Assembly: GCA_947379755.1 (NCBI GenBank)
Contig: CANCOC010000002.1
Span: 1-35,168, forward strand
Source: Alcaligenaceae bacterium
Lineage (GTDB): Bacteria; Pseudomonadota; Gammaproteobacteria; Burkholderiales; Burkholderiaceae_B
Reading direction: 5' to 3'
Length of the DNA stretch: 35,168 nt
Shown: in pieces, positions 1-35,168 of the stretch
How the letters are laid out: each line of letters starts with the position of its first letter
Numbering within the stretch: the first letter of the stretch is position 1
Notes under the pieces: generated by a model
Database searches by the model: none
Told to the model about the DNA's origin: nothing
What the model saw: only the letters and a program-made list of their open reading frames with translations
Translations under genes and position numbers: made by a program

Positions 1-264
1 CTGCTGACAGATCTGGAAGGCAAACATTATGCATTAACGCACTTCAGTCCTAAAGTGCCTATTGCAGACGTGGCTGGGGTAGCTGTGACACTGAAGCGAT
101 TCATGGATGCCGTCTCGATTCCAAAAGGTTGGAAAATTGAACGATATCAGTTGAAAAAACCACTTTTTGTAGTTAGGAATGCCCCGACTGGTGGGGATCT
201 ATCCACAAGATTATTCGATGAGTTCGGCAATAGGTATCTTTTACTGATAGAGACCGTCGAATAG
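1..264 (+). CDS. C-terminal part of an unknown protein
   Basis: The frame is open from the first base of the window and ends at a TAG stop, giving an 87-residue C-terminal fragment. An internal GTG at 55 could be read as a start, but the open frame runs on to the left edge, so this is most likely the end of a longer gene. The fragment is soluble-looking, with alternating hydrophobic and charged stretches and no membrane segment. I do not recognise a family. A strong rho-independent terminator lies about 40 bases downstream, which supports this being a real gene end. Confidence 0.55.
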   Translation: MLTDLEGKHYALTHFSPKVPIADVAGVAVTLKRFMDAVSIPKGWKIERYQLKKPLFVVRNAPTGGDLSTRLFDEFGNRYLLLIETVE

Positions 265-305
265 CAACGAAAAAAAGCAATGCATTGATTGATGTTGCAA
301 ACGTC

Positions 306-344
306 CCAGGGACTTTAAAAAAAGAATATCCCTGGTTTTTTTTT
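306..344 (+). terminator. Rho-independent terminator of the partial left-edge gene
   Basis: A perfect 7-bp stem (CCAGGGA at 306-312 with TCCCTGG at 329-335) closes an A-rich loop and is followed directly by nine T residues (336-344). The T-run serves only the plus strand. It touches the stop codon of the convergent SPFH gene, so the two genes end almost back to back. Confidence 0.8.
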
Positions 345-1236
345 AGCGTTTTTCATCACCCAAAATCAATGGCAGACCCGAGGGCCCTGAACCAAAGACT
401 ACGGTCTTCGCATTGTTTGACTTTGCAAGTTCTTTGGTTGCTTCGATTCCCATTAAACGCAGATAGTTATCTGTCAGACCGGCATTCACAATATCCTGGA
501 ATCTTTTAATACCAGCCGCCTCGATGACTTTGCGTTCTGACTCTTTTTTGGCTGCTTCAATCTTGTAAAGATATGCCTCGGCTAATTGGGCCTGCTCAAT
601 TTTTCCCTCAATTGCCGTTTGGATCGCTGGAGGAAAAGTAATCGAGTCAAGCTGCGTTGCACTGACTCTGATCAGGCGGATGAAGGTCAGTCCTGGTGGG
701 CTGATCTTATCAATAATGACTCGATCAGCATTAATGGCGATTTCATTCACCATCTGATTGATTCCGCTGGTGAAAGCCTGACTGGATGTCAGCTTGGCAA
801 ACATCTCGCGAGTAATTGAGGTCACCTCAGGCACAACCATTGTCTCAAGATATTCAGGCCCCACGTACTTATGGAGCATTGGCAAGGTCAACCGGTTGAT
901 TTCGTACTGAAATGAGATTTTGACCTTTGATTTCAAGAGATCTGAGGTCAGCACCTCTATTTCAAGCATTTTGGACTGGATGCGTGCGTTGTACTGCGTG
1001 ACCTTGTTCCAGGGCCAGACGACATTGAGTCCCTCTGGGAGCACATCATCCAGATCAACGCCACCACCAAGTGCACGATATAAAACACCTATATTACCTG
1101 CAGGCACAATGATGACGACACGGTTAAACAGAACAATAAAGCTACCTACCAGCACAAACAGCACAAACAGGATGGGCAACAGATGGCTGGTGATCCAGCC
1201 ACTCAATTGTTTAAATTTCTTATTCAAATAGCGCAT
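343..1236 (-). CDS. SPFH/Band 7 (prohibitin-like) membrane protein
   Basis: This 297-residue protein has the SPFH/prohibitin layout. A short basic N-terminus is followed by one strong membrane segment (about residues 18-38), a PHB/Band 7 domain (about 40-230), and a charged, alanine- and glutamate-rich helix (about 205-250) of the kind that forms coiled coils. SPFH proteins assemble as large rings or scaffolds in the inner membrane and organise microdomains or proteases. No NfeD or FtsH partner is encoded beside it. It lies 12 bases after the ABC exporter gene and is the last gene of the four-gene minus-strand run, so it is probably translated from the same message. No good Shine-Dalgarno sequence precedes the ATG, which fits coupling to the upstream gene. 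Family assignment is secure; the link to the exporter is inferred from position. Confidence 0.88.
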   Translation of the reverse strand: MRYLNKKFKQLSGWITSHLLPILFVLFVLVGSFIVLFNRVVIIVPAGNIGVLYRALGGGVDLDDVLPEGLNVVWPWNKVTQYNARIQSKMLEIEVLTSDLLKSKVKISFQYEINRLTLPMLHKYVGPEYLETMVVPEVTSITREMFAKLTSSQAFTSGINQMVNEIAINADRVIIDKISPPGLTFIRLIRVSATQLDSITFPPAIQTAIEGKIEQAQLAEAYLYKIEAAKKESERKVIEAAGIKRFQDIVNAGLTDNYLRLMGIEATKELAKSNNAKTVVFGSGPSGLPLILGDEKR

Positions 1237-1248
1237 TCTGTTTACACA

Positions 1249-2880
1249 TCAAGGGTGAATCGGTTTACCGTTTTCCATGTACAGAACATGGTCAGCAATT
1301 TCGAAATAATGATCATCATGCGTAATCGCAATGACTGTTTTTCCCAAAGAGCGTAACTTTGGAATGATATTTTCATAAAATTCCTGGCGGAACAACGGAT
1401 CCTGATCCGCTGCCCACTCGTCCAGAATAATAAAAGGACGGTTTTCAAGCAACGCAACGATCAGTGCAAGGCGCTTTCTTTGACCTGTTGAAAAGTGAAG
1501 ATCCGAGAACTGCCCATCCCGAACCGTGACTTTATCCTGCATTTTGAACAGTTTAAGCAACTCTTCAATTTTATGCATGTCAGACGCAGGTAAACCATAG
1601 AGTTTTTTAAACAGGTGAAAATCACTGAACACCACTGCAAACAGATCACGGTATGAGCCAGAAGTTGGCTCAGAGATGGGGGCACCATTGACAAGAATCC
1701 TGCCTGAGTCAGGCTGGTAGAGTCCGGTGACGATACGCATCAGCGTCGACTTGCCCGATCCATTGTTACCACGAATGAAGTAAATCTTGCCCACATCAAA
1801 TTGATAGTCAATTGGACCCAGGGCAAATTTTTTGGAGGCGTCCTTGCCACCATATATATAGGTAATATTTTCGAGCTGGATGGACTGCACATCAGTAAAT
1901 GTTTCGTTGATATCTGGCGGTTGGTGCGCAGCACTGATGGCAAGGTTTTCGGCAAGCTCTTCGAGTGTTTTTGCAGCCACGTTCCCAAGCGATAAATTCG
2001 GAATGCTCATCATGATTCCAGACAAGGAACCCGCTAAAAACAAAGCCGTCGTTGCCGCAGTGGTGACATGCAAATAAAAGTCACTGGAAATAACAGGTAC
2101 GATAAAGACCATGATTCCAACAATCACATAGAGCAGAATCTGCAAGTAATTGAAAAAATTGGTGATTGCAACAATTAACAGACCTTTGTCATTATTGACT
2201 TCTTTGGATTGCTCAACCATGTCGCGTGTAATTTCAAACGCACGACTCGAATTCATTTTGATTTCTTTATACCCATTCAGAAAATCAGCATAAATTGCAT
2301 TCACCGCTGCTTCTCTATCGGATACGGCCTGTAATTGTCCGGTGACTTTAAATAACTCAGCCACACCCACCACAAAGATAAAAACAGATGATAAAGAAAT
2401 AATGAAAAAAGCCGTCATTGAAACGGTTGCCATATAAATGGTCAGAAAGAGCAACGTGGCAATCGACTGGCACGACGTGACGATCACGCCTACACACTGT
2501 GAAACAGACTGGGTGTCACGCGCGAGGATCTCCATGATCCGTTCACGTCCGATTTCATCAATCTTGGACAGGTTAGATCTGAACACATCGCTCATGATGC
2601 GAACTTTGTAGCGGTAGATCAAGTCCTGAGTACTGCGAATGTTTTCGTCGTTGGCACGCCGGGTTCCAAACATCAGCATCGTCAACATGAAGGCAAACGC
2701 AAAAAATTGCCATACGACTGTCTTGCCTGCGGTCACATCCGAGGCTGCCATGTTAATGAGTCCGATGATCGCAGTATTCGTCAAACCGACAAATATGGAC
2801 AAGCCGATCATGCGTTTTAATTCTTTGGGGCTTTCGCGACTGAGGAAACTAATTAAATGCGGTTGAATGTTGAGACGCAT
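1249..2880 (-). CDS. Cyclic-peptide-type ABC exporter (PvdE/SyrD/YojI family), fused permease and ATPase
   Basis: This 543-residue half-transporter carries both domains. The N-terminal membrane domain has hydrophobic segments at about residues 25-45, 55-72, 138-175, 240-262 and 272-292. The C-terminal ATPase (about 335-543) has Walker A GNNGSGKST (371-379), signature FSTGQRKR (463-470), Walker B ending in ILDEW (485-489) and an H-loop histidine at 521. A signature with Ser-Thr in place of Ser-Gly-Gly, and the DEWAADQDP stretch, are typical of the cyclic-peptide exporters PvdE, SyrD and YojI. Relatives export siderophore precursors, lipopeptides or microcin J25. No NRPS, lasso-peptide or siderophore biosynthesis gene is visible in the window, so the substrate is unknown. 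It follows the H1-like DUF697 gene by 87 bases and precedes the SPFH gene by 12. Confidence 0.9.
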   Translation of the reverse strand: MRLNIQPHLISFLSRESPKELKRMIGLSIFVGLTNTAIIGLINMAASDVTAGKTVVWQFFAFAFMLTMLMFGTRRANDENIRSTQDLIYRYKVRIMSDVFRSNLSKIDEIGRERIMEILARDTQSVSQCVGVIVTSCQSIATLLFLTIYMATVSMTAFFIISLSSVFIFVVGVAELFKVTGQLQAVSDREAAVNAIYADFLNGYKEIKMNSSRAFEITRDMVEQSKEVNNDKGLLIVAITNFFNYLQILLYVIVGIMVFIVPVISSDFYLHVTTAATTALFLAGSLSGIMMSIPNLSLGNVAAKTLEELAENLAISAAHQPPDINETFTDVQSIQLENITYIYGGKDASKKFALGPIDYQFDVGKIYFIRGNNGSGKSTLMRIVTGLYQPDSGRILVNGAPISEPTSGSYRDLFAVVFSDFHLFKKLYGLPASDMHKIEELLKLFKMQDKVTVRDGQFSDLHFSTGQRKRLALIVALLENRPFIILDEWAADQDPLFRQEFYENIIPKLRSLGKTVIAITHDDHYFEIADHVLYMENGKPIHP

Positions 2881-2914
2881 ATTTCATTAAAAAGAGATAA
2901 ACAACAGGAATATA

Positions 2915-2956
2915 TCTGGAACCTCGGCGGCGATCTCTGGAACCTCAGCAACGATC
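2915..2956. repeat. 21-bp tandem direct repeat, two copies
   Basis: Two adjacent 21-base units (2915-2935 and 2936-2956) match at 18 of 21 positions and lie just after the stop codon of the DUF697/H1-like gene. The unit length is a multiple of three. Read on the minus strand in the frame of the preceding gene, the copies encode EIVAEVP and EIAAEVP. This looks like former or readthrough coding sequence rather than a regulatory repeat. Confidence 0.8.
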
Positions 2957-2967
2957 TCGTTTGAAGA

Positions 2968-3912
2968 TCAGGCCGCTACAAGTGATTTTTTCTTTTTAAA
3001 AAGCTCCTTACCCTTGGCGATCTGCTGGTCAACATAGTACTTCATCTGACTGACGTTAAAGTCGACCAACGTGCCCTTCGATTCGAAGTGTTTCACAAAA
3101 GCATACCCAATGCCGTATGTCGTGGCAAAGGACAAAGCAGGCTCAGCAGTCAGAGAAAACAATGACCCGACAACTGGCATACTTTTTACAACAGCCTTCG
3201 TTGCGGCACTGGCAATTGCCGTTGTCGTGACACCGCCCAGCAAACCACTGACCACCGCGAGTGCGCGTTCGCGTTGAAACCGCACGCCATAAAACTGGCA
3301 CAGGGAGTGAATCATCTTGATCTGAGCCCCTGAAATTGCGATCGTATCCACAAAAGGGACTGGAATAAAGCTGCCAACAACCGACCATTGCGACCAGCTT
3401 TTAACAATCGCAAGCGCTTGAGGGTTGGCGGTTTCAGTCTCTTTTTTAGTACCAGACCTAGTCCAGGCGAGCTCAGCATCGAAAATATCTTCTGAAGTTC
3501 GAGGCTGACTCGCATCCGCTGCTGATACCTCATTGAGGATATCCAGGGAACTCATGCGTGTGTGAGCATCAGAATGGGTTGAGGCAGGCTCGTTGCTCGC
3601 GCTCCCCCCTTCAGTGACCGCGCTGGACGCGACAACCGTCGGGGAGATCGCCTCTGGCTTGCTTGCCGCAGGTTTTTTGATCGGCGTTTTTTTAACTACA
3701 GTTTTTTTAACCGCAGGTTTTTTGACTGTCTTTTTGGCAATGACCACTGATGGCGTCAAGGTTTGGGCTGTTTTTTCAGTCACGGCGGTCGCATCTGGAA
3801 CCCCGGCCGAAGCCACGCGAGGCGACACACTCGCCTTTGCCTTGACCAGACTCGCATCGCTTATAGCGTCCAGTGGATTGGAACGCAGAGTTTTACGCGG
3901 CTTGGTGGCCAT
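2968..3912 (-). CDS. DUF697 (YcjF-like) membrane protein with lysine-rich histone-H1-like N-terminal arm
   Basis: This 314-residue protein has two parts. Residues 1-165 are low-complexity, rich in Ala, Ser, Thr and Pro. A strongly basic block lies at about 60-84, with repeated KK-x-x-KK patterns such as KKPAVKK, resembling bacterial and eukaryotic H1 tails; the extreme N-terminus (TKPRKTLRS) is basic too. Residues 168-310 form a DUF697 domain with the IPVPFVD motif (183-189), GAQIKMI, glycine/alanine-rich hydrophobic segments and a lysine-rich end. DUF697 proteins are membrane-associated and of poorly known role; YcjF of E. coli is one. The gene starts 14 bases after parA. Its domain closely matches the second DUF697 gene at 8625-9167 (TYGIGYAFVKHF against TYGVGQLFVEHF). 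The frame stays open for 26 codons beyond its TGA stop. Confidence 0.82.
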   Translation of the reverse strand: MATKPRKTLRSNPLDAISDASLVKAKASVSPRVASAGVPDATAVTEKTAQTLTPSVVIAKKTVKKPAVKKTVVKKTPIKKPAASKPEAISPTVVASSAVTEGGSASNEPASTHSDAHTRMSSLDILNEVSAADASQPRTSEDIFDAELAWTRSGTKKETETANPQALAIVKSWSQWSVVGSFIPVPFVDTIAISGAQIKMIHSLCQFYGVRFQRERALAVVSGLLGGVTTTAIASAATKAVVKSMPVVGSLFSLTAEPALSFATTYGIGYAFVKHFESKGTLVDFNVSQMKYYVDQQIAKGKELFKKKKSLVAA

Positions 3913-3926
3913 GATGTTCGTACCTT

Positions 3927-4685
3927 TTATTGTGTGCGTTGAATCAATTCAAGCGCCAGCGTTCTGTAATCATCAGACGAACTTGAACTTGGCTTGTACT
4001 GAAGAATGCTTTGCTGAAAAGATGGTGCTTCTGCCAGACGGATACTTTCGTGAATCATGGCCTTAAAAACCTTTTCGCCAAAACTGTCTGTCAAGGCACC
4101 GAGGATATCCTGTGCGTGGCGCGTTCTGAGATCGACTCTGGAGGGAAGAAACCCCAGGAGATTCAGGTCTGGATTCAAAAGCTCACGCACTTCCTCAAAA
4201 GTCTTCATCAGCTGTGCCACGCCCGACAAGGTCATGACATGGGTCGTCACCGGCACCAGCAACTCGTTCGCAGCATTGAGCGCGTTGAGTGTAATCAACC
4301 CCAAAGTGGGAGGCGTATCAATCAAAACAAAATCCCAATCAGCGGATTTCAAGCTTGCAAGCCTGCGTTTGAGGCGACTTTCTGTTGCTAATTCGCCAGC
4401 GAGCACTTTTTCGAGGTAGGCAAGCTCCCTTGAGGCTGGCATGATTTTGAGGTTTTTTACACCAGAATCAAAAATGAGCGTATTGATGTCATCCTTGGTC
4501 GTGAACGCCTCGAAAGATCCTTTTGAATCCGCCTGCATACCTAGCCACTGGCTAGCATTAGCCTGTGGATCCAGGTCGACCACTAAAACCTTTAAGCCCG
4601 TGTCGGCCAGAGCAGCTGCCAAATTGACAACTGTGGTTGTCTTAGCACAGCCGCCTTTCTGGTTAGCAACTGCAATAATCTTCAT
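3927..4685 (-). CDS. Orphan ParA/MinD-type ATPase
   Basis: This 252-residue protein is a complete ParA-family ATPase. It has the deviant Walker A KGGCAKTT (10-17) with the signature lysine at 10 and the catalytic-loop lysine at 15, the VDLDPQAN switch segment (36-43), and Walker B VLIDTPP (120-126). Such ATPases form ATP-dependent dimers on the nucleoid and segregate or position DNA or protein cargo. No ParB and no rep or chromosome-origin genes are nearby, so this is an orphan copy rather than the chromosomal Soj. It is the first gene of the minus-strand run and sits 14 bases before the H1-like DUF697 gene. A partner with a basic N-terminus is what ParA-activating proteins usually have, so the DUF697 protein is the obvious candidate. 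Cargo positioning is inference. Confidence 0.9.
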   Translation of the reverse strand: MKIIAVANQKGGCAKTTTVVNLAAALADTGLKVLVVDLDPQANASQWLGMQADSKGSFEAFTTKDDINTLIFDSGVKNLKIMPASRELAYLEKVLAGELATESRLKRRLASLKSADWDFVLIDTPPTLGLITLNALNAANELLVPVTTHVMTLSGVAQLMKTFEEVRELLNPDLNLLGFLPSRVDLRTRHAQDILGALTDSFGEKVFKAMIHESIRLAEAPSFQQSILQYKPSSSSSDDYRTLALELIQRTQ

Positions 4686-4840
4686 TGATTGTGCCCGCGC
4701 GACATAAAATGTTAAATATTAATTAGCCGCACTGCGACCATGATCATCACGCACTAATGTAATTGAACTGCCAGTAAAAATCTCGCAATATCTCGCATCC
4801 TGTCAACCTGAATGCACGCTGGTAACCAGTTTGCAAGGTT

Positions 4841-4868
4841 TTGCGAGGAAGATTCATCCTTTTATGAT
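4841..4868 (+). promoter_or_regulatory. Candidate sigma-70 promoter for phhA
   Basis: TTGCGA (4841-4846) and TATGAT (4863-4868) are spaced by 16 bases, with the -10 box one base from consensus. The start site would give a leader of roughly 75 bases ahead of phhA. The ribosome site AGGAAAG sits just before the phhA ATG. This is assigned by pattern only. Confidence 0.4.
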
Positions 4869-4947
4869 TAACCTATAGAGATATAACGCTCAGTTGCAAA
4901 AGCATGCGTTTGCACTGTCCACTATTTAAAACAACAGGAAAGACTTC

Positions 4948-5862
4948 ATGCTCACCCATACCGATCAATTGACACCCGTCGATCCGGTCATTCCGCAGGG
5001 CTATCAGCCTGAACGTGCGGACTGGACAATTGATCAAGGCTGGCATCTCTACACAGAAGAAGACCACAATACGTGGAAAATCCTGTTTGAGCGTATGTCG
5101 TTTTTAAAAACGGGCAGGACCTGCGAACTATTTGATCGCGGCCTGCTTGAGTTGCCGCTCGAGTCCACCCATATTCCCGATTTCAAAGTACTTTCCGAGC
5201 GACTCATGCCGCGAACAGGCTGGCAAATCGTTGCCGTACCCGGCCTGGTCCCAGATGAAGTGTTCTTTGAGCACCTCGCCAACAAACGCTTCCCTTCAGG
5301 TTGTACCATCCGCAAACTCGATGGACTGGACTATCAGGAGTATCCAGATGTTTTTCATGATGTGTTCGGTCATGTTCCACTTTTGATGTACCCGGTTGTG
5401 GCCGACTTCATTCAGGCTTGTGGTGCAGCTGCCCTGCAGGCGCACAAACTCGGCCAGAAGGATTTATTAGAGAGAATTTCTCGACTCTACTGGTACACCA
5501 TCGAAGTTGGACTGGTCAGGCAAGACGGCGAAATCAGGAGTTTTGGTGCAGCCATCGCCTCGTCGGAAAAAGAAATTTTATTTTCCCTGCAAAGCGACTC
5601 GCCAAACCGACTGGGCTTTGACATGAGCCGGATTATGCGGACAAAGTACTGGATCTATGACCTGCAGCAATCATATTTCGTTTTGGACCACATCGATCAG
5701 TTGACTGATCTGGTGCGTAACAATTTGTTTGCAGAAACAGCCGTTGGCCTGCTCGATACGCATGACATCAGTGTGGGCGTCGTGACCGCCTCGGATCAGG
5801 TCCTGCACCGTGGCAAGGGTAGCTATCACCAGGAAAAACAATCATGTGCTGTCGCAGCATAA
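4948..5862 (+). CDS. phhA: Phenylalanine 4-monooxygenase
   Basis: This pterin-dependent, non-haem-iron enzyme hydroxylates phenylalanine to tyrosine in the cytoplasm. The 304-residue length fits the bacterial single-domain form. The iron ligands are visible: His137 and His142 in FHDVFGHVPLL and Glu186 in WYTIEVGL. The ATG at 4948 has AGGAAAG in the right place. The tetrahydropterin-recycling enzyme PhhB (pterin-4a-carbinolamine dehydratase) and an aromatic-amino-acid regulator are not beside it, as they often are elsewhere. Instead, a 2-oxoglutarate dioxygenase-like gene follows after 30 bases in the same direction, suggesting joint transcription. The gene is divergent from the ParA-DUF697-exporter-SPFH run. 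Confidence 0.95.
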   Translation: MLTHTDQLTPVDPVIPQGYQPERADWTIDQGWHLYTEEDHNTWKILFERMSFLKTGRTCELFDRGLLELPLESTHIPDFKVLSERLMPRTGWQIVAVPGLVPDEVFFEHLANKRFPSGCTIRKLDGLDYQEYPDVFHDVFGHVPLLMYPVVADFIQACGAAALQAHKLGQKDLLERISRLYWYTIEVGLVRQDGEIRSFGAAIASSEKEILFSLQSDSPNRLGFDMSRIMRTKYWIYDLQQSYFVLDHIDQLTDLVRNNLFAETAVGLLDTHDISVGVVTASDQVLHRGKGSYHQEKQSCAVAA

Positions 5863-5892
5863 AACAAGTGTTTGCTGGAATTTTAAATAAAA

Positions 5893-6699
5893 ATGAATGA
5901 AACTGATCTGAAGTCGTTTGATCTCAATGGATTCGTCGTCCAGGAAGGCGCACTGACTGAAGCCAACATTGATAGCCTGCTTGAACGAATCGCCCAGTTC
6001 GAAAAAACCGAATATCCCGGTCATGTTCTGGAGAAGCACGGTAATAGTTATCGTGCGTTTCACGGCTGCCACCTGTATGACGCCCATTTCGAAGAACTGA
6101 CACGTTTGCCACAGATGCTGGGGCCTGCCGAGCAAATTCTGAAGGAACAGGTCTACATTCATCAGTTAAAAGTAAATCTGAAGCAGGCATTTTCAGGTGA
6201 AATGTGGCCCTGGCATCAGGACTATATTTACTGGAAAAAAGAAGATCAGATCCCGACAGATGCAATCGTGAGCGTCATGATATTTCTGGATGACGTCACA
6301 GAATTCAACGGACCACTTTTTTTCATCCCCAAGTCACAGAATTTGGGTTGCATCGACACGAATAAAGCACCCGACTCACCTGAAGGGTGGGAAGGAAATG
6401 TCAGCGCCACCCTCACTTATCAGGTGGACGAAGACACGGTCAGTGCGTTAGTCAAGGACGGTGGTCTGTTTTCAGCCACGGGCAAAAAAGGTACCGCAGT
6501 CTGGTTCCATGGCAATCTTGTTCATGCCTCACCACCAAATATCTCTCCAAATGCCAGACGCCTGGTGATTTTGACGTATAACGCGATCAGCAACACACCT
6601 GGAGCACAGATTCCCAGCGCAAAACAACGTCCTGAATTTCTGAATGGCCGCGACCGGGCTGCGTTAAATATGCTGGAGAGAGTCAGCCTGCTAGGCTGA
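5893..6699 (+). CDS. Phytanoyl-CoA dioxygenase (PhyH)-family Fe(II)/2-oxoglutarate oxygenase
   Basis: This 268-residue protein has the PhyH fold markers. The facial triad starts at His108-x-Asp110 (WHQDYIYW) and ends at His211 in HGNLVHASPPN, and Arg222/Arg223 are placed to bind the 2-oxoglutarate carboxylate. Family members hydroxylate diverse small molecules, including phytanoyl-CoA, ectoine and amino acids in natural-product pathways, so the substrate cannot be named. It lies 30 bases after phhA, a pairing that makes an aromatic amino acid or derived product a reasonable guess. The 3' end of the gene forms part of a perfect hairpin that includes the stop codon. Confidence 0.88.
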   Translation: MNETDLKSFDLNGFVVQEGALTEANIDSLLERIAQFEKTEYPGHVLEKHGNSYRAFHGCHLYDAHFEELTRLPQMLGPAEQILKEQVYIHQLKVNLKQAFSGEMWPWHQDYIYWKKEDQIPTDAIVSVMIFLDDVTEFNGPLFFIPKSQNLGCIDTNKAPDSPEGWEGNVSATLTYQVDEDTVSALVKDGGLFSATGKKGTAVWFHGNLVHASPPNISPNARRLVILTYNAISNTPGAQIPSAKQRPEFLNGRDRAALNMLERVSLLG

Positions 6700-6724
6700 C
6701 TCTTGATGCGAAGCGTCGCAAGAG
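6679..6724. terminator. Two overlapping hairpins between convergent genes
   Basis: Hairpin one pairs 6679-6688 with 6694-6703 (10 bp, 5-base loop) and includes the TGA of the PhyH gene. Hairpin two pairs CTCTT and GCGA (6700-6704, 6708-6711) with TCGC and AAGAG (6716-6724) around an AGCG loop, with a GAT bulge. The two share 6700-6703, so full formation of one limits the other. Neither is followed by a T-run. A role in bidirectional termination or mRNA-end protection is likely but unproven. Confidence 0.45.
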
Positions 6725-6734
6725 AAGTGAAAGA

Positions 6735-8333
6735 CTAGAGGACTTCCTGCGCACTGCCAAACAAGCGCTCTGCTTTCAGACCAAGGCTCTGGCACGCCTG
6801 AACGAGTTGCTTGGCATTGATCACGGGCGGTGTATTTTCATCCGGATCAATACTGGTAATGTATTGAAGCCAGGGCTCGGCACCCATCGCGTACACATAC
6901 ACACTTTCACATCCCAGACTTTGAATCACTTTCATGCCGCGTTCGAAGTCAGACCCATTTAAACGGCGTGACTGATCTTTTTTACGATCCACGGCAATGG
7001 GGAGCAAGGGGCCATACGTCCAGCTAAAAGGCGCGCCCAGGCATTCCATGCCAATGAACAGCGTATCAATCTTGCCAAAGATCGATCTGATCTGGTCATA
7101 AAGCAAAGGTTCAAGGTTGTTACTGTCCGCGGCAAATAACAAACGATTGCCGGCAGCCTCGACCAGCCAGGCAGCTTTGGTCCGGATATCCAGATCACCG
7201 TGCTCACCCAGGAATGGGAGTGCAGTGAGTTTCAGGTCACCCTTTTCGACAGAACCTAGTGGCCCCAGTTCAACCACATGTTTGAATCCAATTGATTCAA
7301 GCATGAGCTTGAGCGAAGGATCTGCAAGCCCCCCTCCTCCAGCTGGCACCACGATGGTACCAATCTTGTATCTCAAGGCAAGCAGCGTTTCCAGCAAAAC
7401 GTGATCAGCATGATTATGTGTCAAGACAACATAATCAATATGCTCAGGCAGGTCTGCCAGCACAAATCTTTCGATGCCACCATCAGAGTCATAAGCAACG
7501 ATCGGATCAACAAGCACGTTGGTACCATCAGGCGCCTGGACAGAGACACAAGCATGGCCGAAATAACGCCAGCGTGTCTGACCAAGAGGCGCATTGACAG
7601 GCTTTGGAGCCTGAGGTGTTGCGACCAAAAAGCTTCGGAATAATTCCGCCTTCGCACCTGTCAAACCGAGTCGCTCCATCACCACGCTCACTGGCAGTGG
7701 CTCTGCGCGCAAACGTCCTAGAAAATCATAGACCTCGGCACTGAAAGGCTCCATCAACTCATAGGCATTGACTTGAGGCATACGAGGCGTACTGAAGGCA
7801 AAGGGCCTCTCGTCACCTTTGGCACGATAGATCATTGCACTCTGAACCGAAGGGTTAAAAACCGGGCTGCGATACAGCAAAGGCTCAATCACGCGTAAAT
7901 CCGGAAAACCACCCATCGTATACAAGAGTTCGACATATCCTCGAACGGGTGCAGGTAAATTGGCGTAATGCTGCTCAATGCTGAATCCATCGCCGTTTTT
8001 AATCACCAGGCGAAACGCCTCACGCAACGCTTCACCAAAGGCAATCTGTGCAGACTGCCTGGCTCTGGTTGACTGAATCAGGGCTTTGACAGCCTCGACT
8101 TCACTGGCAGGCAAGTCGACAAAAGGTCCGCCGCGCAGACTTGGGTTTTTACAGGCTGCGGCATGCACATCAGGCGCACTCACAAAGGACTCGAGCAAGG
8201 TCAAATGCCGATAAACAATATTCATTGCAGAGGTTGCAGGCGAAATCAGGTGTGACCACGCGTACCACCGCTCTACTAAAGGCTCAATCACCACATTCGG
8301 CTGCAGCATCACCAGTTCATCTGTCACGTTCAT
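6735..8333 (-). CDS. Two-domain metallo-beta-lactamase-fold hydrolase
   Basis: This 532-residue protein has an N-terminal region of about 250 residues that I do not recognise, followed by a metallo-beta-lactamase domain of the UlaG-like class (about 255-520). The metal motif HNHADH is at 306-311, with further candidate ligands at His378 (GEHGD) and Asp403 (AADSNN). The ATG at 8333 was chosen over an upstream TTG at 8351; neither has a strong ribosome site. Small MBL hydrolases of this class have about 250-350 residues, so the extra N-terminal domain is notable. It converges on the phhA-PhyH pair and diverges from the second DUF697 gene. The region to that gene (8334-8624) is AT-rich and holds a TATAAT box at 8455-8460 without a clear -35. 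Substrate unknown. Confidence 0.85.
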   Translation of the reverse strand: MNVTDELVMLQPNVVIEPLVERWYAWSHLISPATSAMNIVYRHLTLLESFVSAPDVHAAACKNPSLRGGPFVDLPASEVEAVKALIQSTRARQSAQIAFGEALREAFRLVIKNGDGFSIEQHYANLPAPVRGYVELLYTMGGFPDLRVIEPLLYRSPVFNPSVQSAMIYRAKGDERPFAFSTPRMPQVNAYELMEPFSAEVYDFLGRLRAEPLPVSVVMERLGLTGAKAELFRSFLVATPQAPKPVNAPLGQTRWRYFGHACVSVQAPDGTNVLVDPIVAYDSDGGIERFVLADLPEHIDYVVLTHNHADHVLLETLLALRYKIGTIVVPAGGGGLADPSLKLMLESIGFKHVVELGPLGSVEKGDLKLTALPFLGEHGDLDIRTKAAWLVEAAGNRLLFAADSNNLEPLLYDQIRSIFGKIDTLFIGMECLGAPFSWTYGPLLPIAVDRKKDQSRRLNGSDFERGMKVIQSLGCESVYVYAMGAEPWLQYITSIDPDENTPPVINAKQLVQACQSLGLKAERLFGSAQEVL

Positions 8334-8624
8334 ATTACCCGTCGGAATCAATCAAAATAACAGGATGCCACAAGCCCGGCACTTTTGACCTCTGCTCACC
8401 CTCAAAAAGCTTTAAATAGTGAGGAATTGCGAGCATATTTCAAGGTGAGATATATATAATCAGATTTGGTGCAAGGCTGATTTTCCCGTTAGAGAAGAAT
8501 TACTGATAAGTTTTTGAAATATATAAATAAACTTCCAGCATTGCAGCACGTCATGTTAATCTTTACACGAATGTTTTTTAGCTAAATCGCTCATACTTTT
8601 TTAAAAATTTCCAGAGGAAATATT

Positions 8625-9167
8625 ATGACAGTTGCTACTGCTGAAGTTTCAACATCCCCCGAGGCTGAGCAAATCAGCACAGTTGGCACCCCAGAGCAAT
8701 TGGCTCAGGCAAAAGAAGTGATCAAGCACAACGTGGCCTGGTCTGCTGGCGCCGGGCTGGTGCCCGTTCCTGGCCTGGATATTGTCGCCATTACTGGCGT
8801 CCAGCTGAAAATGATCAACGAATTGTGCAATGTCTACGGTCAGACATTCAAAAAATCCTTGGCTCGTCCGATTGTGATCAGCCTGATTGGCAGCCTGGGT
8901 GCGAGCATGCTTGCACCAGCGGTCGCCATGACAACCCTCAAGCTTCTTCCTGGTATTGGCGCACTGCTGTCAGGCACGGCACTGGCAGGTACTTCAGCTG
9001 CAATCACCTACGGCGTTGGTCAACTGTTTGTTGAACATTTCCAGAAAGGCGGCACACTTGAAAACTTCAACCTGATCGCAGGTCGTTGCAATTTCAAGAA
9101 AAAAGTTAAAGATGCAATGAACGAAAAATCAGAAGTCACGATCGAAGAAACTCCAGCACAAGCTTAA
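8625..9167 (+). CDS. DUF697 (YcjF-like) membrane protein, short paralogue
   Basis: This 180-residue protein consists almost wholly of a DUF697 domain (about 28-160). It carries the VPVPGLDIVAITGVQLKMI motif (46-64), two glycine/alanine-rich hydrophobic segments (about 82-105 and 107-130), the TYGVGQLFVEHF block (128-139), a lysine cluster (158-162) and an acidic tail ending EETPAQA. It lacks the long basic arm of the paralogue at 2968-3912 but aligns with that protein's domain along its length. The ATG follows AGAGGAAA at good spacing. It is monocistronic and ends at a strong terminator. Function unknown. Its presence a few kilobases from the paralogue, with phhA, PhyH and MBL genes between, suggests a local duplication. 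Confidence 0.85.
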   Translation: MTVATAEVSTSPEAEQISTVGTPEQLAQAKEVIKHNVAWSAGAGLVPVPGLDIVAITGVQLKMINELCNVYGQTFKKSLARPIVISLIGSLGASMLAPAVAMTTLKLLPGIGALLSGTALAGTSAAITYGVGQLFVEHFQKGGTLENFNLIAGRCNFKKKVKDAMNEKSEVTIEETPAQA

Positions 9168-9184
9168 GTTTCAGAGGTTTGACG

Positions 9185-9218
9185 GGCATGACTGTTTATC
9201 CAGTCATGCCTTTTTTTT
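9185..9218 (+). terminator. Rho-independent terminator of the short DUF697 gene
   Basis: A perfect 10-bp stem (GGCATGACTG at 9185-9194 with CAGTCATGCC at 9201-9210) and a 6-base loop are followed by eight T residues. It ends ten bases before the stop codon of the convergent Bug gene. Confidence 0.92.
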
Positions 9219-9227
9219 GCCCTGCGT

Positions 9228-10229
9228 TTATTCAGCCTGAATATTCGCCTGCCTGATGACCATGCTCCATTTTTTAATCTCAGACTGAATAAAGGCCGCA
9301 TATTCTTCTGGTGTCGAGGAGACAGGCTCGCTGGCTTGCGCCAGGATGCGATCCCGGACATCAGGCAAGGCTACGACGGTTGCAACATCTGTAGAGATTT
9401 TGTGAACAATGGACTGAGGTGTCCCTCCAGGCGCCATCAGGCCAAACCAGGCTGTAATTTCAAAATCGCTGACACCAGCTTCAGCCATTGTTGGGACATC
9501 AGGCGCTGCGGCAGTCCTGTTGTGGCCCGTCACCGCCAGAGGACGTAAAGTACCTGCTTTCATATGCGGCAGCAACACCGGCGCATTATGGATCAGCACT
9601 TCAATCTGACCGCCAATTCCGTCCGTCGTCATTTGTGCGCTGGACTTGTAAGGCACGCTTGTCATTTGAATTCCAGCACGCAAATTCAACAACTCACCTG
9701 TCAGATGTTGCGTCGTACCTGGACCTGCCGTACCAAAACGAAATTTCCCAGGCTCTTTTTTAGCCAGCAGAATCAGTTCCTGCAAGCTGTGTACCGGAGA
9801 GCTCGCACTGACTGTTATGAAGTTCGGCATTTTGGCGACCAGGCTGATTGGCGCAAGATCCTTGACTGGATCATAGGGAAGCTTACCGCCGAATAATGTG
9901 TAATTGACTGCAATCGGTCCAAGCGTGTTGAATAAAAGTGTATAGCCATCGGGAGGTGCCTTGGCTACACGATCAGTGCCGATATTACCCGAGGCGCCGA
10001 CTACGTTTTCAACCGTGACGGACTGCCCCCAGATCTCGGACAGCTTTTGCCCCAGCATCCTGACAAGTCCATCTGGCGCACTCCCGGGCGGCGCGGGCAC
10101 AACGATCCTGACTGCTTTTTCAGGCCAGGGTCTGACCTGCGCCTGCGCCACACCAGTCAACGAGGCCAGCCAGGAACATAACGTCAGGCCAACGAGCAAG
10201 CGTCCGATTTTATTTGCATATTGAAGCAT
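9228..10229 (-). CDS. Bug/TctC-family periplasmic binding protein
   Basis: This 333-residue protein has a Sec signal peptide (basic start, hydrophobic core at about 10-24, cleavage near AQA at 29-31) followed by a mature TctC-type binding domain. It shows the VPAPPGSAPDGLVRMLGQKL and ENVVGASGNIG segments typical of Bug proteins. These bind carboxylates for tripartite tricarboxylate transporters, but no TctA or TctB membrane gene is present. AGGAG precedes the ATG. It is the third gene of a minus-strand run after the split AtuA-like pair, 29 bases downstream, so its ligand may be the substrate or product of the AtuA-like proteins. Confidence 0.93.
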   Translation of the reverse strand: MLQYANKIGRLLVGLTLCSWLASLTGVAQAQVRPWPEKAVRIVVPAPPGSAPDGLVRMLGQKLSEIWGQSVTVENVVGASGNIGTDRVAKAPPDGYTLLFNTLGPIAVNYTLFGGKLPYDPVKDLAPISLVAKMPNFITVSASSPVHSLQELILLAKKEPGKFRFGTAGPGTTQHLTGELLNLRAGIQMTSVPYKSSAQMTTDGIGGQIEVLIHNAPVLLPHMKAGTLRPLAVTGHNRTAAAPDVPTMAEAGVSDFEITAWFGLMAPGGTPQSIVHKISTDVATVVALPDVRDRILAQASEPVSSTPEEYAAFIQSEIKKWSMVIRQANIQAE

Positions 10230-10258
10230 TGTTTACTCCTGAAGAGTCAAAGAGTGAT

Positions 10259-10636
10259 TCAGGTGGGCTGTCGAACAAAACGGGCAGGAATCTGCACAGG
10301 CATACCGAGCAAAATATATGAATTACTTTTCCCGTGACCATCCAGATTCAGACTGCCATTCACACCACCCTCAAGCACATCGTCAATGACAAAATTCATC
10401 GCGGACAATAAAGGCAATTCATAACGTTTAACCTGCGTCGCACCACGATGTGCATACAACGCCAGCACACGCTGCTCCGTTAACTGTTCAACCAGGTATT
10501 GAAATGCTGCGGGCTCGTAAGGCATGATGCTGACGTTTAGCCGGTTGCCTTTGTCACCTGCGCGGCCGTGGGCAACGCGATGAAGCGACACCGTGACGAG
10601 AGTATCTCCGTTCGTTGTTTGAGTGGCCTGGTTCAT
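10259..10636 (-). CDS. AtuA-like small subunit (C-terminal AtuA domain as a separate protein)
   Basis: This 125-residue protein matches the C-terminal domain of AtuA-like proteins, with the HGRAGDKGNRLNVSI block (residues about 23-37). In many bacteria the AtuA (DUF1446) protein is a single chain; here the short domain is a separate gene. The start was placed at 10636 because its ATG overlaps the TGA of the large-subunit gene in an ATGA arrangement, showing translational coupling. A longer in-frame start at 10768 lies inside the upstream gene and is unlikely. AtuA itself is implicated in acyclic terpene use in Pseudomonas, but its reaction is unclear. Confidence 0.85.
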   Translation of the reverse strand: MNQATQTTNGDTLVTVSLHRVAHGRAGDKGNRLNVSIMPYEPAAFQYLVEQLTEQRVLALYAHRGATQVKRYELPLLSAMNFVIDDVLEGGVNGSLNLDGHGKSNSYILLGMPVQIPARFVRQPT

Positions 10637-12012
10637 GCCGTGAGCTCCTTTGCGGTGTGTACAGTGCAGCCTGGTGAAAGATCCTCGGGCAACATCAGAT
10701 AGGATTGCGTACGGATGCGTGGCGTGGTTCGCCAGCGCACGCCTCCACCACCTGCTGGACCGCAACAATACAGGGCCAGCGCCTCTCGTGCCGCCTGATC
10801 AGCGTCATCTTGTGTGCGGGCCGATACAGCCAGTCTGACGCGAATATCCTCAGGCTCCTGCAACGACTCTCGCCACTTGGTACCACTATCACCATCATGC
10901 ACGCTGGACACGCCAATCAGATCGACACGTGCCTGCACATCAAGCTTGCGAATCTTGAGTCGCTCGAGCAAAACATCTGCTGCAGCACGTGCACGTGCAC
11001 GGCAATTCGGGCCTGCATAAGAAATCTCACCCTCACCAAGCCAGCCGCCATCAAAACAAACTGTTGCTTTGATTGTGACGGGTGCAGGCTTGCCCACTAC
11101 ACCTTTGACTTCAACACGATCATGGCTAATTTCAGTGACAGTCACACCAGAAAAATCGAGCACGACATCAGGCGTAATGTAGTGCCGTGGATCATGGATC
11201 TCATATAACAATTGTTCTTTCACAATTTGAGCATTGACCAGACCGCCCGTACTGTCGGCTTTAGTGACGACCAACCCCCCTTCTGCAGTGACCTCGGCAA
11301 TCGGAAACCCAATATTTGCCGGGTCCGGAACATCCTTAAATCCAGGATCGTAGTAGTACCCGCCCGTGAGCTGGGCGCCACACTCAAGCAAATGCCCTGC
11401 TGTTGCACCCACTGCCAGTCTGGCCCAGTCGTCATAGGCCCAGCCAAAATGATGAATCAATGGAGCAAGGGCCAGGGAGGGGTCACCCGTGCGTCCTGTC
11501 ACAACAATCTGCGCACCGGCCTTTAAAGCATCCACAATGGGTCTGGCATTCAAATAGGCATTGGCTGACACGACCTCTCCACCACCCATATCCAGCCCCG
11601 TATCGGCTTCGTAGACGACATGGGTCTTGAGATTGAGGCGATCGCGCACATCGTCACCGAACACCACTCCGATCTTGAGATCAGGCAAGCCCAGACGCGT
11701 GGCAAGTTTTGCAATGACCTTTGCGGCACCGGCAGGATTCGCTGCACCAAAATTGCCAATAATCGGAATACCATGGGTCGCACAACGCACCAGTATCGGC
11801 TCAAGAAGCCTTTCGAGCATCGGTTCATATCCACGCTCGGGGTCGCGTCGCTTTTCCAGTTGCGCAAGCGCTACGGTCCGCTCGCCGAGTGTTTCAAAGA
11901 ATATGGCGCACGGGCCGCCCAATCTGATTAGCGTATCCACCACGGGAGCGGCAGCATCCACACGATCGCCGGAAAAACCAGAACAATTACCCACTCTGAA
12001 TACAGCATGCAT
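10633..12012 (-). CDS. AtuA-like (DUF1446) protein, large subunit
   Basis: This 459-residue protein has the AtuA/DUF1446 layout. An N-terminal block reads FRVGNCSGFSGDR, followed by a GNFGAANP segment and a VVTGRTGDPSLALAP stretch. The ATG at 12012 has GAGGG upstream; a longer TTG/ATG start inside the AT-rich divergent region has no ribosome site. It leads a run of AtuA-large, AtuA-small and Bug protein, with a 4-base overlap to the small gene. The family is named for acyclic terpene utilisation, but its members occur widely beside acyl-CoA enzymes in betaproteobacteria, so the substrate here is open. No citronellyl or geranyl carboxylase genes are seen. Confidence 0.87.
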   Translation of the reverse strand: MHAVFRVGNCSGFSGDRVDAAAPVVDTLIRLGGPCAIFFETLGERTVALAQLEKRRDPERGYEPMLERLLEPILVRCATHGIPIIGNFGAANPAGAAKVIAKLATRLGLPDLKIGVVFGDDVRDRLNLKTHVVYEADTGLDMGGGEVVSANAYLNARPIVDALKAGAQIVVTGRTGDPSLALAPLIHHFGWAYDDWARLAVGATAGHLLECGAQLTGGYYYDPGFKDVPDPANIGFPIAEVTAEGGLVVTKADSTGGLVNAQIVKEQLLYEIHDPRHYITPDVVLDFSGVTVTEISHDRVEVKGVVGKPAPVTIKATVCFDGGWLGEGEISYAGPNCRARARAAADVLLERLKIRKLDVQARVDLIGVSSVHDGDSGTKWRESLQEPEDIRVRLAVSARTQDDADQAAREALALYCCGPAGGGGVRWRTTPRIRTQSYLMLPEDLSPGCTVHTAKELTA

Positions 12013-12197
12013 GCTTAAACCCTCGCTTTGTCTCGCATTTTTATATTTCAAATGCATCATTTTTAATTTTATTGACACACTTTAGAGCATGAGAGGCTGA
12101 TAAACAACTTTTCACTCATGGTTTGCAGCTGGTCATGGTAAAAAGCATCACCCATTTCGATACCAACGCTGCACTTCACCTCGTTCACATTCAAACC

Positions 12198-13526
12198 ATG
12201 ACCCATCCAATCAAAAAAACAGGAGAAAAAAAAGCTTCTCCACTCATCATTGTTTACGCGATGGTGATCGGCATCCTGATTGGTTTTGTGATCAATACGC
12301 AATCCTCCTCGCCGGAGCAGGCCTTCCATATTGCGGGCTATTTCTCCCTGATTTCAGAAGCTTTTCTGCGACTGATCAAAATGATCATCGCCCCGCTTGT
12401 CTTTTCAACACTGGTGGTCGGAATCGCCCACATGGGTGATGCCAACTCAGTTGGTCGCATTTTTGCTAAATCACTTGGCTGGTTTTTTACTGCCTCACTC
12501 ATGTCGCTTCTACTGGGTCTGATTTTGTCGAATCTGATGCAACCCGGAGAGCATTTAAATCTGCCTTTGCCAGATATCAGTGCATCGACGAATCTGCCAA
12601 AGAGCAGTTTCACACTTAAAGAGTTCTTCAACCACCTCATTCCAGACTCTGTCGTTGCCTCCATGGCAAAGAATGAAATCCTGCAAATCGTCGTATTTGC
12701 ATTGTTCTTTGGTGTGGCCATGTCGGCACTTGGTGAACGCAGCAAAAACCTGCTGGCTTCGATTGATGATCTGTCTCACATTATGCTGAAGATTACGGGC
12801 TATGTGATGAAGTTCGCCCCGGTTGCGGTGCTGGCGGCAATGACTGCCAATGTTGCCGAAAACGGCATTGCAATTCTTGCAAAATTTGCCATCTTTATGG
12901 CGGATTTTTATATTGGTTTAATTCTGCTGTGGTGTGTACTGATTTTTGTCGGTTATCTGTTTTTGGGTAAACGCATCAAAGCATTGCTTTCCAACGTCAG
13001 GGAACCATTTTTAATTTCATTTGCCACCGCGAGCTCAGAAGCGGCTTATCCAAAGATTCTCCTCGCGCTGGATCGTTTTGGCGTGGATCGTAAAATTTCC
13101 AGCTTTGTCATGCCTCTTGGCTATTCATTCAATCTGGATGGTTCCATGATGTATTGCACCTTTGCAACGCTATTTATTGCTCAGGCCTATGGGATTCATC
13201 TTGATCTGGGCACACAGATCACCATGTTGCTGATCCTGATGCTCACATCCAAAGGCATGGCAGGCGTGCCGCGCGCCTCTCTGGTCGTGATCGCGGCCAC
13301 GCTGAGCCAGTTCAACATTCCTGAGGCGGGCCTGCTATTGATTCTGGGTGTGGATACGTTCCTGGATATGGGTCGCTCGGCGACCAATGCTGTCGGTAAC
13401 TCAATTGCCGCAGCGGTAATCGCGCAATCAGAAGGCGCCCTGCTCTCCGAGCATGACGCAAAAATTCAGGCCGCAGCCATCGATCGAGAAGCCCAGGCAC
13501 ACATGCATGCTGTGAAAGAAACCTGA
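12198..13526 (+). CDS. Dicarboxylate/amino-acid:cation symporter (DAACS, GltP/DctA family)
   Basis: This inner-membrane carrier of 442 residues (467 if read from a TTG at 12123) couples uptake of glutamate, aspartate or C4-dicarboxylates to H+ or Na+. Family marks are the serine-rich ASSEAAYPK motif, the GYSFNLDGSMMY segment, and the DMGRSATNAVGNS block near the end, together with about eight membrane helices. The start is uncertain. The ATG at 12198 puts the first helix near the N-terminus as usual, but neither it nor the upstream choices has a clear ribosome site. The gene is divergent from the AtuA-like run and convergent with livM. Confidence 0.92.
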   Translation: MTHPIKKTGEKKASPLIIVYAMVIGILIGFVINTQSSSPEQAFHIAGYFSLISEAFLRLIKMIIAPLVFSTLVVGIAHMGDANSVGRIFAKSLGWFFTASLMSLLLGLILSNLMQPGEHLNLPLPDISASTNLPKSSFTLKEFFNHLIPDSVVASMAKNEILQIVVFALFFGVAMSALGERSKNLLASIDDLSHIMLKITGYVMKFAPVAVLAAMTANVAENGIAILAKFAIFMADFYIGLILLWCVLIFVGYLFLGKRIKALLSNVREPFLISFATASSEAAYPKILLALDRFGVDRKISSFVMPLGYSFNLDGSMMYCTFATLFIAQAYGIHLDLGTQITMLLILMLTSKGMAGVPRASLVVIAATLSQFNIPEAGLLLILGVDTFLDMGRSATNAVGNSIAAAVIAQSEGALLSEHDAKIQAAAIDREAQAHMHAVKET

Positions 13527-13540
13527 TCGAGAATGGATGT

Positions 13541-14527
13541 TTAAGACTTGCGGCGTCTGTCCTGCATATATCTGACCAGCGATCCGACGATTCCCTTAGG
13601 CATAAAAAACATGCAGGCAATCAGGATGGCACCATAAACAGCGCCAGCCAATGCTTCACTCAAGTCCGAGGCATAGGAGGGGACGAACTGCAGAAAGAGC
13701 CCTGCAACAAGCGCGCCCCATATCGTTCCCAGGCCGCCGACTACAATCGCAGCAAGAAAGCTGACTGAAAGTAAAAGATTAAATGAGTCCGGGGCAATAA
13801 AACCGATCGAAAAATTAAACAGTGCCCCACCTACTCCCGCTAGCATTGAGCCCAGTCCAAAAATCAGAACCTTGTACCCATTGACGTCGACCCCCATTGA
13901 TGCGGCAGCCAGCGGCGCTTGCCTGACTGCATTCAACGCACGTCCTGTACTGCCTCCCACAAAATTTCTTGCGAGATAAAAGCACAGAATGGCAAAAGCC
14001 AGCACGACATAATAAATCCAGGCGTCCTGTGTCAGACCAGTCCATGCGGGCGGCACGGGACGATCCACGAACAGTCCTGACATTCCTCCGGTGTATGCCT
14101 TGAAATGCTTAATAAAAGGAGATACTGAAACAGCAAGCACGAGCGTAATCAACGCAAGATACAAGCCTCGTAAACGCTGGGCAGGAAAGCCTGCCAGGTA
14201 GCCAACAACAAAGCTGACCAGCGCAGCCAGCAAAACAGAAACAGCATAGTGAACATGCCAGTTGGCCATGCTCAAGGCCGCTGTATAAGCCCCAAGCGCA
14301 AAAAATGCATTATGTCCAAGTGAAATCTGTCCTGCGTAACCTGTAATCAAATTCAGACCGATCGCCGCAACAGCATAGGCGAGTACGCCAGTCAGCTGAA
14401 AAGTCAGATATCCCGGAAATACAAGTGGAGCGATCACCAGAAGTGCAGCAAATATCAGTGTCAGGAATATTTTTATTCCTCTTTTTGTGGTGGTATGCGA
14501 AGCGGCAACGTTCATATCATTATTCAT
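13541..14527 (-). CDS. livM: Branched-chain-type ABC permease, LivM family
   Basis: This polytopic inner-membrane permease of about 328 residues has the LivM marks, including NLITGYAGQISLGHNAFFA and the later GALVAG segment near the C-terminus. It pairs with LivH to form the channel of a Liv/hydrophobic-amino-acid-type importer. The ATG at 14527 was taken; a TTG at 14536 overlaps the livH stop. It is the last gene of the minus-strand transporter operon and ends 14 bases from the convergent symporter gene, with no obvious terminator. Confidence 0.9.
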   Translation of the reverse strand: MNNDMNVAASHTTTKRGIKIFLTLIFAALLVIAPLVFPGYLTFQLTGVLAYAVAAIGLNLITGYAGQISLGHNAFFALGAYTAALSMANWHVHYAVSVLLAALVSFVVGYLAGFPAQRLRGLYLALITLVLAVSVSPFIKHFKAYTGGMSGLFVDRPVPPAWTGLTQDAWIYYVVLAFAILCFYLARNFVGGSTGRALNAVRQAPLAAASMGVDVNGYKVLIFGLGSMLAGVGGALFNFSIGFIAPDSFNLLLSVSFLAAIVVGGLGTIWGALVAGLFLQFVPSYASDLSEALAGAVYGAILIACMFFMPKGIVGSLVRYMQDRRRKS

Positions 14528-14532
14528 GCTGA

Positions 14533-15414
14533 TCAAACCCTGGCCGCAACAGATTTACCGAACAAGCCTTCTGGCTTTGCAATCAACACTGCAACGATCA
14601 ATATCAATGGCACAACCATTTGTAAATCAGAGCCCAGAAAAGGCAGATAGGCAGTCGACAGTGACTGGGAGACACCGACAATCACTCCACCTACTACCGC
14701 ACCGATGTAGCTGCTCATCCCTCCGACCACTGCCGCCGCAAAGGAAAAGATAATCACATCACCCATCATGTTGGGATCAAGCGTCAACCGCGAGGCAACC
14801 AGCGCACCAGAAACGGCACCTAGCCCAGCAGCCATTGCCCAGCCCAGGGTCATCATCGCGGTGTAGGGAATGCCAACCAGTTGAGCCGACTGAGCATTAG
14901 ATGCCGCAGCGCGTAAAGCCATGCCTAATCTGGTTTTTTGAAACAGAAGGAATAAACCGGTTGAAATACCCATCAGCACCATAATGAAACTGATCAGCTC
15001 TGCACCCACCCTTAACGTGCCAAACGTCCACGAATGCTGAGGAAAGGGGCTAGGCGATGATTTTTGCAGAAACCCCCAGACAGCACCTGTTGCGCTGTTG
15101 AACGCAAGAAACAGCCCCAGCGTCACGATGATAATCGTCATCTCGTCCTTGTACTGAACCGGACGAACAATCACCGCATACACGATGGCGCCCAGTATCA
15201 TCGACAGGATCACAGATCCCAGAATTGCCCAGACAATCGGCACCCCCCAATCACTGAGCTGCCAGGTCAGAAATGCCGAAAACGTTGCCATTTCTCCTTG
15301 CGCAAAATTAGCAATATTGGTTGTACGGTAAATCAGGACGAGTGCCAGCCCGAGCGAGGCGTAGATGGCACCAGAGCCAATCCCATTGAGCACTTGCTGA
15401 AGAAAATAACTCAT
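14533..15414 (-). CDS. livH: Branched-chain-type ABC permease, LivH family
   Basis: This permease of 293 residues has the LivH layout, with GIGSGAIYASLGLALVLIYR near the N-terminus, the NFAQGEM segment, and a VGGVIVG block before the end. The ATG at 15414 is preceded by GGGGGAG at good distance; a GTG one codon earlier is possible. Its start overlaps the livF stop, so translation is coupled. With LivM it forms the membrane core of the importer. Confidence 0.92.
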   Translation of the reverse strand: MSYFLQQVLNGIGSGAIYASLGLALVLIYRTTNIANFAQGEMATFSAFLTWQLSDWGVPIVWAILGSVILSMILGAIVYAVIVRPVQYKDEMTIIIVTLGLFLAFNSATGAVWGFLQKSSPSPFPQHSWTFGTLRVGAELISFIMVLMGISTGLFLLFQKTRLGMALRAAASNAQSAQLVGIPYTAMMTLGWAMAAGLGAVSGALVASRLTLDPNMMGDVIIFSFAAAVVGGMSSYIGAVVGGVIVGVSQSLSTAYLPFLGSDLQMVVPLILIVAVLIAKPEGLFGKSVAARV

Positions 15415-16127
15415 CACATCTCCCCCAGGTATGCCGCACGAATACCATCATGCGAAGCGATTTCCTCTGCCGGTCCCTCCAGTGAGATCACACCCGATTC
15501 CAGCACATATGCATAATCTGCAATCTCCAGAGCAAGATTTGCATTCTGCTCGACAATCAGCATCGATAACCCCAGTTCTTTATTGACGCGACCCAGCGTG
15601 TCATACAGATCATTAATAATCACGGGGGCAAGCCCCAGGGACGGCTCATCAAGCAATAACACCCGGGGTCGCAACATCAGTGCACGACCCACCGCCAGCA
15701 TTTGCTGCTCTCCACCACTCAGACTGCCAGCCTTTTGTTGACGACGTTCGCGCAACCGCGGAAACAAGTCGTACATTTTTTCCATGTCTGCCAGAATTTC
15801 ATTCTTATCGTGGCGCCGGAATGCTCCGATACGTAAATTGTCCTCAACGGTCAGATCCGTAAAGGTGCCCCGCCCTTCAGCAGCATGTGCCAGACCCATC
15901 CTTGCAATACCGTCAGGTTTTAGACCCCGCAACTCTTTGCCATCGAGCAAGATACTGCCCGAGCTTTTCACCAGACCGCTGATTGCGCGCAATGTCGTAG
16001 TCTTGCCTGCACCATTGGCCCCGAGCAGTACCGAAACTGAACCAGGCCGCACAGACATAGAAATTCCATGCAGCACACGGATGCGACCATAACCAGCTGT
16101 AAAGTCTTTTATTTCCAGTACATTCAT
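15414..16127 (-). CDS. livF: Branched-chain-type ABC ATPase, LivF family
   Basis: This 237-residue ATPase has Walker A GANGAGKT (36-43), the signature LSGGEQQ (136-142), Walker B LLLDEPS with the catalytic Glu161, and the LivF-type IVEQNANLALEIAD segment. It forms the heterodimeric motor with LivG. It overlaps livG by 4 bases and livH at its stop. All motifs are intact, which contrasts with LivG, whose signature is altered. Confidence 0.95.
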   Translation of the reverse strand: MNVLEIKDFTAGYGRIRVLHGISMSVRPGSVSVLLGANGAGKTTTLRAISGLVKSSGSILLDGKELRGLKPDGIARMGLAHAAEGRGTFTDLTVEDNLRIGAFRRHDKNEILADMEKMYDLFPRLRERRQQKAGSLSGGEQQMLAVGRALMLRPRVLLLDEPSLGLAPVIINDLYDTLGRVNKELGLSMLIVEQNANLALEIADYAYVLESGVISLEGPAEEIASHDGIRAAYLGEM

Positions 16128-16900
16128 CGCGGTTTGCCCAGGTAAGCTTCAATCACACGAGGATTGGTTTTAATGTCAACGGGCAGACCATCGGCAATCT
16201 TGTGGCCAAAATCCAGCACAACGATATTGTCGGAAATCTTCATGACCATCCCCATATGATGTTCAACGAGCAACAGCGTCAAGTCGAACTCATCACGAAT
16301 CCGCACGAGCGTTTCCGATAAATCATCCACCTCGGAATGAGAGAGACCGCCAGCGGGTTCGTCCAGCATCAAGAATGAAGGTCGTGAGGCGAGCGCACGC
16401 GCAAGCTCCACTTTTTTCAGGGTTGGATAAGGCAAATCATCGACCCGTGTGTCATGTAAATCACCCATATCGAGCCGGCCAAGGAGTTCATGTGCAAATT
16501 GCGCCAACTGCTCTTCTTCACGACGATATGAGACAGGAATAAAAGGAGATTTCAACAACGGTGTCCGACCGTAGTGATGCCCACCTAGCATGACATTTTC
16601 GTGAACTGTCATGGAAGGCAACAATGCCAGATTTTGAAATGTGCGCGCAATGCCTCGCATCGCAACATCCTTAGCCTTGACGCGCGTAATATCTTCACCA
16701 TCAAAGACCACCGTCCCGCCGGAGGGGTTATACAACCTGCTGATGCAATTAAAGAGACTAGTTTTACCCGCGCCATTCGGACCGATCAAGCCACAGATAT
16801 GACCACGCGAGACATTGAACGACAGCCCGTTGAGTGCAACAATCCCTCCAAAACGCAATGAAAGATTCGAAACAGATAACTTATGGCCAGGTGAGCTCAC
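16124..16900 (-). CDS. livG: Branched-chain-type ABC ATPase, LivG family, with atypical signature motif
   Basis: This 258-residue ATPase has Walker A GPNGAGKT (40-47), the LivG-type GIARTFQN block, Walker B LMLDEPAGG (177-185) and the LLLVEHHMGMVMKISD segment. The ABC signature, normally LSYGQ or similar in LivG, reads LPYPT (156-160), so the glycine that contacts nucleotide is replaced by proline. The start is GTG at 16900, overlapping the stop of the upstream dehydrogenase gene in a GTGA arrangement. It partners LivF, whose signature is normal, so one of the two ATP sites may be degenerate. Confidence 0.92.
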   Translation of the reverse strand: MSSPGHKLSVSNLSLRFGGIVALNGLSFNVSRGHICGLIGPNGAGKTSLFNCISRLYNPSGGTVVFDGEDITRVKAKDVAMRGIARTFQNLALLPSMTVHENVMLGGHHYGRTPLLKSPFIPVSYRREEEQLAQFAHELLGRLDMGDLHDTRVDDLPYPTLKKVELARALASRPSFLMLDEPAGGLSHSEVDDLSETLVRIRDEFDLTLLLVEHHMGMVMKISDNIVVLDFGHKIADGLPVDIKTNPRVIEAYLGKPR

Positions 16901-17802
16901 AAACCTGCACCCTTCTGAATCTGTTTGGCCAATTCAGTCATGTCTGAGCCCTGAGGCGCACTACCGAGCGCCTCAGCCCACATTTTTGCGCTTGCTTTGG
17001 ACAAAATCGTTTCGGTGCCTGTCGCCTCGATCAAGGACATGGCAATACCCACGTCCTTATTCATCAATTGCAAGGCGAACCCAAAATCCCATGTTTTTTG
17101 CAAGACGGCTTTAGGCCAGGCAATATTGGTCATAAAGCTGCCTCCACTTGAGGCATTGACCACCTGATGCATGACAGCAGGATCAAGACCGAACTTTTCG
17201 CCCACGGCAAAGACCTCAGCTGTCGCGGCAAAAATAGTTGCCGCCAACAAATTATTCAACGCTTTGACAGCGTGCCCTGCTCCCACATCGCCCACCAGGA
17301 TGACGTTTGAGCCCATGCGCTCGAGAAAGGGTCGGGCACGCTCAAAGTCGGCACGATCTCCACCCACCATGATGGCCAGCTTGCCAGATGCCGCACCGCC
17401 GATTCCGCCTGAGACAGGCGCATCAATGAACACCAGCCCGCGCTGGCTGGCCAGCTTTGCATTTTCGATCGTATTGGCAGGCGTGGATGAACTCATATCG
17501 ATCACCAATGCACCCTTGGGAAGAATATCTATCAAACCCTTTTGAGTGCCACCTCTGAATACATCATCGACAATCGCACTGTTAGGCAACATCAAAATTA
17601 CAATGTTTGCTGCTGACAGTTCCTCAAGTTTGCTGATTGCATGACCGGATGCTGCCTGGGCAGCCTGCTGTGCACGCTCGGCATCCGTATCAAAAACCAA
17701 TAACTCACCCGCGCCGCTCAGCTGAGAGATCATGCGACCTCCCATGGCGCCCAATCCTATAAATCCAATGACCGGGAGTGCTGCTTGTTTGGTCTGACTC
17801 AT
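16897..17802 (-). CDS. 3-hydroxyisobutyrate dehydrogenase-family (beta-hydroxyacid) NAD(P)-dependent enzyme
   Basis: This cytoplasmic oxidoreductase of 301 residues oxidises a beta-hydroxyacid or reduces its semialdehyde. It has the Rossmann motif GLGAMGGRM (16-24), the substrate motif DAPVSGG (127-133) and the catalytic lysine at 180 (GHAVKALNN). The ATG at 17802 follows GGAG at good spacing, so an earlier in-frame ATG at 17814 was not used. It lies inside the transporter operon, between the aldehyde dehydrogenase and livG, which suggests that transport and oxidation share a substrate or product. A second family member is encoded at 20889-21782. Other family activities, such as tartronate semialdehyde or glyoxylate reduction, cannot be excluded. 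Confidence 0.88.
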   Translation of the reverse strand: MSQTKQAALPVIGFIGLGAMGGRMISQLSGAGELLVFDTDAERAQQAAQAASGHAISKLEELSAANIVILMLPNSAIVDDVFRGGTQKGLIDILPKGALVIDMSSSTPANTIENAKLASQRGLVFIDAPVSGGIGGAASGKLAIMVGGDRADFERARPFLERMGSNVILVGDVGAGHAVKALNNLLAATIFAATAEVFAVGEKFGLDPAVMHQVVNASSGGSFMTNIAWPKAVLQKTWDFGFALQLMNKDVGIAMSLIEATGTETILSKASAKMWAEALGSAPQGSDMTELAKQIQKGAGL

Positions 17803-17884
17803 GATGATCTCCATTATTTTTTTAACTGATCTGACTCAAGACAACAACGATCGCCACGTTCACGCAGCAGAAAATCAAATACGC

Positions 17885-19366
17885 CTACAAACGCGAATAA
17901 CCGTGATCACCAAGATTGACTGAAACCTGCTTGATATCGGTATAGCTTTCCAGAATGCCTTCGAGAGAAAATTCGCGTCCGGCACCACTTTGTTTGACTC
18001 CACCATAAGAATGACCGATCTGCTGGCCCCCTCCCTGGTTAACCAGCACCCAACCTACATCCAGTGCATGCGCCACACGCAGTGCAGGCGCACCGGCGCG
18101 TGACCAGATGAACGCTGCAAGACCATATTGCGAGGCGTTGGCTCGCTCGATGACTTCGCTCTCTTCACGCCAGGTCGTGACCGACAGCACCGGACCAAAT
18201 ACCTCTTCGTTCGTCAGGCGGACATCTTCAGGCAAGTTCAAAAACACGGTGGGTTCAAAAAAGTAGCCTTTAGACAATGCCCCAGTCGTGGGAGGCAGTC
18301 CGCCCATCACGAGCGCACTGGGCTTGCGTTCGATCGCCTCACGCACATAGGTTGAAACACGATTAAATTGTTTCTCATTGACCAGAGTGCCTGCGTCGGT
18401 TGCCTCATCCAGAGGATTGCCCAGACGCATAGCCTTGAGCTTGTCCGTCAGACAAGACAGAAAAGAATCGGCGATCGACTCATGCAAAAACAACCGGGAA
18501 CCTGCCGTGCAAGACTGCCCCTGACGGGAAAAACGCATCGCAGTTATTACACCGTCTGCGGTGAAAGCATGGTCGACATCGGGAAAAACAACTTGTGCAC
18601 TTTTACCTCCCAGCTCAAGAGATACTGCAGCAATACGCTGGCTCGCCGCGGCCAGAATCGAGCGGCCGACTGCGGTGGAACCTGTAAAAGAAATTTTCGG
18701 CACATCAGGATGCTCGACGAGTGCTGCACCGCACTCCGCTCCATACCCGGTTAACACGTTCAGAACACCGGCAGGTAAGTGTTCGTTGCATATTCTGCTC
18801 ATCTCAAGCACGGCCATCGGCGCTTCTTCAGAGGCTTTCAGAACCAGTGTGTTACCTGTAATCAGTGCAGGCGCGATCTTGAGCGCTGCGAGTAAAAGTG
18901 GAGCATTCCAGGGCACGATCGCACCCACTACCCCATAAGGTTCTCGTCTGGTGTAGTCCAGATTGTCAGGGTTCAAATACATGGTTTTGCCCTTCAGTTC
19001 ACGGGCCAGACCTGCAACATAACGAAAAATTTCGACAACAAGCCCGGCTTCGCCACGACTCTGGGTGCGCAGCGCATTGCCATTTTCGGTACTGATCAGG
19101 CGCGCGAGCGATTCCTTATTCTGCTCAAGTGCATCAGCAATGTTGTAGAGCATCCTGCCACGATCTGCTGCGGCAACACGCGACCATACTTTGAAAGCCT
19201 GTTTAGCGGCGCAAACTGCCAGCGCAACATCCTGAGCGTTCCCCCTCGGGACTTTGGCAAAAATCATTTTATTGGCGGGATTTTCAACTCCGATCCACTC
19301 GCCCTCACAGCTGTCGACCCATTTACCGTTGATGAGCATCTGTTGAACTGATACTGGCGAATTCAT
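17885..19366 (-). CDS. NAD(P)-dependent aldehyde dehydrogenase
   Basis: This 493-residue enzyme oxidises an aldehyde to its acid. The catalytic residues are in place: Asn154 in VPWNAP, Lys177 in LVLKASEEAP, Glu251 in LELGGKS and Cys286 in GQSCTAGS. The ATG at 19366 follows GGAG; a TTG five codons earlier overlaps that site. The Cys is followed by TAGSR, as in betaine- and general-type ALDHs rather than the methylmalonate-semialdehyde type. It is the second gene of the operon, after the binding protein, and precedes the hydroxyisobutyrate-dehydrogenase-like gene. The pair could oxidise alcohol to aldehyde to acid in sequence; the substrate is unknown. Confidence 0.92.
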   Translation of the reverse strand: MNSPVSVQQMLINGKWVDSCEGEWIGVENPANKMIFAKVPRGNAQDVALAVCAAKQAFKVWSRVAAADRGRMLYNIADALEQNKESLARLISTENGNALRTQSRGEAGLVVEIFRYVAGLARELKGKTMYLNPDNLDYTRREPYGVVGAIVPWNAPLLLAALKIAPALITGNTLVLKASEEAPMAVLEMSRICNEHLPAGVLNVLTGYGAECGAALVEHPDVPKISFTGSTAVGRSILAAASQRIAAVSLELGGKSAQVVFPDVDHAFTADGVITAMRFSRQGQSCTAGSRLFLHESIADSFLSCLTDKLKAMRLGNPLDEATDAGTLVNEKQFNRVSTYVREAIERKPSALVMGGLPPTTGALSKGYFFEPTVFLNLPEDVRLTNEEVFGPVLSVTTWREESEVIERANASQYGLAAFIWSRAGAPALRVAHALDVGWVLVNQGGGQQIGHSYGGVKQSGAGREFSLEGILESYTDIKQVSVNLGDHGYSRL

Positions 19367-19398
19367 CTTGAGATTCTCCAAATAATTTGAGCGATATC

Positions 19399-19425
19399 AC
19401 CCTGCGCCAAAAATCAACGCAGGGT
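19399..19425 (-). other. Intercistronic hairpin after the binding-protein gene
   Basis: ACCCTGCG (19399-19406) pairs with CGCAGGGT (19418-19425) around an 11-base loop. There is no T-run, and the operon continues beyond. Such hairpins often protect the binding-protein message so that it exceeds the rest of a transporter operon; that role is inferred here. Confidence 0.45.
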
Positions 19426-19450
19426 CCTCTACTTACTGGCGAGTCAAGCA

Positions 19451-20704
19451 TCAGGGTGCAGGTGTTTTACCTTCAAAGTTGATGATGCCGCCAATCGGCA
19501 CAAACTTCTCTCCATCAAACTGAGCCATCTGGACAGACTCGATCGGATATCCATCCGTCACACCATTTGTATTCAGAGTGATGCCATTGAGCAGCAGAGG
19601 CACTTTCTGACCTTTCATGCTACGTGCAGCTTCCATAAAAGACGCACGTGTCGGAGCCTTGGTTTGTTCGAGTACGTTCTTGACTGCATTGCAGACAAAC
19701 CAGCCTGTAGCAGCATTCTGATCTGCAGGATTCAAGCCGCTCTCATATTTTTTAAGCTTTTCGACATAGAGCTTCATATCATCGTCATTGGCAAAAGCAG
19801 GATTTGCCTGATCTTTGAGCCACAGACCTGAATAGACTCCTTTCGATGCCTCCACGCCAGCAGGCTGCAACGCGCCACCAATACTTGAACCTACACCCCA
19901 GATGATATGCGCGGGCTTCCAATTAGTCGCAGCCATACGCTTGAGGGCCTGCACCACAAACTTGGGCGTCGTCGCATCGACAAAGACGTCCGCACCCGAT
20001 GCAGCGATGCGATCAATCTTGGCATCAATCGTGGGTTCGGTGTAAGAGTGCTCCTCGTGAATCACGATATTCAGGCCAATGTCTTTGGCCGCTTTGACAA
20101 AACCTTTTGCAAAAAATGGACCACCGCTGTCGTCATTAAAAAGGGCGACCTTTGCGTTGGGGAATTTTTCTTTAATAAAGGCGGCATAAAGCGCTGCCTC
20201 GGTGTTGTAGGCTAGCAGAGCAGGCATCGTCCAGGGAAACTTTTCGACCTCTTCCTTGACTCCAAACATCGGACCACCGGTAAAGATGAACACCTGTGGA
20301 ACCTTCTCGGAGTTGTAATAAGGTCTGGCTCCCAGATTGGCACCCGTTCCAGCGTTTCCTGAAATAGCGAACACCTGATCCTGACTCACCAGGCGCCGGG
20401 CATTCTGCAATGCTCGTGCTGGTTCCATTGCATCGTCATACATCACGTATTTCACTTTACGGGTCTTGCCGTCACCCATTTTGATGCCGCCTAACTCGGT
20501 ATTGATATATTCAAAGCAGGCGCGCTGCGCACGGCCAATCGGACCATAGCCCGCATTCGGTCCGGACAAGGGAATCGATGCACCCCAAGTAATTTCTGTA
20601 TCGGTTATACCGTTTTCAGCGTGACTTGCAGCGCCAATCGTCATGAGTGCCGAAGCGATCATGACTTTTAAAAAACGACCACCCTTTGCATTGCGTTGCA
20701 GCAT
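19451..20704 (-). CDS. Liv-type periplasmic binding protein (Peripla_BP_6)
   Basis: This 417-residue protein begins with a signal peptide (basic start, hydrophobic core at about 12-22, cleavage near SHA-EN at 26-29). The type I periplasmic-binding fold follows, with the early IPLSGPNAGYGPIG block, DDAMEPARALQNARRLV, and a SGNAGTGAN segment. It delivers the ligand to the LivHMGF complex encoded downstream. GGGAGAG precedes the ATG at 20704. It belongs to the amino acid/amide/urea-type group, and the ligand cannot be read from sequence. It is first in the seven-gene operon, and the region upstream holds a long-spaced inverted repeat. Confidence 0.93.
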   Translation of the reverse strand: MLQRNAKGGRFLKVMIASALMTIGAASHAENGITDTEITWGASIPLSGPNAGYGPIGRAQRACFEYINTELGGIKMGDGKTRKVKYVMYDDAMEPARALQNARRLVSQDQVFAISGNAGTGANLGARPYYNSEKVPQVFIFTGGPMFGVKEEVEKFPWTMPALLAYNTEAALYAAFIKEKFPNAKVALFNDDSGGPFFAKGFVKAAKDIGLNIVIHEEHSYTEPTIDAKIDRIAASGADVFVDATTPKFVVQALKRMAATNWKPAHIIWGVGSSIGGALQPAGVEASKGVYSGLWLKDQANPAFANDDDMKLYVEKLKKYESGLNPADQNAATGWFVCNAVKNVLEQTKAPTRASFMEAARSMKGQKVPLLLNGITLNTNGVTDGYPIESVQMAQFDGEKFVPIGGIINFEGKTPAP

Positions 20705-20734
20705 AATTGTCTCTCCCAATATATTTTTTTTCGT

Positions 20735-20788
20735 ACAGATCAACGCTGCGGCTATTCACACAATGAGCAGCTGCAACAATTGATCTGT
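20735..20788. promoter_or_regulatory. Long-spaced inverted repeat ahead of the binding-protein gene
   Basis: ACAGATCAA (20735-20743) and its exact complement TTGATCTGT (20780-20788) face each other across 36 bases, 31-84 bases upstream of the start codon. On the minus strand a weak promoter-like TTGTTG and TGAATA lie between the half-sites. The arrangement suggests an operator pair flanking the operon promoter, but no regulator gene is in the window. Confidence 0.4.
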
Positions 20789-20888
20789 CGTGTCCTACAG
20801 GATATAACTTAGTTGAGAATTAACTACTCAGGTTTTCCCTAACTCGCATTTGATTCGTATTGACTGACGTTGACTCACTAAACAAAGT

Positions 20889-21782
20889 TCATGACCCTTT
20901 GCCTAGCATCTGATAAATACTGCCGTAGTCCAGCTTTCCATTCCCAGCCTTGCTATGCATGTCGTACAAATTTCTGGCGTTTGCACCCAGAGGAACACTG
21001 CACTGCGTCGACAAGGCGTTTTCGACTGCAAGGCCGAGATCTTTGAGCATCAGATCCACACCAAAACCACCTGCGTAATCATTGGATGCTGGCGCCTTTT
21101 CCATCACGCCAGGACAGGGATTGCAAGCGTTCAACACCCAGTTATTCCCTGAACTCTTGGAGATGATTTCAGTCAGGACTTTAGGATCAAGTCCGTTTGC
21201 AATACCTAAACGAAGTGCCTCGGCGGTGCCAATCATGGTGATGCCCAGCAGCATGTTGTTGCAAACTTTGACTGTCTGTCCGCTGCCATGCGGTCCTGCG
21301 TGATAAAGCGCTTTACCCATTTTTTGAAGATAGGCGTTTGCTGATGCAAAGCCATTTTCTGTCGCTCCGACCATAAAGGTCAGTGTGCCAGCCGTTGCCC
21401 CAACGGGACCGCCAGACACTGGAGCATCCAGCATCTCCATCCCTCTTTCGCCAGCCTGTTTACCGAGTTCTTTTGCAACCTCAGGCGAGATCGTTGAGGA
21501 GTCAATTAAAAGCGTTCCTGGACGAGCCTGCTCAAAAACGCCACCTTCGCCCAGATAAACATTTTTGACTGACTGACTCGAAGGAAGCATGGTGATGACA
21601 ACTTTGGCGCTCTTGACGGCCTGCTCCAGGGACACGCCCTGGATGCCACCCTCAGCGATAAGGCGATCAACATTACTTTGGAGTAAATCGAAACCAGCGA
21701 CCGAAAAGCCGCCTTTAATCAAATTGTGAGCCATGGGAAAGCCCATATTGCCCAAACCTATAAAAACAACTTCTGGGTTCAT
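20889..21782 (-). CDS. 3-hydroxyisobutyrate dehydrogenase-family enzyme, second copy
   Basis: This 297-residue enzyme has the Rossmann motif GLGNMGFPMA (9-18), the DAPVSGG substrate motif (119-125) and catalytic Lys172 (GQTVKVCNN). The CNNMLLG segment and the NACNPCPGV stretch resemble MmsB-type 3-hydroxyisobutyrate dehydrogenases of valine breakdown more closely than the paralogue at 16897. The ATG at 21782 follows CGGAG; a 42-residue upstream extension in frame is AT-rich promoter DNA. A good promoter lies about 50-80 bases upstream. It is separated from the transporter operon by 184 bases, so it may be a separate unit or read through. Confidence 0.9.
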   Translation of the reverse strand: MNPEVVFIGLGNMGFPMAHNLIKGGFSVAGFDLLQSNVDRLIAEGGIQGVSLEQAVKSAKVVITMLPSSQSVKNVYLGEGGVFEQARPGTLLIDSSTISPEVAKELGKQAGERGMEMLDAPVSGGPVGATAGTLTFMVGATENGFASANAYLQKMGKALYHAGPHGSGQTVKVCNNMLLGITMIGTAEALRLGIANGLDPKVLTEIISKSSGNNWVLNACNPCPGVMEKAPASNDYAGGFGVDLMLKDLGLAVENALSTQCSVPLGANARNLYDMHSKAGNGKLDYGSIYQMLGKGS

Positions 21783-21833
21783 CGTTGACTCCGGTAGAAA
21801 TATTGATGGGTTAAATGTCCTGAGTGCCTGTTC

Positions 21834-21863
21834 AGTATCAGACCCAGATCCGCTTATTGTCAA
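21834..21863 (-). promoter_or_regulatory. Candidate sigma-70 promoter for the MmsB-like gene
   Basis: Read on the minus strand, a perfect TTGACA (21863-21858) is followed after 18 bases by GATACT (21839-21834, four of six matching). The gene starts about 50 bases further on. This is assigned by pattern only. Confidence 0.45.
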
Positions 21864-21933
21864 ATATAAATAATTAAACGCTACGCTGAGCAACTTTGGC
21901 ATAATCAACTATAGAAAACAGTCACGGAGAGCG

Positions 21934-22686
21934 ATGATGCAGATAGACCTGACAGGAAAGCGCGCATTGATTGCCGGTTCAAGCCGGGGGATTGGTCTTG
22001 CGATGGCACAGACCTTTGCACGCGCCGGCGCACACGTTGCCATCTGTGCACGCACGCACGGCCCCCTGCAAGAGGCGGCACAATCCATACATCAATATGG
22101 TCACACGGTCAGCGCACGTACTTGCGACCTGGCCGATGGTGAGGCCGTTAAAAAATGGGTCGAGCACGCCGCGCACGATCTCGGAGGGATCGATATCCTG
22201 GTGAACAGTGCCTCAGGCTTTGGCCGCTCGGACGATGAACTGGGCTGGGGCCTGGGCATCCAGGTTGATCTCATGGCAACGATCCGTGCCTGTCATGCTG
22301 CTTATCCGCATCTTGAAAAACAGGGTGGCAGCATTATTCACATCACTTCGATTTCGGGTATGAAGCCAAGCGTGCGCAATCCTCCTTACGGCGCAGTCAA
22401 GGCTGCGATCATCCAGCATACGCAGACGCAGGCCGTGGCGTTGGCTGCCAAGGGCATCCGTGTCAATTGCATTTCACCTGGCTCGATTTTTTTCGAAGGA
22501 GGTGTTTGGGATGAAGCACAAAAAAACAACCCAAAACTATATGAAAGCATACTTGCCCGTATCCCATCAGGTCGCTTTGGCACCCCCCAGGAAGTCGCAA
22601 ACGTCGCAGCTTTTTTAGCCAGCGATCTTGCCTCGTGGGTCACAGGTCAGAATATTGTCGTGGATGGTGCACAGGTACTCGCTTAA
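21934..22686 (+). CDS. Short-chain dehydrogenase/reductase (classical SDR)
   Basis: This 250-residue oxidoreductase has the cofactor motif GSSRGIG (15-21), the catalytic Ser139 (ITSIS), Tyr152 and Lys156 (YGAVK), and the usual C-terminal block ending in VVDGAQVLA. GGAG precedes the ATG pair at 21934/21937; which of the two is used cannot be told. It is divergent from the MmsB-like gene, 151 bases apart, and is followed in the same direction by the HMG-CoA-lyase-like gene after 78 bases. A role in oxidising a hydroxyacyl or hydroxyacid intermediate is plausible. FabG-like activity cannot be excluded but is less likely in this context. Confidence 0.92.
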   Translation: MMQIDLTGKRALIAGSSRGIGLAMAQTFARAGAHVAICARTHGPLQEAAQSIHQYGHTVSARTCDLADGEAVKKWVEHAAHDLGGIDILVNSASGFGRSDDELGWGLGIQVDLMATIRACHAAYPHLEKQGGSIIHITSISGMKPSVRNPPYGAVKAAIIQHTQTQAVALAAKGIRVNCISPGSIFFEGGVWDEAQKNNPKLYESILARIPSGRFGTPQEVANVAAFLASDLASWVTGQNIVVDGAQVLA

Positions 22687-22764
22687 CGAATCCTGCGTTG
22701 ACAATGGGTCAGCGCACGCATTAACCTCAACGCCAATTATTTAAAAGAGTTCCTGGAGACCAGC

Positions 22765-23742
22765 ATGTCCGATTTACCCACGCGCGTCCGCATTCTCGAA
22801 GAAGGCCCACGAGAAGGCTTTCAAATTGAAAAAGGTCCCATCACAACCGCGCGCAAGATCGAACTGATCGACAGTCTCTCCGAAACGGGTCTTGAGCAAA
22901 TTCAGGTCACGTCCTTTGTCAATCCGAATGCCGTTCCAACCATGGCGGATGCGGAAGACGTCGCCCGGGGATTCAAACGCAAGCCAGGTGTGCGTTATAC
23001 CGGTCTGTGGCTCAATGACAAAGGTCTTGAGCGTGCAATCGCCACACAAAAACTTGATATCAAAGGTTCATTGTCCCTGACGGCATCTGAAAAATTCCTG
23101 ATGCGTAATCAGCGTCGTACACTCGCCGAAAACGTCGAGGCTGTACGTTCGATTATTGGCATGTTTAAACATTACAACGTGCCAGTTAACCGCGGCAGTG
23201 TCATGGCAGCCTTTGGTTGCAACTTTGAAGGCGACATGCCCGTTTCGCGTGTACTGGAAATGGTCGGGCAGCTGCTCGATCTGGCCGAAGAAGGACAAGT
23301 CAAAATCGAAACTCTTTCACTTGCAGATACGATGGCCTGGGCGACTCCTGGCTCGATTCGTAAAGTTGTTGGCGCAGTCCGTGACAAGTATCCTGAGCTT
23401 GAGCTCTCGCTGCATCTGCACGACACACGAGGCATGGGCATTGCAAATGCCTATGCCGGCCTGCAGATGGGGGTCAAGATTTTTGATGCCGCCGTGGCGG
23501 GTCTGGGTGGATGCCCCTTTGCCTCACACTCGGGTGCTTCGGGCAATGTCTGTACGGAAGATCTGGTGTTCATGTGCCATGAAATGGGAATCGAGACAGG
23601 AATTGACCTCGAAAAAATCATCGCTTCAGGACTGCTGGCAGAAGAAATTGTTGGACATCCCTTGCCAGGCTCCGTCATGAAAGGCGGTTCGCTGGACAAG
23701 CTGCGTCAGAAAATCGCTGCACAATCTCGCGCAAACGCCTGA
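22765..23742 (+). CDS. Hydroxymethylglutaryl-CoA lyase-like (HMGL/DRE-TIM) enzyme
   Basis: This 325-residue TIM-barrel lyase or aldolase has PREGFQ (15-20) carrying the catalytic arginine, the metal motif HLHDTRGMG (217-225) and the GLGGCPFA segment with Cys250, followed by SGASGNVCTED. The cysteine loop and metal histidines match HMG-CoA lyase, which splits HMG-CoA to acetyl-CoA and acetoacetate in leucine breakdown. The first motif, with Glu and Phe in place of the usual Asp and Leu (REGFQ against RDGLQ), marks a divergent subgroup, so another 3-hydroxy-3-methylacyl-CoA substrate is possible. CTGGAG precedes the ATG. It is probably co-transcribed with the SDR. Confidence 0.88.
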   Translation: MSDLPTRVRILEEGPREGFQIEKGPITTARKIELIDSLSETGLEQIQVTSFVNPNAVPTMADAEDVARGFKRKPGVRYTGLWLNDKGLERAIATQKLDIKGSLSLTASEKFLMRNQRRTLAENVEAVRSIIGMFKHYNVPVNRGSVMAAFGCNFEGDMPVSRVLEMVGQLLDLAEEGQVKIETLSLADTMAWATPGSIRKVVGAVRDKYPELELSLHLHDTRGMGIANAYAGLQMGVKIFDAAVAGLGGCPFASHSGASGNVCTEDLVFMCHEMGIETGIDLEKIIASGLLAEEIVGHPLPGSVMKGGSLDKLRQKIAAQSRANA

Positions 23743-23747
23743 GTCAG

Positions 23748-23784
23748 GGCGCAACCTGCAGAAACGTGTCCTGCAGGTTGCGCC
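23748..23784. terminator. Perfect 14-bp hairpin between convergent genes
   Basis: Bases 23748-23761 pair without mismatch with 23771-23784 across a 9-base loop. It begins five bases after the lyase gene stop and ends 17 bases before the convergent dienelactone hydrolase stop. There is no T-run on either strand. The position and symmetry suggest a shared bidirectional 3'-end element. Confidence 0.6.
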
Positions 23785-23801
23785 GTTGTGCCATCAAACG
23801 T

Positions 23802-24470
23802 TTAGCCAAGGTGCTTTTTAAAGAACTCAAGCGTGCGTGAAAGCGCGAGCTTGGCGGATGGTGCATCGTAGGAACCGCGCTGATCGCAGTTAAAGCCATG
23901 TCCTGCTGGGTAATAGAAGACTTGAGCTTCAGGATAGGCGGCAGCTACAGCCTGTGCTTTTTCGAGAGGGATCGACTGATCGGTCTCACCGAACTGCAAC
24001 ATCACCGGACATTGCAGCTTGTCGGTGACAAAACTTGGAACGGCACCGCCATAGTACGGGACGGCACATGTAATAGTGGACAGGCGCTGAGCTGCAACCC
24101 AGGCAATCACGCCGCCCCAGCAGTAACCGACAATCCCGACCTTGCCAGCAGACTTTCCGAATTCGATGGCTGCCGTGACATCGAGCATGCAATTGCTCAT
24201 GTCCATTTTTTTCATGATTTCGACTCCCGCAGCAATATCCTCTGCCGAGTAGCCAGTCTCATATTTACGCTGTGCACGGTCAAAAAATGCAGGGGAAATT
24301 GCCAGGTAGCCTTCTGCTGCATAGCCATCGGTCACGCTACGGATATGGCTGTTCACACCAAAAATCTCGGGCGCCACGATGATCAAGCCTTTAGGCTGAC
24401 CTGCAGGCTCGGCAACATAGGCATCAAACTGATGTCCGTCTGCAGCTTTTAATTCAACGATCTTACCCAT
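23802..24470 (-). CDS. Dienelactone hydrolase-family protein
   Basis: This 222-residue alpha/beta hydrolase has the DLH catalytic triad: Cys117 in GYCWGG, Asp164 in GETDQ and His191 in GHGFN. The ATG at 24470 has GGGGA upstream and was chosen over an in-frame ATG at 24482. Canonical dienelactone hydrolase acts in chlorocatechol breakdown, but no catechol pathway gene is present. Many family members are general carboxylic-ester hydrolases, so the substrate is open. It appears to be a single-gene unit. Confidence 0.92.
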   Translation of the reverse strand: MGKIVELKAADGHQFDAYVAEPAGQPKGLIIVAPEIFGVNSHIRSVTDGYAAEGYLAISPAFFDRAQRKYETGYSAEDIAAGVEIMKKMDMSNCMLDVTAAIEFGKSAGKVGIVGYCWGGVIAWVAAQRLSTITCAVPYYGGAVPSFVTDKLQCPVMLQFGETDQSIPLEKAQAVAAAYPEAQVFYYPAGHGFNCDQRGSYDAPSAKLALSRTLEFFKKHLG

Positions 24471-24629
24471 TCGAATCCCCATTATTGGTTATTAAATCTA
24501 CATCCGATTATATGTAATTCAGGCGAACCCCATACGAATAGGGATAACACTAGCTTGCGCGACATCCAAACCGCTCCATACCCCCGTACACTCATTGAAA
24601 ATAAATTATTCAAAAAATCAGGAGCAAAC

Positions 24630-25598
24630 ATGACACGCTTTTCAATCTATCGACTTCTGGCCATTCTGATGCTGAGTCTCGCATCAAGCCTGGCGAGTGC
24701 CCAGAACTGGCCGACCAAACCGATCAAGATCGTGCTGCAGTTCCCTCCGGGCGGTTCAACAGATGTGGTTGCCCGTATTCTTGCGCAGTCACTCACCGCC
24801 TCTCTCGGACAGACCGTCATCATAGAAAACAAACCGGGGGCTGACGGTGCGATTGCTGCTGAATATGTATTGCGGTCTGAACCGGATGGATATACGTTTT
24901 TCCTTGCATCCAACACCCCTCTGATGCAGGTACCACTCCTGAAAAAAAACCCGCCTTATGATCCGATCAAAAGTTTCACACCCGTTGCGTTTGTGGGCCG
25001 CTACATCTACGTTCTGGTGAGCAGCCCAGCTTTGCCAATTCAGAACGCGGCAGAACTCCTTGACTACGCCAGAAAAAATCCAGGCAAACTCAACTATGGC
25101 AGCTTCAGCAGCGTCACACAGCTGATGTTTGCCTCACTCAGAGATGAGTCAAAGCTGGTCATGAATGAAATTCCCTATAAAGGTGAGGCGCCAACAATCA
25201 ACGATATCCTGGGTGGTCATGTCCAGCTGACCTTCGCGACGCCTACCAGCACCCTGTCGCAAATCAGTGAAGGTAAGCTGCGCGCACTCGCCGTATTGTT
25301 GCCCAACCGTTTTCCCTTTTTACCCGATGTGCCAACAGTGGCCGAAGCGGGCTTGCCAAATCTCAAACCAGTGACATTTGCTGCCTTGTTTGGTCCCGCA
25401 AAACTTCCCCCAGAAATTGCTAACAAAATGAGCGTAGCCCTCAATGAGGTGATGTTACGCCCCGATGTGCGCGAACGCGTTCAAAAGCAAGGTCTGTCAC
25501 TCGAGGGTTCCAACCCAGCCTGGCTCGAGCGTTTCATGAAAGAGCAATTGATCGTATGGGGAGCGGCTTTTGCTGCTGCAGGCATGCATCCGGAATAA
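24630..25598 (+). CDS. Bug/TctC-family periplasmic binding protein
   Basis: This 322-residue protein has a signal peptide ending near ASAQN (about 22-26), followed by a TctC-type domain with the FPPGGSTDVVARILAQSL segment, ENKPGADGAIAAEYV, and a late VPTVAEAGLPN block. AGGAG precedes the ATG at 24630; a 25-residue upstream extension has no ribosome site. No TctA/TctB genes are near. It stands alone, divergent from the dienelactone hydrolase gene and convergent with the thioesterase gene. Confidence 0.93.
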   Translation: MTRFSIYRLLAILMLSLASSLASAQNWPTKPIKIVLQFPPGGSTDVVARILAQSLTASLGQTVIIENKPGADGAIAAEYVLRSEPDGYTFFLASNTPLMQVPLLKKNPPYDPIKSFTPVAFVGRYIYVLVSSPALPIQNAAELLDYARKNPGKLNYGSFSSVTQLMFASLRDESKLVMNEIPYKGEAPTINDILGGHVQLTFATPTSTLSQISEGKLRALAVLLPNRFPFLPDVPTVAEAGLPNLKPVTFAALFGPAKLPPEIANKMSVALNEVMLRPDVRERVQKQGLSLEGSNPAWLERFMKEQLIVWGAAFAAAGMHPE

Positions 25599-25655
25599 AC
25601 TCAGGTGCAAAAAACCGGAATTCCCTGTCGACCACGCTTAGTGCGGGCGCACGGC

Positions 25656-26078
25656 TTACTTTTGAGTAGCGCGTGCCGCAAATATTGCTGATGCCTTGAG
25701 AACAAGCCTATCCTGCACCCGGAGCTCGCAGCTACCGAACCTGATACGGCCATTGACTTTGCTCAGAGTCGTGGTCGTTTCGACCCAATCTCCCAGATAC
25801 GCCGGGCTGATGAAATCCACAGACAGATGGATGGTCAGGACATCATTGCGCTGATCGTTGGCGTGGGCCACGTTCACACCGATCGCCTGATCTGCGACAG
25901 TTGACAGCATTCCGCCATGCACAACCCGCTCAATGTTCAGGTGCGTCTCATCCACCAGAAAACCGAGCAGGAATTGATTGCCAATTATTTTTGAATAAAT
26001 TGGACCAATACGCGTCGTGAAAGGCTCGGTCATAAAGATGGGGGCAAATCCTGCAGGAATACGTGTAACGTCAGACAT
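25656..26078 (-). CDS. PaaI-type hotdog-fold thioesterase
   Basis: This 140-residue single-hotdog-domain protein hydrolyses acyl-CoA thioesters. The family pattern is visible as HGGMLSTVADQAIG (about 54-67), with the asparagine and aspartate region used in catalysis, and a FISPAYLGDWV strand. The extended fold ends with a short tail. GAGGG precedes the ATG. The natural substrate cannot be predicted. It is divergent from the ribbon-helix-helix gene, with 89 bases between them. Confidence 0.88.
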   Translation of the reverse strand: MSDVTRIPAGFAPIFMTEPFTTRIGPIYSKIIGNQFLLGFLVDETHLNIERVVHGGMLSTVADQAIGVNVAHANDQRNDVLTIHLSVDFISPAYLGDWVETTTTLSKVNGRIRFGSCELRVQDRLVLKASAIFAARATQK

Positions 26079-26167
26079 ACGCCCTCAATCAGATAAGGTA
26101 TTATTAATATCCGGATGCAATTTTGTACTTTGACACGAATAGCTGTCATTTTAAATGAATAAAAATT

Positions 26168-26626
26168 ATGACGAATTCAAACAAACCTACACTCGATCTT
26201 TTTGGAGATCCGGATATAAATCCGCTGGAGCCATCGAGATTAAAGCTTAAAGATAAAAAAGAAAAAGTAAACCGCATCGCTTTGATCGATGAACATGAAC
26301 AAGCTCGCCCTCTTCCTGTCAAACGAACCGCAGCAATTAAACCGGATAAACAAATTCAGCAGGCTTATCTGCCGGGACTCTCCCGTCGCGGCCGCCCACG
26401 TTCAAAACATCCGATATCTGCAGTTGAACGCACCGCTGAACATCGGCGCAAAAGGCTTGCAGAAGGCTCAAAACGCGTCGAAATGATCCTGTCACCCGAG
26501 GTCTCACGTCAACTTGATGCCATGGCGGAACACTTCAAAGAACCCAGATCAGAAGTGATCGCCACTCTGGTCGTTAAAGCCTTTGCCAGAGTATTCAAAA
26601 CAAAACCGGTACCAGCAGACAAGTGA
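26168..26626 (+). CDS. YbfE-like ribbon-helix-helix DNA-binding protein
   Basis: This 152-residue basic protein begins with a TLDLFGDP motif (about 8-15), then a disordered charged linker, an AT-hook-like RRGRPRSK (about 74-81), and a predicted ribbon-helix-helix domain (about 97-145) starting KRVEMILSPEV and containing RSEVIATLVV. The order of TLDLF, RGRPR and KRVE-type strand matches the small E. coli YbfE protein and pseudomonad relatives annotated as LexA-regulated, but this one has a longer linker. No CTGT-N8-ACAG LexA site was seen upstream. It is likely co-transcribed with the DUF3820 gene ten bases downstream. Its targets are unknown. Confidence 0.72.
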   Translation: MTNSNKPTLDLFGDPDINPLEPSRLKLKDKKEKVNRIALIDEHEQARPLPVKRTAAIKPDKQIQQAYLPGLSRRGRPRSKHPISAVERTAEHRRKRLAEGSKRVEMILSPEVSRQLDAMAEHFKEPRSEVIATLVVKAFARVFKTKPVPADK

Positions 26627-26636
26627 CACATCAAGC

Positions 26637-26864
26637 ATGAAACCTGAAGATCTGGAAAAACTTGTGACCTGGCCAATGCCATTCGGCAAGCACAAAGGTT
26701 GTTTGCTGGTGGACTTGCCCGGTAACTATCTCAACTGGTTTGCACGCGTGGGGTTTCCTCCCGGCGAAATTGGCCAGCTGCTTGCACTCATGCAGGAAAT
26801 CGACCATAACGGACTCAAAGGTATTCTGACACCGTTACGCAAATCAACACCGCGATTCAAATAG
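26637..26864 (+). CDS. DUF3820-family small protein
   Basis: This 75-residue protein has the DUF3820 pattern, with MPFGKHKGCLL (about 14-24), a PGNYLNWFARVGFP stretch and a C-terminal LKGILTPLRK. The ATG at 26637 was chosen because it follows the upstream stop by ten bases; an earlier in-frame start lies inside the ribbon-helix-helix gene. The family is of unknown function, though Pfam describes it as a putative quorum-sensing-regulated factor. Its pairing with the YbfE-like gene suggests a shared role. Confidence 0.78.
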   Translation: MKPEDLEKLVTWPMPFGKHKGCLLVDLPGNYLNWFARVGFPPGEIGQLLALMQEIDHNGLKGILTPLRKSTPRFK

Positions 26865-26914
26865 CAAGAGTTCGCTATGATTCACACATCCATTTCAGCT
26901 TAAAGATTATAAAA

Positions 26915-28138
26915 ATGAAAACTGCGCTTGGTCATTTACGTGTATTAGACTTATCAAGAATTTTTGCAGGTCCCTGGGCAACCCAGAACCTGGCCGATAT
27001 GGGCGCCGAAGTTATCAAGATCGAACGCCCTAAAAAGGGCGACGATACGCGCGCCTGGGGGCCTCCATTTTTGAAGGATGCCCAAGGTCAGACAACCAAA
27101 GACTCCGCATACTTCATGGCGGTCAATCGCGCCAAGAAATCTGTCACGCTCGACATCTCGACTCAGGAAGGTCAGGATATCGTTCGGGAGCTCGCCAAGA
27201 CGTCCGATATCGTCGTAGAAAACTACAAAGTCGGTGATCTGGCCCGTTACGGCCTGGCCTGGGAAGATTTACAAAAAATTAATCCACGCCTGGTCTATTG
27301 CTCTATCACGGGTTTTGGCCAGTCGGGTCCGTTTGCAGAACTACCTGGTTACGACTATGTGTTTCAGGGGATGGGCGGGCTGATGAGTTTAAGTGGCCTG
27401 CCTGACGATCAGCCAGGTGGGGAGCCGATGCGCGCAGGCGTAGCCGTGAGCGATCTGATTACCGGTATGTATGCGACGAGTGCCATTCTTGCCGCCATTG
27501 AACATCGCCACATCAGCGGCAAGGGGCAATACATCGACCTCGCCTTGCTAGACTGCACGGTTGCGCTGACATCCTACATGGCAATGAACTACTTCCTTTC
27601 AGGCGTTGTACCAAAACGGCTGGGCAACGCTCACTCCAACATGGTGCCCTATCAAGTCTTTAAATGCGCTGATGGCAACATGATTGTGGCGGTTGGTAAC
27701 GACAGTCAATTCATTGCACTATGCAAAGTGATTGGCGCACCGGAACTGGGGACCGATCCACGCTTTGAGTCGCCCGGTCAGCGTGTCATCAATCGAGATA
27801 TTCTTGTTCCAATGATTGCAGCCATATTACTGACAAAAAATATGGAAGACTGGGTCACGCTGATGGATGCGGCCAATATCCCATGCGGTCCGATCAATGA
27901 CATGAAACAAGTGTTTGAAAACGAACAAGTCATTCACAGAAAACTGAAACGCTCTCTGGCCCACGGTGCTGGCGTTCAGGCCCCGGCGGTCGCAAGTCCA
28001 ATGAATTTTTCAGATACGCCGATTCAGCACACGCGTTCAGCACCCATGCTCGGGGAACACAATACAGAAGTACTGGAAAATATCCTCGGGATGGACAAGC
28101 TGAAAATCGAAGCACTCAGAGAAAAAGGCATTATTTAA
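26915..28138 (+). CDS. Class III (CaiB/BaiF family) CoA transferase
   Basis: This 407-residue enzyme moves CoA between carboxylic acids. The N-terminal LDLSRIFAGPWATQ block and GAEVIKIERP (30-39) are family marks. The likely nucleophile is Asp180 in GVAVSDLITG, and the FGQSGP and GYDYVFQGMGG loops near 134-155 shape the site. A late PCGPINDMKQVFE segment is also typical. Relatives include formyl-CoA, succinyl-CoA and carnitine CoA transferases, so the acid is unknown. It stands 51 bases after the DUF3820 gene, with no clear terminator between, and may be its own unit. Confidence 0.94.
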   Translation: MKTALGHLRVLDLSRIFAGPWATQNLADMGAEVIKIERPKKGDDTRAWGPPFLKDAQGQTTKDSAYFMAVNRAKKSVTLDISTQEGQDIVRELAKTSDIVVENYKVGDLARYGLAWEDLQKINPRLVYCSITGFGQSGPFAELPGYDYVFQGMGGLMSLSGLPDDQPGGEPMRAGVAVSDLITGMYATSAILAAIEHRHISGKGQYIDLALLDCTVALTSYMAMNYFLSGVVPKRLGNAHSNMVPYQVFKCADGNMIVAVGNDSQFIALCKVIGAPELGTDPRFESPGQRVINRDILVPMIAAILLTKNMEDWVTLMDAANIPCGPINDMKQVFENEQVIHRKLKRSLAHGAGVQAPAVASPMNFSDTPIQHTRSAPMLGEHNTEVLENILGMDKLKIEALREKGII

Positions 28139-28148
28139 TGCCGCTATG

Positions 28149-28481
28149 TCACTTGATCAGTGGGTTTTTTGTCAAAGGAATAAATTGACCTCCGATTCCC
28201 ACCACTTTTACAGCGGGGGGAAGCTCAGGCCTAAACACTCGCAAACCTGTCATATCCAGTGTGTAGACTGAGAAAAAGTAATAATTCGCCCGCTGAGTCA
28301 GATCAGAGGTAATTTTTGACACGAAACCAGTAACCATCTGATTGGCAAAGCGATCTCCGAACAAGTTTTTGCCTGCGATATTGTTGCTGATTTGTGAGCT
28401 GATAAAACCCTCAAACTCTGGATCTGTCGGGTTTGTCATTAGCAGCAGTGCACCTATCAGCAGAGCGAAGATCTTACTCAT
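28149..28481 (-). CDS. Small secreted or membrane-anchored DUF4359-like protein
   Basis: This 110-residue protein starts with a hydrophobic segment (about 3-15) that could be a signal peptide or anchor, directly followed by TNPTDPEFEGF, a start typical of DUF4359-like proteins. The rest contains a YYFFSVYTLDM segment and a C-terminal VVGIGGQFIPL strand. Function unknown. The ATG at 28481 was chosen to place the hydrophobic segment at the N-terminus; an ATG at 28493 is also possible. It ends ten bases from the convergent CoA transferase stop. Confidence 0.6.
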   Translation of the reverse strand: MSKIFALLIGALLLMTNPTDPEFEGFISSQISNNIAGKNLFGDRFANQMVTGFVSKITSDLTQRANYYFFSVYTLDMTGLRVFRPELPPAVKVVGIGGQFIPLTKNPLIK

Positions 28482-28551
28482 CAAAATAACCAAATTAAGT
28501 TTAAGTCGAATTTATAATTGATTTTGCACATAAAGTGAAACGCCAGCCAAC

Positions 28552-29472
28552 ATGCAAGCAAAACACAATCCTCTCCAAAACGACAACGACCACCTTCCAA
28601 CAAAAAAGCTCCGACTGGGTCTGGCAGCTAATCGACTGCATCATGAGTCATCCAACGCAGCCTGTTTTGACTGGTTACGTACCAGTGCAGCCGGGATCGA
28701 AAGCCTCAATATTGAATTGCATGCAGTCGGGCGGACTTACGATGCGATACAACGTGAAGGATTATTGATTCATTATCCTGGTCTGATTCGATACCCGTAT
28801 GGTCGAGAAGGCGGACTCATGAAACTGGTCGCGCGCGTGACTGAGGCCTCTGATGAGGTCAATGCGCTGGATGGAGCGATTTACCTGATTGACCCGGTTG
28901 ATCCTTCGTCGATTTTCCCAGAAGCTCTGGCGCTCAAGCGTCAATGCATCACCCACGGCAAGCCCTTTATTTCAACGATGGCCGGTGCTATCGAGTGGAT
29001 TGAAGTCGAGCGTCTGCATGCAGGGCTCAAGGCAAACCACGCCATTGATCATCAGTTTCATTTTGCTGAACAGTGCGTCGCCATGATTGCCCACGATGCA
29101 CTCAAAGAAAAGATGCTGGCTTTTGCCGACCAGCATTTTGATTTACTTTCTACTTTTAAAAGACGCGTGGCGACCGGCACCACCGGACAACGTTTAAACG
29201 AACTGGCAATTGCGCGAGGCTGGTCACAGGACAGACCCTGGGTCGATCGCTACCTGAGTGGCCCGATGGGTGGGGATGCACAAATTGCAGACCTGGTTCT
29301 GGATAGACGCTGTCAGCGCGTGATCTTTTTTGAAGACCCACATGTCGCGCGCCAGCATGAAGCGGATATCCAGCTGCTTGAGCGGGCCGTTCGGGTCGTC
29401 ACTCGCGAGGCGACGTGTGCGACTTCACCTGCCGTCGCGGATCGCTGGGCACAAGCCTTGTCAATGCGTTGA
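28552..29472 (+). CDS. Methylglyoxal-synthase-fold protein with a second, degenerate N-terminal copy
   Basis: The C-terminal half (about 175-300) of this 306-residue protein matches methylglyoxal synthase, which turns dihydroxyacetone phosphate into methylglyoxal. It has AHDALK (180-185, with His181 and Asp182), the phosphate loop ATGTTG (207-212), SGPMGGD (236-242) with the catalytic-base Asp242, and DPHVARQHEAD with His269 and Asp272. The N-terminal half (about 20-150) follows the same order in weakened form: LAANRL, AVGRTYDAI, PYGREGG and LIDPVDPSS. There the base position reads Glu86 and the early His-Asp pair is lost. The usual enzyme has about 150 residues, so this is a tandem form. The start lacks a clear ribosome site. 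Confidence 0.75.
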   Translation: MQAKHNPLQNDNDHLPTKKLRLGLAANRLHHESSNAACFDWLRTSAAGIESLNIELHAVGRTYDAIQREGLLIHYPGLIRYPYGREGGLMKLVARVTEASDEVNALDGAIYLIDPVDPSSIFPEALALKRQCITHGKPFISTMAGAIEWIEVERLHAGLKANHAIDHQFHFAEQCVAMIAHDALKEKMLAFADQHFDLLSTFKRRVATGTTGQRLNELAIARGWSQDRPWVDRYLSGPMGGDAQIADLVLDRRCQRVIFFEDPHVARQHEADIQLLERAVRVVTREATCATSPAVADRWAQALSMR

Positions 29473-29567
29473 ACAGGTGCAGCTCTGAATAAAAGTCAGT
29501 GGTTGTCAAAATGAGTCTCTATGTCCTTGTATGATGTCTGAACAAAAAATGACACACAAACGAAGAC

Positions 29568-30836
29568 ATGAAAATTTTCTACGGCTGGAAAATGGTAATG
29601 GCTGCAGCCGGCCTGCAGTTCATTCAATCGCTCATGCTGTATCAAGCCTTTGGTGCATATGCTGCGGCGCTGATAGAGGAAAAGAACTGGAGTAAAACTT
29701 CGGTTTCGGGTGCATCATCCCTGATGTCAATGGAAGCAGTTGGCATTGGCGCGATTCTTGGCTGGTTTATCGACAAGTATGGTTCGAGGCAGGTCATCCA
29801 GATTGGTTCAATCCTGTTCGGAATCGGTCTGATCCTGCTTAGTCAGATTGATACGCTCAGTGGGCTCTATAGCGCCATGGTGGTGCTTGCGATTGGTTCT
29901 TCCATGGCAGGCTATTTTCCGTTGAATGTCGGGATCATCCAGTGGTTTGAAAAAAAACGTGCGCGCGCCTTATCCTATGTCACGCTCGGTATTGCGCTTG
30001 GAGGCATTTGTATTCCAGCGATGGCCTGGTCGATCCAAAACTTTGGCTGGAGAAGCACCGCACTCTGGAGCGGTGTCGTTGCCATGATCATAGGATTCCC
30101 ACTGGCAAGCGTATTTCGCAGACGTCCTGAGGATTTCGGTGAAGTCGTAGATGGCACACCCAAAGTTGCGCCTGGTCAGGACCCCGGCACAGAGACCGCC
30201 CCTGCACAAGCAGTCGCCAGTTTTACAGTACGTGAAGCGCTCAGGACACGATCATTCTGGCTACTCTCCTGCGGTCACTCAAGCGCCCTCATCATTGTGA
30301 CGGCAGTCAATACACACGCCATTAACCATATGCGCACCTCGCTCGGATACACCCTTGCCCAGGCAGCCATTTTTATTACACTGATGACAGCATTTCAGGT
30401 CATCGGTGTGCTGATGGGCGGCTATCTGGGTGACAAGTTTGAAAAACGAAAGGTTGCAGCAATCTGCATGCTGATGCACGCAGCCGGCCTACTGTCGTTG
30501 ACCTACGCAACTGACGTCGCAGCCCTAGTTGTGTTTTCCGTTTTGCATGGGCTTGCCTGGGGGATCCGTGGACCCTTCATGCAAGCCATCCGAGCGGACT
30601 ATTTTGGGCGTGCTTATATTGGAATGATTCTGGGCATTTCCGGCATGCTTGCAGCGGTTGGGCAAATTACAGGGCCTCTGCTCGCAGGCGTGCTTGGAGA
30701 TGCGACCGGTAATTATCGACTGGGCTTTACTGTACTGGCATGCATTGCCGTCGGTGGCTCGAGCTTATTCTGGTTTGCCAGAAAACCGCCACTTCCGGCC
30801 AGACTGTATCGACCAGGCATGAGCACCATCAATTAA
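29568..30836 (+). CDS. MFS transporter, oxalate/formate antiporter-like (OFA) family
   Basis: This 422-residue inner-membrane carrier has twelve predicted membrane segments in two halves, with a hydrophilic central loop at about 195-220. Family marks include DKYGSRQV (about 69-76) after the second helix, and the KKRARALSYVTLGIALGG stretch (about 127-144) before the fifth. These resemble the OFA and monocarboxylate group, which exchange or import small organic acids. The ligand is unknown. It lies 95 bases after the methylglyoxal-synthase-like gene in the same direction and ends close to the convergent hutF. Confidence 0.9.
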   Translation: MKIFYGWKMVMAAAGLQFIQSLMLYQAFGAYAAALIEEKNWSKTSVSGASSLMSMEAVGIGAILGWFIDKYGSRQVIQIGSILFGIGLILLSQIDTLSGLYSAMVVLAIGSSMAGYFPLNVGIIQWFEKKRARALSYVTLGIALGGICIPAMAWSIQNFGWRSTALWSGVVAMIIGFPLASVFRRRPEDFGEVVDGTPKVAPGQDPGTETAPAQAVASFTVREALRTRSFWLLSCGHSSALIIVTAVNTHAINHMRTSLGYTLAQAAIFITLMTAFQVIGVLMGGYLGDKFEKRKVAAICMLMHAAGLLSLTYATDVAALVVFSVLHGLAWGIRGPFMQAIRADYFGRAYIGMILGISGMLAAVGQITGPLLAGVLGDATGNYRLGFTVLACIAVGGSSLFWFARKPPLPARLYRPGMSTIN

Positions 30837-30849
30837 TTTTCTTTTAAGT

Positions 30850-32277
30850 TCAATTTTCTAACAGTGCAGCACGTGCGAGGACGAATTTCTTAAAAGCGCG
30901 TGCCCGACCGGGATGCTCACCCTGCCGGACGTGTTCACAGCCTGCCACCCAGACACGATGCACCGCACTGCTGCGATGACTGGCAAACACGTGCGCAGCC
31001 AGCATACGCGGCGCATCCAGCCCGCTCAGTGCAGGATGATTCTCATCAAGCATCACCAGATCAGCGGATCGACCAGCCTCAAGTCCTGTGTGATGTGCAC
31101 TCGCCTGCCCACCGCCAGCAATGGCAGCGAGCATCATGGCCGTGGCGACTTGAGGATGTTGTTCAGTAGCCAGTACGTTGCGGCGCCCCAGCACCAGACG
31201 CTGACCATATTCAAGCAGCATCAATTCTTCAGCCGCATTGACACACGCATGACTGTCCGAACCAATCCCCCAGCGACCGGACTCATGACTGAAAGCGGCT
31301 AATGGAAATACCCCATCACCAAGATTGGCCTCAGTCGTCGGGCACAAGCCTGCAACAGCGCCACTAGTGGCCAGGGCTATTCGCTCATGCGATGAAATAT
31401 GCGTGGCATGTACCAGGCACCAGCGCGCATCGACTTGAGCATGCCCAAGCAACCATTGCACTGGTCGTTGACCACTCCAGGCCAGACAGTCCTGAACTTC
31501 CTGCACTTGCTCGGCAATGTGAATATGGACTGGCGCGACAGAATCCATCGCATGCAAGCCTGCGACCGACTCGGCCAGGCTGTCTGGTGTCACTGCGCGT
31601 AAAGAGTGAGGTGCCAGACCAACTCTGAAATGAGCATGACTTGACTCCGCTGGAGCAGCGCCTGCACCTTCTGTGCGCAGCCGCTCGATCAGCCTGAGGA
31701 TATTTTCGGTTGATCGAATGAACCGGCGCTGACCCCCACCTGCTGGGTGACCACCAAAACCACTCGTCTGATACAACACAGGCAAAAGTGTCAGGCTAAT
31801 CCCTGCACGAGCAGCCGCGCGAACCAGTCTCAGTGCAAGCTCAGCGTCGTCTGCGTAGGGATGACCATCTTCGTCGTGATGCAAATAGTGAAACTCACAA
31901 ACAGAGGTATAGCCAGCCTGTAGCATTTCGATATAAAGGTAGGTCGCGATATCTTCCAGCTGCTCAGGTGTGATGCGTCCGGCAAATCGGTACATCAACT
32001 CACGCCAGCTCCAGAAGCTATCCTCCTGGGTACTTCTAAACTCCGTCAGTCCGGCAAATGCGCGTTGAAAAGCGTGCGAATGCAAATTTGGCATGCCAGG
32101 CATGACCGGGCCCTGAGCCTCACTTACCCCGGAAGGTTTTTTTACCCCAGGGGTGACGCTCGTCAGAAGTCCCGAACAATCCCATTCAAGTAAAACGTTT
32201 TTGGCCCACCCTTCAGGCAGTAACGCATCGGATGCAAACAGGGCGCGCGACTCAGAGCGGACAAATGAGGTGGTCAT
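30850..32277 (-). CDS. hutF: Formimidoylglutamate deiminase
   Basis: This amidohydrolase-fold enzyme of 475 residues deiminates N-formimino-L-glutamate to N-formyl-L-glutamate in the five-step histidine degradation route. Metal-binding His66 and His68 stand in PNLHSHAFQRAFAGLTEF, followed later by CEFHYLHHDEDG, a histidine in HIHIAEQ, and the aspartate in GSDSHACVNAAEE. The ATGA overlap with hutD shows translational coupling. The partner genes hutH, hutU, hutI and hutG are not in this window, so they must be elsewhere or the enzyme serves another purpose. Confidence 0.94.
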   Translation of the reverse strand: MTTSFVRSESRALFASDALLPEGWAKNVLLEWDCSGLLTSVTPGVKKPSGVSEAQGPVMPGMPNLHSHAFQRAFAGLTEFRSTQEDSFWSWRELMYRFAGRITPEQLEDIATYLYIEMLQAGYTSVCEFHYLHHDEDGHPYADDAELALRLVRAAARAGISLTLLPVLYQTSGFGGHPAGGGQRRFIRSTENILRLIERLRTEGAGAAPAESSHAHFRVGLAPHSLRAVTPDSLAESVAGLHAMDSVAPVHIHIAEQVQEVQDCLAWSGQRPVQWLLGHAQVDARWCLVHATHISSHERIALATSGAVAGLCPTTEANLGDGVFPLAAFSHESGRWGIGSDSHACVNAAEELMLLEYGQRLVLGRRNVLATEQHPQVATAMMLAAIAGGGQASAHHTGLEAGRSADLVMLDENHPALSGLDAPRMLAAHVFASHRSSAVHRVWVAGCEHVRQGEHPGRARAFKKFVLARAALLEN

Positions 32278-32861
32278 GCAGCACTCCAGCTGACCGAGAT
32301 GAGCGCTGGTTCAACAGCAGGCGATACGCTCACGGGGCAGAACTGCAACGTTTCACAACAACGATCCCACCAGAGGCCATCTTGTGACTCAATCAGTTCG
32401 GCGTTCGCATCGCCTGCCTGCCCCTGAAGACGCCACTGACCACTGGCAATATAAATCAACCCTCTCTCAACAGGACTGACCTGGAAAGCCTTGCGATGAA
32501 TCGTCACCGTGGCCCGACCTGCGCTACGCCGTGCCATCACATTAAAATCATACGATGCGCCACCAAGCTGTCTGGAATCAATATGCAGGTCACCCGAAAA
32601 GGCGAACATCTGCAACGGCTGATCCAGTTGCTGATCAACACTCCCGTCTGAGGATTTCAGATGTAATCCCAGGCCTTCTAGCAGAACAATCGTACGATCT
32701 ACGCCTTCGAATACTGAAAACGGCCCGTCAGTATCGACACGAGCAATACTCACGCGCCATTTAAACGGATCACCCACAGAAACGATTTCACGCGTAATGC
32801 CTCCACCATTCTTCCATGGTGTTGGAATCAGCTTGTCGAAGTAAAAACGTTTCAGTGTCAT
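32274..32861 (-). CDS. hutD: HutD family protein
   Basis: This 195-residue cupin-like protein starts with the HutD pattern, PTPWKNGGGITREIV (about 13-27), followed by WRVSIARVDTDGPFS (about 35-49). HutD is found with histidine-use genes and has been proposed to modulate hut expression by binding pathway intermediates; it is not an enzyme of the route. It lies 18 bases after the Bug gene and overlaps hutF by four bases, so all three are probably on one message. Confidence 0.93.
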   Translation of the reverse strand: MTLKRFYFDKLIPTPWKNGGGITREIVSVGDPFKWRVSIARVDTDGPFSVFEGVDRTIVLLEGLGLHLKSSDGSVDQQLDQPLQMFAFSGDLHIDSRQLGGASYDFNVMARRSAGRATVTIHRKAFQVSPVERGLIYIASGQWRLQGQAGDANAELIESQDGLWWDRCCETLQFCPVSVSPAVEPALISVSWSAA

Positions 32862-32879
32862 GATCCTGATGTCATCATT

Positions 32880-33866
32880 TTATTGAATTTTTGCGCCTGA
32901 ATCTTTTACAGCCTTAGCCCAGACGATCAGGTCATCGTCAATTGTTTTGGCGAAGGCTTCTGGTGTTGACCCGACAACCTCATAGCCACTGGCATTGAGT
33001 TGCGCTTTGACCGAAGGAGTATTCGCCACTTCAGCAAAGGCTTTGCTGAGTGTGTCCACGACAGATTTTGGCGTTCCCGCAGGAGCAAGGATTCCGTACC
33101 AGCCATCAATTACAAAGCCAGGAACGGTTTCGGAAATAGTCGGTACATCTGGCAACAAGGCGGCGCGTTTCGCACCGGCAACCGCCAAAGGCTTGAATTT
33201 TCCAGTAGGCACATGTGGATATGAGGTTGAAAAGCTGTCGAACATCAGGTCAATCTCCCCGCTCAACAGGGCGATTACAACAGGGCCACTCCCTTTGTAA
33301 GGGATATGTTCCATTTTGGTGCCTGTTGCTGCCTGAAACATTTCGGCGGCAAGATGACTGGTATTGCCATTGCCGGCCGAACCATAACTCAGTTTACCTG
33401 GGTTGGCCTTGGCATAAGCAATCAACTCAGAGAGTGTGTTGACCGGCAGGCTTGGACGGGTCACGACCAGCAAAGGCAAACGTGCAACCAGGGAAACCGG
33501 TGCAAAATCCTTGCGGGTGTCATAGGGTAAGGATGGGTAGAGTGCGTCATTGATCGCATGCGCAGCAAGCACCATCAACAAGGTATAACCATCCGGTTTA
33601 GAACGTGCAAGCGCACTGGTCGCAATCGTACCGCCTGCACCAGCTTTGTAATCCAGGATCACAGTCTGGCCCAGTTTCTTTTGCAACTCAAGCAACATCG
33701 GACGAGCCAGCACATCGGCACTGCCGCCTGGTGGATAGGGGATGATGAGCGTAATTGGTTGTGAGGGAAAGGTCTGCGCGTGAACAACCGCACTGAATAA
33801 GATACTCATCAGACCCATGCCGCGTGCGAGCACGCGCATCATGCCTAAAATTGTGAAACCTTGCAT
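32880..33866 (-). CDS. Bug/TctC-family periplasmic binding protein linked to hutD-hutF
   Basis: This 328-residue protein has a signal peptide ending near VHAQT (about 28-32), then a TctC-type domain with the IIPYPPGGSADVLARPMLLEL segment, DYKAGAGGTIATSAL, and a DVPTISETVPG block. AAGGAGA precedes the ATG. It is the first gene of a Bug-hutD-hutF run, with 18 bases to hutD. Bug proteins bind carboxylates including glutamate and aspartate, so a histidine-pathway acid such as formiminoglutamate is a fair guess for the ligand. No TctA/TctB is nearby. Confidence 0.93.
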   Translation of the reverse strand: MQGFTILGMMRVLARGMGLMSILFSAVVHAQTFPSQPITLIIPYPPGGSADVLARPMLLELQKKLGQTVILDYKAGAGGTIATSALARSKPDGYTLLMVLAAHAINDALYPSLPYDTRKDFAPVSLVARLPLLVVTRPSLPVNTLSELIAYAKANPGKLSYGSAGNGNTSHLAAEMFQAATGTKMEHIPYKGSGPVVIALLSGEIDLMFDSFSTSYPHVPTGKFKPLAVAGAKRAALLPDVPTISETVPGFVIDGWYGILAPAGTPKSVVDTLSKAFAEVANTPSVKAQLNASGYEVVGSTPEAFAKTIDDDLIVWAKAVKDSGAKIQ

Positions 33867-34031
33867 TGTTCTGTCTCCTTTATTATGCTGGTGGACTGAG
33901 CCATCAGACCGACTCCTGACACTGTACCAAGATAGTCGCCTCGTGTCTGATGCGATCGACAGGTATCAGCCGACATTGCAAATGACACCAATCCTCCTGC
34001 TTTGCACAACAGTCCAACAAAGTGAACCAAA

Positions 34032-34060
34032 TTGCAGCAAATTCGACTGAAATATGCAAT
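34032..34060 (+). promoter_or_regulatory. Candidate promoter for the ketopantoate-reductase-like gene
   Basis: TTGCAG (34032-34037) is followed after 17 bases by TGCAAT (34055-34060), each matching consensus at four positions. The likely start site leaves a leader of about 40 bases before the ATG at 34106. This is a weak, pattern-only call. Confidence 0.3.
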
Positions 34061-34105
34061 GATCCTCCCACACCTTTCCACTCACTTCACAATACAAAAA
34101 TTCAA

Positions 34106-35017
34106 ATGAAAATACTCATCTTGGGCGCAGGCGGCGTAGGCGGCTATTTCGGTGCACGATTGATTCAGGCGGGCGCAGACGTCACGTACCTGCTGCGTGA
34201 GCAGCGTCACCAGAAAATTCAAACCGAAGGCTTGACGATTGAAACGCCCAAAGAGACCTTCAATATCCAGCCCAAATCGGTCACACGCGATCAGCTCAAG
34301 CCAGAATACGACCTGATTGTGCTGGCACCCAAAGCCTTTGATTTTGAAGATGCCCTGGACTCCCTCGCTGGTGCAAGTGCAACAGGCGTATTCCTGCCCT
34401 TTTTGAATGGGCTGAATCATATCCAGCAACTGGATGATAAATTTGGACGTGACCGCGTCATGGGTGGTGTCGCACAAATTGCAGCCACCATTTCTGGCAC
34501 CGGTGCAGTCAAACAATTGACCGATCTCCACACCCTGACAGTCGGACATCGCTCCCCGGCCCATGAACAGCTCGCCAGGGATTTTTTTGCGCTCTGCGAG
34601 AATGCCGGCTTTGACCGCTTGTATAGCGAGAATATCGAACAGTCGCTTTGGGATAAATGGGTCTATCTGGCAACGCTGGCCGGAATGACAACACTGTGTC
34701 GTGGCAATGTGGGCAAGATCGCCGCCACGCCATGGGGCCAGGAAACCATGACGAACTTTTATGGCGAGACATGTGCGATTGCCGCAGCCAACGGCTTTCC
34801 TACCAAAGAGTCCGCTCAGTCAAAGTCTCTGGCATTACTGACTAAAGTGGGCTCGGCTTTTGCTGCCTCGATGCTCAGGGATCTGGTGCAAGGCAATATG
34901 ACCGAACATGAACACATTTTGGGCCAGATGATCCAACGTGGCGTTCAACACGGCATCAACTGCCCACTATTAAAGGCCGCGCACACGCATCTGGTAGTCG
35001 AGCAAAATAAGGATTAG
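34106..35017 (+). CDS. Ketopantoate reductase-family (ApbA/PanE) oxidoreductase
   Basis: This 303-residue NADPH-dependent enzyme has the Rossmann motif GAGGVGGYFGARL (7-19) at the N-terminus and the C-terminal helical domain with the SLWDKWVYLATLAGMT segment, whose lysine matches the catalytic residue. The ATG at 34106 places the Rossmann strand right at the start; a 28-residue upstream extension lies in the promoter region. Family members include ketopantoate reductase of pantothenate synthesis, but betaproteobacteria often carry several paralogues acting on other 2-keto acids. No panB or panC is beside it, so pantothenate synthesis is not established. Confidence 0.9.
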   Translation: MKILILGAGGVGGYFGARLIQAGADVTYLLREQRHQKIQTEGLTIETPKETFNIQPKSVTRDQLKPEYDLIVLAPKAFDFEDALDSLAGASATGVFLPFLNGLNHIQQLDDKFGRDRVMGGVAQIAATISGTGAVKQLTDLHTLTVGHRSPAHEQLARDFFALCENAGFDRLYSENIEQSLWDKWVYLATLAGMTTLCRGNVGKIAATPWGQETMTNFYGETCAIAAANGFPTKESAQSKSLALLTKVGSAFAASMLRDLVQGNMTEHEHILGQMIQRGVQHGINCPLLKAAHTHLVVEQNKD

Positions 35018-35022
35018 GCAGG

Positions 35023-35168
35023 TTAGGCCTGACCGGCTGGCTGATCAATTAACACGGACGGCTTGACCTCGTTACCCAGCAGGTCACCCTGTCCAGTTAC
35101 TTCGGTTGCTTGCTCAAGCTCGAGTGCAGCTCTCGCAACCAGATTTTCAGGCAACGCAGACTGCACTG
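35023..35168 (-). CDS. C-terminal end of an unknown gene at the right edge
   Basis: Reading the minus strand from the right edge, one frame stays open for 47 codons to a TAA at 35023-35025. It gives an acidic, alanine- and glutamate-rich tail containing RAALELEQATEV and a DLLGNEVKPSV stretch. The other two frames close early. The stop is five bases beyond the convergent ketopantoate-reductase-like gene. The family is not recognisable from the tail alone. Confidence 0.45.
   Translation of the reverse strand, partial: VQSALPENLVARAALELEQATEVTGQGDLLGNEVKPSVLIDQPAGQA

Follow-up and report, generated by a model that had tools for sequence, protein, structure and literature searches.

ParA/MinD ATPases work through partners that possess a positively charged, disordered N-terminus, the remainder of the partner being devoted to cargo binding, as set out in the available sections of PMC10241942. 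The McdAB system of carboxysomes, the ParC/PpfA systems of chemoreceptors and FlhG, all of them ParA/MinD cargo-positioning systems, resemble the locus described here in combining a Walker ATPase with a partner whose N-terminus appears charged and disordered (PMC10241942). In contrast, the proposed partner in our locus is of the DUF697 membrane type, and an assembly of NRPS/PKS and exporter apparently serves as the cargo. We know of no sequence relation between this DUF697 partner and McdB, ParB or TlpT. Another ParA-type ATPase, BcsQ, is encoded together with a membrane synthesis-export machine in cellulose synthase operons and, in this respect, is similar to the ParA of our locus. Nevertheless, the latter falls under the NCBIfam cut-off for BcsQ, and no cellulose genes were found among the eight window proteins scanned.

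With regard to the presumed cargo, the pyoverdine siderosome of Pseudomonas also places NRPSs and a peptide exporter together at the inner membrane, but the accessible part of that study mentions no ParA, DUF697 or SPFH component, and it asks whether accessory membrane proteins aid NRPS localisation and export (PMC11172790). In Thalassobaculum, a cyclic peptide exporter gene and a prohibitin-family gene are found beside a 95-kb NRPS/PKS cluster and correspond to the ABC-SPFH half of our module; in the accessible text, however, this pair is noted in passing, with DUF697 and ParA unnamed and no role proposed (PMC12016528). We found no description, in the open-access literature, of a ParA with a DUF697-type adaptor or with an NRPS/PKS-exporter cargo. 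The principle of a ParA, an armed adaptor and a cargo is known, while the type of adaptor and the apparent NRPS/PKS-exporter cargo appear to be new.

Gene order and ParA proteins in the genus

The window, i.e. the whole stretch of 35,168 nucleotides that was analysed, is the first 35 kb of contig C2 of an Alcaligenaceae genome, and the contig start falls inside a gene (Table 1). The original prediction described four genes on one strand, with gaps of 14, 87 and 12 bases, encoding an orphan ParA, a DUF697 protein, a cyclic-peptide-type exporter and an SPFH protein. The ORF coordinates agree exactly with this description, and all four family calls exceed the Pfam/NCBIfam cut-offs. Because the genes lie on the same strand with gaps of at most 87 bases, they are suggested to form one operon. 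A promoter scan gave 5 sites versus 10.6 in shuffled sequences, i.e. fewer than in the shuffles, and a PHROGs search gave nothing beyond a generic ParA match and an SPFH-type match. The gene cut by the contig start belongs to a family (F4) of secreted-looking proteins of ~300 aa, which are encoded close to the module in many relatives. On the other side of the module, the window contains a diiron beta-hydroxylase of the CmlA type, enzymes whose substrates in NRPS pathways are amino acids bound to carrier proteins, and a second DUF697 protein that likely marks the right border of the cluster.

Table 1 Features of the module and of its surroundings in the window
Feature	Position	Strand	Properties
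F4-family protein, C-terminal end	1-264	+	cut by contig start
SPFH/Band 7 protein	343-1236	-	297 aa; Band_7/SPFH 74.5 bits, cut-off 23.6
Cyclic-peptide-export-type ABC exporter	1249-2880	-	543 aa; TIGR01194 322 bits, cut-off 286.2
DUF697 protein	2968-3912	-	314 aa; PF05128 35.1 bits, cut-off 27.7
ParA/Soj-type Walker ATPase	3927-4685	-	252 aa; motif KGGCAKTT; AAA_31/ParA 171.6 bits
Phenylalanine 4-monooxygenase-like gene	4948-5862	+	TIGR01267 above cut-off
PhyH-family dioxygenase	5893-6699	+	ectoine-hydroxylase-like, below cut-off of ectoine hydroxylase model
CmlA-type diiron beta-hydroxylase	6735-8351	-	70% identity to the cluster copies of G008 and G022
Second DUF697 protein	8625-9167	+	basic arm absent

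The order ParA, arm-bearing DUF697 protein, cyclic-peptide-type exporter and SPFH protein is kept in the relatives wherever the contigs continue. A protein bearing the N-terminal arm described below, rather than a ParB, directly follows ParA in 23/23 loci, window included, whose contig continues past ParA, and it is followed by DUF697 and the exporter. The SPFH gene comes after the exporter in all 19 loci with a continuing contig, namely 18 with ParA and L047, whose contig starts inside the DUF697 gene and which is counted for the SPFH position without a visible ParA. Over the 23 loci, strand and order are constant and the intergenic gaps range from -55 to 87 bases, the value of -55 coming from an over-long ORF start, despite identities to the window proteins of ~32-75%. 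Chance adjacency of the module genes was therefore rejected. The original prediction had made its case depend on the four genes being kept together in relatives, and they are in 23/23 loci. A DUF697 homologue is present in 27 of the 32 genus genomes; three of these (G009, G018 and G030) yielded DUF697 proteins of the armless type only, and two genomes (G020 and G028) contain extra DUF697-ABC-SPFH sets without ParA (L071 and L072).

Module-type ParAs (291 bits or more) are found in 25 of the 32 genomes, and 28 of the 32 carry a second, distinct type of ParA (~160 bits). The window ParA shares 57-75% identity with the module ParAs of the genus and 37-39% with the other type. The KGGCAKTT motif, D39 and D123 are invariant in 23/23 module ParAs; we take this deviant Walker A motif and the two aspartates to be the ATPase residues. 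R187 and R216, also invariant in 23/23, are aligned with DNA-binding arginine residues of Soj and are candidate nucleoid-binding residues. BcsQ is proposed to act as a local assembly switch or regulator in cellulose synthesis, and the module could likewise be an NRPS/PKS export and membrane-assembly module in which ParA serves as a local assembly switch, or as a regulator of the synthase or exporter, without nucleoid positioning. The score of the ParA above the Pfam CBP_BcsQ cut-off (45 versus 21.3 bits) and the lack of ParA in most related modules outside the genus, where it would be an add-on, are in line with such a role. We nevertheless consider it rather unlikely, as the ParA is under the cut-off of the curated NCBIfam BcsQ model (92.5 versus 157.85 bits), the solved structures that it matches best are of segregation/Soj-type proteins, and the two Soj-like arginines do not vary.

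The orphan status of ParA agrees with the lack of a ParB in the eight window proteins scanned. This lack also bears on the idea that ParA is left over from the DNA partitioning of a plasmid or mobile cluster, with a historical place beside the module. Its membership of the ParA/Soj family and the megaplasmid location of some related DUF697 loci would suit a relic. Yet no ParB lies beside it, and its adjacency, the arm and the ATPase residues are under constraint despite strong divergence, which makes this origin very improbable.

The DUF697 protein and its N-terminal arm

The DUF697 protein comprises an N-terminal peptide (residues 1-16), a variable linker extending to residue ~160 and the DUF697 domain (residues ~164-313). 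In the first 16 residues, M1, T8, N12, P13 and L14 are invariant in 17/17 orthologues. The consensus of the arm is MATxxRKTIxxNPLDxI, the RK pair being present in the majority rather than invariant (exceptions in L048, L050 and L056), and the net charge of the 16-mer is +1 to +3 in the 17 fused proteins. The linker is of low complexity and varies in length and charge, with a net charge from -14 (L042) to +16 (L045) in the 10/17 orthologues, including the window, in which linker boundaries could be set by script. Conservation resumes in the C-terminal DUF697 domain among the 17 orthologues, which range from 258 to 422 aa. The structural model of the protein is poor (mean pLDDT of 50.3); it shows a helical domain at ~164-313, and residues 1-158 are mostly below a pLDDT of 50, which is weak evidence of disorder. 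A search of solved structures with the DUF697 profile returned no match at E values up to 1.

The original prediction had placed the emphasis on an H1-like, lysine-rich arm. Such a stretch is indeed present in the window, but it is the N-terminal 16-mer that is conserved; with linker charges from strongly negative to strongly positive, the H1-like arm was rejected as the key feature. The candidate contact site for ParA is the 16-mer rather than the H1-like repeat, and we propose that the DUF697 protein is an adaptor between ParA and the membrane. The arm appears to be a charged, disordered N-terminus, and it resembles those through which the partners of ParA ATPases engage them. The arm is fused to DUF697 in 17 of the 23 loci and is located on a separate protein in the other 6. 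This separate protein (F17), whose start resembles the fused arm, is encoded between ParA and a short DUF697 protein; these loci represent a natural split of the arm and the DUF697 domain.

Linkage to NRPS and PKS genes

An NRPS condensation (C) domain was detected in 26 of the 32 genus genomes, all of which have a DUF697 match. The five genomes without DUF697 are also without a C domain, and the 27th DUF697 genome (G004) has no C domain and a PKS adjoining the module. This co-occurrence gives a Fisher p of 3e-5 over the 32 genomes when kinship is ignored. Among the genomes with a module-type ParA, 24 have a C domain and one, G004 with its PKS instead, does not; among those without, two have a C domain (G009 and G018, both fragmented genomes) and five do not (p = 6e-4, kinship ignored). 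The NRPS-negative genomes may form one clade.

Physical linkage to megasynthase genes was found in the relatives. Among the 25 module-ParA genomes, the fetched stretch contains a C or KS domain in 11 and one of the accessory genes MbtH, TEII, PPTase or CmlA in 17. The script behind the former count missed a further C domain, which G008 has on its module contig. One or the other is present in 22/25, the remaining three modules being on contigs of 6-9 kb. In G027, the module lies beside an NRPS of 3317 aa that contains three condensation/adenylation/carrier modules, and the NRPS genes are adjoined by the row MbtH-DUF697-ParA-DUF697-ABC. The PKS beside the module of G004 starts with an AMP-ligase, G022 has MbtH and a type II thioesterase beside its module, and CmlA-type hydroxylases are also among the module neighbours in the genus. 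By genomic association, the module is an accessory to NRPS/PKS clusters.

In the window genome itself, this linkage is drawn by analogy, because its NRPS is located on another contig, at the end of C42. The C42 NRPS shows identities of 52% and 58% (NRPS1) and 63% (start of NRPS2) to the module-side NRPS of G027, which is the nearest relative (ParA 75% identical; ABC 75% identical, cut by the contig end). The phenylalanine 4-monooxygenase-like gene has a 59% identical counterpart after the NRPS genes of G022, and the PhyH gene has counterparts of 65% identity that adjoin NRPS genes in both G022 and G008; in G022, these two genes and the CmlA gene are all downstream of the NRPS genes. In addition, the window block comprising a Bug receptor, 10259, AtuA and DctA is 66-88% identical to the border of an NRPS cluster on contig C137 of G008, where a copy of the second DUF697 protein (70% identical) is also found. 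From these counterparts, we infer that a single cluster spans C42 and C2.

Based on these observations, we revised the original idea of an exporter-bearing membrane patch placed by ParA. The conservation of the unit, the ParB-less ParA and the adaptor-like character and basic N-terminal peptide of the DUF697 protein are consistent with this idea, but an NRPS/PKS factory, together with its exporter, is the probable cargo, the contact site would be the 16-mer, and ParA would be a dispensable add-on. In the revised reading, the DUF697 and SPFH proteins would form a scaffold in the membrane that surrounds the cyclic-peptide-type exporter and couples it to the megasynthase, so that the product would be made and exported at a single site. 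In the genus, the Soj-like ParA would bind the nucleoid and make contact with the N-terminal peptide that tips the flexible linker of the DUF697 protein or, in one group of loci, with that of the separate arm protein. Repeated ATP-driven capture and release could then space the assemblies and divide them between daughter cells. We give roughly even chances to such a DUF697/SPFH scaffold coupling megasynthase and exporter and positioned by ParA through the arm in the genus. While gene order, its conservation, the co-occurrence with megasynthases, the conserved arm and the intact ATPase residues are observed, the physical assembly, the contact between ParA and the arm, and positioning as the purpose are what we infer. 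Points against this reading are the basic DUF697 N-termini found elsewhere with no ParA in the fetched stretch, the exceptions to the RK pair, the NRPS-positive G009 and G018 without module ParA, the ParA-less sets of G020 and G028, and the poor model of the DUF697 protein. The module offers candidates for megasynthase cohesion, for the tie to the exporter and for sharing between daughter cells, and it supplies a peptide to mutate. If this reading is true, a biosynthetic assembly would join the cargoes of ParA ATPases, and the module could be used as a genome-mining marker of NRPS/PKS clusters.

DUF697 loci outside the genus

Searches with the DUF697 profile gave matches in 14/398 other genomes sampled across the order and in 29/397 sampled across the phylum. 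We fetched 28 out-of-genus stretches, 25 from genomes and three from plasmids, the latter chosen from 18 matching plasmid records. Leaving out L126 and L158, which have GTPase-type N-termini, and L159, which has no DUF697 hit, the counts are based on 25 stretches. The counts also leave out three further out-of-genus loci of the GTPase type (L067-L069) and weaker profile hits, among them hits of ~413 aa in a single genus (f15/g56). As controls, 20 stretches were hand-picked on DUF697-bearing contigs, five of them in the genus of the window. An SPFH gene is present in 19/25 out-of-genus stretches versus 0/20 controls, and a C or KS domain in 17/25 versus 1/20. The 25 stretches are not independent and include six genomes from a single genus (g273). 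The sole control with a C domain (L176) shares its contig with L152. Exporter matches above 150 bits were obtained in 11/25 stretches. The reference set contained the proteins of Tistrella itself, as well as the ParAs from stretches L123 and L145.

These two stretches are the only ones of the 25 with a ParA. In L123, the ParA gene overlaps the DUF697 gene by 4 bases beside an NRPS, and the DUF697 protein starts with MSDSQKKPPRRRLYQND. In L145, a PKS locus, ParA is ~4 kb from a DUF697 gene encoding a basic start and is on the opposite strand. In a search of 12 out-of-genus genomes, the highest-scoring ParA belonged to the ordinary kind (120-168 bits). Because ParA is so rare in these stretches and otherwise of the ordinary kind, it appears to be a dispensable, lineage-specific part, added on in the genus and perhaps twice more elsewhere. 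The N-termini of the out-of-genus DUF697 proteins, read by eye from the predicted starts, are also basic in four proteins of one other genus without ParA in the fetched stretch (L149, L152, L153 and L154). A strict rule by which the arm occurs only beside ParA was rejected on account of these four, and an arm need not mean a ParA. More tentatively, and with somewhat less than even confidence, we propose that secondary-metabolite factories undergo nucleoid-based, ATP-driven positioning, in which ParA would tether a DUF697/SPFH membrane microdomain that collects the NRPS/PKS megasynthases and their exporter, that DUF697, SPFH and exporter form a general, overlooked scaffold of NRPS/PKS clusters in the Pseudomonadota, probably including that of didemnin, and that ParA joined this scaffold on more than one occasion.

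The pairing of exporter and SPFH protein beside NRPS/PKS genes, Tistrella included, could alternatively mean that DUF697-ABC-SPFH serves mainly in self-resistance and quality control. SPFH cages, such as HflKC/prohibitin, would guard the exporter or the membrane from a membrane-active product, with ParA and positioning being secondary. All seven solved structures matched by the SPFH protein are prohibitins, and the protein has an N-terminal hydrophobic segment, as judged by eye. A guarding function is, however, improbable as the main role, since it leaves unexplained the conserved N-terminal peptide beside ParA in 23/23 loci. The scaffold reading makes Tistrella of particular use, as a tractable producer with a ParA-less core.

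On the Skermanella plasmid pSM-2, the annotation lists an NRPS, MbtH, a prohibitin-family protein, a cyclic peptide export ABC protein, a hydrolase, a hypothetical protein and DUF697. For didemnin, the accessible text of PMC10811503 reports a type II thioesterase and eight transporters in the cluster flanks of strain L17. The Tistrella plasmid pTM3 contains DUF697-ABC-SPFH in the order of the window, with an exporter that also exceeds the TIGR01194 cut-off (321.6 bits), followed by an oppositely oriented type II thioesterase gene; the set adjoins a bimodular NRPS, and two KS domains are found within 45 kb. Because of the published flanks with their thioesterase and transporters, and because we take the didemnin cluster of Tistrella to be located on pTM3, this locus is probably the didemnin cluster.

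Protein families without a database match

The F4 family, a candidate fifth component of the module, is a conserved family of secreted-looking proteins of about 300 aa, which is present in 21 of the 40 clustered loci. The F6 family occurs in 18 of these 40 loci; a search of the window contig over its first 20 kb gave no member of the family. Neither family gave a match in Pfam and NCBIfam searches. Downstream of the F4 gene in the window, an inverted repeat (CCAGGGA...TCCCTGG) followed by a T run on the + strand was spotted by eye; it resembles a terminator for this gene and is absent from the listing of the scan.

Positions of the features (L-handles, fetched genome stretches; other coordinates, window)
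Feature	Position (strand)	Description
F4 family members	1-264 (+); L034:11335-12246, L036:3166-4098, L038:5278-6264 (-)	
Inverted repeat	305-345 (+)	
F6 family	L048:3905-5197 and relatives	~430 aa, lipoprotein-like, SSSFRDMSAAYRE
PAH, PhyH and CmlA-like genes	4948-8351	

Hydroxylase-like genes

The PAH, PhyH and CmlA-like genes of the window look like tailoring enzymes that would supply hydroxylated residues in the product. All three are found again in G022, a genome of the same genus, behind NRPS genes.

DUF697 proteins outside the ParA-bearing module

Four stretches from another genus (L149, L152, L153 and L154) encode DUF697 proteins with long linkers and basic N-termini, and no ParA is present within the stretch fetched around the DUF697 gene. 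Away from the module, a phosphopantetheinyl transferase gene adjoins an armless DUF697 gene in L065, L066, L076, L078 and L080. Additional DUF697-ABC-SPFH sets devoid of ParA are observed in L071 and L072 (G028 and G020, of the window's genus), near genes for sensor kinases and for response regulators, the latter judged by eye.
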